Part shown: positions 1 through 64,000 of the stretch, piece after piece
Layout of the letters: every line of letters begins with the position of its first letter
Numbering within the stretch: the first letter of the stretch is position 1
NCBI GenBank assembly: GCA_930367215.1
Contig: OV884056.1
Coordinates: 119,409,194-119,473,193, forward strand
Reading direction: 5' to 3'
Length of the DNA stretch: 64,000 nucleotides
DNA from: Pollenia angustigena
Lineage: Eukaryota > Arthropoda > Insecta > Diptera > Polleniidae
Translations under genes and position numbers: made by a program
The notes under the pieces: generated by a model
What the model was told of the DNA's origin: nothing
Databases searched by the model: none
Seen by the model: only the letters and a program-made list of their open reading frames with translations

Positions 1-340
1 ACACTTAGTCTTCGAAATAAGATAATTGTAAATATTTTTATATGTTTGTTTATTAGAAAAGAAAACCTTTAGAAACAAGGGCTAAATTTTTATATTTATC
101 CCTATTGTGAAAATTGTCCTCGAAATTGTTTGTCTCTTCCCTAAAAAATGTATCGACAAAAGCAAAATTTCGAGGGAAAGTAATGGACCTACTTGGCTTA
201 TTTTGAACATTTAATACTTCTTATATACATATACAAAATATGATTGATATTTGATATTCTTATCTTATATGTACACTTTTGTGCCAAAACCATTATTCCG
301 GCAAGAAAGAAATTTGTTTGTCTCCCAGTAAAAACTTTTT

Positions 341-565
341 CAAAATGAATAGCTTCTTTCACTCGTTATTTAGTAGAATTCTTCTTCAATAAGAACTTCG
401 ATAACTACTTTTTTCTGGATGTATTTAGATAAAAAAAATGACTTACTTTTGAATTTTTCATTTTGGCACAACCCTTGTAAAATACATTAGTTTTTCAGTA
501 GAATTGTATTTAGTGCTTTAATGTGTTTCTAATTACTTAACATATTATTTTGTAGGCGAAGATTT
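341..565. repeat. Divergent direct repeat, copy 1
   Basis: Starts at GAATAGCTTCTTTCACTC and ends near GTAGGCGAAGATTTTACTGG. The same order of motifs (GAATAGCTTCTTT, TTTAGTAG, TTTCTGGATGTAT, CATTATTTTGTAGGCGAAG) recurs at about 2920-3165 in the same orientation. The two copies are clearly related but diverged, and they bracket the long-TIR element between them. No coding potential seen. Bases 1-340 hold nothing I recognise. Confidence 0.6.
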
Positions 566-623
566 TACTGGGTCCTTAACCCGTTTATTTATGAACCGAT
601 TTTTTTAATTTTAACTACCAGTG

Positions 624-1347
624 CCCATGTTCTGTAACTCTCGCGTCGAGAAAGTTTTCGATTGAAATGTGTGAAATGAAACAAAAATGTCCTAAATTGA
701 AACAAACAGCAGTTTCTCTCACTTAACTGTGTCTGTGACTTTTTTTGGCGAGTACAATCTGTCACTTAAGGAAATTACTCGCCAATTTACAGAAAAAGTG
801 TTTCTGTATCATTTTGGTGAGAAAAGTTCCCGCTTTGAACTGTCAAATAAACTCACGAATAAAAATGGGGTGAGAAAAAATTTTAACACTAAAAAACAAT
901 TAAAAATGCAAAATGCAAAGAATAATAATAATAATATTTTATTCTTGGCACATTTTTTATTGTTTTATTATTTTGCTTTTAACATTTTTATAAAATATAC
1001 GAATGTCTTCAAAGCTCGTTTGCAAACAACAAACATTAAAGTAGCTCTTTACACAATTTGGCATAGCCGACGGTTGTGTTTTCGCCTCCGTCGTTGAAAA
1101 ATTTTCAATTTAAGTTAATTTTGGTCGCCTTCAACGTTATGTGTTACTGGCGTTCTGAACGTCTGCAATGTCACATCGGCTTCGAGTGCAACATTATGAC
1201 ATTTATAACGTAACGACGTAATCTCTTTTGCTAGTTTTCGACATGAGTTACAGACACACATTTTTCTCACTTTTCAAGAAACGATGGAATATTTTGTTTC
1301 ACATGTTTTCGATGCAAGAAGTTCTCACTAAAGTTACAGAACATGGG
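624..1347. mobile_element. Non-autonomous DNA element with 16-bp TIRs
   Basis: CCCATGTTCTGTAACT at 624-639 is matched by its exact reverse complement at 1332-1347. The inverted similarity continues inward as a diverged 80-100 bp arm. The 122-codon open frame starting at 729 shows no family resemblance and is probably chance. Flanks TACCAGTG and TACAGGTA agree at 5 of 8 positions, weakly suggesting an 8-bp target duplication. Family not identified; a MITE-like deletion derivative is the best guess. Confidence 0.55.
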
Positions 1348-2239
1348 TACAGGTATTCTACTAAGACTATTTCAGGTAAAAAAGAAAAAGATTGTAGGAA
1401 TAGGTAAATTAAAGATTTATATCTAAGCCATTTGTAAACCGATATAGTTAAATTTCAATAATATACTATTTCGGACTACATACGATATACATAAATATAA
1501 AACAACGTTGTCACTATCAATTCCATAAAAACCCAGAATATTTATAATACTGTTATTAAAGCTGATTTAATTTAAAAATTTTCCATTTTGATCTCGGTTT
1601 TTGTAAATATATATCTATTTTAAAAAAGGATGTATGTTTATTTTATTAAGCTTGGTTTCTTTTTGCTTTTGTAAAAATATTTATTTTATTTTTTGTTTAA
1701 AATGATATTTTCTCATGCCTTTTTGTAACTTCTCTAGGGAAAAATAACAATTTTAAATTGTTATCGGATTAAAGAAAATAAGTAATTTTTTAAAAAATAA
1801 TCCTCCAGCTTAACAAAATAAATAAAAATTTAATGAATTTATTAAATACCCCTGAACTTTAACTATGTTTTTGTTTGTTTATTTTATAATAAAAGTCGAA
1901 ACAAATTTGTTTAAAATTGATTTTAAATTGCACGAAAACAAAAAAGACGATCTTTCTTATTTTTTTCTCAGGAAATTGACGATTTTGACACAAATTTATC
2001 TGGCAACACTGATTAAAACCAAAACAAGAAAAGGCTAAAAAAAATTTAATATAACAATTGTTTTTTGTTTAGTTAATTATGCGTTCATCATTTATATTCC
2101 TTCTATTTTTTATTTATTTTAAAAAAATAGTATATAAACATATTTTAAATTCAAAATATCTACATTTTGTTTTTCTCGCCACCAATTTCAAATGCGACTA
2201 ATTTTGACAGTTCTTGTAAGAAAATTTTCGCAAAATATT

Positions 2240-2437
2240 GTTACAGAAACACTTTTTCTCATATCCTTCCAATAAATGCTGGAAAATAATTTAAATGACA
2301 GATAATTCTCGCAAAGAAAAGATACAGAAACACTTGTGTGAGAAAAACCATTTTCATTTCACACTATTTTTGTTGCAATTCACACGTTTCATGCGAAAGG
2401 TTTTACGATGTGAGAAATACAGAAACGGGCTACAGGT
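2240..2437 (-). repeat. Third related terminus of the 624-1347 element family
   Basis: The reverse complement of this stretch begins near GTAGCCCGTTTCTGTATTTC and follows the left end of the 624-1347 element for roughly 110 bp, sharing TCGNNTGAAAYGTGTGAA-like motifs. It ends next to TACAGGTA, the same octamer that follows the 1347 end. Either 624-2437 is one larger element with an internal copy of its end, or two relatives inserted side by side. Bases 1348-2239 show no recognisable feature. Confidence 0.4.
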
Positions 2438-2734
2438 ACGTACAATCTTTCTTGCAGCAAAATAATTTTTTTAAGTTTGTGGAGCAAAAACACATTAAGT
2501 AGACGGAAACAATTAACCGTAACTTTTGCTCTTGTTTTTCGCAATGCGGTCTTATTTTGCGAAGTAATTAAGCGGGTGTCGCAATTAAACGGAACTCAAT
2601 TAAACGGATATTTTTACATAGACAGTTATACTGAATGATGTCGTTCCATGATTTTTAGTGCAATAAAACGGGAAACTCAAAAACTCAGCAGGGCTCAATT
2701 AACCGAAAACAACTATATAGATTTTATTTTGGTT

Positions 2735-2905
2735 GTGGTAACCAATTAAAGTAAAATTTATTTATTTTTGGTTATTGAAAACTTAAGTAATTTTTTGGTA
2801 ACAAATATCTATTGGAAAAAATATTTATTTTTCTCGTTACGAATATCCATTTTAAATAAAAAATTTAATTTTTTGGTTACAAATATTCAAATTAAACAAA
2901 AAAAA
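2735..2905. repeat. Degenerate tandem repeat of about 48 bp
   Basis: The motif TTTTTGGTTAYNAATAT followed by an A/T-rich spacer recurs about four times with drift. AT-rich, no reading frame. It is probably an old minisatellite. Confidence 0.35.
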
Positions 2906-2919
2906 GTCAACCCCTAAAA

Positions 2920-3165
2920 TGAATAGCTTCTTTAACTCATTATTTAGTAGCTTTGTTCTATAACTACAACTATAACAACTTCTATAATTAAATTTTTCTG
3001 GATGTATGTAGGTAACAAAAATAATGACTTACTTTTGAATGCGTTCATTTTAGGACATCCCTTGTAAAATTCATTGGTTCTTTCCGTAGAATTGTAAGAA
3101 GTGCTCTTATGTTTTTCTGATTACTCAACACATTATTTTGTAGGCGAAGTTTTTACTGGGATACT
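2920..3165. repeat. Divergent direct repeat, copy 2
   Basis: Partner of 341-565 in the same orientation. It retains GAATAGCTTCTTTAACTC at the start and GTAGGCGAAGTTTTTACTGG at the end. From 3166 to about 3924 I see no gene or repeat; the 78-codon minus-strand open frame at 3256-3492 looks like chance. Confidence 0.6.
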
Positions 3166-3924
3166 CCACCAACATTTACACAACTTTCTAAGAGTGTACC
3201 TTATTTGGGACCCATGCGCAATCATGCACCCAGGAAAACAAATTGTATTATAAAGTTATGATTCAGGTCGAGTAAAACATATGTACCGCATTTCAGCAAT
3301 TTTTCTTCCAAATTGCGACTTGGACGTCCAGCCGGACTTCTCATATGAAGTTGTATATTTTTCAAAATGTGTTTGTTGCGTTAGACACAATACAAACACT
3401 GCACATATAAAATAAATATGTATAACCATTTTTTCCTTAAGGTTAAGCGCTGAATTAAAAACAGTTGTCTCTTTGTGTAACAAGTAACCCAAAATTAATA
3501 ATTTACATACTATATAAAAAAACCAAAAATTACCGCGTTGTAAGTGTTTAAGCCCTTATGACACTACATTTTTAATGCATTGTTCAAGTTTTGGTGAACA
3601 GTGCAAATATAAAGTAATAGAAAAATTTACCAAGTGCGAAGGGTTTAGCTGTATTATGATAAATGGCAAGCTGAAAATGTACCAAACTAATATTTGTTTT
3701 TTTTTTTCAGATAAGTTGTGAATGTGATATAGCCTTTATTTCTATATTAATTGGATTAAAAGAGAGATAGGGTGACAAATAAGTGCCAAAATACAGGTTT
3801 TATCGGTTTATTCCTAAAAGGGCCGAATTTCAAAAAAGTACCAGACACCTATCCACTTTATTTCCAAGCAAAATGGATAAGTATTAATTTTTTTGTATCT
3901 CTTTTAGTTTTGGTGATATAAGGT

Positions 3925-4165
3925 TATCGAATTTACCCCCTAAACATTCGAGTTTCCAAAAATCCCGTCTTAGTGGATCGACTTGGGGAGAGGCCAACCT
4001 TCAGTCCAAATTTCAAGTTTTTAGCTTCAGGCATTTAGGCTGTACGATAATGAATAAGTCAGTCAGCCAGTTAGTAACGCTACAATTTTATATACAATTT
4101 TATTAAAGAAAAAATATTTCATATGTAAATATCTTACTGTTGTACGATATAATCACATACAAAAC
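3925..4165 (+). repeat. Mini-me-related repeat, copy 1
   Basis: Contains GAATTTACCCCCTAAACATT, then TTAGTGGATCGACTTGGGGA and a short GTCA-rich stretch, TCAGTCAGCCAG. The same ~240 bp recurs at 4640-5120 in the same orientation, where a MITE interrupts it. TTACCCCCTAAACATTCGA also resembles the 3' part of the mini-me element near 41095. It lies immediately before a transposase fragment. Confidence 0.55.
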
Positions 4166-4173
4166 ATTTTTTT

Positions 4174-4495
4174 TGGAAGATTGGCCAAAAGATTTGCAAT
4201 ATCTAATAGGCCAATTGAAGTTCAAAAGTCAACTGTAGACCTCATCGTGATGACTGCTTGCACTTTACACTATTACCTAACCAAAAAAAAGACAAAGCCG
4301 ACTACACCTTACTTCGAAACTGAAACTCCATCTACATTTTCATCCATTGGACATCAAGATATAAAAACGTACAAATATGCCTGCAGGGTAAGGGATGAAG
4401 TATCCCGTTATCTGGTAGCGGACGGAAATGTTGATTTTCAATGGGAAAAAGTTAACATTAAACAAATTTAACCATTCTCATTGGGAATGATTAAG
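4174..4495 (+). pseudogene. HARBI1-like transposase C-terminal fragment (duplicate)
   Basis: Open frame 4181-4471 encodes the last part of a PIF/Harbinger DDE transposase, including LAKRFAISNRPIEVQ and TACTLHYYL. It is a near copy of 8453-8755. The catalytic-E motif (VVECAFG in the longer copy) falls just upstream of the breakpoint and is missing here. Unlike the 8.5-kb copy, this one keeps a short extra stretch after TTPYFETE. It is a dead fragment carried between two copies of a mini-me-like repeat. Confidence 0.8.
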
Positions 4496-4572
4496 TTTTT
4501 TAATTACATTTAGGATCAAAAATAAAATCAAATGCGATATGTATCATAGCTATAAGATGTTAATTAATACAT

Positions 4573-5120
4573 TTTATACTCTCCACCACAATTAGTTGTG
4601 AAGAGGGTATACTAAGCTTGTCATTCTGTGTGAAACGTTACCGAATTTACCCCCTAAACATTCGAGTTTCCAAAAATCCCGTCTTAGTGGATCGACTTGG
4701 GGAGAGGCCAACCTTCAGTCCAAATTTCAAGTTTTTAGCTTCAGGCATTTAGGCTGTACGATAATGAATCAGTCAGTCAGCCAGTCGTTAACGCTACAAT
4801 TTTATTAAAAAAAAAATATTTCATATGTACATATGAGCCGTTTATTATGAAAGTGGCTTAAGTCACTTTTTCAAAAAAATCTAGTTAATAATAAATAATA
4901 ATAATAATAATGATAATAATAAATACTGAGAAAAATATCATTATCATGATATATCAAATACAAGTGAATCTTCTCGAAAGTTAGCATCCATATTTTTAAA
5001 CTTGTTAAAACGCAAACCCTTAAATATCTCGACTTAAAAACAAAATGTCTTATGCCACTTTCAAAATAAACGGCTCATATATAACTGTTGTACGATATTA
5101 TCACATACAAAACATTTTTA
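4573..5120 (+). mobile_element. Mini-me/DINE-1-type fragment, interrupted by a MITE
   Basis: Begins TTTTATACTCTCCACCACAA and continues GTTGTGAAGAGGGTATACTAAG, matching the start of the larger mini-me at 39885. It then runs into the repeat shared with 3925-4165. Known family: mini-me/DINE-1 elements of Diptera, usually placed with non-autonomous Helentrons. The 3' hairpin end is not present. Confidence 0.55.
4834..5077. mobile_element. 244-bp MITE with TA target duplication
   Basis: TIRs begin TGAGCCGTTTATTATGAAAG and match over 24 bp with one mismatch. TA flanks both ends (4832-4833 and 5078-5079). The uninterrupted sister repeat near 4115-4140 gives an approximate empty site, TCATATGTAAATATCTTACTG. 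A TA duplication and short TIRs fit a Tc1/mariner-type MITE. Inside are an AAT-rich microsatellite and no frame. Confidence 0.75.
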
Positions 5121-5319
5121 TTATATTCAACATTTTTATTTTTTGTTTAATTTTTTTTATTAAATTATACAGCACAAAACGAAAAATGTAACAACAGTGC
5201 ATATCCTAGCATTTACACGTGAAAGTAAATTTCTTGAAAGTCGCAATACACTCACACTTTTTCACTAACTTGGCGGCCACACGATCAAGTTTTGCCTTTC
5301 AATTTGCAATACTCTTATA

Positions 5320-5461
5320 GTGCCGGTTCACACACGTCAAGTTTAACTCGTCAAGTTTTGAGCTTTTAGGAGAGAAGGGAAAAGAGGATGCCATATCTTT
5401 TCCCCTCTCTCCAAAAAACTCAAGACTAGAAGAGTCAAACTTGACGTGTGTGAACCAGCAC
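5320..5461. mobile_element. 142-bp palindromic MITE, copy 1
   Basis: Starts GTGCCGGTTCACACACGTCA and ends in the near reverse complement (GAACCAGCAC). The whole element is close to palindromic and would fold into one long hairpin. Its length is identical to the two other copies. No protein is expected; open frames here are an artefact of the hairpin arms. Confidence 0.85.
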
Positions 5462-5755
5462 TTACTTTTTTACTAACACACTCACACTTTTTAAATTGAC
5501 CTCGAGATGGCTTTCAATTTCACCTTTCTATTTGTTTGGCAATTTTACTTTCAATTTAACAGCTGAGTATAAGTGTGTCTTTATAAATTGTGTTGCTGTT
5601 GACATCTTGGAAGTAAATTGCTTACAAATTGAGTGCAGCCTACGTCACAGCTTTCAGTTTATGTAAATTTTGACAAGCAGTATGTATATGTAAAAGACTA
5701 TCAAGAACAACTTGAACGTGTGGCGGCAGGGTAACACACGTAATTTTGGTGCTTT

Positions 5756-6042
5756 GTGCCGGTTCACACACGTCAAGTTTGACTCGTCAAGTCTTGAGTT
5801 TTTAGGAGAGAGGAGAAAAGAAATGGCACTCTCTTTTCCCTTCTTTCCTAAGTGCCGGTTCACACACGTCAAGTTTGACTCGTCAAGTCTTGAGTTTTTA
5901 GTAGAGAAGGGAAAAGAGAATGCCATTTCATTTCCTCTCTCTCCTAAAAACTCAAGACTTGACGAGTCAAACTTGACGTGTGTGAACCAGCACTAAAAGC
6001 TCAAGACTTGACGAGTAAAACTTGACGTGTTTGAACCAGCAC
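5756..6042. mobile_element. 142-bp palindromic MITE, copy 2 (outer, split)
   Basis: The outer copy is split at 5851/5997 by copy 3. Removing the insert and one duplicated TAA leaves exactly 142 bp. It is flanked by TTT on both sides (5753-5755 and 6043-6045), consistent with a 3-bp target duplication. Confidence 0.85.
5852..5993. mobile_element. 142-bp palindromic MITE, copy 3 (nested in copy 2)
   Basis: Bounded by TAA at 5849-5851 and TAA at 5994-5996, a textbook PIF/Harbinger target duplication. TIR similarity extends about 43 bp with one difference between the arms. The insertion lies inside another copy of the same family, so the family kept moving after copy 2 landed. Confidence 0.9.
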
Positions 6043-6493
6043 TTTCAGCCAATCGGCTTTCTCTTCGATTTTTCGTTGATAAGACGTATACTCTACTTGC
6101 AAAAAAGTACTTTCACGTGTAAAGGCCAGGTATGTGGCAGCTCAATTCAACTTTTATGTACAAATTGAAAAAAGTGGCATCTCAGTTCATTTTGATCGGA
6201 ACAAGAATTACACTGCGGCCACACGGTCAAGTTGTTCTTGATAGTCTTTTACATATACTGCTTCTCAAAATTTACATAAATTGAAAGCTGTGACTTAGGC
6301 TGCATTAAATTTTTGAGCAATTTACTTTCAAGATGTCATCAAGAAAACAATTTAAAATGATAAACGAAAAATTTGCTCACTAACCTTGAAATCAGCTGTT
6401 TTCTTGAACGTAAATTAAACACTCACTGGCAAGCGAATTTTACCCTGCCTTTACACATGGAAGTAATTACTTGCAAGTGGTGTATATGTATTA

Positions 6494-7338
6494 CACTGTA
6501 CAACATTTTTCAGGTGATTGATTCGGGACTCAATTCTGATAATTGGTTATGAAAGTAGACCCAAAAAGAAGAACTTCTGGATCATTAGTTTGGTCATGGT
6601 ACATCAAATAATAGTTTAAAAATTAATTTGAAGTTAGTAATATTGTATAGGGGAATTTGTAACGTTTTAGGCTCTTTTGTTCGATAACTTTGCTCATAAC
6701 TCGAGAACCACTAGTCCGAATTAGCTGCAACAAATTAAGAATCTTTAATCCTTTAATCTGTTCATACAACGTTTCGCTACATAAGCAACAGTTTCGCAGT
6801 TATAAATAAATGTATGAAGAAGAAAAATATTTTTTGCCCAAAAAATTAAAATTTTTTATTCTTCATTCATAAAATATCTAAAACGGTAAAAAAAAGTGTC
6901 AAGTCCTATTACTTTCACGTAAAGTCGCATAACCTATGAACAAAAAAACACATAAATCATTAAAATCGATGAACGCGTTTCGCTTTTATTCACAATTAAG
7001 TAAAAGTATGAATTTCAAAAATTTGCTCGAGATATCCACAAAATTCTTTGGAAAAACAGGGATGACTTTTTTACGTTGTATGAACAGATTAAAGGAATTT
7101 GTTTCAATTTGTTTCAGCTAATTCGGACTAGTGGTTCTCGAGTTATGAGCAAAGTTATCGAACAAGAGAGCCTAAAACGTGACAAATTCCCCTATACAAT
7201 ATTACTAACTTCAAATTAATTTTTAAACTATTATTTGATGTACCATGACTAAACTAATGATGCAGAAGTTCATCTTTTTGGGTCTACTTTCATAACCAAT
7301 TATCAGAATTGAGTCCCGAAATCATGTGTTGTATTGTG
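6494..7338. mobile_element. 845-bp foldback element with ~270-bp inverted arms
   Basis: Arms start CACTGTACAACA (left) and CACAATACAACA (right, reverse complement). They then run in parallel through TTCGGGACTCAATTCTGATA and GAGAACCACTAGTCCGAATT. TTA at 6491-6493 and 7339-7341 is the target duplication. The related element at 45716 has the unoccupied site (GTATTATCAAC), which confirms the boundaries. Part of the arm (CGAGAACCACTNGTCCGA) also occurs near 34722. No frame of note. Confidence 0.85.
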
Positions 7339-7483
7339 TTATCAACGAAAATGTCCAAGAAATAGCCGAAAGTCTTGCAAGTAGCTTGAGAGTTTACACA
7401 GTCAAGTGCAAGTTAATTTTCAAAATGTCGTCGAAGGCAAATCAACTATAAAAAATTGCTTTGTTATTAAAGTTAAAAAAAAT

Positions 7484-8731
7484 AGTGTGTGAAAAAAATG
7501 AAAAAGTTAAAATAGAAAAAAAAAGAAATATAAAGAGAAGGTATTGGGTAAAACCCCTACTGATAATAAGATGCGATCTGGATTTTGAAGCACATTTGCT
7601 GAAAGATTTATTGTGGGAAGATGACGATACCGACTTCAACAATTTTTGCCGCTGGAACATAGTGCAATTTGAAGAAATTTTAAAAATGGTTCGTAAAAAT
7701 GTTTGTATTTTATACCTATTTATGTGTTTATGGTTTTTAACAATGATTAAAAATTGTTTTTAAAACATTTTCATATATAGGTGCAAAACAAAACAACAAA
7801 AAACGACACTCATATGCGTGCTGCGATTTCTGCAAAAACGAAATTGGCAATCACGTTAGGGGTACCTTGCGACGGGAGACTCTTTCAGCTCTCTAAAGTT
7901 TTTAACAAGAGTTTCTAGAAGCACTATTAGTGTATTTATTCCAACTGTGCTGCGCGCAATAAATGATTCGTTAAGAAACATTTGTTTAAAAGTAAGTTTA
8001 TTTTTTGAGCTGCACATGGTAGATAAAAAACAATCTTCTTTTCTTTTGCAGCTTCCAGACAGAGAAGAAGAATGGGAAGAAATCGCCAGGACTTCAACGA
8101 TATATGGCAATTTCCACATACACTGGGGGCGTTAGATGGCAAGCGCATACGCATCAAGGCACCATCTAATACTGGATCCCAGTTTAATAATTTTAAAGGG
8201 TTTTTTAGCATCGTTCTTTTTGCAGCAGTCGACGCACACAGCCGCTTTACATTTGTTGATGTTTATAATGCTTTGGTAAATGGAGATCTAAACGTTCCAA
8301 ACAGCAGGCAACTTGTTTTAAGTCGAGGCAACAATATACCTTATTTTTTCATCGGCGATGATGCATTTCCCCTGGGCAAGCATTCAATGAAGCCATACAG
8401 CAGGTCAAATATATAATTATAGACTGTGCAGAGCCAGAATGGTTGTTGAGTGCGCTTTTGGGAGGTTGGCCAAAAGATTTGCAATATTTAATAGGCCAAT
8501 TGAAGTTCAAACCTCAACTGTAGACCTCATCGTGATGACTGCTTGCACTTTACACTATTACCTAACCAAAAAAAAGGCAAAGCCGACTACACCTGACTTT
8601 CATCCATTGGACATCAAGATATAAAAACGTACAAATATGCCTGCAGGGTAAGGGATGAAGTATCCCGTTATCTGGTAGCGGACGGAAATGTTGATTTTCA
8701 ATGGGAAAAAGTTAACATTAAACAAATTTAA
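7484..8731 (+). pseudogene. HARBI1-like DDE transposase, frameshifted
   Basis: Exon 1 encodes RRYWVKPLLII followed by an F-x-N-F-C-R segment. An intron (7689-7780, GT..AG) follows, then an exon with MRAAISAKTKLAITL. A second intron lies at 7992-8051. The last exon carries the catalytic region: GALDGKRI (first D), FIGDDAF (second D) and VVECAFGRLAKRF (E). I see frameshifts near 7900, 8088 and 8410 and an internal deletion after VDVYN, so no functional protein can be made. Known role: cut-and-paste transposition with TWA target duplications. The C-terminus ends at TAA 8729-8731. Confidence 0.85.
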
Positions 8732-8755
8732 CCATTCTCATTGGGAATGATTAAG

Positions 8756-9292
8756 TGTATCTTATATTTGGTTTGTTATTACAATCTGATATTAATTCTC
8801 TCTGTTTCTACATTACCAGATCAAAAATAGGTAACTGCTTTATGCTACCAGATTAAAAACAAGGTATCTTGATGTAAAGTGGTATGTTTTCAATTAAATA
8901 AAATGATGAATTACTCATTCGATGTCGGTTATTATTGTTTAAATCGTACTTACATCCAACTATAAGCTCAATTCTTATTCAAAGTTATTCAATTATGAAT
9001 CCTCTATCAATTCTGTTATTATCTATATGTCTTAATAAATGTGAATTAATCAACAGAATTAAACGGATAACATCTCTATCATTTCAACCTTAGGCGATTA
9101 TAACCAGTTTAATCAAAATCACAATATCAACATTTGTAAAAATAATATTTCTGATTATGATGATGTTAAAGTATCTTGACTAAAAAAAAAAAAACATATA
9201 TAAACCTGATTTTGATAATAATGATTATGATTTGTTAGTTTTAACGAAAAAATAAAAACAAAATATATTTAAACCCAATTTTGATGATTATG
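8756..9292. other. AT-rich DNA without recognised features
   Basis: Contains runs such as GATGATGTTAAAG and a poly-A tract near 9182. No frame, TIR or RNA gene recognised. Confidence 0.6.
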
Positions 9293-10255
9293 ATAATAGA
9301 ATTGTTGGTTTTAATGAGAAAAGAATATAACTAATCTCAATTATGATGATTATGATAATAACTAATATGAAAATTTTCAAATCAAACAAGTTTAAAATGA
9401 AGGAGAAATCCTAAATCATATGTATCTCCTACATATAAGAATATAAAGTTTTTAACGAATAATAAAAATAATAATAAAAAAAAAATATATGGCATTAATA
9501 AGATCATGATGGTAATTGATGGTTTGATTCTAACAAATTAATATATATATATGATTTAAATGAAATTAGATTGAAATTAACATTAGGATTTTTAATATTT
9601 CATTTAAAAACTCTGTATTATAAGAAACCTGATTTAAAGTAATATAGAGACATTCTTACCGAAACACTACATTCAGATGTAACTTTCTATCCAATATATA
9701 AATTTAAGGTAGAAAAACTATCAGCGTATCTCAGTGTATAATCAAATTACTTAATATAAACCTAAATTTTCATTTAAGTTTATGGATTATTTTTTAATAT
9801 AGTAGACAAGTAAATGGATAGAGTTGATAAAATGGAAAGGATTAGTATGGATTTTCTTGAAAAACAGAAGACAATCGTCTTGTGTGATAGGTTTGATGAG
9901 ATTGAAGTTATAGGTTTGTAAATGAGATGTCTATACAAAAACTAAGATTGAGATCCGAAACTATAAAACCAAGACCAAAAGGCTACTATCAAGATTAACA
10001 CTAAGATTAAGATTAGAATCAAGACTAAGATCATAAGATTAAGACTAAATATAGGAATGTTAGTAAAGGAAAAAATTTATATATATGTATAGTATAGAAA
10101 TGCTTAAAACAGAATGTATATTTAAGGATGTATGGAGGTATATAAATATTAAGTATAGAAGGGGAAATAAAAGGAAAACAAATTATAGGAATGACAAAAC
10201 TGTATGCAAAAACATTAAATAAACCATATAATATGGTTATTAAACTATTCATTTC
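9293..10255. repeat. AT-rich tandem duplication, unit 1 (~0.96 kb)
   Basis: The segment from GAATTGTTGGTTTTAATGAG to about 9813, and the segment from GGATAGAGTTGATAAAATGG to 10255, both recur in the same order at 10321-11775. It includes a degenerate AAGATTAAGACT-type simple repeat (about 9970-10045). No coding signal beyond chance frames. Confidence 0.75.
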
Positions 10256-10320
10256 GTGGTAAAGAAAAAATCTTCATTAAACTAATATTATAGAGTAGCA
10301 AACTAGAAAAAAAACATAAG

Positions 10321-10603
10321 ATAATAGAATTGTTGTTTTTAATGAGCAAAGAATATAACTGATCTTAATTATGATGATTATGATAATGATCATAATGATA
10401 ATGAAAAGGCTGAAATAACTAATATGAAAATTGTAAAATCAAACAATTTTAAAATGAAGGAGAAATCCAAAATCATATGCATCTCCTATATATAAGAATA
10501 TAAAGTTTTTAACGAATAATAAAAATAATGAAAAAAAAAAATATATATGACATTAATAAGATCATGATGGTAATTGATGGTTTGATTCTAACAAATTAAT
10601 ATA

Positions 10604-10667
<64 letters not shown>

Positions 10668-11775
10668 TTAAATGAAATAAGATTGAAATTAACATTAGGA
10701 TTGTTAATATTTCATTCAAAAACTTTGTATTATAAGAAACCTGATTTAAAGTAATATAGAGACATTCTTACCGAAACACTACATTCAGATTAAACTTCCT
10801 ATCCAATATATAAATTTAAGGTAGAAAAACCATCAGCGTATCTCAGCGTATAATTAAATTACTTAATATAAACCTAAATTTTCATTTCAGTTTATAGATT
10901 ATTTTTTAATATAGTAGACAAGTAAAAATCAAAATATGTTTTTAAAAGTGGTTTGAAAAAACTGTATATATAAATATGAGTTACTGGTTAAGGTTGTATA
11001 TAGAATGAATTAAATTATGTGAGAACTGAATAGAATTTATAAGAATTGTTAAAATTAAAATAATAATATAATGGATAGATTTGATAAAATGGAAAGGATT
11101 CGTATGGATTTTCTTAAAATCGCCTTGTGGGATTAGTTTGATGAGAATGAAGTATAGTAGAAACTCGATTCTTGCACGTAATGAAAACTGGGGTCGGTGC
11201 AAGCTTCGAGGTTGTCGCTAGTACTGAGTATTAATTTCCTATATAAAATAAAAGATGCATATGTCTGTTTAAAATCGAAGTTGAATATTTCAATTGAAAA
11301 CACTTAGTTGAAAGCATTCGTATAACAGTAGATAGATATTTTATATGTCATTAAAGAAATTTTAAATTTCCAGATATGTATTCAGTCTAAGAAAACGTAA
11401 ACAAAGCAGCACGCAAGAGTAATACAAGACTAATGTTGCAAGTCTATAAACAAAAAAAAACAAGATCGAAATCCGAAACTATAAAACCAAGACCAAAAGA
11501 CTACTACTAAGATCAACACTAAGACTAAGATTAAAATCAAGAGTAAGATCATAATACTAAGATTAAATATAGAATGTTAGTATAAGAAAAAAATTTTTAT
11601 ATATGTATAGTAGAAATGCTTAAAACAGAATGTATATTTAAGGATGTATGGAAGTTTATAAATATTAAATATAGAAGGGAAATAATAGGAAAACAAATTA
11701 TAGGAATTACAAAACGGTATACAAAAACATTAAATAAACCATATAATATGGTTATTGAACTATTCATTTCATGGT
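10321..11775. repeat. AT-rich tandem duplication, unit 2 (~1.45 kb)
   Basis: Same blocks as unit 1 with extra DNA at roughly 10930-11070 and 11140-11460, plus an expanded AT microsatellite. The blocks match closely, for example CCGAAACACTACATTCAGAT at about 9660 and 10772. This points to one duplication event followed by small insertions. Confidence 0.75.
10599..10664. repeat. (AT)n microsatellite
   Basis: About 33 AT dinucleotides with a single G interruption. The same position in unit 1 (about 9540) has only a short AT tract, so the expansion came after the duplication. Confidence 0.95.
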
Positions 11776-12708
11776 ATTAGTATATATTAGTATATATAAA
11801 GTATAAATAAATGATTAATGGAGTAAGGTATTACATAAATAAATAAAGTTTGTGATTTTCTTTTGCGGATTTAACTATTTTAAATAGTTTTATATTCTAT
11901 GGATTATAATGGTATGGTATGATAATGTATGGTTAATAAACTAGAAAAAAAACATATAAAGCTGTACTAATTATAAAACAAATTTGTTATCTTTAAATTC
12001 CTAACTGATAATTATAAGCAGATATAATAGATATTTCCTTATTAAATATTCAAAACTCCTATGTAATACTCTTTTTTAGATCATCTTAATTGATTTTGTA
12101 ATATGATTTCCTTTTTTCAGTAACATTTAATATTCTATTGGTATAATCGACTTCAAGTTTATACTATATATAAACTTTTACTAAATATTATCAAAACAAT
12201 TAATAAACCATGTACTATGGTTAATAAAATGGAAATTTTATTGTATTTGTATGTATAATGTATAATTATTAACTGTATGAAGTGTATCCATGGATTGAAC
12301 TAAATTCTTAACTATACTGTCATTGTAGAGTATCAAACCATAGAAAAATTCTTCATTAAACTTATATTATATAGTATCAAACTAGAAAAAATAAATAAAA
12401 GGTTATAAACATTGAGTAATAGTGAAACTATCTGCAAATGTTTTTAGAAAATGCTTATTAAGTGTTATCAACAAAAATTATATGCTAACTTAGTTAACCG
12501 ATTAATAGTTACTTTGACCTTTGGTCCGTTGTAGTGAAACAGACCAGAGTCTCTTGTGACAATTTAATCTGCGCAAAAAAAAAAAATATATATATATAAT
12601 TCTATTTAAGATTAACAAAACCCAAAAATGACAACTCCTTCTATTTGTTAAATATAATTAAAAGTGATTTGTAGCCGGTTGCTGTTGATATAAAAAAAGT
12701 TGTTGATC
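11776..12708. other. AT-rich DNA; short SINE-like fragment near 12520
   Basis: Mostly A/T with motifs repeated from the upstream units (AAACTAGAAAAAA). At 12538-12560, GACCAGAGTCTCTTGTG is the reverse complement of part of the tRNA-derived repeat at 23040 (CACAAGAGACTCTGGT). Otherwise nothing recognised. Confidence 0.5.
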
Positions 12709-13310
12709 CCACAAGCCTACCGAGGCATTCAAAGCAAAAAGTCACTAGAAAACCTATGTAACAAAGTCATTAACTATTCTAAACACATACACAATAACTG
12801 AAAAAAACTAAAAAAATAATTATTCCACGATCAGTTTTATCTTTAATACGAAAACGCACAAGTAAAATTATCATCCCTCACAAAATTTTAAAATCTTCAA
12901 GACACGTACACGAAGAAATTTCACACCTTCCACTAAATAAACAACTTGTAAATCATCAATATGAATACGCACAAGTAAAATTATCATCCCTCACAAAATT
13001 TAAAATCTTCAAGACACGCATACGAAGAAATTTAACATCTGCCTCTAAATAAAGAAAATTTTTTCTAATTCATTTCCCTTTTGCCCACTATCCCACAAAC
13101 CTACCGAGTCATTCAAAGCAAAAAGTCACTAGAAAACCTATGCAACAAAGTCATTAACTATTCTAAACACACACAAAAACTGAAAAAACTAAAAATAATT
13201 ATTCCACGATTAGTTTTATCTTTAATACGAAAACGCACAAGTAAAATTATCATCCCTTACAAAATTTTTAAAATCTTCAAGACTGACACGTACACGAAGA
13301 AATTTCACAC
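12709..13310. repeat. Direct repeats of ~215 bp with a partial middle copy
   Basis: 12709-12925 and 13089-13305 are close copies, each containing AAAAAGTCACTAGAAAACCT and TTATTCCACGATNAGTTTTA. A partial copy (GCACAAGTAAAATTATCATC) lies at 12968-13040. The 77-codon frame at 13081-13314 is open but I cannot assign it; the other copy does not preserve it, so it is probably not a gene. Confidence 0.7.
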
Positions 13311-13389
13311 CTAACAAAAATTTCACACATTCTAAATAAACAACTTTCTTTACACGTTATTTCCCTTTTACACTCATATTCGTATTTGT

Positions 13390-13840
13390 ATCTAAACAGT
13401 ATTTTTAAAAATTTGTTGCGTTTTTTTATTTTTCCATAATAATAGTACTAAAAAAAGCGCTAAAATGCAATAATAAAAATGTGAGAACTTTGCCAGTATG
13501 CTCCTCACTTTTGTATGGAAAAAGTAGCTAGAAAGCCGATGCAGCGTAATCAAAATAGATAACCTTCAAACCATTTGCCTATTTTATATATATATATATA
13601 TATAGAACAACTAAAAATCCTAAATTAATATTCAAGTCGACGCTTAAATCCCGTCAAAATACCCATTTTGTTGGTATTTTGGTTTCCCGGTTTTTAAAAT
13701 TCCTATTCCTATTATAAATATTTTAGGCGTTTTTTTATTTTTCAAAAAAAGCACTAAAATTGCCCATATAATAAAAACTTGGCAACACTTACAACATGCA
13801 GCCAACTTTTGTATGAAAAAAGTGCTGTAGGATCCCTTAA
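13390..13840. repeat. Diverged direct repeat pair
   Basis: Two stretches (about 13400-13535 and 13720-13835) share GCGTTTTTTTATTTTTC, GCNCTAAAATNG and CTTTTGTATG-AAAAAGT. They look like two old copies of one short dispersed repeat. A small TA microsatellite lies at 13586-13603. Confidence 0.45.
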
Positions 13841-13844
13841 AACA

Positions 13845-14973
13845 TACTACTACGTTGGGGTCGGTTTTAGATTTATCGCAAGAAGCTGTACCGTGTAGTT
13901 CACCACATACTACGCAGACAGGGGGTAAGTAGCAGTATGCCTTGGTATGGCCAAATTCTTGGCAGTTTAAGCACTGAACAGGTCCATTTTTTTTGTGCGG
14001 CTCTTCTATAGTTATTCTTCTGTAGAGAATATATTTTAAATTGTAAATAGGATGTGTTTCGTTTTTTTTTAAGTTTTACGTCGCCGGGTTCAAACTCCAC
14101 TCGAAAAAGTGGTTGGGGAATTTGTTCTCTATTTTTAATATTTACTACATGTTTTACCTTGAAGCCTTTTTCTTCTAGGAATGTTTTAACCTCTTCTGGG
14201 TCCACACATGAGTCAATACCCTTAATCACTACCTGTAGACTTTTACTGCTTTTCAGTTGGTAGGTATAAAAGTTTTTTTAAGTGTTTCAAAGTTGTTTAC
14301 TATTTTGCGAAAATCATTCTCATGATTGACTTGTATTTTTGTCTCGTTTATACTTCCACGCTCGAAAGCCGCTACGTAAAACGAATTTTCACCTATCACC
14401 GATATCAAACTCTTTATGAGCTCATTTGAATTTTCCTCACTAAGATATATTGGGGGAGGCTTGGATGGTTTAATGACGTTTGGTGCTTCAGAGGATTCAT
14501 CCTCCAGAATTGCAAAACGATTTTGAGTATTTATTTTATCAAAAGATGGTACTTTTGAGGCCGAAGCAACTGCTGCAGAGGTAGGGCTGCGTCCCTGTTT
14601 AAGCACTGTTATGTACCTGTCCTTACCAACTTGTACTGTAGGCTTTTGACAACTTTTTACAGAGGGGTTTTCCATTGCATTTGTGTTTGAGTTCATGGTA
14701 TCATATCCCACTAAATTTGTTTTTGACGTCACGGCAAGACTTGCTGGCCTGGCAACACTTGTCATCAAATCTAGTTGTAGTTTTTTTTAATGAGTCACTA
14801 TCCACTGTTTTTGTAAACACCGAGGGTGATAGGGAACGTGTTCGAGTAATTGGCTTAGCCGTTAAATAGTTTTGTTTTGTTTTATTTATTTCTGCATTAT
14901 TTTCATTTGCATTAACTAAAACGTAAACGTTTCTTTCATTTTGTCTTAGTGTTGTTTCACTGTTCGTTCTCAT
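13845..14973 (-). pseudogene. Jockey-type LINE ORF1 (gag-like), 3'-truncated and frameshifted
   Basis: Reading leftward: an N-terminal linker (14973-14701), then NRFAILEDE, a KPPPIYLSEEN segment, then VVIKGIDS, NIKNREQIPQPLFRVEFEP and two zinc knuckles, CLNCQEFGHTKAYC and CVVCGELHGTASC. This order is the nucleic-acid-binding ORF1 of Jockey-clade non-LTR retrotransposons (PRE/C2HC domain), which packages element RNA. I see frameshifts near 14765, 14260 and 14065. The coding sequence stops abruptly at about 13845 with no ORF2 behind it. Confidence 0.85.
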
Positions 14974-15348
14974 GCAAAGAGTTGTTTTTGTTTTTCACCG
15001 TTTTGCTTTGCTTTTAATATTTTTACTATTTATTGTATTACAACAACACAAAAAATAAGAACTTTAAGCTTAAATGTTTTTGTTCAGAATATGTATACAT
15101 ACATACATGTATGAACATTCATACGTATGTATATATTTTTACTTTTTTATTTTATTTCATTTTATCGTTTTAATTGTTCACTATTATGTTAAATAATTTA
15201 AATAACAAAATATATCATTTATTTTAAGCGTCCATTCGCTGCTGATATATGTCAAAATCAGATATGATTAATTAATAGTTGAAATCGTATGAGGGGTTAA
15301 AAATCCACGTCTGTATCACAACAAAGCACAAACTAATACTGTCAAACT
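14974..15348. other. Presumed 5' flank of the Jockey fragment
   Basis: T-rich sequence upstream of ORF1 on the minus strand with a CATACATACATGTATG-type stretch at 15100-15130. It could be 5' UTR of the retroelement. No TIR or frame seen. Confidence 0.35.
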
Positions 15349-17713
15349 CAATATAAAAAAAAAAAAAATTCGTTCGAAACGCATATTTTATTTATTTAAG
15401 AATTTCTTGCTTATCCTACACAACAAGATATAAATCTTATAGTTAAAGTGCAGGAATTATATAAGTTTAAAACATAAAGGGGTAATCACACTCAAACGAT
15501 TACGTTTGAAAAGAAAGAAAAAAACAAAATAGAGTACATTATAACAAAATGGAAAGGAAATAAACATTTAATTTAAAGAAAGATTAAATTTTAAATTGTA
15601 AGTTGGCTGAGTGTAACATATAAATTATAGATTCAAATAAACTAAACTAAATAAATAAAAAGCTTTGATGGCAAAAATTAATTGGTTTAGTTTTATGGAG
15701 TTTAGCTTATTAAATAATTAACTAATTGATTTCTAAAATTGTTCACATTGTTGTTTGTTTGGACATGATTGGGCAGTAGGTTCCAAAGACGGACAGAATG
15801 AATAAAAAATTGATATTCAGATATCAGGCTGCGGTGTGTAAAGGGAATTATCTTATTTCCCCTGTTAGACCTTGCAAAGGTAAATCTGTTGTACAGATAT
15901 GGAGGATTCTTCGTATATATTATTTTATGTAGCATGTGCAATACCCTCATATCTAAAAGGTTTTTAAATGTCATGCCATAAAGTTTATTTGTGAACTGGG
16001 ATATACTATCGTATTTTCCCAAACCAAAAACATATCTGATTATATTGTTATATGTTTTCTGTAACACATTTTTGCTACGAAAGTCGCAACTTGAGAACAA
16101 CTCGCAACCATATAAAAGTCGAGGCATTAAGTAAGTTTTGGCGATAAGTATTTTAATTTTTAAAGGCGTAAAGTATTGGGTAGGCCAAAGTTCACGTAAC
16201 CGTAGGTAGATGTTTGATGCAGTTTTATTAATATGGTCAGACCAATCTAAATTATTATTGAATATAACACCAAGATTTTTTGCCGAGCGTACACATTAAA
16301 TTTTTTCATTATTAAGCATAATGTCAATGTTTATATTAAAACGGATCGTTTTACGGTGAATGATAAGGCATTTGGATTTGTGGGGATTTATTAGAAGTCT
16401 ATTAGCGGTTGCCCATCTATAAACACTTTCTAAGTCCTTATTTAATTTATGTACGTTGTCTGCAATATTTTCCACAGAACTGCCAATGTAAATTTGTACA
16501 TCATCGGCATATAGTGTAACTTAGAATATGATAAAGTTCGGGGAAGATCATTAACATACAACGAGAACAAAAGTGGTCCCAAAATTGATCCCTGTGGAAC
16601 ACCTTTGGTGACAGGGAGTGCAGACGAGTAACTACCGTTAATAAATACAGATTGGTAACGACTACCAAGATATGATTTAACTAGATTATTTGAGGTCCCT
16701 GATATACCAAATAGCTTTTTAAGTTTGAGGCAAAGCAGAGAATGGTAAATTGCATCGAAAGCTTTGGAGTGATCCAAAAGCACTAGTATATTAACTTTCC
16801 CGATATCTATATCATATCGAATATCCTCACTCAGATTTAATAATGCTGTAACACAGCTATGCTTAGCTCGAAAGCCAGATTGGTGTGGCGTGAGCAAATT
16901 ATGCCGATCAATAAATTCATTTATTTGTGTATACATAAGTTTTTCCATTATTTTGGAAAGATAAGGCAGAATTGCAATAGGCCTAAACTCCGAGTTATTT
17001 TTAGGGACCGGAATAATCTTAGCATGTTTCCAGCTACTTGGAAAGACATTAGTAGTAAATATTGTGTTAAAAATGTGGGTTAAATAAGGTAGTAACCTTG
17101 GCAACAATATTCTTACAAATCGAGGGTCTAAGTTGTCATATCCGATTGCATTTGATTTTACAGACTTTAAGCAAGTTAAGACTTCATCATTATAGACACA
17201 TCGAAAATTAAATTGGATATTTGTTATACTATCTTCTAATGAGTTAATATAGTCATTTGTGTGTGAATCATCATTTGATGAGGGTATTGACGAAAAAATA
17301 ACGTTGTGGTCGTCGGCTGATAAATTGCTGTCAATATTTTTGGTATGATTACCTATTCCAATATCGCGTATAGTTCGCCATGTTGTTTTACTGTCAATAG
17401 CACTTTTAAATCTTTCAGCATAGAAAGTCGTTTTTGTTTTTTTTTATTTCCCGATTGACTTCCATTCTAATTCTACGAAATTCATCGTATAAAATAGGGA
17501 CTTTGAAACGCTTCCAGCGAGAATGCGCAACATCTCTTTTCTTAATTAAATTTTTTATGACTGGATTGAACCAGGGCCTAGTATTATCTTTGACAGTTTT
17601 TGTTTTGATTGGAACAAAGCGTTCATATAAATCAGAAATGTTATTCTCAAGAAAAGTGGTTTGCTGATTTGAAGATATCAATCAATATAAAAAAAAATTC
17701 GTTCGAAACGCAT
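15349..17713 (-). mobile_element. 5'-truncated non-LTR retrotransposon with ~31-36 bp target duplication
   Basis: The same sequence brackets the insertion: CAATAT, an A-run, then TTCGTTCGAAACGCAT, at 15349-15384 (14 A) and 17683-17713 (9 A). On the minus strand the 3' end is a TAAA-type tail (reverse complement of ATTTTATTTATTTAAG). The 5' end stops inside the linker upstream of the reverse transcriptase. A truncated 5' end, simple-repeat tail and long variable duplication are the signature of target-primed reverse transcription. Confidence 0.9.
15702..17681 (-). pseudogene. LINE reverse transcriptase (CR1/Jockey-like), broken
   Basis: Reading leftward: the connector before RT (17681-17415, RPWFNPVIKNLIKKRD), then RT blocks SEFRPIAILPYLSKIMEKL, HQSGFRAKHSC, LLDHSKAFDAIYH and KGVPQGSILGPLLFSLYVND. 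The YADDVQIY active-site motif is present only after a frameshift near 16525 (a 2-base gain or equivalent). A stop interrupts the thumb region near 16298. The tail (16127-15702) ends with RLWNLLPNHV. Endonuclease domain absent. Non-functional. Confidence 0.9.
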
Positions 17714-18998
17714 GGGTGAATCGAGCTTTAAAGACAAACTTTTTCAGTCCGGCGAGAAATGTCCATAATGTAAATTGCGACAAAGAAAAAAACATTTTTT
17801 TTTCTTTAAACACGAATGCCAATATTTAAAATTTGTTATAAATTATAGCCTTTAGTGCAAAAATTCATAGTTTTATGTATGCATATTAATACTGAATAAG
17901 TAAGAAAGATATATTGGGCTGGATTGATCTAAAAATTATTTATAAAGCCTCACAGTTTTATAATTGGTTACAGTTCTACCGTTATGATAAGTTATGGGCC
18001 GACCAGCAGTATGTTTTTCATTTTGATACCAACACCACCATAGTGTCTGTAACACTTAAAAATATTGGTCCTATAACCATTTTATAGTATCCCAATCGAC
18101 TCAATCACTATCTTGAGTCGATATAATGTCTGTCCGGCCGACTGGCTGGCAATTATTTGATAAAATTTGGTACATTGGTACTAAATATTTATTGTTATTG
18201 AAAACAGTGAGGAACGGTCCATAATTTCTCAAAGATACTTACTACTTTTCACATTAGAATCTTTGTGGCAATAAACCATTTTTTTATCTTAGTATTAAGA
18301 TTAAACTTTATATTCTTAATCTATAGTTCCTATACAATTATCACTCACAAAAATATTACCAATACCATAACATCCTTAAAAATTTTAGTATTAATACAAA
18401 ATTTGGCGACTATAACCTTATTTGTTTTATCGGGTCCATGATTGCCCATGAGTCCCAAATTAGGTACAACCTCAAATATTTATCTGTATATTCTGTGGTA
18501 TAGGTTATTATATGGTCGGACTTAACCGACTTATTAATCATATATAACTTAATTTGACCAAATTTGAATAAACTATCATGATTTGTATCAGTTTAGCAGT
18601 ATTAACGGGATTTTTAGGTCGATAATTACAAAATTCGGTTGAGTAATTTTAGTATTAAAAAACATAAACTGGACCAAATTTCAATACAGTTATCAAATTT
18701 TTATAATTTTTATAAAGATGATGCAAGTTTTGCCACTAAAGTCATTAAAAAAAACTGAAAATTGAAATGCTCGAATGGAGCATATGGTAAATTGTTGGCC
18801 GATACTCTCCAAATTTAGTTGTGTGATTTCTAGCTTTATGAAACTATGACATCACAAATTCTGCTATAATAGCGTTATTTGGTACGTCTTAGGCATGCTA
18901 AAGTATATCCGAGAATGGGTTTTACATGCGACCTATGGTAAATTATAGACCGATCATCGTAGTGTAAAATCTTGTCATAGAAAACGAGTTCTTTCGTA
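17714..18998. other. AT-rich DNA with weak mini-me-like repeats
   Basis: Several stretches repeat TATGGTAAATTATNGNCCGA (about 17988, 18783, 18949), and GTCTGTCCGGCCGACTGGCT occurs near 18130. This resembles the interior of an old mini-me/DINE-1 copy. No gene recognised. Confidence 0.4.
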
Positions 18999-19375
18999 AA
19001 TAACAATAACAAGATCGTATTAATAATAAACTTTGTATTCCCGAAAATAACTTTGATAATATAATTGCATGTGCCCGTGCATAAAACTCAATTGGCAAAT
19101 TGGTTTAGTTCGTTGTTTTCTTACGAAGACAATAGAATGAAGCGGTTTGTTTTTTAATTTTGTTTTTTCTTTTAACCCACTTACAACTACAATTCGAGTC
19201 GGAAAGAACCCAACCAATTGTAGGGGGATGTAAGAAAAGATAAACTCACAGTTTATTGTTGGTGTTTTGTTTAAGCTTTGATATTGTTACAGGTAAGACT
19301 TAGAGTGTTTATAACTCTTATTCGCTTAAGGTTTTATTTGTTTAATATTTTTGGCTTTTCTAAAATCTTTTGAAA

Positions 19376-19427
19376 AGGTTTCCTGATGAGCTGGTGTAAG
19401 CAACCGGCGAAATGCGCATAGAGGCTT
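19376..19427 (+). ncRNA. Hammerhead ribozyme, unit 1
   Basis: Core CTGATGA at 19383-19389 and GAAA at 19409-19412. Stem II is GCTGGT/ACCGGC (19390-19395 with 19403-19408, one G-U), loop of 7. Stem III is 2 bp (AT with AT) closed by GCGC. The cleavage triplet is ATA with the predicted cut after A19420. Stem I is AGGTTTC (19376-19382) with GAGGCTT (19421-19427), 7 bp including wobbles. All invariant core positions are present. The tiny stem III is typical of retroelement hammerheads, which may act best as dimers. Confidence 0.88.
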
Positions 19428-19862
19428 GCTTTCCCTCAACAATAAATTTCAGTGTATTTTTCAAATATGAAAAACTGGGAATTTAGCACGTCATACGAAG
19501 ATCGTATTAATAATAAACTTTGTATTCCCGAAAATAACTTTGATAATATAATTGCATGTGCCCGTGCATAAAACTGAATTGGCAAATTGGTTTAGTTCGT
19601 TGTTTTCTTACGAAGACAATAGAATGAAGCGGTTTGTTTTTTAATTTTGTTTTTTCTTTTAACCCACTTACGACTACAATTCGAGTCGGAAAGAACCCAA
19701 CCAATTGTAGGGGGATGTAAGAAAAGATAAACTCACTGTTTATTGTTGGTGTTTTGTTTAAGCTTTGATATTGTTACAGGTAAGACTTAGAGTGTTTATA
19801 ACTCTTATTCGCTTAAGGTTTTATTTGTTTAATATTTTTGGCTTTTCTAAAATCTTTGGAAA

Positions 19863-19914
19863 AGGTTTCCTGATGAGCTGGTGTAAGCAACCGGCGAAAT
19901 GCGCATAGAGGCTT
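19863..19914 (+). ncRNA. Hammerhead ribozyme, unit 2
   Basis: Core CTGATGA at 19870-19876, exactly 487 bp after unit 1. Stems and loops are identical across the motif. The only nearby change (TTTTGAAAAGG to TTTGGAAAAGG) lies just outside stem I. Predicted cleavage after 19907, so cutting units 1 and 2 would release a 487-nt RNA (19421-19907). Confidence 0.88.
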
Positions 19915-20349
19915 GCTTTCCCTCAACAATAAATTTCAGTGTATTTATCAAATATGAAAAACTGGGAATTAAGCACGTCATACGAAGATCGTATTAATAA
20001 TAAACTTTGTATTCCCGAAAATAACTTTGATAATATAATTGCATGTGCCCGTGCATAAAACTGAATTGGCAAATTGGTTTAGTTCGTTGTTTTCTTACGA
20101 AGACAATAGAATGAAGCGGTTTGTTTTTTAATTTTGTTTTTTCTTTTAACCCACTTACAACTACAATTCGAATCGGAAAGAACCCAACCAATTGTAGGGG
20201 GATGTAAGAAAAGATAAACTCACTGTTTATTGTTGGTGTTTTGTTTAAGCTTTGATATTGTTACAGGTAAGACTTAGAGTGTTTATAACTCTTATTCGCT
20301 TAAGGTTTTATTTGTTTAATATTTTTGGCTTTTCTAAAATCTTTGGAAA

Positions 20350-20401
20350 AGGTTTCCTGATGAGCTGGTGTAAGCAACCGGCGAAATGCGCATAGAGGCT
20401 T
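20350..20401 (+). ncRNA. Hammerhead ribozyme, unit 3
   Basis: Core CTGATGA at 20357-20363 with the same stems. Predicted cleavage after 20394. Together with unit 2 this defines a second 487-nt monomer (19908-20394). Confidence 0.88.
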
Positions 20402-20491
20402 GCTTTCCCTCAACAATAAATTTCAGTGTATTTATCAAATATGAAAAACTGGGAATTTAGCACGTCATACGAAGATCGTATTAATAACAAT

Positions 20492-21147
20492 CGGTTCAGT
20501 TTGTCACCAATTCTTGTTAATTTCTTTAATAGAAATAGACATTTTTCAGGGTGGAGGGGTTCTGGTTTAAATGGAGAAAATTAACTCAGCTGAGCGAAGC
20601 CGGTGCTTGATATACCATAAAATTAAGAACCCTTATGTCCAATCGAAAACCAACATAAAAGAAAAATTTTATTTAGCAAAGCCGGAATTTGGCATACTAT
20701 AATTAAATAATACATAGAGTATATATTATTACCACATGTATACTCATAACTCTATATTAATTTTTTGTAATATAATTTTTTAACTTTAATAACTGAAAGC
20801 TTGAAGCGTTCCCTATAAAATATTATATGTAAAAAATACCTTTATATCGATAACATTTTGAGATAAGAGCCATTTTGATAAAATGCATTAGTAAATTAAA
20901 CTATTTTTTTTAATTGGTTCTTAATGGGTTAATAATTCGGCATGTTTTATATACCATGTGAAAGGTATTTGGAAACACCCTTTAGCGATACCCATATTGC
21001 TGTGATCCAATTTATACTTCAAGAAATATTGGTTAAGAATTGATCAACTTTTATGGGCTATAACTCTAAAACAAAGTTCTTTGGCAAACATTTCTATTTT
21101 CAAAGCACTTATACATAAATGCAATTTTTTGTTCCTTGTTTGCCGAT
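20492..21147. other. Repeat debris, no gene
   Basis: At 20594-20700 are weak matches to the GCGAAGCCGG..TATACCATA motif of the hairpin tandem repeat at 28.9 and 61.1 kb. The rest is AT-rich and unassigned. The stretch ends at TTGCCGAT, the target of the hAT insertion. Confidence 0.4.
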
Positions 21148-21508
21148 CAGGCACGGATTCAGGGGGGGTGAAATAAGGAAATTTCCCCCCCGTAAATTAT
21201 AAAAATATGTTTTGTTAATTTGGATAATACAAGAATTCCCAATAATAATTTTTTTTTTATGTACAAAATTTTTGGAAATCCCAGCAAGGTTTTTTTTTAA
21301 TCTCTAACGAAATTTTCAATAAGTATTTAAATCTTAATCCTTAATCTTTCTTCTTAATCCTTATTAGATATTTCCAATGAGACATCTAGTTTACCGTATT
21401 CAATTACTTATTATTCTACATTCAATCCCAGCAGGTGCCATCTATATCCAAAGACTAAACGTTTGACTTGATAATGCGTGCGGTTGAATTATTAAAAAGT
21501 TTTAGTAC

Positions 21509-22709
21509 TTGCAATATTTATGTATATATGTGTTATATGAATCAAAATTCTATTCGATAATTTTTAACGAAAGCACGGATTTGTCGGGGAAAAGCCAGAT
21601 TTCCTTATCTTTAAGATATTTCAACATACAACAAAAAGTTTTTAGGGAAGAATTTATTGGCTTTGAAGAGGCTTCAAAAGATATTGATGACGTTGATGTG
21701 TCAATTGATGCGAAGGCACTATGATCAATAGTTGTTAAAGGTTTGACAAATTGTGGTCTTGACCTAAAAAATTGTGTAGGAGATGCAACAGATGGGTGTC
21801 CTCTGATGTCAGCAGAAAATAGAGCTGTTCAAAAATTCTGGAAAAGCGACAAATGCGAAACAAACGCATTGCTATTCCCATAAATCGAACAACTCAATTT
21901 CATTAATACAAAAAGTTGTATCACTTGTTAAAGAAACGACAAAATTTTTGAAATATAATCATCCCAAGCGAAAACAAAAATATCTGAGTGGAAAGGGAGT
22001 ATCTCAACCTTAATATTAAGGAACTCTTTTAGTACTTTTGAATTTATTTGCGAAATATACATATTAAGTGTGATACTTATTGTAACACAGCCACTTAATA
22101 TCATTTTACAACAGCAAGATATAGATCTTCAAAACGGATCAAGCCTTATCAAAATTTAAATCATGTGCCTTGAAGAAAAAAGAAATAAAGCCGAACTTAT
22201 TTGCGTTCAAATCGAGGTTCCAATCGAAAAGACAATATTGACAATGTTGAAGATTACTACCGAGTTGTAGTTACATTAATCTTAGTGAATTTATTTTAGA
22301 AGATCTCAAAACACTTTTCCCAATAGATATCCTAAATGTATTGAACATACCTAAACTTCTACCTCAAAGTGTAATCAAGTCATGTACTTATACAAAACTT
22401 TTAAAACCACAACTAGCGGATGATCTGATTATATTTGATAAACGCGATAAACACCTACTAACATCTAAACTTGAGCCTGATCTATCAGATAACGTTGTAG
22501 ATGCTTTAATGAACTGTGATGAAGATATCTACCCATATCTAAGAAAAATATTTAAAATTTTCATTTCAATGCTCGTCAGTAAAGCTACGAGCGGGAGGTC
22601 ATTTCCTACCGTTCGTCGAATTAAAACATGGCTCAGATCAACAATGACAGAAGATAGACTGTACTGTCTATATTTGCCTCACAAGGAAATCATAAATTGC
22701 TTATTTTAA
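21509..22709 (+). pseudogene. hAT transposase remnant (DUF4371 / hATC type)
   Basis: The first frame (21509-21724) includes FYSIIFNESTDLSGKSQISL and LRYFNIQQKV..EFIGF, the DDE-core region seen in ZMYM1-like hAT transposases. A decayed continuation follows (NCGLDLKNCVGDATDGC near 21750). The last frame (22341-22709) ends with SFPTVRRIKTWLRSTM and EDRL, the hAT C-terminal dimerisation region. Several stops and shifts lie between. The N-terminal zinc-finger part is missing. Confidence 0.85.
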
Positions 22710-22971
22710 AAGATTAATGTATATTGAACTGATCTTATATTTTATTTAACCTTTTTGCTGAGTTTTTTTACTTAGGGTTACGCCTTTTTTTATACAAAAT
22801 TTCTACATCCCACCCGCGATGGGCAATTTAGTATTGATAATGAAAATAATTTTTTTAGGCCATTCTAGCCAAAAAAGTTTCCGAACCAAATGCAATTTCT
22901 AAAGCTCCTCAAAAAAATTTCTTTTTTTTAATTTCCATACACATTATATATGGTACAGTTATTGTTTATAT

Positions 22972-23115
22972 AGAGTGCCCCGGTAGCCTAGATGCTAATG
23001 AGCTAGGTTATCAACGCCGGGGTTGCGGGTTCGATTCCCACAAGAGACTCTGGTTTCATTCCTGCAGACAAGCGCAGAGCTTCGCAGGGTTTAACTTAGG
23101 GAATTAAAATAAAAA
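22972..23115 (+). repeat. tRNA-derived SINE or tRNA pseudogene
   Basis: TAGCCTAGATGC (22984-22995) fits a pol III A box, and GGTTCGATTCC (23028-23038) is a perfect B box, spaced as in a tRNA. The flanking arms pair only partly. It is followed by a unique stretch and an A-rich tail (AATTAAAATAAAAAAAATAA), as in a SINE. It sits inside the hAT element after the transposase remnant. A reverse-complement fragment is at 12538. Confidence 0.65.
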
Positions 23116-24033
23116 AAATAAAAAATATATTTTAGCCCCCATATTCATAAATGATTATAAAATTGAATAAACGTTTATTAAGGAAAATTTTCATAGAAAA
23201 TTTGGTTTTCAAGCTTTTTTTATATTTAAAATATTTTTATGAATACAGGCATAAATACATAACAAAAATAACAACATCATCAATCACAACATCTATCATT
23301 TGCCATTAAAATTTAGTTTATTAAAAAAACCGCGAAATAGAGTCTCGATTTTTTTTGAGCTCTTCCGTACAAATGGTAAGATCTTGTTATATTCATGAAA
23401 TTATTAGAAAATACTTACAGTTTTGTAATTAAATGTTAATTTTGTATAGTAAGGAGAAAAATTTAAATTCAAAACTTTATCGCGTTTGGTGCGGAAACTT
23501 TCTTCACGGTCGCGAAAAAGTAATACATAATTTCTTAATATTTTTCACGGTCTATACGGCTATGTGATGAAGAATTTGATATTCGCAAAAATTGCAAAAA
23601 GTACTTACCCTAATTCACATATTGTTTTTAATAAAGTTTGAAAAACAAATTTTTTACTTTTTTGTATCATACAAAATTTCCCCCCCCCTAAGGCTCAAGC
23701 TGGATCCGCGCCTGTTGCCGATGAGCTAGAAATCTGGATAAGTTTCGGGGTTATGTAAAAAATTAATCAAGTTATTAAAAGAATACCAATTTTTATATTA
23801 TTCATATGCTACCAAATTTGCTGTATGCTGAAAAGCTTGCATACGACTTTCAACAAATAACATATTTGTCAACATACGTAAAAAATTTGTTGAAAAGTAA
23901 AAAATATATTTGGGGTATTCACAAGGTGTGCTATCATGTTATATTGTCATAATGTTCTAACATTTTACAATGGTTTAAAAATATTGTTGTTGCTTTGTAA
24001 ACAAAAAGTGTCTTACTGCCTGTTTAACGATAT

Positions 24034-24146
24034 CGAACGTCATCGTTCGCATAGAAAATTACATTTAAAACAAAAACAAAATTCGGACATTGTTCGAAGT
24101 TTGTTTTTGTTTTTAATGTAATTTTCTATGCGAACGATGACGTTCG
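24034..24146. repeat. 113-bp near-perfect palindrome
   Basis: CGAACGTCATCGTTCGCATA at the left is mirrored exactly at the right, and the match continues through AGAAAATTACAT and A-rich arms to a small centre. It is a strong hairpin or a very short MITE nested in the 23912-24653 element. Confidence 0.8.
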
Positions 24147-24430
24147 AAATTCATGAACTGGCTGTTAAATTAATAGAACGTTGCTTGCTATGTTTATTGT
24201 GCTGTCGTAATTAATCAGAAGAGACCAGAGCTGAGCGGCTAATCCTTATCGCGTTAGTTCTTGCAGCCGTCGCCGTTGATGGTATAATTTTATCCGGTTA
24301 ACATCAAAATTTGACCTGCGGCTAGCAATTTTTGCAAGAAATCACTTGCGGCGTCAAATGAGATCGGCTTATGACTCCGATGTTTGGTAAACAAACAAAA
24401 TAAAATTTATTTCTTATTTGCGTCTGCAAA

Positions 24431-24445
24431 ATGGAAAATAGTCAG
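24431..24445 (+). other. Possible first coding exon with canonical donor
   Basis: ATG GAA AAT AGT CAG is followed directly by GTAAGA, a good splice donor. It lies within a TIR element, so it may be the relic first exon of a transposase whose other exons were lost. Tentative. Confidence 0.25.
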
Positions 24446-24653
24446 GTAAGATCCAATTTAATTTATTAATTCATGGAAAAGAATTAAAAAATATTTTGAT
24501 GTAAGCTTATTATTTATTTTTTATATTTGTTTTAAATCAGCTGATTTAAATTCAAAATAGCATACTAAATTATGAGGGGTTGTTCACAACAGTCGTATTT
24601 TTTCATGTCATTATTTTAAGACATATGACTTTATGACACCTTGTGAATCGCCC

Positions 24654-25957
24654 AATAGACGATATGCTATAATTGAGAACAAAAGTTTGCTGACATCGTT
24701 AACAAATGCCTGTCATATGTTGGTAAGCATACGTTTGTTGAAAAAATTTGGTGTCTATACGATATGTTGGCACTGAAAGCTAATTTTTCAACATAAATTT
24801 GCTGATTCAAAATATCGGGTAGATTTAGCTTTAGATTGAAAACATTAAAAAATTGTTTCAATAGAAATTTGGAATAAAGACTTATCAGAAGTTATCAATC
24901 ATCGTATCTTTACCGAAAAACTTATTTGACAAAATAAATTTTAAAAACTAGATCGTTTTCCGTATCATATAAAATGAGATTTTTAAAATAAATAAATAAA
25001 TAATAATGTATGATGGGTAGTATGCAAAAATAATTGAATTAAGAGCGTAACAAAATCAGAAAATTTATAAAAAAAAAAAAGTAACATTGATATAAGGTTC
25101 TTTAAAATAGTATCCAGTGTATTTTTCAATGTGGAGTGCAGAGCGCAAAAATGCGCAGTTTTTTATACATTTAGACTTTTTTTAAGAAATAAAATCAAAA
25201 ATTCGAAAACGAATCTGGGTAAGAAGGTAGTTTTTAAAAATTATTCGCTTAGAAGACTGAGTTGACTTAAGGTATTCCAGTTCAATTCCAAATATCCAAT
25301 TTGAATAAACGTTTAAGACATTTCTCCTTTGCCTCAAACAAATACAAAATTTTTCCATATTCTGACTTATATTCACATAGGAAATCACTCCGATAAAAAC
25401 TGATTTTTTTTCATGACACTCTACTCATTTTGCATACTTGATTAAATGAATCTTTTGCAAAATTTAATTGACTGATCTCATACGTTCTAGGTTTTACGAT
25501 AATCAGCCTTCTTATGACTATTGCACGATTAAAAATCGCAGAAAGCCAGATTTCTTAAGGTGTTCCGAAGCTCGTGCGTTTCGCTTTCGATTTGTCATAG
25601 ATTCTTACAAAAATTCCAGTTCTCTTCAGAATACTATTGCAATTTAAAGCCGCCAAACTTGCGATTTCGATTTACAGTACACGTATTATGCGATTTCAAG
25701 TCAAAAACACAAATGTTAAGCGTTTTGTGATTGTCTACTATAATATAAACACACTACTAGAATAAGGCTAAATATGGAAAATGTAAATAGAGGTAAAATA
25801 CACTTGTTTACTCTTTTTTATAAAAATCTTTTATTTTGCGATTTCTTTTTACCAAAAATTTAGGAAAATAATTTTTGGCTATTTTCAGTATGCTATTTGG
25901 CGATGAAGGTAAAAAAAAAAATTTGACAGCCCTGCTCTGTGTATTTCCAATAAGCAC
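24654..25957. other. AT-rich DNA, no recognised feature
   Basis: Includes CATACG/TATGTTG motifs that mirror 23830-23880, suggesting that the 742-bp element sits inside a weak palindrome. No frame with family resemblance. Confidence 0.45.
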
Positions 25958-26757
25958 GAAGGTTTGATTTCAAATTGAAAATGATTTGAAATCAAACGTT
26001 TTCTCAAACGACAAACGTTTGATAATGATTTAAAAATCATTTGAAAATCATAGCGTTCTCAACAAAAAGGGGAAATTATTTTCAAATTGAAAAATGCCTT
26101 TATTTTCAACTTGCTTTCAAACGTAATTCTCAAATGTTTTTCAAATGTGGATTATAATACATTCCACATTGTATTAAAAAATATTTTATTTTTTTTAATA
26201 TAAATTTATTATTTATTTAAATAAACTGTGAGATAAACATTCGGCACCATAGCTTAAGGATTAAATAATGTCCTCTAATTCTTGGAAAGACAAACTACTT
26301 GGCTCCCTTTTATTTTGAGGATTGTAGCACCGCGATCGTTCAACAAACTTTCTTCACTTTCCCGTTTTATTTTCCTTTTTTTTTCGTATTTTTAATCATT
26401 GAAATTACTCACAAATAATTTTTATTTTTCACAAGAAATAAGCTGTTCACTTTATATTAAAATTTATTTTTAATAGTAAAACACATGTAACCGCAAAGTA
26501 AAAAATTTAACTTTAATCGCCATTTTTAATGATTACATTTATTTTTCGCTTGTGTATTGCCAAGTTTATTTTTGATTTGATTTAACATTTGACATCAAAT
26601 TGATAAAACATTTGATATCAAATGTTTATTTTCAAATCATTATCAATTTGAATTTAAACGTTAAATCAAACAATTGAAAAACGTTTGAGAATTGTGTTTG
26701 ATGTCAAATGACAAAGTCATTTCATATCAAAGGTTTGACTTCGTGTTTGTTGGGTTA
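25958..26757 (-). mobile_element. ~800-bp MITE, copy in opposite orientation to 27324-28125
   Basis: The right end CTTCGTGTTTGTTGGG matches the other copy's TIR; the left end is worn (CCAATAAGCACGAAGG). The interior is rich in alternating TTTGAT/ATCAAA motifs (ACATTTGATATCAAATGT) and shares GACCGCGATCGTTCAACAAA-like segments with the partner. No protein. Confidence 0.8.
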
Positions 26758-27256
26758 GGCTTTTGCAAAAGTACAAAAATCAAATACTCAAACACATTTT
26801 TCGTGTATTTGTTTTATTATTCCTTCTCTTTACAAAAAAAATTGCTGTTCTCTTTTATAAGAAACAAACACAATAAATATTGTTTCTGTGTCAAATAAGT
26901 AAAGCAACCCTGCAAGCGATTTGGTAGTCGACTACAAAAATAACGCATTTACAATTAACTTTTAAACAACTAACTATAAGCTAACTATAAATGAATGCAT
27001 AAGTTCCCCGAAATCAATGCGAGTGAATTCTCTGCCGTAATTTTTTTTATTTTCGTTTGTTTCTTGTCTTTGTTTTCTTTGGTTATTTCGTATTTTGATT
27101 TTTATAACCGTTTATTGTTTTGTATTTGCAAAATTTTTGTGTCACAGTGACGCCTGCCGATCAATTGTCTAAAAAAGGGATTGCTGTTCGGTTTTAACCG
27201 ACATCGAAACCGCGGTTTTAAATGCCTAAAACCGAAACCGAAAACCGACAAAAAAA

Positions 27257-28203
27257 CCTAGGTTTTAGGATTTACTTTAACAATATATTTATGCTTAAAG
27301 AAATTGCAAATTATACATAATCCCAACAAACACGAAGTCAAACCTTTGATATGAAATGACTTTATCATTTGACATCAAACACAATTCTCAAACGTTTTTC
27401 AGTTGTTTGATTTAACATTTAAATTTAAATTGATAATGATTTGAAAATAAACATTTGATATCAAATGTTTTATCAATTTGATGTCAAATGTTAAATTCAA
27501 ATCAAAAATAAACTTGGCAATACTTAAGCGAAAAATAAATGGTATCATTAAAAATGCCGATTAAAGTTGCATTTTTTACTTTGTGATTACATGTGTTTTA
27601 CTATTAAAAATAAATTTTAATATAAAGTGAACAGCTTATTTCTTGTGAAAAATAAAAATTATTTGTGAGTAATTACAATGATTAAAAATACGAAAAAAGG
27701 AAAATAAAACGGGAATGTGAAGAAAGTTTGTTGAACGATCGCGGTGCTACAATCCTCAAAATAAAAGGGAGCCAAGTAGTTTGTCTTTCCAAGAATTAGA
27801 AACGGAAAGAACATTTTTTCATCTTTAAGCTATGGTGCTGAATGTTTATCTCACAGTTTATTTAAATAAATAATAAATTTAAATTAAAAAAAAATAAAAT
27901 ATTTTTATTTATATTCCACATTGTATTGTAATCCACATTTGAGAATTACGTTTGAAAGCAAGTTGAAAATAAAGGCATTTTTCAATTTGAAAATAATTTC
28001 CCCTTTTTGTTGAGAACGCTATGATTTTCAAATGATTTTCAAATCATTATCAAACGTTTGTCGTTTGAGAAAACGTTTGATTTCAAATCATTTTCAATTT
28101 GAAGTCAAACCTCCGTGTTTGTTGGGATACTGGAATACCTCGGTTTTAGGATTTACTTTAACAATATATTTATGCTTAAAGAAATTGCAAATTATACATA
28201 ATA
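27257..28203. repeat. 65-bp direct repeat around a MITE
   Basis: GGTTTTAGGATTTACTTTAA through AATTGCAAATTATACATAAT occurs at 27260-27323 and again at 28141-28203, almost unchanged. ATACTGG follows both the MITE (28126) and the second copy (28201). This suggests that the target was tandemly duplicated and the MITE then landed in the first copy. Confidence 0.75.
27324..28125 (+). mobile_element. ~800-bp MITE with CCCAACAAACACG ends
   Basis: TIRs are CCCAACAAACACGAAG and, by reverse complement of the right end, CCCAACAAACACGGAG. The next-door duplicated target shows the empty site ACATAATACTGG, so the insertion caused either no duplication or at most AT. Same family as 25958-26757. Confidence 0.8.
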
Positions 28204-28448
28204 CTGGCTTATTCTGAATTGCGATGCGAAAATCAATGCAATGCGCAAATGAAATGCGATGCTAAAGAAAATTGGTATTTTGTTAGACTTTCGCAATCGC
28301 ATCCGTATTTTATTTCAAATCGTGGCAACGCTGCTCAAATATATGTACTTCAGTGTCAATAAACGTCAAATTAAAAATAAATAAATTGTTTGTGTTTGGC
28401 TGTGAAAATTGTTTAAATAATTTATTAAGAACATTCTGTAATAAAAAA

Positions 28449-29502
28449 AAGGCAAAAGTGCACTTTACGGGGCGTACGAAAAAAAAAAAAAAAAATTGGA
28501 CCCCCTCTGGAATAAAAAAATAAAAAAAATCAAAATTAAAATTTAAGGGGGCTGAGGCCCCTGGGACCCCATGGATCAAAAAAAGCGGCCCGCCCACTTA
28601 GTGGTATGTGTGGGTACTCAAATTAAAGGTAATTGTGTAAAAAATACGAAATTAATAAAATTTAGGTCGAGCGGGACTTCTGGGTCCCTCTGGGGGGTAA
28701 AATATAGCCCCTCGCACCCTTATAACTATCTGTGGGTACTCGAATGAAAGGTATTTTGCTTACGATTGTATTGTTTAAGGGAATAGCTACGTAGACAAAC
28801 AATTTGTTATAAAAATCGCGGGATTTTTTTTATATTTTTGTAATTAAAGCTGTTTTGTATAGCCGGCCTTCGGCCGGGCGCAAAGATTTTTTCCTCTCTG
28901 GTATAACAAAGACCGGCTTCGCTAACTAAAGCTTTTCTGTATAGCCGGCCTTCGGCCGGGCGCAAGGATTTTCTCCTCTATGGTATAACAAAGACCGGCT
29001 TCGCTAACTAAAGCTTTTCTGTATAGCCGGCCTTCGGCCGGGCGCAAGGATTTTCTCCTCTATTGTATAACAAAGACCGGCTTCGCTAACTAAAACTTCT
29101 CTGAATATAAAAGATACATAAATTAACCTAGAGAGGAAAATATTAAACGAATACAAAAACAAAATACATATTTGCAATCGTGAGCAAATTACCTTTAATT
29201 TGAGTACCCACACAGATATACATAAGTGTTATGGGGGGGCACTTTTTTTGCCCCAGAGGGCCCTAGAAGAGCCGCCGACCGAAAATTTTATTATTTTTGT
29301 TTTTGTTGCACAATTACCTTTAATTTGAGTACCCACACATACCATTTAGTGGGCGGGGCGGTTTTTTGGACCCAGGGGTCCCCACGGGCCTCAGCCCCCT
29401 TAAATATTAATTTTGGTATTTTTTTTTTTTAATTCTGGATCGGGTGGCATATTTTTTATATTTTTTTTTCGTACGCCCCGTAAAGTGCACTTCAGCCAAA
29501 AA
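28449..29502. mobile_element. Long-TIR element with GC-rich internal tandem repeats
   Basis: Ends share GTGCACTTTACGGGGCGTAC followed by an A-run. The arms stay inverted-repeat for about 200 bp, including GGTACTCAAATTAAAGGTAA and the GGGGGCTGAGGCCCCTGGGA region. It interrupts the Harbinger derivative. A relative lies at 60813-61330. The GC-rich arms stand out sharply against the AT-rich surroundings. Confidence 0.75.
28855..29100. repeat. 82-bp tandem repeat with GC hairpin, three copies
   Basis: AGCCGGCCTTCGGCCGGGCG starts at 28861, 28943 and 29025 (period 82). CCGGCC TTC GGCCGG is a perfect 6-bp hairpin, and GACCGGCTTCGCTAACTAAA follows in each unit. The same repeat occurs inverted at about 61050-61310. 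Confidence 0.9.
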
Positions 29503-29572
29503 AAATAATAAAAATGGATTTTGTGGCACTGTGGTTCGACGACGAAGAAAATGAAAATGTTATGAGCGTACT

Positions 29573-29845
29573 TTAAAACCGGCCCAAACCTATTAAAATA
29601 CAAGTTAAAGTCAAATATTTTTGAACTGGTTTATATATTTCATACTTTTTCCATTCTGCAGCTTCTCTAACAGGTGGTCCATTGATATTTAGTTCTTCAG
29701 TTAACGTTTGCCACAAAGTATTTACCGACTGATGTGCATTTGGTGTTTTCAAATGGACTCTTGCCAATTGGCTGTGCTTATTCATATATTCTATCATTAT
29801 TTCAAATTGACGCGGTTTGGTGGTCTTATTGCTTGCTTCCCTGAA
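29573..29845 (-). pseudogene. Zeste/Myb-like DNA-binding ORF of a Harbinger element
   Basis: Minus-strand frame with PRQFEIMIEYMN, LWQTLTEELNINGPP and EWKKYEIYKP. This matches the zeste/Myb-SANT-like DNA-binding domain carried by insect Harbinger partner proteins, which bind the TIRs and help import the transposase. It is preceded by a good splice acceptor (TTAATTCAG). No C-terminal part or first exon identified, so it is probably a partial gene. Confidence 0.7.
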
Positions 29846-30111
29846 TTAAATAATAAATATATGATGAATAAAAAAATAAAATATTATCTTTTACTAACAT
29901 GTTTGTATTTTGCGAATGCTATATTGTTATCGAATAAATTTTGCGAATTTGACATTTGTTTTCGCAATGTAGAATACCGACTTGTCACTTTTTCGCATTT
30001 CAAATGCGATTAAAAAAAACCTTTGCGAATATCGCAATACAGAATAGCAATTGTTCGCATTTATGCATTTTCGCATCGCATTGATTTTCGCATCGCAATT
30101 TAGAATAAGCC

Positions 30112-30823
30112 TCCTGGAACTTCATATACAAAAACTTTATACATAACAGCTTGCAACAATGTATTAAGAAGTATTAAGAAGAACAAATGTTAGTTTTTTA
30201 ACTCTTAAATAGACGCCTTATTTGTGTGGCACAAACTACCACCTGGGCCTGGCTGGGACCAATAGTATATTGTATGGAGTTTTTGTGGCTATAGAAAAAA
30301 CTCACACTAACGAGTTTAATGTTTAATTTAGAGTTTAATTTAATGGCTATAGCAGGAAAATTTTGTCGGGAAGTGGAATAATTCTTCGAAAAAACAGTAA
30401 AGAAAGAGTTCGTATGTGTTGCATATGCTTTTTGATACGTTTCATTTTGATTTTATAAACAAAATTTTCATTTGGCCATGGACGCCCACGGTGTTTACAC
30501 TTTTTTCTAATTTTCTTGTAAAAAACACTTTGATTGAGGAAAACATAATGTTTCGTTTTGATATACTTAATAAAATTTATAAAAAAAAAAACTGGAAACA
30601 AGTCCAAAAACTTCCTGGCCAGGCCCAGGTATACAAGGGTTAATAAAAGTACCTGCATTGAAACAAATAAAAAAGATATATTTTTTATGTTTAACTTTGA
30701 CATTTTCAAAACCGAAACCGACCGGTTTTAATCATTTTAAAACCGAAACCGCTGTTTCACATTTTTACGGTTTTTAGCAAACTCTAGTCTGAAATGAGGG
30801 AGATGCGGACATTAGAAATGCCT
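30112..30823. other. AT-rich DNA with CCGAAACCG-type termini
   Basis: AAAACCGAAACCG motifs near 30711-30775 are inverted relative to 27190-27250, so they may be the two ends of an older element spanning 27.2-30.8 kb. TGGCCAGGCCCAGG at 30618 and CCTGGGCCTGGCTGGGACC at 30242 are also partly inverted. No gene seen; the 120-codon frame at 30347-30709 is unassigned. Confidence 0.4.
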
Positions 30824-30946
30824 TTAACGGCCATTTTCACCAAGTTCCGTTAAAGCTAACTTTCAATTAAAGTTCCGGTTACCAATATGTTTTGACAGCT
30901 ATAACCGATAGTTAATTATAACCGAACTTGGTGAAAATCGCCGTAA
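30824..30946. mobile_element. ~123-bp MITE
   Basis: Left TTAACGGCCATTTTCACCAA and right (reverse complement) TTTACGGCGATTTTCACCAA are inverted repeats of about 22 bp. AGTTCCG-GTTA motifs recur inside. The target duplication is not clear. Confidence 0.65.
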
Positions 30947-32557
30947 ATTTGTAAAAAAAAAAGTCCATGCAGAATGCATAAAAAATAGAAGTAAAAATAC
31001 TTAAAATATTAACATAAGTGAATTCAAAATAAAAAGAAAAATATTAAAAATACTAAAATAAAATAGTTTTTAATAATTAAAAATAAAATCTTTTCCTTAT
31101 TAAGCTTATGGTGTATTAACATAAAGTTAGCTAAAAGCTTACTACTACCATACTAACTTTTAACTAACTTCTACCTAACTCACGTTAAGCTAACTACTAA
31201 GTAGCTAACTTAAAGTTAGTTGAAAAGTCATGCAGAGTCGGAAAATTGACTACTTCCTATGACATGCCAATGCTAAAATAGTCAGTTCGCTCTATTAAAA
31301 ATAATCCAGGCAGCAACCACAACGAGTTTAAAAAAAGTTAACTTAAAGTAAGATTAATGTTAACTGAGTTGCTTGCAGGGAAGTTTTAAGCATGGTAAGA
31401 AGTAAGCAAAATAAAAACCAGCACATGCACATGCTTGGAGTTAAGACAAGCAGTTCTTAAACCATTTACTAAAGTACTTAAGTATTTTTGTAATCTTTAT
31501 TTTGTTTGTATGAAATTTCGCTTTTATTTAATTTGATGTTGAGATCAAATAATGAACATATCAATAGTTATATATACCTAGATACGAATGTAAATACATA
31601 CATATGTATATTCCATAAAATTTACTGCTAAATTAATGCTAAAAATAAAAACCAAGAGAATTTCCGTAAAAATATTTACCTACATAGCGTCATTTAAATT
31701 TACAAAAGCCATAAGTTGCGTTGGAAAAATTTTACAGGAGAAGAAAAGGGCTCTTAAATCAAAACTTGAAAAATTTTTAAGTCTTTTTTTCGTATCGCCT
31801 GCAATTTTTCGCATGTTACTTTTTTTATCCCCTCTAGGGAGAATATGGCTTCCACAAAGCATCGCCATCTAATTGACACGATTCGTCGCTGCTTTGTTTA
31901 CGTCTTCCCATGTCAGGTAATTAAGCCTTACTTATGCTAACGTTTTTTTAACCATTAATGGAAACATATACTTCTTTAAAATAAAAACAATTTTTTATAT
32001 AAGTAAAAAATTAAATTTTATTAAAACAAAATTCAGTAACTTAAAAATTCAATTCTGGGTGAGTATTTAATATCCTATTTTGTGTGGTCAGAAAATAAAT
32101 TAATGAATCCATTAAGTTGTCAGTCATTAATTACACTGGTTTACAGCCAAAAAATACCAAGAACACCACATGCCTAGATAAGTTAATTGAGACCTCCTGA
32201 ACACGAAAAACGCTGTAATTTTTTTTTCCTAAGTACCGTTTTTTAGATAACGGTACTTTTGTGTTTTTTGGTGTATGGTCCCACTCAAACCCTTGTGGAG
32301 CCCAACCAAAAAGTCCGATAGAAATAAATGGCATATCTGATAAGAAATGGCTGAGTAATGGCACCTCAAATTTGTCTATTTTTTACGTTTTTTTCAAATT
32401 GTTCATTTTTATTTCGTTTTTTTTTTTACGTTATATTAAATATCTGGAATGTTTTATTGTTTAACCAAATAGTATATTTAATTACCAAAATTTTAAGCGT
32501 AATTTGAAAAAAATCAAATAAGTTGTCTCCGCGCAAAAAATATAGACGCTTGAAATC
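30947..32557. other. Unassigned DNA with one possible short exon
   Basis: 31080-31240 is rich in TTAGCTAACTT-type inverted motifs. At 31845-31916, an ATG-initiated 24-codon stretch (MASTKHRHLIDTIRRCF..) sits between a plausible acceptor (CCCCTCTAG, 31837) and donor (CAG/GTAATT, 31917). It is less AT-rich than its surroundings. I cannot link it to other exons or to a family. Confidence 0.3.
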
Positions 32558-32866
32558 TTAAATATATCGGCAGACTTTTTTGAAACCTTCATCATTCACG
32601 ATTCTAAAGGGCCTGAAGTTTCGAACAACCCACTTTGTACAAAACTTTACAGCATGCTTTTTTATATCTCCACTTACACTAATATTTTCTGAATTTTTCT
32701 CAGCTTCAATATAACACTTGTGTTTATTAAGATTTGATGTAGATCTTGCATCGTACTTGAGAACGGCAAAACAAAGTCGACAACCAACCACTCTTTTTAC
32801 TTCTTCCCCATTTTCGTTTTCAATCTTTCCTATAATGTTCCATATCTTACTATGCCCCCTTTTCAT
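32558..32866 (-). pseudogene. hAT (hobo/Hermes-like) transposase N-terminus with BED finger
   Basis: The frame opens with MKRGHSKIWNIIGKIE. It contains a BED-type zinc finger (CRLC..NLNKHKC) and then KFCTKWVVRNFRPFRIV..GF, the segment that follows the finger in hobo/Hermes transposases. About 100 residues survive of an expected ~600. The rest of the gene would lie to the left but is not found. Known role: DNA binding by a cut-and-paste transposase. Confidence 0.75.
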
Positions 32867-33434
32867 AACAATTTTGAAAATGCCATTTTTCAGTTTTTCT
32901 TTAATATCACAAATATTAATCTTACATTAAAAAAATAAAAACATTAAAAAAATTAAATAAAAGGTAAATAAAAAGTTTAATTAATTATAAATAAAAATAC
33001 CTATAATATAAAATTTCTTTTTAAAAGTAACTTTTTTATTGAAACTTAAACACACACTGCCATACGTGGTGGCACATATGTATTTTTAATAATTTAACTT
33101 ACTTGATCATTTTCCATTATTGTTTTTAATTTAAATCAATGTTTTTATACTTCAACTTCTGAACTCTTTTCTGATCTTAACAATACAATTGTTTCAAATA
33201 TACTGTATTAAAACTATAAAAATTACCAAAAGAGACAAAATATAAATAACGGTTACACAAAGCAATAGTATTTATTTAAATAATAAGTAATAATCTGCAA
33301 ATAAGACAAATTAAAAAGCAATAACCATTGCTTGCATTTAATGCTTAAAATACCCACATTGTAAAATAAGAATCTTGTAAAATACTTACAGAACATTAGC
33401 AAAAAAATGTTTACTTTAATTTATTAATAGTGAG
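32867..33434. other. AT-rich DNA, no gene
   Basis: Presumed flank of the hAT N-terminal fragment. No TIR located. A possible upstream exon or promoter for the BED frame cannot be seen. Confidence 0.4.
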
Positions 33435-34548
33435 CAGGGGTGCCAGATAATTTTGATAAAAAATCGGCATATTTAAAAAAAAATCAGCATTATCGGCACT
33501 TTAATATAAAAAAATCGGCAAAAAATCGACAAATTAAAAATACTTATTTCAAATACAATAAAACATATTCTTAATTACAAATAAGGAAAATTCAGAATTA
33601 TCTAATGTTTATAACTTATGAAATTTCAAAAGAATCAATCAAAATAAACATTTTACAAAGAAATTGTAGTTAAATATAAAGTTTTTTTTATCTTTCTTAT
33701 AATTAAGTATATTCCATATACAAATATTTGAGTTTGACATTTTTAATAAATCCGTTTTAATATCAATATCAAAACAGTTTAAATTATTAATTTTTAAATA
33801 ATCTTTAAAATACGAATAACTTGCAAAACTTCTTTCCACATTTGCGGAAGAATGTGGAAGGACTAAAAATTGTACCAAATGCTGCCATAAAATGTTCACG
33901 TTATAAATCTGAAATTTTTTGCCAAAAAGTTTGCAAATTTATTTAATTTTCCTTACGAAGAATTCCTTAAGAATTGGCTATTTAATTTATGTTCTAACAT
34001 CGTCCTCAATTGCGTTATAATCTTAAAAAAAATTATTTAATTATCAAAGTAATTATTATTTAAATTATATTCATTGATAGTGAATATAAATTGATCTTAC
34101 CTTTATTCTTTTGTAAGTATTTATCTATCCATTTTCAAACACAAATATGAAGTGTTGTATATTTTCCTAATAGAAAAAGAAATTTTAACTGAATTATTTT
34201 GGCACTATGTGCCCACGATTTGGCGTAAAAGCAACAAATTACTATTATTATTATTATTTTAGGCTTAAAAATTATTTCTTTTTTAACTTTGACCTTTAAT
34301 TCTTCATAGTGGAATATTTTTCAAATAAACTGCATTTAATATTGAATAAAACTAACCCCTTTTTCTTTAGTAGAAGCGCTGACATAATAACAGTTGTCTC
34401 TTTTCAATGTTACAACTATTTCAGTATCGCTTAAAGTTAGTGTATTATTATCAAACAAACAAACAAAAAGTAATCGCCTTTTACGTGTTAGTAACAAAAA
34501 ATCGGCATTTTTGGAGCAAAAATCGGCAAATCGGCACTTTGATAACAC
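33435..34548 (-). mobile_element. hAT-derived element, copy 1 of a large inverted repeat
   Basis: Begins CAGGGGTGCCAGATAATTTT, a hAT-like end, followed by several AAAAATCGGCA motifs. From about 33530 to 34548 it is the inverted copy of 34890-36360. It contains the hATC fragment at 33639-33899 on the minus strand. Confidence 0.7.
33639..33899 (-). pseudogene. hAT transposase C-terminal (dimerisation) fragment
   Basis: The frame encodes LVLPHSSANVERSFASYSYF, the conserved hATC motif (LP.SSA.VERSFS), then a short degenerate tail. It is only the last part of a transposase. The same region in the inverted copy (about 35985-36040) has decayed further. Confidence 0.8.
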
Positions 34549-34849
34549 TATGGAAGATTTTTGGGATTATTGTCGGGGGGGTGAGAAATTCCAAGTCAGA
34601 GTGATGGTACTAGGTCAGTGTAGTAAAACCCTCAAAGGGTTTGGCGTTCGTATGTGTCAGTTTTTTTTATGACATCTTAAATTTTTTCCTTATCTTGATG
34701 TTTTTTGTTTAACATAACTCGAGAACCACTTGTCCGATTTTGCTAAAACAAACTCAAAAAAATTTAGAATAACAATTTCTTTAATCCGTTTATATAACGT
34801 TTTTCTTTATAATCAACAGTTTTGCCGGTAAAAATAAATATGTGGAGAA

Positions 34850-36360
34850 TTATAATTGTCATTTTTGCCGATTTATCGGCAGTTTGCCGATTTTTTGCCC
34901 CTAAATTATCAAAGTGCCGATTTGCCGATTTTTGCTCCAAAAATGCAGATTTTTTGACTAACACGTAAAAGGCGATTACTTTTTGTTTATTTGATAATAA
35001 TACACTAACTTTAAGCAATACCGAAACAGTTGTAACATTGAAAAGAGACAACTGTTACTAAGTCAGTGCTTCTACTAAAGAAAAAGGGGTTAGTTTTGTT
35101 CAATATTAAATGCAGTGTTTGTAATGTGTGTTGGGTTAATACATTTTTATTTATGAAGAATTAAAGGCCAAAGTTAAAAAAGAAATAATTTTTAAGCCTA
35201 AAATAATAATAATAATAATTTGTTGCTTTTACGCCAAATCGTGGGCGCATAGTGCCAAAATAATTCAGTTAAAATTTCTTTTTTTATTAGGAAAATATAC
35301 AACACTTTATATTTGTGTTTGAAAATGGATAGATAAATACCCTGCAAATAATAGGACCAGTCCAAACACGCGTGTAAAGAGTAGTCCACAAGTGACCAGG
35401 ACTAGTCCACAAGTAACCCAAACGTATGGAAAAAACCTGGTCTATTTAACATTACGATGTCCTAGGAGATTACCATATAACCCACCTTTGGACCACTAAG
35501 GAGTAGTTTTAAAACTACTCCATGGTATATAACCCACCTTTGGACCAGTAAGGAGTAGTTTTAAAACTACTCCATGGTATACTCAAGAGGATTAGTTTTG
35601 AAGTCGTTTAAACACGAAAGCATGTCGTTAAAAAACGAAGACATGTCGTCTCACTACAAACACTTTTTAACAATGGCATGGTCCATGCTTGCATTACATC
35701 GGACTAGTCCATGGAGTAGTCCATTTTATCAAAATGGGTCAGGTAGTCCAATTTTATTTGCAGGGTACTCACAAAAGAATAAAGGCAAGATAAATTTATA
35801 TTCACTATCAATGAATAATAGTTACTTTGATAATTAAATAATTTTTTTTTTAAGATTATAACGCAATTGAGGACGATGTTAGTACATAAATTAAATAGCC
35901 AATTCTTATGTAAGGAAAATTAAATAAATTTGCAAACTTTTTGGCAAAACACTTCAGATTTATAACGTGAACATTTTATGGCAGCATTTGGTACAATTTT
36001 TGGTCCTTCCACATTCTTCCGCAAATGAGGAAAGAATTTTTTAATGTAACAGAGTTTTGATGTTCACTGGAAAATTTATCTTTGCAAGTTATTCGTTTTA
36101 AAAAGATTATTTAAAAATTAATAATTTAAACTGTTTTGATATTAATATTAAAACGGATTTATTAAAAATGTTAATTATCAGAAAGATAAAAAAAATTTTA
36201 TATTTCACTACAATTTCTTTGTAAAACGTTTATTTTGATTGATTCTTTTGAAATTTCATAAGTTATAAACATTAGATAATTCTGAATTGTTCTTATTTGT
36301 AAGTAAGAATATGTTTTATTGTATTTAAAATAGGTATTTTTAATTTGCCTGCTCTGAGCG
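34850..36360 (+). mobile_element. hAT-derived element, copy 2 (inverted), with MITE insertion
   Basis: Runs antiparallel to 33530-34548. Shared anchors include GTGGGCGCATAGTGCCAAAA (35242), AGGACGATGTTAG (35870) and CCTTCCACATTCTTCCGCAAA (36003). It is interrupted by the MITE at 35341-35765 and lacks part of the AAATCGGC-rich end. The unique spacer between the arms is about 34560-34850. Confidence 0.7.
35341..35765. mobile_element. 425-bp MITE with internal palindromic tandem repeat
   Basis: Ends CCTGCAAATAATAGGAC and (reverse complement) CCCTGCAAATAAAATTGGAC. TAC lies on both sides (35338-35340, 35766-35768). The paralogous arm at 34112-34125 shows the empty site (AAATACTTACAAAAG). Inside, a ~55-bp unit is repeated twice (35471-35580), and each copy contains GGAGTAGTTTTAAAACTACT plus CC, a perfect palindrome. 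GGACNAGTCCA-like words recur throughout. Confidence 0.8.
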
Positions 36361-36654
36361 TATAAAGAGAATAATTTTTTCATGTGTTTTTTTGTTTTGA
36401 ATTTGTTGGCTTTTATCCCATTTTGTACTTAGCTTTAATCTGATAATTTTTAAAAAAGCAAATGTTCTTGAGTTTAAATGTACTTAGTGCAAAAGCCTAC
36501 TGTGTATGAATGCACGACACAGATTACCAAGCAGATAAGTAAAAAGTGATGTGTGTAAAAGGCCCAAATCAGTTGCGAAGGCAGCTTTCGAAGAAAAAGA
36601 CAGAAAGCTTTTTTTGGTAGTGAAGTGACAATGTGTAAAAACAGGTCGCAACAA
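36361..36654. other. Unassigned AT-rich DNA
   Basis: No TIR, repeat partner or gene recognised. Open frames here are short and unsupported. Confidence 0.4.
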
Positions 36655-37520
36655 TTGTTATGTTCCTTGTCCAGAAACAACTAAAGCTCACTCTTGTTTT
36701 TAATATTATAACAGCTTAAAATATTTTAGTCTTGGGCTTAATCGTTCATTTAGGTGACTTGTCATTAGAGTTCATTTAAAAAATGTGAACTAGTTCGTAC
36801 TTCTAGTTCAGTAGTTCACTTTTAAGGCCCAACCACAATGTGCTTAAGTTGGCTTAAGCGAATGAGCGAATACATGTAAATTATATGAGGCAAACCATAT
36901 TGAACTTCAGGAAACTTTTTGCTAAGTTTAATGAAACTTTCATTTGCTTAAGCAAGGTGCGAATCTAATCGCACATACCGTACGGAATCAAATGTTTTTT
37001 ATTATGTTTTTGTTTTCTTAAATACATTTGAGAGACTTTTTGTTAATTTTTGACAGTAGGTTAAGCAAGGCTATGCATATTATGGTTGAGACTTTAGTCA
37101 GTCAGTCTTTTGAGTCAACTGTTTATTTCGTACTTTTGGAGTCAGTTCATGTATGTAGTTTATGGGTTCATTTACTTCAGTTGCTTGTTTTGATTTCTTA
37201 TTCTGTTGTTGTTTATTTTGTGTGTGTCAAGCTTTGAAAAAATTAATACAAATTTAAATACTTAAAAAAACTTATTTAAATTTTGTAAGTTAATAAAGTT
37301 CAAAAACACAATAAATAAAAAATGCGTAAGGAATAAGTGGAGCAACAATTAATTTGCAATAGAGGACAAATATTTACTCTCTAAAGCAATTGTGTATATA
37401 TTATAAAATTTCCTTTTGTTAGTTTTTTAACAAATAAATTTGACATTCACTCATTTTACATAAACAAAATGCATAGTATTTTTCATGTTATTTACCGGAC
37501 TGATTGAAAAGAAACAACAA
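36655..37520. repeat. Rearranged LTR-like fragment related to the 51-56 kb gypsy element
   Basis: TATGTTCCTTGTCCAG and AATATTATAACAGCTTAAAA (36657-36735) match the right LTR at 55917-55965 in the same orientation. 37145-37520 (GGGTTCATTTACTTCAGTTG, GGACTGATTGAAAAGAAACA) matches the reverse complement of 50765-50880. GAACTAGTTC and GTTCA words are frequent in between. It looks like a scrambled LTR remnant. Confidence 0.5.
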
Positions 37521-37813
37521 TATTATTAGTTTCTATATGTTATAACAAGGTATATTTACACAAGGTAAACTCGTTGGCCCATATGTTTGTCAGCTGATTA
37601 CCCCTAGTTGGAAACCAAACGTCAAATTTCGTGTATATGAGCCATAATTTGTACATGTGTGCGTTAAATTGTTTTTGTTTTATATGAAGACAATTTTGAC
37701 AACTCGGTTCCTTTTATAGAGCAGAATGTCTACACTCCCAAATGAGTCTACCTTGTGTAAATATATCTTGTGTTATAATATACTTGTTTCTTTTACTCAT
37801 TGCCAGATTACTT
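37521..37813. other. AT-rich DNA shared in part with 50700
   Basis: AATATACTTGTTTCTTTTAC and TCATTGCCAGATTACTT (37776-37815) are inverted at 50706-50740. No gene. Confidence 0.45.
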
Positions 37814-38664
37814 AACCCCGGGTCTCCACGTAGCAATCACCCTTATTGTGTTTGGCGTATTTAAAATTCGCCTACGACTGTTTGGTAATAGATTAAAGAG
37901 AACGTGAACTTTTTTCCTTTAATCTATTACCAAACTGTCGTAGACGTATTTTAAATACGCCAAACACAATAAGGGTGAATATTTATCGCGGCAAACGTCA
38001 AATATGATTGCTCCATAAAATTTGCGACGTATAGACCGCAAATTGCCATGAGTGGCAATCCATTGCGCAATGATTGCTCTTCTGATTGCTTGAGCAATTA
38101 TTGCTTAGCAATCTGCTGTCAAATCAGTTGTAATTTATCTGACATTTCATTTCTCTGTACGGTTGGTTATTTATTAGTGTGTTTATTTATTAAAAAAGCA
38201 AGTGAAAAAATGCTTCAACAAAATAAAGAAAAAGTTTTTATATATTATATATTTAAATAAACGTCAATATCAATAAAAGCAAACGACGAATTTGTTTTTT
38301 TGTATATTTTTATTTTTTCAATAGAACAATGCAAGTTTTAGGTTTTCTTTTCATACGCAAATAAACAAAAAAAGCAATACAAAACACAGCTACGACAATT
38401 ACAATTAATTGTTTTATTAATTTTATTAATTAATTAAAAAAAAATTTAACAATCACTTCAAAACACAACATAAAACATTTGTTATAAATACAGACACAAA
38501 ACTTTATACAACTTCTCGAGGTGAAAATTGCAAATTTATGGCAAAGCAATAAAAGTTTTCTCCAGCAATATAATCAGCAATTATTGCTCCATTGTTCTGT
38601 CATGGTTCTGCCGACGTTATTGCTTGTACTAAGCAATAAAAATTTCTCCACGTAGCAGCGTAAA
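37814..38664. mobile_element. ~850-bp repeat rich in ATTGC/GCAAT words, copy A
   Basis: Starts TTAACCCCGGGTCTCCACGT and ends near CTCCACGTAGCAGCG. TCTCCACGTAGCA occurs in direct orientation at both ends (37823 and 38647). Between 38040 and 38110, GCAAT or ATTGC occurs about ten times in alternating orientation. A second copy is at 60198-61810. Family unknown. A 140-bp palindromic MITE is inserted near its left end. Confidence 0.65.
37838..37977. mobile_element. 140-bp palindromic MITE with AAT target duplication
   Basis: CACCCTTATTGTGTTTGGCG is mirrored by CGCCAAACACAATAAGGGTG, and the arms continue almost to the centre (TTTGGTAATAGATTAAAG). AAT flanks both ends (37835-37837, 37978-37980). 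Copy B at 60216-60226 has the empty site GTAGCAATATTTAT. Expected to fold into a long hairpin. Confidence 0.9.
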
Positions 38665-38683
38665 CATGTTCATAATATAATCA

Positions 38684-38892
38684 GGGCTGCCATATTAAGA
38701 GATGTCTCACCACAAGTGGCAATTTTCAAACATTTTGATTACACTGCGATTTTTTTCATTTATAAAAAATATGGCGATTTTTTTTTATTATTAATACCAA
38801 TTCTTATTTTGATAAATACACTGAAATTAGATAAGCTATTAATTTATTTTGAGACTAATACTATGTTTCCACTATCAGCAAAACAACTTGTT
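38684..38892. repeat. hAT-like terminus shared with 50620-50690
   Basis: CAGGGCTGCCATATTAAGAG with CTGCGATTTTTTTCATTTAT and ATATGGCGATTTT recurs in reverse complement at 50620-50688. CAGGGCTGCC is a common hAT end. The partner end is not identified. Confidence 0.5.
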
Positions 38893-39884
38893 TTGAGCAA
38901 AACGTGTCAGAGTGTGTCCATTATGCAAAACTGGTTTTGGTTTTCGAAGTCAATTTGGCATTTATGTTGTTAACAAACATGAAAGCAAAAAATATATTTG
39001 TAGAATAAAAAAGATTTTCTTGTTGTTTTTTAATACACAGATATACATATCGTCATCTTAAAGACCTAATAACCTATCTGCAAAAATTTCAAAATTGAGT
39101 TTTTTATGGATTTTTATTCCCTATATCATAACGCATATGTGTGCAAAATTTTGAACATGTAATATTACAAATGACAAAGTTTTTGTACCTAGAGGACCGT
39201 TACGCACAAAACAAGAGAAAAATAAATCATCAAAAATCACGATAAAAGTTAATTTTGTTGCATAGTGTAATTTAAACAATTACACTTGTCTTATTGACAT
39301 GATTGCTACTTTATAGGCGAGAGGGACGAGGGGAAAAGAAACGAGTACACAGATGCATGTACTGTCTTTATGTTTTGCTTTTTCATTCGTTGTTTAATTT
39401 TGTTATTGTTTTCAATATCAAAAAAGCACATGTCGTCAACATGACATGAATGATTTGAACGCCAATTCATGTTCAAAGAAGAAAAAGGAAGAATCTTGTC
39501 AATAAGACATGAGCCGTATGAACTCAGACAAACATTAAGTACTGGTTTTTGCTTAAACCAGTAAAAGAAACTACTACTGTAATTATTTAATGTATGTAAT
39601 ATTCATGTGTAAACACAAAAAAAACCATAGGTAAAATTACCTAAAAATATGGTATAAGATTAATTAAGCCAAAGGTAGCATGGCAGTATCTAAGTTTCTT
39701 AGGTAATAAAACGTTTAACATAGGTAATTTCAATGTTCGAAAAAGTATCTAATAATTTTGTTAAAATTTCAAAGTAACTTTGAAAATTTACCAATGATAG
39801 CAAAGTTATATTATATTTTTATTTAAGATAAGTTATCTAAGTTAAATTTTGTACCAGAACATAGGTTTCAGGTAAATTTACTAC

Positions 39885-41170
39885 TTTTTTATACCCTCCA
39901 CCACAATTAGTTGTGAAGAGGGTATATTAAGTTTGTCATTCCGTGTGAAACTTTTTTATTATTCATCTCAGACCCCATAAAGTATATATATTCTGGGTCC
40001 TTGAGTAATTCTAAGTCGATTTAGCCATGTCCGTCTGTCTGTCCGTCTGTCCGTCTGTCCGTCGGTCCGTCTGTCCGTCTGTTGAAAACACGCTCACTTT
40101 CGAACAACTCAAAAGAAATGAACAAACTTGGTGCCAAACTGCTTGTAGTTATCCTAAGCAGTTTGGGATTGAAATCCAGCAAAATCGGTTCAGTAGGACC
40201 AGAGCTATGAATCAAAATGTGGAACCACCACCTAAAAAAATTGATAATTTTGTTACAAAAAATAACATAAATGCTGGAACAAGGCACGGAATGAGATAAG
40301 ATTTTGCAAAAATTTGTTTTAGTTGACTGGAAATCACGCTGTTAAATTTCGTGATGATCCCGCCATAATTTACCCTAAGCCCCATATAAACAATACTCCC
40401 GGAAAACAGTTTAGTACGCCTAAAATCGTAAAAAATAACGCTAGCGTAACAAAATTTGGTACGTCACAGTTTTATAGAACTACAAATGACACTGTGAAAT
40501 TTCGTGAAGATCGGTACATAATTTACCCTAGGCCCCATAGAAACCCTACTCCCGGAAAACAGTTAAGTCCGCCTAAAACCGTAAAAAATAATGCAATCAT
40601 AACAAATTTTGGCTCGTCACAGTTTTGTAGGACTACAAATGATACTGGGAAATTTCGTGAAGAACGGTACATAATTTACCCTAGGGCCCATAGAAACCCT
40701 ACTCCCGGAAAACAGTTTAGTACGCCTAAAACCGTAAAAAATAATGCAATTATAACAAATTTTGGCTCGTCACAGTTTTGTACGACTGCAAATGATACTG
40801 GGAAATTTCGTGAAGATCGGTACATAATTTACCCTAGGGCCCATAGAAACCCTACTCCCGGAAAACATTTTAGTACACCTAACACCATAATTAGTTATGC
40901 TAGCATAACAGAAATTGGTACGTCACAGTTTTAAAGGACTAGAAATGACGCTGTGAAATTTCGTGATGATCGGTCCATAATTTACCCTAGGCCCCATACA
41001 AACCCTACTACCGGAAAACAGTTTAGTCGCCTAAAACCATAACTAATAACAAATCGTCACAGTTTAAGATAATAATAATATCATACAGATATTACTCCTT
41101 AAACATTCGAACTGTCGGTGGAGGGTATCAAAGATTCGGCACAGCCGAATATAGCACTCTAACTTGTTTT
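39885..41170 (+). mobile_element. Mini-me/DINE-1-type element (non-autonomous Helentron-like)
   Basis: Starts TTTTTTATACCCTCCACCAC..GAGGGTATATTAAG. The core AGTATATATATTCTGGGTCC is followed by a GTCC/GTCT microsatellite (40028-40081). The 3' part ends GATTCGGCACAGCCGAATAT (7-bp stem, 3-nt loop) and CACTCTAACTTGTTTTT. These parts, in this order, describe dipteran mini-me/DINE-1 elements. The interior holds a 153-bp minisatellite. Non-coding. Confidence 0.8.
40344..41085 (+). repeat. 153-bp minisatellite, about 4.8 copies
   Basis: AAATTTCGTGAWGATC recurs at 40344, 40497, 40650, 40803 and 40956, a constant 153-bp step. Because 153 is divisible by three, a 203-codon frame (40323-40934) stays open with a 51-residue repeat (RYIIYPRAHRNPTPGK). 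It lies wholly inside a non-coding transposable element, so I treat it as a repeat rather than a gene. Confidence 0.9.
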
Positions 41171-41930
41171 TAATAAAAAAGCATTTTAAAAAAACTCTAT
41201 ATACTTTTTTAACCTTTTTAATTTCATTATATGTATTTTATTTATCAATTCATATCTGAACCAATAAAAAAAATTTGAGTGGCATTGACAAATTTGTTTT
41301 GAGGCTGCTTAAAGTTCCGGGCGGTTTTTAGTGCTCAGTTGAGGTCAAAGGATTAAAACTAATCTCGTCTATAAAATCCATATTGATCAAGCATCGTGCC
41401 GTCCAATTTAATAATCTTGAATAAAAGTTAAAAATAATTATTGGTTTTATTGCTAATATATCTGTGGTTTTCATGGGCAACAGCGTATGTATGTCTAAAA
41501 AAAAATTTTCAGGAGAGTCGAAAAAACCATTCTAGAGCAAACTATGGGTTAGATATTGCACCTTTTGAATTTGTAATTGAGTTAAAACATCGGAATGGGT
41601 CTATCTGTTTTTAATAATTTTTAAAAAAATATAAAGAGCGCTCTAAATTTAGCAATATGGCATCAACAATTCAAAATCGAAAAAATAGACATACGCGGTT
41701 GCCTATGAGAACCACAGATATTCTGTCTTGTTTTTAAAAAGTTCAGCGGAGTTCTTTATCTTATGTTAATAATTCTCACTTACCTACGTTGTATTTTTAT
41801 CCTTTATTGAACAGTTTTTAATTAATATTTTAAAATTCTAAATTCAAATTTATATTTGAATGTTTCTTTCACAATTGAAAAATAAAATAAACAGACATAC
41901 ATACATATTATAAAAAAATTCGAAGAAGAT
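41171..41930. other. AT-rich DNA with one small inverted word pair
   Basis: ATATCTGTGGTTTTCATGGG (41458) and its approximate reverse complement (CCTATGAGAACCACAGATAT, 41703) face each other about 245 bp apart, perhaps a further small element. No gene. Confidence 0.4.
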
Positions 41931-42447
41931 ACCTAACCCAATTAGTAATATTGACAAAAATTTTAGGCAATACTTATTGTATAAATTACCAATTATTTAA
42001 GACAGTAAAACTTAGTTTTTTCTTTATATATAAAAATAAATTGCCTATGCACACCTTGGTAAAATTACCTAAACTATTTTTTTTGTGTGTATTAAGAAAT
42101 TTTTGTTTATCATTCATATATATTATTTCTAAAGCACTTTTTTTTGTCGGTTGCAAATATCTCCCATACCACCGCATCAAATTTAATGAATGATATCTCA
42201 TTTTAAAGCTTATTTCTAACACTAATGACGAAAAATAATTAGAAATTTAAAAATTAATATTTTCATTGATAAAAATTATATTTTAAAATGTATTGAAGTT
42301 ACTAAAATTTCTATTAATTATTTTCATTTTATGTTACAAAAATGACAACTAACGGTGCGAAATATTCGCACGGGTCATCTAGTTCATACTAATTAGTACT
42401 GCAGATAGGTTATTTGGTTTTAGATTTTACAATTCCAAAAAACCTAA

Positions 42448-42573
42448 GGGCCATTATTATAACTTGGCGTTAGCTGTTATCCGACAGTTAACAGACGCTT
42501 TTTGACAGATAACACATTATTATCTGTCAATTTAATCTTAACTTTAGCTAACTTCAAGTTGTAATAATGGCCC
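42448..42573. mobile_element. 126-bp MITE with TAA target duplication
   Basis: GGGCCATTATTATAACTTG is mirrored by CAAGTTGTAATAATGGCCC (one mismatch). TAA lies at 42445-42447 and 42574-42576. The interior repeats GACAGTTAACAG/GACAGATAAC motifs. Tourist-type (PIF/Harbinger) MITE. Confidence 0.9.
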
Positions 42574-43060
42574 TAAGAGTCATAACATAAGCTGTGATTA
42601 GAAAAACAACATTTTCTCAACCGATATATATTACTGGTTTCATTTTAATCGAAATATGTAATTTTCGTTTCAATATCGTTAATTTTTCCAATTTTATAAC
42701 GTTTTTTCCCTCTCCTGTATCGTCTATATCGTCTTTTAGGGACGATATAATTTAATAAGTCTTGTTATTTTGGTAAATCTGTAATTTTTTCGAAATTGTT
42801 AATCACCAATAATGGATAACTCAGAGTTCTTTCATGATTTTGACATTTTTTGGAGCAAAACTAGTATTTATTTGAGTTTTTCGAACATGAAAAATGTATG
42901 GGAAAACAAGTAGCAGAACACCTGTTTTGCTACAAATCTAGTTTTGTGGCCCAAAACATGTAAGTGGAATACTATTACATAATTGAAACACTCTGACACG
43001 TTTTGCTCAAAATAAGCACCCCTATCTCAAACAACTACTCCTATGAAAATATTCCCATAT

Positions 43061-45608
43061 TTTTATACCCTTCACCGAAGGTAAGAGGGTATATATAACT
43101 TTGTCATTCCGTTTGTATGTTCCACAATATTGATCCTACACCCTATAATGTATATATATTCTGGGTCCTTATGAAAAGCGAAGTTCAAATCCGGTTGTCC
43201 GTCTGTCCGTCTGTCCGTGTGTATGTTGAAATGGGTTTTCCAAAAACCCCAGAAATGATGTGGACTAGGTTGATGTATGTTTATATCACATATACTCCGT
43301 TTAAGTTTGCTATTGAATTTCAGCCAGATCGGTCCAAAAATGACGGAGATATGAGCAAAAAACCACGACTGCCTCTGATTTTGCCCAAAAATCCCTTGTT
43401 GTTGTATTTTATTTATTTCTGTATATCTTGAGAACGGCAAGAGCCAAAGTTTCTAGATTGGGTACAAACATTTAGATTATCAATATACTGTATCCAACAA
43501 AATATGGGCAGGATTGGAAAAGTGGGCGTGGTACCTCCCATACAAAAAAAATCAAAAATTGTATATAAACCTGAATTTTTGGACTGTCATATGACCTATG
43601 GCTACGCCTTATATATCAAAAGATCGAAAATCTTTAGTAGAAAATATTTTCTGAAAATTTTGGAAAAATCGGTTCAGATACAAAAAAGTTATGACCAAAA
43701 TATAATTTTTTTTAAAAAATACCCATTTACGGGAGCCATAGGTCTTTCTGAGTCCACGTTTTATCACAAAGTAAATGGTAAATTTATTCCTAAAGACATC
43801 GGTATATAAATCTTTCAAATCGGTTAATAAAAGACTGAGTTATGTCCAAAGTACTGAAATCCAAAAAAATATGTCTTTTTTTATTATTAAGTTTGTTTAA
43901 ATATATGTACACATATGTTAGTATCTATACATATAGACCTATAACCCAATTTAATGAACAGTATATAAATCTACCAAATCGGTTATTACCAAAACACTGA
44001 AATCCCAAAAATTACTCTTTTTATACCCTTCACCGAAGGCAAGAGGGTATATACATACATATGTATATGTAACTGTTGCAGTCAGCCCTGCCATATTTGC
44101 CGATTTTTTGCCTTTAAATTATAGCCGATTTTTGTTAAAAAAAAGTTTTCTTTCAAAAATATTCAACTATGAAGAATTAAAGAACTAAATCTGAATAAAA
44201 GAAAAAAGGTCAACGCTTAAAATATCTTTTTCTATGGGGAAACTATAAAAATCTTTATACATATGTATATGAGTTTGAAAATGAATAAACGCTTACAAAA
44301 GAGAGAGGGTAAGCTAAATTTACATTCACTATCAATAAAAATAATTTCAATAAAAAAATTATTCTTATAAGATTATACGGAATTGAGGATGATGCAGCTA
44401 CATCCGATTAACTACAATTTATTTATAAAACGTTTATTTTTTTATACCCTTCACCGAAGGTAAGAGGGTATATATAACTTTGTCATTCCGTTTGTATGTT
44501 CCACAATATTGATCCTACACCCTATAAAGTATATATATTCTGGGTCCTTATGAAAAGCGAAGTTCAAATCCGTCTGTCCGTCTGTCCATGTGTATGTTGA
44601 AATGGGTTTTACGAAAACCCCAGAAATGATGTGGACTAGGTTGATCTATATTTATGTCACATATACTCCGTTTAAGTTTGCTATTGAAATTCAGCCAGAT
44701 CGGTCCAAAAATGACGGAGATATGAGCAAAAAACCACGACTACCTCTAAATTTTTCCAAAAATCCCTTGTTGTAGTTGTATTTTTTTTTATTTCTGCATA
44801 TCTTGAGAACGGTATATAAAACGTCGGTATATAAAACTATCAAATTGGTTAGACAATGGGTAATTTATGAGCAAAATACTTCAAAAAAGGGCTAAAAAAC
44901 ATCAAAGCTTTTATAAAAACCTAAATTTAAGGGCTGCCATACGTCCTATGGATATTACTTAGATACCAAAATATCAGATTTTTTTAGTAGAACATATTTT
45001 ATGACCAGATTTAATTTTTTTTTTTTTAAATACCCACTTTCGGGAACCATAGATCTCCCCGAGTCCAAACTTTATAACTCAAGTAAATGGCAAATTTCTT
45101 CTTAAACACGTCGGTATATAAATCTGTCAAATCGGTTAAAAAATGCCTGTGTTATAACCGAAATACTGGATTCCCAAAAATTACTCTTCTTATACCCTTC
45201 ACCTCAGGTGGAAAAGGGTATATGTATATAACTTTGTCATTCCGTTTGTAATTTCTACAATATTGATTCTACACCCTATAAAGTATATATATTCTGGGTC
45301 CTTATGAAAAACGAAGTTCAAAACCGGTTGTCTCTTATTCGGGCCATATTACATTTTATTGATATTCAAACAACGTTCGTTTATGGTTCAATCGTCTAGG
45401 GGGTTGAGTTTAGAAACTGTTAGTCCTCTGGTTCAAATCTTGGTTTTTCAAAGAAATTTTTTTTTTAATTTGTATGTTCTTAAAACGATTTAAAAAAAAA
45501 TTTACCAGTTTTATTTAGGTTTTGTCTAGTTGCTCTGTATTCTGCTCGCACAATGGTGAAGGGTATATAAGATTCGGCACAGCCGAATATAGCACTCTTA
45601 CTTGTTTT
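43061..45608 (+). mobile_element. Cluster of mini-me/DINE-1-type copies
   Basis: TTATACCCTTCACCGAAGG or a close variant starts copies at 43061, 44018, 44438 and 45187. Three of them continue through TATATATTCTGGGTCCTTAT, and GTCC/GTCT runs follow at 43198-43217 and 44572-44587. One 3' end with the TTCGGCACAGCCGAA hairpin and CACTCTTACTTGTTTT is at 45570-45608. The copies appear serially inserted or tandemly duplicated. No coding capacity. Confidence 0.75.
44092..44420 (+). mobile_element. Short hAT-derived fragment
   Basis: Starts CAGCCCTGCCATATTTGCCG and has GATTTTTTGCC repeats. It is followed by sequence similar to the 33.4-36.4 kb hAT remnants (ATTCACTATCAATAA, GGAATTGAGGATGATG). Sandwiched between two mini-me copies. 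Confidence 0.55.
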
Positions 45609-45715
45609 ATTTCGTATTGTGAATAATTCCTATAACAAATTTTATAGTAATGAATTCCCAAACTAAAAAATTTGGCATCGCCAGTGTTTACTCCCTCCAA
45701 TTTTTTTTACTTACC

Positions 45716-46420
45716 CTGCCTTTACACATTCAAGTAATTACTTGCAAGTAGTATATACGTATTATCAACAAAAAAGTCGAAGAAAAAGCCGAAAGTCTTG
45801 CAAGTAGCTTGAGTGTTTACACAGTCAGTTGTAAGTTCATTTTTCAAATGTTCTCGAAGCGAAAACATCCTATAAAAAAACTTTGTTTTTTGGTTTAACA
45901 ACATTACCAAGTTAAAAATATTAACAAGTTATAACAAAATAAATTTAACAATTCCTCCTTTATTTAATTTTCGGTCCATCCTGATGAAAAAATTATGTTT
46001 ATTTTATAAAATGTCTGACTCCAGTATTGCCGTAGTGGCGATTTCATAATATTACTGAGAAAATATTTTCATTAACAATTTTTTTTTCAAAATGCTTGAA
46101 ATTTATGATAAAATTACCATTGAGATGGGTTTTTGTATAGTTGTTCTCTTTTTTACGTGTTATTTTGTATAAATACACAAAAAATCCGATATAAACATAA
46201 CTTTTATATTGCTAAGTACTAGTAATTTGATATAAAAGTCATCCATGGTAATACTGTTTCTTCATTTGTCATTTTACTTGCTGCAAGTGTCAAAAATGTA
46301 CTTGCAAGCAAATTCTCTTGCAAGTTGGGCTGCAAGTACGAAAAATGTGATGGTGTTAGTAAAAATGTGTGAGTGTATTGAGTTTTTCGAACTTGCACTT
46401 GCAAGTGTAAACCCTAGGTA
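45716..46420. mobile_element. PIF/Harbinger-type MITE related to the 6443 element
   Basis: CCCTGCCTTTACACATTCAA and ATTACTTGCAAGTAG match the 6443 element, and AAAGTCTTGCAAGTAGCTTG and GTGTTTACACAGTCA also match, without the foldback insertion. The right end, GCACTTGCAAGTGTAAACCC, is an imperfect TIR. The interior has CTTGCAAGT palindromes near 46270-46330. A minus-strand exon-like segment is not conserved. Between 45340 and 45480 there is a tRNA-like stretch (see rejected items). Confidence 0.65.
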
Positions 46421-46742
46421 AATAAATTTCCAGCAAGTGTTAATGTGAACGAGAAGGGAACATGTAAGTTTTAATTTGTATTCTAAGGTAGGGCTCAATA
46501 AAATTACTTTTTTCTTTTATTGAAGGAGTATTAATAAGAAAAATTTAGATAAACACTATTCATTATTTATTTTATCATATTATTATTATTAGTGTTTTAT
46601 TTTGTATATTTTTCTTTCAGAATACAAGCACTGACAATTTATTCACAATTGTTTATAAAGTACTGACAAATAATGCACAATATAAATTTTTACTCCCAAA
46701 ATATTTGCGATGACAAATTCATGACTTATCTTACATAACGTC

Positions 46743-46865
46743 TTCACCTGACAATTTTTTGTCATACCAAACGCCAAACTTCATATTAAAAAAACGCTGA
46801 CAAAAATTTTCGATTTTTTTTATATAGACTTTGACGTTTGGTATGACAAAAAATTGTCAGGTGAA
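46743..46865. mobile_element. 123-bp MITE with ~31-bp perfect TIRs
   Basis: TTCACCTGACAATTTTTTGT..CATACCAAACG is exactly mirrored at the right. The remaining centre is A/T-rich. The target duplication is not evident. Confidence 0.8.
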
Positions 46866-46934
46866 TACGCTATGTTAATGCCGACAAAATCCCCTCAACA
46901 ATAAATGTCAGCATGTCCTACGGAAATCTTAAGA

Positions 46935-47323
46935 GGCCCATAGACACATACTGCTGACACCTACTGCCGATGAATCCTTCATATACGTGTGTGATTAATA
47001 TTTTACTACACACCTATCAATCATCATTTTTAAATAAATTTCATTTCGTGAAATTCAAGAAACCCCCTATTTTCTTCACAAGTTTTTTTCTCAGAAACTA
47101 TTTTAAATTTGTTTTAATTTAAATTGAAAAGAAAAATATATCATAAAATTAATAATTTATTTTATTGTTCATTTGAACAACTGTCAGCAGTATGAGTTCA
47201 TTTCAAAATCAAACCTATTTTGATTTTTCATACTGCATTGTCTGTGTGACGCATACAAAAATAAAAATTTCAAATTTACAAACACTGATTGCATGAGCAT
47301 GAGCAGTATGTGTCTATGCGACC
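46935..47323. mobile_element. 389-bp MITE
   Basis: Left GGCCCATAGACACATACTGC and right (reverse complement) GGTCGCATAGACACATACTGC. CAGTATGAG/CATACTGC words recur inside. It lies directly beside the Harbinger element at 47336. Target duplication unclear. Confidence 0.75.
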
Positions 47324-47627
47324 TTTTATTAATAATAGTGCATTTACACTGCCTCGAAATCTAGTACTTACAAGATTTCGAGCTAAATCTAGTTGTTTTT
47401 TTCTAGATTTCCCATACAAAACGAAATCTACTTTGTCAGTAGATTTCGACGAAATCTACTCAAAATCAAGAACTACATACCGATACAACTATGGTTTTTT
47501 CCGAATTGTACTAAAAAATACTACACTGTAGAAGAAAAAATGACATTTTAATTAAAAAACTAAATACTGCGAGTTTTTAAAATTATTTATAAAAATTTGA
47601 AATTATCAAAAAAAGAATATAATAAAA

Positions 47628-48481
47628 ATGGAAAATAAAATAAATGAAGTAGAAATCATAAATAAAAGGTAAATTAAATTTCTAATATTTCTTTATAATG
47701 CTATATACTTACTTGTGTTACAGGAAACGAATTTATAAGAAAAGAAGTACTTGGAAATCGGAGGAGGAGTCTCTCCTTATAACAATATGGGGAGACTTTA
47801 TAGATGATTTAAGAGGGGCCCGAAAAAATAGTCACGTATACCAGGACATTTCTAGTGGGATGAAGAGCAACGGCTTTGATTTTAGTCCAGAGGAAGTGAG
47901 AGTTAAAATACACAACCTCACAAATAAATACAAGTACATAAAAATAGATATTTAAACTTATATTTACTATGCGGTGTATAATTAAAAGTTGAATATATAC
48001 ATTTTTAGGGATGAAAGGCGAAAGGTTGGGCCCTCTGGTGGATCGCCATCAAAATGGCCGTTTTTTGAAAGGATACACGTTATTTTGGGGTCCTTTAAAT
48101 CAAACTCCATTGAGTTGATAATGGATGAAAGCTTAGGTAAACGACCAAAAAAATATTTTATGTTTATACTTTTTATTAGACATATTTTTTGTTTTATGTT
48201 TAGCAGACACCCCTAGCACATCAAATAGTGGAGAAGTTGAATTCGTAAATGATTCATCACAAAATTCTTTAGATGGTTCATTCGATGCCACTCCCCCAAT
48301 AAAGAAAAGAAAAAACTTTCAAACCATAATATTGGAAAAAATTCAGGAGTCAAATGACATCATAAGAAAGGAGATAGAAAAGAGTGCTGAAGTGGACACA
48401 AAAATGTTAGAACTACAGGAGGATTTAGTAGCAATAGAAAGGGAGAGAAATGAAATTTTAAAATCGATTTTAAATAAGTAA
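47628..48481 (+). CDS. Harbinger partner protein, Myb/MADF-like DNA-binding, four exons
   Basis: Exons 47628-47668, 47724-47933, 48009-48136 and 48207-48481 (acceptor 48203 also possible) all have GT..AG borders and sum to 654 nt, giving 217 residues with no internal stop. The N-terminal half has STWKSEEESLLITIWGDFID and VKIHNLTNKYK, the trihelix/Myb-SANT-like fold of Harbinger ORF2 proteins. It is followed by KVGPSGGSPSKWPFF and a C-terminal coiled-coil-like tail (LEKIQESNDIIRKEIEKS). A basic patch, PPIKKRK, could be a nuclear signal. Known role: binds subterminal DNA and brings the transposase to the nucleus. It faces the transposase gene tail to tail. Confidence 0.85.
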
Positions 48482-48483
48482 AG

Positions 48484-49062
48484 CTCTACCCTACCAAAAT
48501 TTTGTAAAAGTAGTTTTGAGTTCAAAAACATCAAAATACATTGTGTTAATGTGAAGCCTAACTGCCTGTTTTTATATGACGAACGCAAAATTCGTTTGAT
48601 TAAGTTACATGTATATTAAAAACAAAAACCAATTTTGAAATTTTGCTTTAAAAGTATCTTTAACAAACGGTTTTTTCGCTTGTCATCTAATGGCAGTCAG
48701 ATAGTTGCTTTGTTTTTGCAAACGAAGTAAATTCGCACCGCTACAATGCATTTTGATGTCTTGGAACTCACACAACGTTTAAAAACAAACTCTTTGAATT
48801 GAAATATTTTGGAGATTTGAATTTTTTCCAAACAAGTGTTTTTGTTTTTATGCATTTATTAACTTTGTTGCCATTACTATACATGAGCGGATTCACGGTT
48901 TGCATTTGTAGATCTTGTTCATCTTGTTTGCTAAATCTTGATTTAATTCACAATTATTTTTTAAATGCCAAAAAATACTGCAATTTAGTGGTTTTGTTTT
49001 TTTTATATTAAATATTTTTTTGTTAATTTCTCTTTTTATTAAAGAATTTTTTGTGAATAAAA
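48484..49062. other. Intergenic tail region of the Harbinger element
   Basis: AT-rich sequence between the two convergent genes. Both 3' ends need poly-A signals here; ATTTAATAAA-like words occur. GACGAACGCAAAATTCGTTT at 48579 is a small palindrome. No further ORF. Confidence 0.5.
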
Positions 49063-50431
49063 TTATTTATTGATTAAAAAGTTTGCAATAGCGTTTCTAA
49101 TTTCTTCACATTTTGGGTTGTAATCGTAAGCGAAATGTTCACTATTCGGCTGTCTCCTAATTGTTTCACCATTGCTTTGCCAGACCTCATTAAATACTTC
49201 ATTATTGTTATTTAAAAAGTTGTGAAGGACGCAGCAACATTTGATTATATCATTAACATTGTTAATTTTATTGTCTATCCCTTTTCCAAGTCGTCGAAAA
49301 CGTGCTTTTAAATGGCCGAACGCGTTTTCAACAACTCAACGGGATTTTGACAAAGTATAATTAAATGTTTTCTGTTTTTCTGATGCATTTACATGAAATG
49401 GATAAGGTTTCATCATGCATTCAGATAAACGAAAAGCCGAGTCGCCTATTAATAAAACCGGAATTTTCACACCATCGTAAAAAATAGCTTGCTGTTGAAA
49501 TGTTGGATCTTGCATTTCTTTTCTTAACATAGATTTCTCAAATATGGTCGAATCATTGCATCGTCCCGGACATCCGACATTAATATACAAGAAACGATAT
49601 CTGTAGTCAACAACAGCGAGTAAGACAACTGAGTACCACCCTTTGTAATTGAAATAATCACAAGTTTCCGAAGAAGAGGGGTGAACCTCAAAATGGCATC
49701 CATCTACATACATATATAGCAATTTAAATAAATAACGCAAAAATCAAATATTAAGTCTCGTTTTGAATTCTAAATTTACAAAATAATCATACCTATTGCT
49801 CCAAAACATTGTGGAAACCCAATTTTTTTAAAACCGTCGACACATTCCTTTATTTTTGTTTCGTTTATACAATTGGATGGTAAGTGTTCCTCTGAAAGAT
49901 TTTTCCAGACCTCTTTACAAAATTCTTTTAATATGAGGCATACACTTGATTTCGATACTCCAAACATGTGTGCTATTGACGCATACTCAGATGAAGACTT
50001 GAGACAATAAAGGCCAATACTAATACGTTTTTGTAGTGGGATACATTTTCTAAAGTTTGTATCACTTTTGTTCATTGATGTAAGCTTTAAGCATAACAAT
50101 TGAAAAGTGCATCGGCTCATTCTAAAATTTTCAATGAACATTTCATCTGACATTTTAGGAACATCTTCCTCCCAAAAGGAACCATAACGAGTCTAATAAA
50201 ATTGTGTGTATTAATAAAGAAAACACCTAGATATAATTGTCTATATGTACTTACATGTACCCATTCCATTCTACTATTTAACAATTGTGAGTGGTAATAC
50301 ATTTGCATTGTTTTTTGAAATTGTATATTTAAAAGATGCTGACGCTTCTTTTTACGCAACAACATTATTGCAGATTGGATTTTTTTCGCTCTGGACGAAC
50401 AAAATACTAATAAATGTCCTTTATCTTCCAT
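49063..50431 (-). pseudogene. Harbinger (HARBI1-like) DDE transposase with one in-frame stop
   Basis: Three exons on the minus strand, 50431-50255, 50192-49793 and 49703-49063, have GT..AG borders and sum to 1218 nt (405 codons plus stop). The helix-turn-helix region has YASIAHMFGVSKSSVCLILK. The catalytic residues are the D of GAIDG (split by intron 2), the D of LLIGDSAF and the E of VVENAFG. The reading frame is intact throughout except for TGA at 49338-49336, immediately before VVENAFG, where relatives usually have arginine; CGA to TGA is a single transition. Unless the stop is read through, the product lacks the catalytic E. Confidence 0.9.
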
Positions 50432-50613
50432 TACTGTTTGGTATCAAATACAATTTTGAAAAATATTTTTTTTCTTTTTAATTTTAGTTAGTTGTTTTTA
50501 TTATGAAAATAAAATCTTGCTAATGTCAAAAAATACAGTGTAAACGATCTAGATTTTTAGAGAGATTTCAAATCAAATCTACTAGATTTCGTGGCAGTGT
50601 AAATGCCCTATAA

Positions 50614-50997
50614 TACAAAATCGCCATATATTTTATAAATTGCCGAAAAAAATCACAGCTAGACATCTCTTAGTATGGCAGCCTTGATTATATTATGAAA
50701 ATGTTTTAAGTTATCTGGCAATGAGTAAAAGAAACAAGTATATTATGTTAAACATAGAGACACTTATACTATTGTTGTTTCTTTTCAATCAGTTCGGTAA
50801 AGAATAAGAAAACAAGTGGACAAGCAACTGAAGTAAATGAACCTGTGAACTAAATGAACTGAACTTAATGAACCCTCTCAAAAGACTAAAGACGCAAAAG
50901 AAAAAGTGACTAAAAACGAACTGTTGAACTAGAAGGAACTGTCAGACTGAAAGACCGTTCAACGTTCATCTGACTGACTAGTTCAATTGAACTAGTT
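50614..50997. other. Shared repeat and GTTCA/GAACT-rich stretch
   Basis: 50620-50690 is the reverse complement of the hAT-like terminus at 38684, and 50706-50880 of parts of 37145-37815. From 50830 to 51000 AACTGAAC/GAACTAGTTC words repeat densely, possibly LTR sequence of the adjoining gypsy element. Confidence 0.5.
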
Positions 50998-51139
50998 CGT
51001 TCAATTGAATGACACATATCATCGAAACATAAACGGTTCACAGTTAGAAAATAAAGTATATATTAAATAAAAGATGAGTGTAAAGAGAATATGATAAATA
51101 AAATAAAACGGTCATCTGGTGGTGGTGTTACCAACCACA
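50998..51139 (-). repeat. Left (3') LTR part of the gypsy element
   Basis: CATCGAAACATAAACGGTTC through GAGAATATGATAAATAAAAT matches 55985-56092 almost exactly. It ends in ACCAACCACAACA, whose complement gives an LTR start TGTTGTGGTTGG, followed by a pyrimidine run (CTCCCTCTTT), the complement of a polypurine tract. The left limit is uncertain; the adjoining GTTCA-rich DNA may belong to it. Confidence 0.7.
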
Positions 51140-51151
51140 ACATCTCCCTCT

Positions 51152-51613
51152 TTAAGTAATGTAATCTCTAAACCAATTCGGCTCCCGTCTGTTGCGATGC
51201 GATCGACGATGTGCTTGGTCAGGATGTTCAGGAAGAACTATTTCCTGATTGTTGACTTTTTCAGTTTGTTGTGGCACATATGCAGGCATATCTTGTGTAA
51301 TTGCTGTTGAAGGACGTTGCTGAAAAGTTGTAGCTGGTGAAGCAGAATTACGATCAGGGACAATTCTATTTTCTTGAATGGGTGTAAGTGCACTATTCGT
51401 GCTTGGTGTATTTTTATAAGGTGGACTGAGATCAAAACTATCTAACCATGAATTAGTACTTGTTGAATTGCTGTGACGTAATCGCAGTTGGTTTGCGTGA
51501 GCCTTCATGGATTTAAAATATGGAAAGGTAACAATCTCTTCTTCATACTTGACATTTCCAATACGCTTCTTAATAATTCCAGGTGCCCAAAAGTACTTAT
51601 TGAGTTTGTACAC
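51152..51613 (-). pseudogene. Integrase C-terminal region of the gypsy element
   Basis: The frame has YKLNKYFWAPGIIKKRIGNV and a long S/T/P-rich tail ending HRRSHRNRREPNWFRDYIT. It matches the C-terminal end of gypsy Pol, after the catalytic core. Together with 51614-51856 (SELFLGRKVRINMDLL in another frame) it continues the integrase interrupted by the insertion at 51857. Confidence 0.7.
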
Positions 51614-51856
51614 CTTTGCATAGACTTCACTTCCAACACTAAATTGGCGATTTTTAGCATTGTATTTACGATTACATATATTGCAATGCCATTTTGTTAT
51701 TATAATGGCCAGCGGCTTGTTTTGGTTTTAGAAGTAAATCCATGTTGATTCTTACCTTCCTCCCCAAAAAAAGTTCAGATGGTGATTTGTTTCCAGATGC
51801 ACTGTCGTTGTACTAACAATAGACATGTAGAAAATCACGAATACCATTAATTAAAT

Positions 51857-52757
51857 CTATATATAAATCGGCTAAGGCAAAACAGTTAAGAACACTTTCC
51901 TCCTCTGTATGTCAACCGATTTAAACAAAATATACACCATTTGAAAGGTATTTACGCAAAGAAGTGCACAATGTATATTTTATTAAAATCTGTTCAATAA
52001 TTTCAGAGTTATAAGCGTTCAAAATTGCTACTAACACAGATGCAAAATAAATAAATCAAAATTTATTTTCAATTATCAAATAATAAAAAATTAGGGTGAT
52101 CGATTATTCGATATTTTTCAGAAACCGGTTTTCGGTATTTCGACTTATGTATAAATCGGACCAGGCAAAACAGTTAAGAAAACTTTCTTCCTTTGTTTGT
52201 GCAATTTTTTAAATTTTCTATAATATTGAACTTAGAAACATAATATTATAGGTGTAGGGTCCTGAGTGAGTGATCACTTATGAAATAAAAAAATGCTGGT
52301 ATTTTTGTTCTTCATCTGGAACTGTTTGAATTTTCGTTAATATTCGACCTATAAAGATAAAATTATATATTAAACTGGGTGCATAAGAACATGTAAGGGG
52401 AGATTTTTGGTACTTTTTCGTTCAATAGCTGGTACTTTGATTAATTTTCGATAATATTAGACATAGAAACATAAAATCAAACGGGCAACGTCCTGAGTGG
52501 ATGACAATATATAAAGGAGACTTTTTGATACTGTTTTGTTTTTTAATTGGTATTTTTTATACCGAACTTACAAAATTAAATTAACTCACGTAGAAGATAA
52601 AATATGAACCGGAGGTTGGTCCCTCGCGAAATCGATCCACTCTGAAGGAAATAATAAATGCTCGAAAAATAAATTCATATATACTTAGATGATGATGTTT
52701 TCTTCATATTTCCAAAAAAATTTATGGTCGAATTTTGACCATTAGGCAAACACTAGT
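51857..52757. mobile_element. ~0.9-kb insertion in the integrase, Helitron-like or other
   Basis: TTAATTAAAT occurs at 51847-51856 and 52758-52767, a 10-bp direct repeat. The insert's right end has ATGGTC..GACCAT (6-bp stem) followed 10 nt later by CTAG, and its left end begins with or next to TC TATATATAA. This resembles Helitron ends, but a 10-bp duplication would not. The interior has repeated ATAAATCGG..GGCAAAACAGTTAAGAA motifs (51862 and 52144). Non-coding. Confidence 0.55.
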
Positions 52758-52769
52758 TTAATTAAATTC

Positions 52770-53339
52770 GTTTCCTAAGCGTGCGCTTAAAAGTGTCCAC
52801 AAAACGTTCTACTTGCCCATTGGATTGTGGGTGGAATGGTAAGTGTTCACGTTCCACGTTCCCTGCAGAAATCAAAAAACTCTTGTGAGGTAAATTGTGT
52901 TCCACTGTCACTCACCAATGTTTCCGGCCATCCAAAATGTGAGAAAAACTCGTTAAGACAATCGATCACTGCTGCTGACGTCATCGATTTTAATAGGTAA
53001 ACTTCTGGCCATTTGGAAAATTAAACCACCAATAAGTACGTTTTCTGTTCCAACTGGACCTGCCAGATCAATATGTATACGTTGCATTGGCCTAAGTGAA
53101 GTAGGCCAGGGATGAAGATTTTCTCTAGATGGAGCCTTAGCTGTGGAGGCACAAGATGTACATTGCCGTACTAACATTTCCACATCTTTGTCTATGTTTG
53201 GCCAATAGACATAGCTCCGAGCAAGAGCTTTGGTACGAACTATACCTTGGTGACCTTTATGTAACTGCTTAAGTACACGTTGACGTAGACTATTTGGAAT
53301 CACAATTCTATGTTGATAGAGAAGACAATCATCGGCCAT
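52770..53339 (-). pseudogene. Integrase zinc-binding and catalytic core
   Basis: 53339-52953 encodes the HHCC domain (LHKGHQGIVRTKALA..CTSCASTAKAP) and the first catalytic D (MQRIHIDLAGP). After a frameshift near 53020 the core continues with LVSDSGTQFTS (second D), then a further shift to NGQVERF (E). All three catalytic residues can be seen, but across three frames. Confidence 0.8.
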
Positions 53340-54436
53340 AAAGCATTTTGTGACATTTCTTTACTGCAAATACGAGTGCCAAACCTTCTTTTGTCAATTT
53401 GTGAGTAGTTGCGCTCTGCTGGCGTCAATGACCGCGCATCGCGGTATACAGCTTTCTTAGAACCATCAGACAATTCATGGCAAATGTAAGCACCAATTCC
53501 TACTTTGGAGGCATCTGCAGCCACCTTAATTGGAAGACTTGGATTATAGTGAGTAAGCATGAGGTCAGACGACAAAATCTCCTTAAACTGTTGAAACGCT
53601 TCCTCACAAGGCTTAGCCCATTCCCATTTAGAATCACGTTTTAAAAGAGCGTCAAATGGTGCTCTTAACTGTCGCATTTTGCGTATAAATTTTCCGTAGT
53701 AGTTCACTGCACCCAGAAATGACCGCAGCTTTGTGATATTTGTTGGGGCTGGCATTTTTACAATGGTCGAAATTTTACCTGGATCAGGTTTGATGCCGGA
53801 ACCATCGACTTTATATCCCAAGTAGGTGCAGCTACGAGAAAAAAAACTACATTTATCAAAATTTACCGTAAGATTATACCTTTCAAAACGCGAAAACACT
53901 TCATTAACGGTTTTTTTGTTTTGTTCCATTGACGGCGTTGCTATGATGACGTCATCAAGATGCGGATATGCATGTTGAACACCAGACAGAATTGTATCAA
54001 TTGCCTGTTGAAAAGCGTCTGGCGCTGATTTGACCCCAGGTGCAAGCCGGTTGAATGTTAAAAGACCTCTATGTGTATTTATGGTGAGCATTTCTATTGT
54101 AGAATCGTCAACTTCAATTTGCATGTATGCGTCATTTAAATCTATTCTTGTGAAGATTTTGCAGTTGTTGAAGTTAACAAAAATATCATCAGGCAACGGA
54201 AGTGGGTAGGTGTGCGTTTCCATACATTGATTTAATCTGGTAGAATAATCCCCGCATAAGCGAACTTTTCCATTAGCCCTTTTAACAACAACGATATGTG
54301 CAGCCCATCTGGAGTAATTTACAGGTGTAATGATATAAGCCCGTTTTAGGTGCTGAAGTTCATCGTCTACTTGTTGTACTGCCGCATAAGAAACCGGTCT
54401 TTTTGGTTTAAATACTGGCTTAGCATCAGCCTTCAC
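53300..54436 (-). pseudogene. Reverse transcriptase and RNase H of the gypsy element
   Basis: A 378-codon open frame covers RT and the start of RNase H. RT: PVSYAAVQQVDDELQ, GKVRLCGDYSTRLN, FTRIDLNDAYMQIEVDD, FNRLAPGVKSAPDAFQQAID and HLDDVIIATP. The expected Y before LDD is replaced by H, at a position usually tyrosine. RNase H begins KVAADASKVGIGAYI. The frame shifts at about 53395, and the rest of RNase H and the linker to integrase appear deleted. It is the longest open frame in the window. Confidence 0.9.
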
Positions 54437-54900
54437 TTTGAAAGTAGAGCAATAACTGGCAAAAACTTTCGGAAATTTATTCTTGATTTTCTGAACTTCC
54501 GAAACACTGATGTTGTTGCAAATTCATTCGATTGGATAGCTCCAAATACCAAGTTGGTCCATTACGTCAGCACCCATAATATTAAAATGGTTGTGGCGTG
54601 TCACGAAAAGTGTTGCTGTTATTAGCTTTTCTTTGAACCTTACCGCTGCTTTACACTGACCAATTAGATCGAGAACATTACCTGATGCGTCTCTTGGTGT
54701 TTGTGATGGTGGAGTGAGGTTAGGTTCTTTATTTTTGACCACATAATTTTTGATATTATTGTGATGTCTGCGCCTGTGTCAAACTGCAAACGCTGTTTTA
54801 CGCCATTGATTACAACATTGATATGTTTTCTGTTTGCAGCGACGCTGTTAACGTCATGTAGAATCGTTTTGAACTTTTTGTTATTTTTTTTATATTTCTT
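54437..54900 (-). pseudogene. Aspartic protease region of the gypsy element
   Basis: LQFDTGADITIIS (about 54785) carries the D-T-G active site of retroviral-type proteases. A frameshift follows, then QTPRDASGNVLDLIGQC and FNIMGADVMDQLG (54742-54524), the second half of the protease fold. A stop after WSYPIE separates it from the RT frame. Confidence 0.75.
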
Positions 54901-55017
54901 GTCGTTTTGTTGTTAAGAGAAACTTGAACAATAACCCTCTTTGTGGCCGACCACTTCACATTGTTCACACAAGTACTTAGTGTATGTGCAATTTTTAACG
55001 AAGTGCATCGCGCCACA

Positions 55018-55856
55018 CTACCAACAAGGCCTTTTCGATTTTTCGCTTGTTCTTTGTTTTTCATTTGTATTGTATTTTTCTCTTAATTTGCCCTTGCGCT
55101 CTTTAGATTTTACAGCATGTACTTTTTGATCAACAACGGCGGCATCTCTCTTTAAATTTAACACCCTATGCACTTCGGTTACCATTTTGTCAATTGTGTA
55201 TGCTCCCTCTTTGTCTCCCTCTAAAAAGTTCAAAAGGCACGCTCTGCTGTCGGCGTCTTCTGCGCTTTGCAAGCCACGAAGAAACATTAGACACTTAAAA
55301 TGGTTTTCCTTTAGTTTGCTAAACTCAAAATTATCGCAATTGCGATTAACCATAGCACCATAAGTAACAAAGTCGACACCATCACTTTTAGTAAATTGTA
55401 AGCAATTCATACGTGCGCTAAACAGGGACTCTTTTCTTCCAAAGATAGTTTTTAATGTAGCAACTGTTTCCCCGAAATTCAGATCGCGAGGCACCTTAGG
55501 CAAAATGTAGTCGGCATACTTGCCGAAAACATCCGGTTCTAATTTTCGCAAAACTAACCTCATTTTTCAGCATCAGGCAATTTATCGGCATCTTCGCCAA
55601 AAAGATGTTCATAACGAGAGAACCAAGTCTCAAAAGTTTGGTTAGAATCAGCATTGTAGGCAAAATCCTTTATGTTTTTGGACAACATACCCATAACGGT
55701 ATCAGAACTTGTTGACGGAGCATCCAATGGCACTGAACCACTTCTAGACATTGCTACTAAATGTTCCATTAGCCTTTGCTGTTGCTCCATTTGAATTTGC
55801 TGCCACTGCAGCGTTTCATGTTGACTAGCAAGAATTTGAGTTAGCGTCTGATCCAT
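55018..55856 (-). pseudogene. Gag of the gypsy element, frameshifted
   Basis: The first frame (55856-55560) has a Q-rich coiled-coil start and FETWFSRYEHLFGEDADKL. A one-base shift at an A-run (about 55560) leads to the second frame (55563-55018) with RLVLRKLEPDVFGKYADYIL and a basic C-terminus. The zinc knuckle follows with a stop inside it (CW, stop, CGAMHFVKNC). Role: virus-like particle formation in LTR retrotransposons. Confidence 0.85.
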
Positions 55857-55916
55857 CGCAATTTTAACACAACAAAAAAATTTTTTAAAATATACACAAC
55901 CTCGTCGCCACTCTTA

Positions 55917-56097
55917 TGTTCCTTGCCCAGTTTATAATATTATAACTGCTTAAAATATTTGATGTTTATTATTTGAATACTACCAATCGAATGACACATG
56001 TCATCGAAACATAAACGGTTCACAGTTAGAAAATAAAGTATATATTTAATAATAGATGACTGTAAAGAGAATATGATAAATAAAATAAAACAATCAA
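55917..56097 (-). repeat. Right (5') LTR, partial
   Basis: TGTTCCTTGCCCAGTTTATA marks the inner end. 55985-56092 matches the left LTR. Beyond AATAAAATAAAAC (56092) the two LTRs diverge, so the outer end is lost or replaced. 56098-56220 is unassigned. Confidence 0.65.
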
Positions 56098-56220
56098 CCC
56101 AAATGGCGTGATCAAAATAAAAACATAACACAAACCTCGTTAAACAAATGAATTGTTCAACAAACGTTGTGTTTTGTGCAAAAAAAATATTTATTAATAT
56201 TGTTTTGTTTTAAAATGTTA

Positions 56221-57070
56221 CTACACAGAGGGAAAAATCCGGTACAAAAATACCAAAATTGACACCATCCGATGTCAAAAGTGAGCCAACTACGTTTGTG
56301 TTCAATTTGATAACGGATGGTGTCAATGTTTTTTAACCACCTCGTTGTCATTTTGTCACCATTTGTTCTCAATATGACATCAAATTGGTTATATATTATC
56401 ACCATAATGGTACCATACCGACAACATGGTGTTGTCATTTTTGACAACACACTGTTAATATATTGACAACATTCGGTTGACCTTTCGATAACACATTGTT
56501 CTGATTGTAGTATGTACTTAATAACCCATTCTGAACCCAAGTAATAAAATGGAATAATGTAAATTTATTAATTTATTTCACATTTTTTAAATAAAATACT
56601 TATAAAAAAATACATTAAAAATTCACACTTTTAATTTTAAATAATAATTAAAGTTTACAATAAAAATTAAAAAAAACAGGTACTTCATTGTTATATAGAT
56701 TTAGTATAAATCAAATTTATTCCTTGTCATCTACGCCATCATAATTATTTTCCAATTGGATATTTCCGCTGTTGCTTAGATTTTCATCAAGAAGAAAGTC
56801 ATAATCTAGGAACACAAGGCTTTCCTCACAATTTAAATTGTTTTGGGATAACTTGTATACGCTGTTAATAATGACAACAGGGCGATACCTATTTGACAAC
56901 AGTGTGTTATCAATTTGACAACAATAGTACGTTTTTTATCTAACAGCTCAATTTGACAACATTTTGTTGAAAATTTAACAACAAATGTTGTCGAAATATT
57001 GACAACAGTTTGTTATCAATTTATTACCGTTGGTTGACAGTTTTTTAACGTTTTTTTTCGCTCTGTGTAG
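56221..57070. mobile_element. 850-bp TIR element full of TTGACAAC motifs
   Basis: Ends CTACACAGAGGGAAAAA and (right, reverse complement) CTACACAGAGCGAAAAA. The interior contains some twenty TTGACAAC/GTTGTCAA-type words in both orientations, often in mirrored pairs. The 60-codon minus-strand frame at 56717-56899 shows no family resemblance. Target duplication not resolved. Confidence 0.7.
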
Positions 57071-57109
57071 CTGACCCGATAGACGTTGTCCTGTCCAAAT
57101 TAGGAGAAA

Positions 57110-57775
57110 TGTTTGCGTTAGGCGTAATACATTTTTCTTTCGATGAAAACGTAAAATGGATTAATACGAACATTTAAAAGAAAAATTAGTCAAATCGATG
57201 GAGCCGTTTTTTGATTTAAGGTAAATCGAAAAAAGTGGGCGGGGCAAAATTTTCTTTCCGTAAAAACCTAAGTTGGACCATGGCAATCATTTTAAAGAAA
57301 AATCGTCCAAATCGGTCAAGCCGTTCTCAAGTTATGCGCTTAATAGGAAAAGTGAGCGTAAAAGTAGGCGTGGTAAATTTTTCTTTCTATGAAAACTTAA
57401 AATGGATTAATACGAAAATTTGTCAAATCGATGGAGCCATTTTCTGATTTTAGGTTATTCGAAAAAAGTGGGCGGGGCAAAATTTTCTTTTCGTATAAAT
57501 CTAAGTTGGACAATGGCGATCACTTTAAAGAAAAATCGTCACAATTATATAGATGTCATTGGTGGTGCAATATGAAAATTGGATTTTGCCACGCCCCTCC
57601 GCCCGCGGAACGAAAATCAAAAATCAGACTTCACAGTGTCACCCATCTGAATATTCTGAAGATTCCCTGAAAATTTCATCAAAATCGGCCCAGCCGTTTT
57701 GAAGTCCATACGTTACATACATACATACACACATCCTGTTTTATATATATACATAGATAGATAGATTTACATACC
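57110..57775 (+). repeat. ~240-bp internal duplication with CATACATA tail
   Basis: TGGATTAATACGAA (57160, 57405) and GTGGGCGGGGCAAAATTTTC (57233, 57467) each recur after 234-246 bp. The 3' end reads TTTTGAAGTCCATACGTTAC followed by CATACATACATACACACAT, a tail form common on insect retroposons and non-autonomous elements. Family uncertain. Confidence 0.55.
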
Positions 57776-58137
57776 TAAATATTATTTACTGGTGTTGTGG
57801 TAAACTCAAAAGTTAATGTTTACAACAGTTTTGCAAATAAATACCAACTTAATAAATTTGTGTTCATAGTATTGCGACATAAAAGATGATGCAAAGAGAA
57901 ATGCAAAAAGGGCAGCTTTCATAGAAAGAGAAAAAAACGCGAAATATTCCGTCTCGTGACATATCTTTTTAGTAATCTGTGATGCACGATGAATAAAAGA
58001 AACTTAAAAAAACAATTCTCTAATGTACAAATGTAAGAAAAAAATTCCACTTATTATCTTATATGTTTTGTAGAAAAAAAAACAATGCAAATACTTTTAT
58101 ACAAGAACGAATAAAGCATTTTTTTTTAATACGAGTA
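57776..58137. other. AT-rich DNA, no recognised feature
   Basis: No frame, TIR or repeat partner found. Confidence 0.45.
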
Positions 58138-58177
58138 ACCTCCGTTTCCACATGCAAGTGCAAGTTCGAAAAACTTA

Positions 58178-58473
58178 GAGGGAGTTTACACGGAGTCTTT
58201 TCAGACATGTCTGTTTTTGACATTCTCTTTTGAACATGCTTCCAAAAACCTATTGCCTTTTCACGATGTCTTTCCAAACATGTCTGTTTTCATGTATAAT
58301 AGTCTAATATACATATACATACAAATTGAAAACATGAAAATTCTTATAAACAAACATGAAAACTCATTTCATGTTTGTTTGGCAATCCCTTTTTCTTCTC
58401 TACCCCGATCGCCTACAAACGAAACAAACGTGTTTGTTAGACATGTCTGAATAGACACCGTGTAAACTCCCTC
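58178..58473. mobile_element. 296-bp MITE with TTA target duplication
   Basis: GAGGGAGTTTACACGGAGTC and (right, reverse complement) GAGGGAGTTTACACGGTGTC; CAGACATGTCT follows in both arms. TTA at 58175-58177 and 58474-58476. Tourist-type. Confidence 0.9.
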
Positions 58474-58511
58474 TTAATACAATCACACTTTTTCACTTGT
58501 ACTTACTCCCC

Positions 58512-58682
58512 GTCTACAACTGACATGGTTTGCTGTTATAACATGATGTTATAAAAGCGTTGTTAAAACATTTGCATTAACAACCGTGTTATAACATGAG
58601 AAAACATCTAACATGATGAGTCTATACTTAACGCTAACATCATATTAGTGTTAATGTTAAGCATTTCATGTCAGTTGTAGAC
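58512..58682. mobile_element. 171-bp MITE with 16-bp perfect TIRs
   Basis: GTCTACAACTGACATG is mirrored exactly by CATGTCAGTTGTAGAC. The interior repeats GTTATAACATGATG words. Target duplication not identified. Confidence 0.75.
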
Positions 58683-58705
58683 TGTATGTTACATTTGGAA
58701 ACGGG

Positions 58706-59142
58706 GGGTAAGACATCACAAATTGCTCATGTGGATGCAGGGTTAATAATGCCACCTAGTGTTCAATTTGCCTTGGGATCAGTGCTGCCACGACCAAAAA
58801 AAAATTTGTAGCCAAAATGTAAAATTAAAGAAACCAAAATATTTTTGTATGAAAATTACTTTTTTATTTGCACTTCAGTTAAAAAATATTTTATATAAGT
58901 ATAGATATAGATGCCAAAACCTCTGGATCGAGTTTTATAAAATTTGGACAGTATATTACCGATTGTCTCGAAGGTATTTCGAATTTCGTCTATTTGCAAA
59001 ATTGTATGAGTTAGAGCTTTCAAACTTTTGAAGAATAAACAGCTATAAATCTATGAACATTACCAGGTTTTATATTGCCTCTTTATAAGTAGAGAAAAAT
59101 ATACATCAGAAGTGATTACTATTTACAGTACATATATGTATG
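58706..59142. other. Unassigned, with a weak hAT-like terminus
   Basis: TCAGTGCTGCCACGACC at 58778 resembles a hAT end, but no partner is seen. The 90-codon frame at 58759-59031 is unsupported. Confidence 0.35.
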
Positions 59143-59149
59143 TATGTAG

Positions 59150-59647
59150 CCAAGGTCTATCCAATAGTTCTGCTTAGGAAGCCAGATGTTTATTTGGTTT
59201 ATTCCTCAACGATATCAAAAGTTGTTTACATTTTCCTTATACGTGTATATTTTTGTTTACTTTTTTGGTTTTTTGCCACACATACATGCACACAAAACAC
59301 ATTTTTCCTTTTGTTTTGCCCAAGGCGAATTAACTCCAGGTAAGCTCAACTCGTCAGCCGTTCATCAGCTGTATCCACGGCGAATTAAAAAAATGGTAAA
59401 ACGTCAAAATTTGTTTCTATACTGAAATTTGAGAAGTCAGAAAATTGCAAAAACAAAATACATGGAGTTAATTCGCCTTGTTTTGTAGTTGTTGAGTTTC
59501 ACTTACCTGTTATAAATTCGCCTTGGTTTTGCCTATGTGGTAGTAAGATTTTGACAACGGCGAGGAATTTTACACAAACAAAATGCCTGTTGTTTTTTGT
59601 ATTGTTGTATTGTTGTAGTAGTAAGCAGACCTATTGGATAGGCCTTG
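59150..59647. mobile_element. MITE with CAAGGTCTATCCAATAG ends, copy 1 (with insertion)
   Basis: TIRs CCAAGGTCTATCCAATAG and (reverse complement of right) CAAGGCCTATCCAATAGGTC. TATGTAG flanks both ends (59143-59149, 59648-59654). A 207-bp element is inserted inside. Its sister is at 59765. Confidence 0.85.
59320..59526. mobile_element. 207-bp MITE nested in the previous element
   Basis: CCAAGGCGAATTAACTCCAG and (right, reverse complement) CCAAGGCGAATTTATAACAG. TTTTGC lies on both sides (59314-59319, 59527-59532). The sister element at about 59925 gives the empty site (TTTTGTTTTCCCTATGTAG). A second GAGTTAATTCGCCTTG lies inside near 59464. Confidence 0.85.
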
Positions 59648-59764
59648 TATGTAGATTATATCATGGTGGAATAATAATAATTATTCCACCATGGATTATA
59701 TGACTCAATTGATACTCGGTTACAAAAATTATAAAGTGAATGAAAAAAGTATAAATGCTGAATG

Positions 59765-60045
59765 CAAGGTCTATCCAATAGGTCTGCGCAAGAAGTCAGA
59801 TGTTTACTTGGTTTATTCCTCAACGATGTCAAAAGTTGTTTACATTTTCCTTATACATGTGTACTTTTGTTTACGTTTTCATTTTTTGCCACACATACAT
59901 GCACACAAATCACATTTTTCCTTTTGTTTTCCCTATGTAGTAGTAAGATTTTGACAACGGCGGGGAATTTTACACAAACAAAATGCCTGCTGTTTTTTGC
60001 ATTGTTGTATTGTTGTAGAAGTAAGCACCCTTTGGATAGGCCTTG
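59765..60045. mobile_element. 281-bp MITE, copy 2, perfect 8-bp target duplication
   Basis: Ends CAAGGTCTATCCAATAGGTC and (reverse complement) CAAGGCCTATCCAAAGGGTG. GCTGAATG at 59757-59764 and 60046-60053. An 8-bp duplication points to hAT- or P-type mobilisation. The 126-codon plus-strand frame across it (59762-60142) shares no domain with known proteins. Confidence 0.92.
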
Positions 60046-60667
60046 GCTGAATGCATACACAATTACATATGTCCAAAAAAGCGGAGCGGGTACACGATCA
60101 AGTTTTGTACACATGTTGTTTGTCAAAACGCACAAAAATTAAAAGCTGTTATCAAAGCTGCACGCAATTTTAAAGCAATTTAAGAAAATAACTTTTAACC
60201 CCGGGTCTCCACGTAGCAATATTTATTGCGGCAAACGTCAAATTTGATTGCTCCATTAAATTTGCGACGTATAGACCGCAAATTGCCATGAGTGGCAATC
60301 CATTGCGCAATGATTGCTCTTCTTATTGCTTGAGCAATTATTGCTTAGCAATCTGCTGTCAAATCAGTTGTAATTTATCTGACATTTCATTTCTCTGTAC
60401 GGTTGTTTATTTATTAGTGTGTTTATTTATTAAAAAGCAATCAAGAAAAAGCCGCCAAGTGAAACAATACTTCAACAAAATACAGAAAAAGTTTTTATAT
60501 ATTATATTTTTAAATAAACGTCAATATCAACAAAAGCAAACGCAAATAAACAAAAAAGTAATACTGCGACAATTACAATTAATTATTTTATTAATTTAAA
60601 AAAAAAAAAAAAATTTAACAACCACTTCAAAAGACAACATAAAACATTCGGGCTTAAATCTAGTTTA

Positions 60668-61701
60668 CCGACACAGCACCAAATAAAAAAAAAATGTACC
60701 TAGGGTCATAGAAAATTGAAAAATAAGAAGAAAAAATTTAATAAAAAAGTTGGCGGAAACGCTTAGTTTTCGAGTTACGGACGTTTTTAGCTTTCATATA
60801 AATATGTGATTTGGCTGAAGTGCAGCTTTAAGGGCTACGAAAAAAAGAAAAAAACCAAATTAAAATTTAAGGGGGCTTAGGCCAGTCGGGCCTCCTGGAA
60901 CAAAAAAACTGCCCCTCCCACTTAGTGATATTTATGGGTACTCAAATTAAAGGTAATTTACTCACGATTGCAAATATGTATTTTGTTTTTGTATTCGCAT
61001 AATATTTTCCTCTTTAGGTTTATTTAAGTAATTTTTAGGTGCAGAAAAGTTAGGCCGGCTATGTAGAGAAACTTTTGTTGGCGAAGCCGGTATTTGTTAT
61101 ACCATAGAGAAGAAAATCCTTGCGCCCGGCCAAAGGCCGGTTATGCAGAGAAGCTTTAGCTTGCGAAGCCAGTATTTGTTATACCATAGAGGAGAAAATC
61201 CTTGCGCCCGGCCGAAGGCCGGCTATGCTTAGAAGCTTTAGTCAGCGAAGCCGGTGTTTGTTATACAATAGAGGAGAAAATCCTTGCGCCTGGCCGAAGG
61301 CCGGCTATGCAGGGGTGTCTTCGTTTGCGACGCACATGTTTATAATTTGATTACGTTTGTATTACACTTTTATTTAAGTAAACAACGTACTTACCTGGTG
61401 CACTTCTGTAATATTTTGATGTAAAATGTAAAAAAAAATTGTAATGTGAGGTAAAGAGATAAAAATTTTCAAATAAATTTTGTATATCTAAAAAGATATG
61501 GTCAAAAGCTTTGAAATGAATCCAATATTGGCCATATAACGATAAAAATGTATTGGAAAATCGGACCTTTATATAAAAACTTAAAATGTCCATAACTTGA
61601 AAACTAAGCGTTTCCGCCGACTTTTTTATCTAATTTTTTCTTCTTATTTTTCAATTTTCTATCACCCTAGGTACATTTTTTTTTATTTGGTGCTGTGTCG
61701 G
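60668..61701. mobile_element. 1034-bp element with ~130-bp TIRs
   Basis: CCGACACAGCACCAAATAAA and its mirrored right end begin arms that run through TGTACCTAGGGTNATAGAAA and GGCGGAAACGCTTAGTTTTC. It interrupts copy B; copy A shows that about 15 bp of target are missing. It carries a copy of the hairpin tandem-repeat element. Confidence 0.8.
60813..61330 (-). mobile_element. Relative of the 28449-29502 element, with hairpin tandem repeats
   Basis: Left end TTGGCTGAAGTGCAGCTTTA..GGGCTACGAAAAAA and GGTACTCAAATTAAAGGTAA match the 28.4-kb element. From about 61050 the ~82-bp unit (GGAGAAAATCCTTGCGCC, GGCCGAAGGCCGGCTATGC) recurs three to four times, inverted relative to 28.9 kb. A 76-codon frame here is a by-product of the repeats. 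No right TIR found. Confidence 0.7.
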
Positions 61702-61810
61702 CCACAAAACTTTATACAACTGCTCGCGGTGAAAATTGCAAATTTATGGCAAAGCAATTTCAAATGTTTTCCAGCAATATAATTAGCAATTATTGCTACA
61801 TTGTTCTGCC

Positions 61811-64000
61811 GCATTTCGAAATCTACCTAAAATGCTTTAAAAATCAACAAAAATATTTTTTTTATCAAAAAAAAAGTTGACAACGAGTTAGTTGGGATTG
61901 TTATCTTTAAAACGAGGTACGGTTCATCATTCCCGGTTTTCTGGTTGGTCCACAGTGGTAAAAAGATCCCCTAAACATCATATTAGCAAAAAGTGCATTT
62001 CAAAATCTACCTAAAATGCTTTAAAAAATCAACAAAAATATTTTTTTATCAAAAAAAAGTTGACAACGAGTTAGTTGGGATTGTTATCTGTAAAATGAGG
62101 TACGGTCCATCATTCCCGGTTTTCTGGTTGGTCCACAGTGGTAAAAAGATCCCCTAAACATCATATTAGCAAAAAGTGCAATTGAAAATCTACCTAAAAT
62201 GCTTTAAAAAATCAACAAAAATATCTTTTTTATCAAAAAAAGTTGACAACGAGTTAGTTGGGATAGTTATCTTTAAAATGAGGTACGGTCCATCATTCGC
62301 GGTTTTCTGGTTGGTCCACAGTAGTAAAAAGATCCCTTAAACATCATATTAGCAAAAAGTGCATTTGAAAATCTACCTAAAATGCTTTAAAAAAGCAACA
62401 AAAACATTTTTTTATCAAAAAAAAGTCGATAACGAGTTATTTGGGATTGTTATCTTTAAAATCAGGTACGGTTCATCATTCCCGGTTTTCTGGTTGGTCC
62501 ACAGTGGTAAAAAGATTCCCTAAACATCATATTAGCAAAAAGTGCATTTCAAAATCTATCTAAAATGCTTTAAAAAATAAACAAAAATATTTTTTTTATC
62601 AAAACAAAGTTGACAACGAGTTAGTTGGGACTGTTATCTTTAAAATGAGGTACGGTCCATCATTCCCGATTTTCTGGTTGGTCCACAGTGGTAAAAAGAT
62701 CCCCTAAACATCATATTAGCAAAAAGTGCATTTGAAAATCTACCTAAAAAGCTTTAAAAAATCAACAAAAATAATTTTTTTATCAAAACAAAGTTGACAA
62801 CGAGTTAGTTGGGATTGTTATCTTTAAAATGAGGTACGGTCCATCATTCCCGGTTTTCTGGTTGGTCCACAGTGGTAAAAAGATCCCCTAAACATCATAT
62901 TAGCAAAAAGTGCATTTCAAAATCTACCTAAAATACTTTAAAAAATCAACAAAAAAATTTTTTTATATCTAAACAAAGTTGACAACGAGTTAGTTGGGTT
63001 TGTTATCTTTAAAATGAGGTACGGTCCATCATTCCCGGTTTTCTGGTTGGTCCACAGTGGTAAAAAGATCCCCTAAACATCATATTGAGCAATTCCATAT
63101 GAAAACGATCACCTTTTGGACGACCCCTCTCCGATTTTAAAATAAATAGTCTCAATCGATTGCCCAGCAAAAAATAATGTACCTACATATTTTTTTTTTT
63201 TTTTTATAGTGACTGGTTTAGTGGTGGGTACACCACTGTCACGTGACAAAATTGAAGAATTCTTCATCAGGGACCTCATTGAAAGTTGTTTTAAAAAAAA
63301 ACTACTAAAAAAAAAAACTTCAAAATCTACCTAAAATGCTTTAAAAAATCAACAAAAATATTTTTTTATCAAAAAAAAGTTGACAACGAGTTAGTTGGGA
63401 TTGTTATCTGTAAAATGAGGTACGGTCCATCATTCCCGGTTTTCTGGTTGGTCCACAGTGGTAAAAAGATCCCCTAAACATCATATTAGCAAAAAGTGCA
63501 TTTGAAAATCTACCTAAAATGCTTTAAAAAATCAACAAAAATATCTTTTTTATCAAAAAAAGTTGACAACGAGTTAGTTGGGATAGTTATCTTTAAAATG
63601 AGGTACGGTCCATCATTCCCGGTTTTCTGGTTGGTCCACAGTAGTAAAAAGATCCCTTAAACATCATATTAGCAAAAAGTGCATTTGAAAATCTATCTAA
63701 AATGCTTTAAAAAAGCAACAAAAACATTTTTTTTATCAAAAAAAATTCGACAACGAGTTATTTGGGATTGTTATCTTTAAAATGAGGTACGGTCCATCAT
63801 TCCCGGTTTTCTGGTTGGTCCACAGTAGTAAAAAGATCCCTTAAACATCATATTAGCAAAAAGTGCATTTCAAAATCTACCTAAAATGCTTTAAAAAATC
63901 AACAAAAATATTTTTTTTTATCAAAACAAAGTTGACAACGAGTTAGTTGGGATTGTTATCTTTAAAATGAGGTACGGTCCATCATTCCCGGTTTGTTTGC
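61811..64000. repeat. 183-184 bp satellite array, running off the window
   Basis: GCATTT(C/G)AAAATCTACCTA-type starts occur at 61811, 61995, 62178, 62361, 62544, 62728, 62912, 63498, 63681 and 63865. Each unit contains GTTGACAACGAGTTAGTTGG and TTCTGGTTGGTCCACAGTGG. No ORF, hammerhead core or TIR found in the unit. It truncates copy B of the ATTGC-rich repeat. Variants are shared at an offset of about 1320 bp, suggesting a higher-order repeat. Confidence 0.95.
63087..63318. repeat. Non-satellite interruption within the array
   Basis: About 232 bp beginning GAGCAATTCCATATGAAAAC, with a T-run, GTGGGTACACCACTGTCACG and an A-run before the array restarts. GAATTCTTCATCAGGGACC contains a reverse CTGATGA but no ribozyme. 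It may be part of the higher-order unit. Confidence 0.75.

Follow-up and report, generated by a model that had tools for sequence, protein, structure and literature searches.

Results

A tandem array of 487-bp units

The window, a 64,000-nucleotide stretch of the Pollenia angustigena genome, holds on its plus strand a short tandem array of a sequence that we call retrozyme A. TRF places the array at 19011-20487 with a period of 487, 3.0 copies and 99% matches, and self-comparison finds 7 variable sites among the three units, so that the three head-to-tail 487-bp units of the original prediction stand with their coordinates and period. Each variable site is a singleton with only three copies to compare, and the order of the units therefore cannot be read from the 7 differences.

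19012..20487, plus strand: retrozyme A array, three 487-bp units and ~15 nt of a fourth (TRF, self-comparison)
19012..19498, plus strand: unit 1 (self-comparison)
19499..19985, plus strand: unit 2, used as query (self-comparison)
19986..20472, plus strand: unit 3 (self-comparison)
19371..19434, plus strand: hammerhead ribozyme 1, core CTGATGA at 19383-19389, predicted cut between 19420 and 19421 (descriptor, structure)
19858..19921, plus strand: hammerhead ribozyme 2, core at 19870-19876, predicted cut between 19907 and 19908 (descriptor, structure)
19858-19869 with 19908-19921, plus strand: stem I of hammerhead ribozyme 2
19877-19882 with 19890-19895, plus strand: stem II of hammerhead ribozyme 2
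19899-19906, plus strand: stem III of hammerhead ribozyme 2, AUGCGCAU
20345..20408, plus strand: hammerhead ribozyme 3, core at 20357-20363, predicted cut between 20394 and 20395 (descriptor, structure)

The unit has a GC content of 0.33, and the array contains no ORF of at least 120 aa, counted from stop to stop. ARAGORN found 0 tRNA genes. We considered and rejected a Pol III promoter: A-box-like and B-box-like stretches can be made out by eye with a spacing of about 98 bp, but they are separated by T-runs and the tRNA search is empty. A tblastn search with Penelope proteins gave no match in the window. Elsewhere in the window, LINE remains lie about 1.6 kb from the array, with an RVT_1 domain within 16442-17443 on the minus strand. 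The window also contains a Gypsy-type ORF; among 120 of its 405 matches, the relative of highest identity comes from Lucilia cuprina (87% over 53% of the query), and those with names are mostly from mosquitoes and other flies, with some from worms.

A type I hammerhead with a short stem III in each unit

To define the ribozyme, we used a descriptor consisting of CTGATGA, a stem II of at least 4 bp, GAAA, a stem III closed by A-U, H17 and a stem I of at least 4 bp. Its matches in the window fall in the three units only (core starts 19383, 19870 and 20357), in comparison with a random expectation of 0.015 matches per 64-kb sequence on both strands, estimated from 200 order-1 Markov sequences. 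Since the units are copies of each other, their matches count as a single occurrence. In order, each unit presents CTGATGA, stem II (GCTGGT/ACCGGC with loop GTAAGCA), GAAA, the palindrome ATGCGCAT and an A, enclosed by the stem I strands GGAAAAGGTTTC and GAGGCTTGCTTTCC, within which there are U-G wobbles. Stem I is the open stem, making these type I hammerheads, and stem III consists of 2 bp closing a palindromic GCGC tetraloop. Because stem III is so short and its tetraloop is palindromic, the monomer hammerhead may be weak and a dimeric form may be more likely. The original prediction had described a complete hammerhead with CTGATGA and GAAA, consistent stems and cleavage after 19420 and 19907. 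The motif and its predicted cuts are borne out by descriptor matches in all three units; the word complete somewhat overstates stem III, which has 2 bp only, and in unit 1 the outermost pair of stem I is missing (T for G at 19371).

Predicted folding energies add little to this picture. The 64-nt motif is no more stable than its shuffles (z -0.24; 367 of 1000 shuffles equally stable). The unit folded as a circular RNA reaches z -3.45 on the plus strand and -1.05 on the minus strand, a stability that is unusable as evidence because 7 of 30 random control windows also reach z of -3 or below.

The original prediction had said that a missing covariance-model match would count against it, and none was found in Rfam: the window gave 0 matches at gathering cut-offs, and the hammerhead models gave no match at E of 10 or below in 18900-20600. 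Supplied with 81 nt only, the search returned Hammerhead_3 at 11.7 bits, which is sub-threshold (cut-off 48.5, E 4.5). At E of 3 or below, however, the same models also missed two other hammerhead families at five loci of this genome, namely the Penelope hammerheads described below and family B, another family with a short stem III. In 22 distinct family B sequences, pair 4 of stem II is C-G in 12, T-A in 4 and A-T in 3, with T-G, A-A and C-T once each. Because both of these missed families show two-sided changes in stem II, the negative Rfam result for retrozyme A is uninformative.

A dispersed family of near-identical copies

We searched the window's own assembly, which comprises 1.37 Gb in 31 contigs, both for the ribozyme and for the unit. 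Exact matches to the ribozyme pattern CTGATGAGN{8,22}CGAAATGCGCATA number 729 + 756 = 1,485, versus 0 + 0 for the reversed control. The unit search produced 2,122 candidates, of which the best 40 were scored and gave 137 matches at 40 places on four contigs (C1-C4), thereby supplying the other arrays that the original prediction had proposed to look for. Identity of these 40 arrays to the window unit is 90.8-99.5%, with 1 of 40 below 95%, and they represent the youngest members of the family because they are the best-scoring. Retrozyme A is a dispersed family, and its near-identical copies suggest that it was recently active. An exact search for the ribozyme in viral contigs gave 0 matches.

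Across 215 aligned stretches, 0.46% of cells in the CTGATGA core differ from the majority, versus 1.5% for the whole unit; as the core pattern served to choose part of the sample, this difference is no test of selection. In the same stretches, stem II (2.4%) and, on the 3′ side, the second strand of stem I (3.9%) both exceed the whole-unit figure. Together with the 1,485 pattern matches, this alignment shows that copies elsewhere in the genome have kept the motif, whose lack of conservation there the original prediction had named as grounds for refutation. We found no covariation in the retrozyme A hammerhead, as no two-sided change occurs among 16 of 35 variants and shuffles are not exceeded. 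The 16 variants do include U-G to U-A changes at three pairs, and within the family the first pair of stem II can be U-U (TCTGG/CCAGT). Such a first pair is also found in amphibian type I hammerheads (PMC7229834, in excerpt).

Insertions have two preferred 3′ ends and variable 5′ ends

We mapped 64 copies at both ends, numbering the unit so that q1 is window 19499 or its equivalent in another unit; the ribozyme cut then falls between q409 and q410. Forty of these copies are the arrays above, one per scored place, and 24 come from 30 loci found by the core pattern, after five overlapping views were dropped and L064 and L065, which are one array interrupted by an insert of ~450 bp, were joined; L052 and L053, the two arms of one inverted locus, were counted separately. 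The ends of the window copy, and the second 3′ site within it, are as follows.

18999..19007, plus strand: left 9-bp flanking repeat AATAACAAT, a candidate target-site duplication
19544..19554, plus strand: site 2 in unit 2 (q46-56, ~+124 to +134 from the cut), motif TTTGATAATA, unused as an end of the window copy
20473..20487, plus strand: 3′ terminus of the array, placed at site 1 (~+93 from the cut); the hairpin ATACGA-AGA-TCGTAT precedes motif ATTAATAA
20483..20491, plus strand: right copy of AATAACAAT, overlapping the last AATAA of the array

In 61 of the 64 copies (39/40 in one sample and 22/24 in the other), the 3′ end lies at one of two sites. Site 1, at q10-28, accounts for 27 of the 64 ends and lies ~95 nt downstream of the ribozyme cut; site 2, at q39-56, accounts for 34 and lies ~126 nt downstream. 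The two are thus spaced by ~31 nt, and both carry the motif T-[A/G]-ATAATA. A stricter walk places the peaks at q14-19 and q45-53, or 92-97 and 123-131 nt past the cut, leaving 5 of the 61 ends unplaced. The three remaining 3′ ends are at q202 (L024), q108 (L051) and q261 (L054), and the last two are blurred by older, diverged pieces of the unit that adjoin them. The clustering of 3′ ends is strong (Rayleigh R 0.904). By contrast, 5′ ends occur all round the unit and are not significantly one-sided (n = 63, Rayleigh R 0.21, p ~0.06), and a gap at q48-138 contains 1 of 63 ends where ~12 would be expected if they were even. Copies range in length from 0.38 to 6.6 units, show no preference for whole numbers and, among the 24 sampled by the core, contain at least one unit in 8 cases (median 0.73 units in the 23 uninterrupted copies). 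Counts of 24-mers (1,217 near the 3′ end versus 962 at q57-80) run in the direction expected of 5′ truncation, a test that we do not lean on because it has two points only.

Zero 3′ ends and one 5′ end fall within 5 nt of the ribozyme cut. A linear, self-cleaved monomer would put the junction there, and avoidance of the cut by the ends thus points to a circular or multimeric RNA as the copied molecule. Long linear multimers would be expected to give the same end pattern, and the template could in principle be an uncut, multimeric read-through transcript of an existing array, involving neither circles nor self-cleavage. We consider this alternative rather unlikely. Arrays reach 6.6 units although many copies are short, and a circle requires no long donor; moreover, related animal retrozymes make circles, as the excerpted text of PMC7229834 reports.

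The flanking sequences also bear the mark of insertion. The 9-bp duplication noted in the original prediction is present at 18999-19007 and 20483-20491; a 9-mer is held in common by 160 of 20000 random flank pairs. Over the family, flanking repeats have a mean of 4.98 bp versus 3.66 when shuffled, a mean that 0 of 1000 shuffles reach, and 16 of 56 flank pairs share at least 7 bp (chance ~9%). For this 56-pair test, L064 and L065 were still separate, and the inverted loci and four other-ended copies were left out. Applied to the window copy, the same flank rule selects AATAACAAT. An inverted piece abuts the array on its 5′ side in four loci and on its 3′ side in none. In just two of the four, L004 (98.6/99.4%) and L052/L053 (89.1/93.7%), do the arms have similar identities, and the inverted piece is older in L006 (99.2/87.3%) and L071 (99.2/80.4%).

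A plain satellite, grown by unequal crossing-over and carrying its hammerhead incidentally, would also be tandem, homogeneous and non-coding, as this array is. Such a reading does not account for 1,485 ribozyme-pattern matches, 40 places on four contigs, short arrays, two fixed 3′ ends and flanking repeats, and is in effect refuted by the insertion pattern. The proposal that the unit inserts as a mobile element is upheld by the dispersal of the family, by the pattern matches against a control of 0 and by flank sharing above chance.

Penelope-like elements of the same genome

A search for GIY-YIG domains in the same assembly gave 19 matches above the cut-off (493 candidates, best 150 scored). 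At one locus, L083, RVT_1 and GIY-YIG lie in one open stretch, and at another, L082, the end of one Penelope-like element is followed by the start of the next. In 8 of the 9 GIY-YIG loci inspected (L075-L083), the coding part is followed by a minimal hammerhead of the form CCC-CTGAAGA-N-GTCAA..TTGAC-GAAA-CGT-T-GGG or a near form; L077 is the one without, L074 was left out of the count, and L078 and L079 are near-identical. Judged from its sequence, this motif would be a hammerhead that has no stem III loop, has U7 changed to A and has one extra base before stem II. U7 of the hammerhead may vary, according to an excerpt of PMC2837043. In L083, stem II is GTGAA/TTCAC instead, a two-sided change from C-G to G-C, and in L078 and L079 two of the five stem II pairs are broken. 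Retrozyme A differs from these elements in having the full CTGATGA core and a stem III of 2 bp, and in encoding no reverse transcriptase or endonuclease.

The 3′ ends of the Penelope-like elements also lie at set distances from the predicted cut. In L076 and L080, the end is at CTTATATATAAT, +79 from the cut, and in L081 it is a few bases earlier; the +79 end rests on two loci and its share is uncertain, as the 40-place list favours long matches and +79 copies may be missing from it. When a tandem Penelope query of 237 nt was used, 23 of the best 40 of 755 candidates run through the whole query, 21 of them clustered on contig C14. The other scored copies (17/17) stop at q195-204 of that query, which is +115 to +124, or ~119, from the cut. 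These end regions do not resemble that of the retrozyme: similarity is at chance level, with 896, 692 and 922 of 1000 shuffles scoring as well. Among the Penelope-like elements themselves, the end regions of two families are not clearly alike (148 of 1000 shuffles as good) and those of two others are alike (2 of 1000). Absence of similarity to the retrozyme end implies that recognition would operate through structure or spacing, or through a Penelope family outside our sample.

The unit might instead be a pseudo-LTR fragment of an autonomous Penelope family and not a retrozyme in its own right. Pseudo-LTRs carry hammerheads and form tandems, and in L076 a ~80% relative of the unit directly follows a Penelope 3′ end. 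In the mapped arrays, however, units abut without a coding part, and only 3 of the 73 unit loci retrieved with their surroundings contain Penelope coding remains (L043, plus L059/L060, the latter two being one locus), with none in the window. We regard this origin as very improbable.

A second possibility is that a LINE, which is target-primed and recognises 3′ ends, moves the retrozyme, with the two 3′ sites being copies of an ATAATA-type priming motif. Fixed 3′ ends, random 5′ truncation and duplicated targets are found with LINEs too; both retrozyme sites do carry the T-[A/G]-ATAATA motif, and LINE remains are at hand in the window. Nonetheless, the 3′ region of this adjacent LINE, by eye, has no such tail, and the Penelope-like elements of the same genome resemble the end pattern of the retrozyme. 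Moreover, an optional tail of ~31 nt set past a hammerhead cut is a Penelope trait (PMC11167929 and PMC3846280, as excerpted). A LINE mover is thus doubtful.

Discussion

We read the array in the window as one insertion of a non-autonomous, non-LTR retrozyme of 487 nt, moved by Penelope-like machinery from circular or multimeric RNA, and give this reading a probability of roughly 0.7. As far as our searches reach, retrozyme A is a new family within an established class, that of the animal non-LTR retrozymes, and the earlier suspicion that its unit sequence was undescribed has held up within the same reach. Among the literature matches listed, we found neither retrozymes in flies nor an end map of this type.

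The parallel with animal retrozymes that was drawn in the original prediction is a good fit. Like the non-LTR retrozymes described in the excerpts of PMC7229834, retrozyme A is built of tandem units that are a few hundred bp long and low in GC, with a type I hammerhead whose stem III is short and with no long ORF; it is dispersed, has target-site duplications of more than 4 bp and occurs alongside Penelope-like elements. At 487 nt, it is longer than the published range, which the same excerpts give as repeats of 150-450 bp and RNAs of ~170-400 nt. The amphibian hammerheads HHR_Amex1/2 in PMC7229834 share a stem III of 1-2 bp with a tetraloop, palindromic in Amex1, but belong to vertebrate units of 330-350 bp. 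Compared by description and not by sequence, Dolichopoda pDo500 is a further insect repeat of ~500 bp with a hammerhead per unit, for which a double-hammerhead form is discussed; the excerpted part of PMC2837043 treats it as satellite DNA. Plant LTR retrozymes are also non-autonomous hammerhead retroelements and have circular RNA, yet their hammerheads are of type III and lie in LTRs, and they have a PBS and PPT, 4-bp target-site duplications and circles of 600-800 nt (excerpts of PMC4918200 and PMC7229834), whereas the hammerhead of retrozyme A has an open stem I and its units abut without LTRs.

PMC7229834, in the part drawn on here, leaves the mover of animal retrozymes open and names Penelope-like elements as a strong candidate because they are found in the same genomes. 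The insertion ends strengthen this link, also made in the original prediction, as the 31-nt interval between the two retrozyme 3′ ends corresponds to the Penelope tail and elements with minimal hammerheads exist in the same genome. According to excerpts of PMC11167929, for example, lizard Penelope begins reverse transcription at two neighbouring sites inside its RNA; most starts are 111-118 into the ORF, in which position 26 is the hammerhead cut. By subtraction, these starts are 85-92 nt past the cut. The interval between the lizard sites constitutes the optional tail of 30-40 bp in genomic copies, and the preferred targets are AT-rich DNA (PMC11167929, same excerpts). Rotifer Penelopes have an optional 31-bp tail, inverted pLTRs, 5′-truncated partial tandems and target-site duplications of 8-10 bp (PMC3846280, in part). 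With such tailed elements, as these two sources portray them, retrozyme A has in common two 3′ ends 30-40 nt apart at a set distance past the cut, 5′ truncation, tandem copies, an AT-rich target and short target-site duplications. Given the two ends, the tandem and truncated copies, the short flanking repeats and the lack of coding capacity, the simplest account is that a Penelope protein copies retrozyme RNA.

We propose a model in which transcripts of an array would self-cleave into 487-nt monomers, probably as hammerhead dimers given that stem III is a short palindrome, and a host ligase would close the monomers into circles. A Penelope-type reverse transcriptase/GIY-YIG endonuclease would then nick AT-rich DNA and start reverse-transcribing the RNA internally, from either of two sites ~95 or 126 nt past the cut. 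The enzyme would follow the circle, or an uncut multimer, until it fell off at a variable point. A fixed start combined with variable fall-off would yield arrays whose 3′ end is fixed, whose 5′ end varies and whose unit number is fractional. Lizard hammerhead mutants insert normally in vitro (PMC11167929, in excerpt), and the ribozyme may for this reason be unneeded for insertion itself. By analogy, its part here may be in making circles, in freeing monomers from arrays, or none.

More specifically, a Penelope-like protein might circle a small self-cleaved RNA more than once, from a start that is set by distance from the hammerhead; we consider this proposal evenly balanced. There would be two implications. 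First, the end map of the retrozyme would be a record of circle-templated, Penelope-made insertion. Second, the spacing from cut to start (~80-95 and 119-126 nt) would represent a recognition architecture that is kept without sequence similarity.

The available text of PMC7229834 contains no such unit sequence, 3′-end map or Penelope tail, and the end map offers a more specific and testable ground for a Penelope mover than the co-occurrence reported there. A further point drawn from the map is that the RNA being copied is not the ribozyme's linear product. The kind of element was already known, and the mechanistic clue provided by its insertion ends is the interesting part of the finding. Since the close identity of the copies suggests that the family was active recently, a fly might provide a living system for tests.

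The window as a transposon-rich stretch

The window surrounding the retrozyme A array is a transposon-rich stretch that holds the remains of several element types as well as other tandem repeats. A short piece of the 82-bp repeat family, whose longer arrays contain GCCGGCTTCGC motifs, lies about 100 bases beyond the retrozyme A array.

Transposon remains and other tandem repeats (window coordinates)
8027-8416 and 49336-49743: remains of two DDE_Tnp_4 transposases, one slightly below the cut-off
13644-17443: LINE-type reverse transcriptase remains, together with those of a PRE_C2HC domain
20593-20619: short piece of the 82-bp repeat family
22251-22709: remains of a hAT dimerisation domain
28841-29107 and 61052-61312: arrays of the 82-bp repeat family, in opposite orientation
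40331-41049: 153-bp repeat, 4.7 copies, one frame open for 203 aa
51152-55566: remains of a Gypsy-type polyprotein
61811-63994: 183-bp satellite, 11.7 copies, reaching the window's end

Target sites and ends of retrozyme A copies

Two retrozyme A insertions elsewhere in the genome (L008 and L018), which are unlike in length and 3' class, both lie at an AACAATAATACTTTTC motif, and their host sites are two copies of one other repeat, entered at the same AACAATAATACTTTTC position. This shared site suggests that retrozyme A prefers AATAAT targets. The 5' ends of copies are scarce in one part of the unit: only 1 of 63 (L063, at q70, counting from the first base of the query unit) begins within q48-q138, where about 12 would be expected from an even distribution. 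In addition, one retrozyme A array (L064/L065; assembly G000, contig C1:17114911-17115889) is divided in two by about 450 bp of inserted DNA. The insert, probably a small DNA transposon, has ends that look inverted (GGCTGGGTTTTTGAGATCT... and ...CACATCTCAAAAACCCGGC), and a few bases are repeated.

A second hammerhead family and a composite locus

The same genome carries a second hammerhead family, B, defined by CTGATGAGATCGAGTGGTTGCGATCGAAACATGTC with a GTC cleavage site and present at loci L084-L088 and L091-L093 (for example L087, L092 and L093). Its stem II covaries, its tandem period is about 561-567 bp, and a B-box-like GGGTTCGAGCCCC comes after the hammerhead. A genome search with a wider family B pattern gave 38+41 matches, some of them outside the family, against 4+4 in the control. 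Copies of family B seem to have a common 5' start rather than a common 3' end, in which respect retrozyme A differs.

Penelope-like elements form a dense cluster, with 21 near-identical 3' regions in both orientations inside 70 kb of a small contig (G000, C14:523362-592743). At another locus, L076, a family B hammerhead with the core CTGAGGA (minus strand, position 2297) is followed after 245 bases by a Penelope hammerhead (2542) and then by a diverged retrozyme A fragment (2742; ~80%), which starts exactly at the +79 end of the Penelope-like element, 79 nt past the hammerhead cut. This arrangement is either nesting or a template switch.
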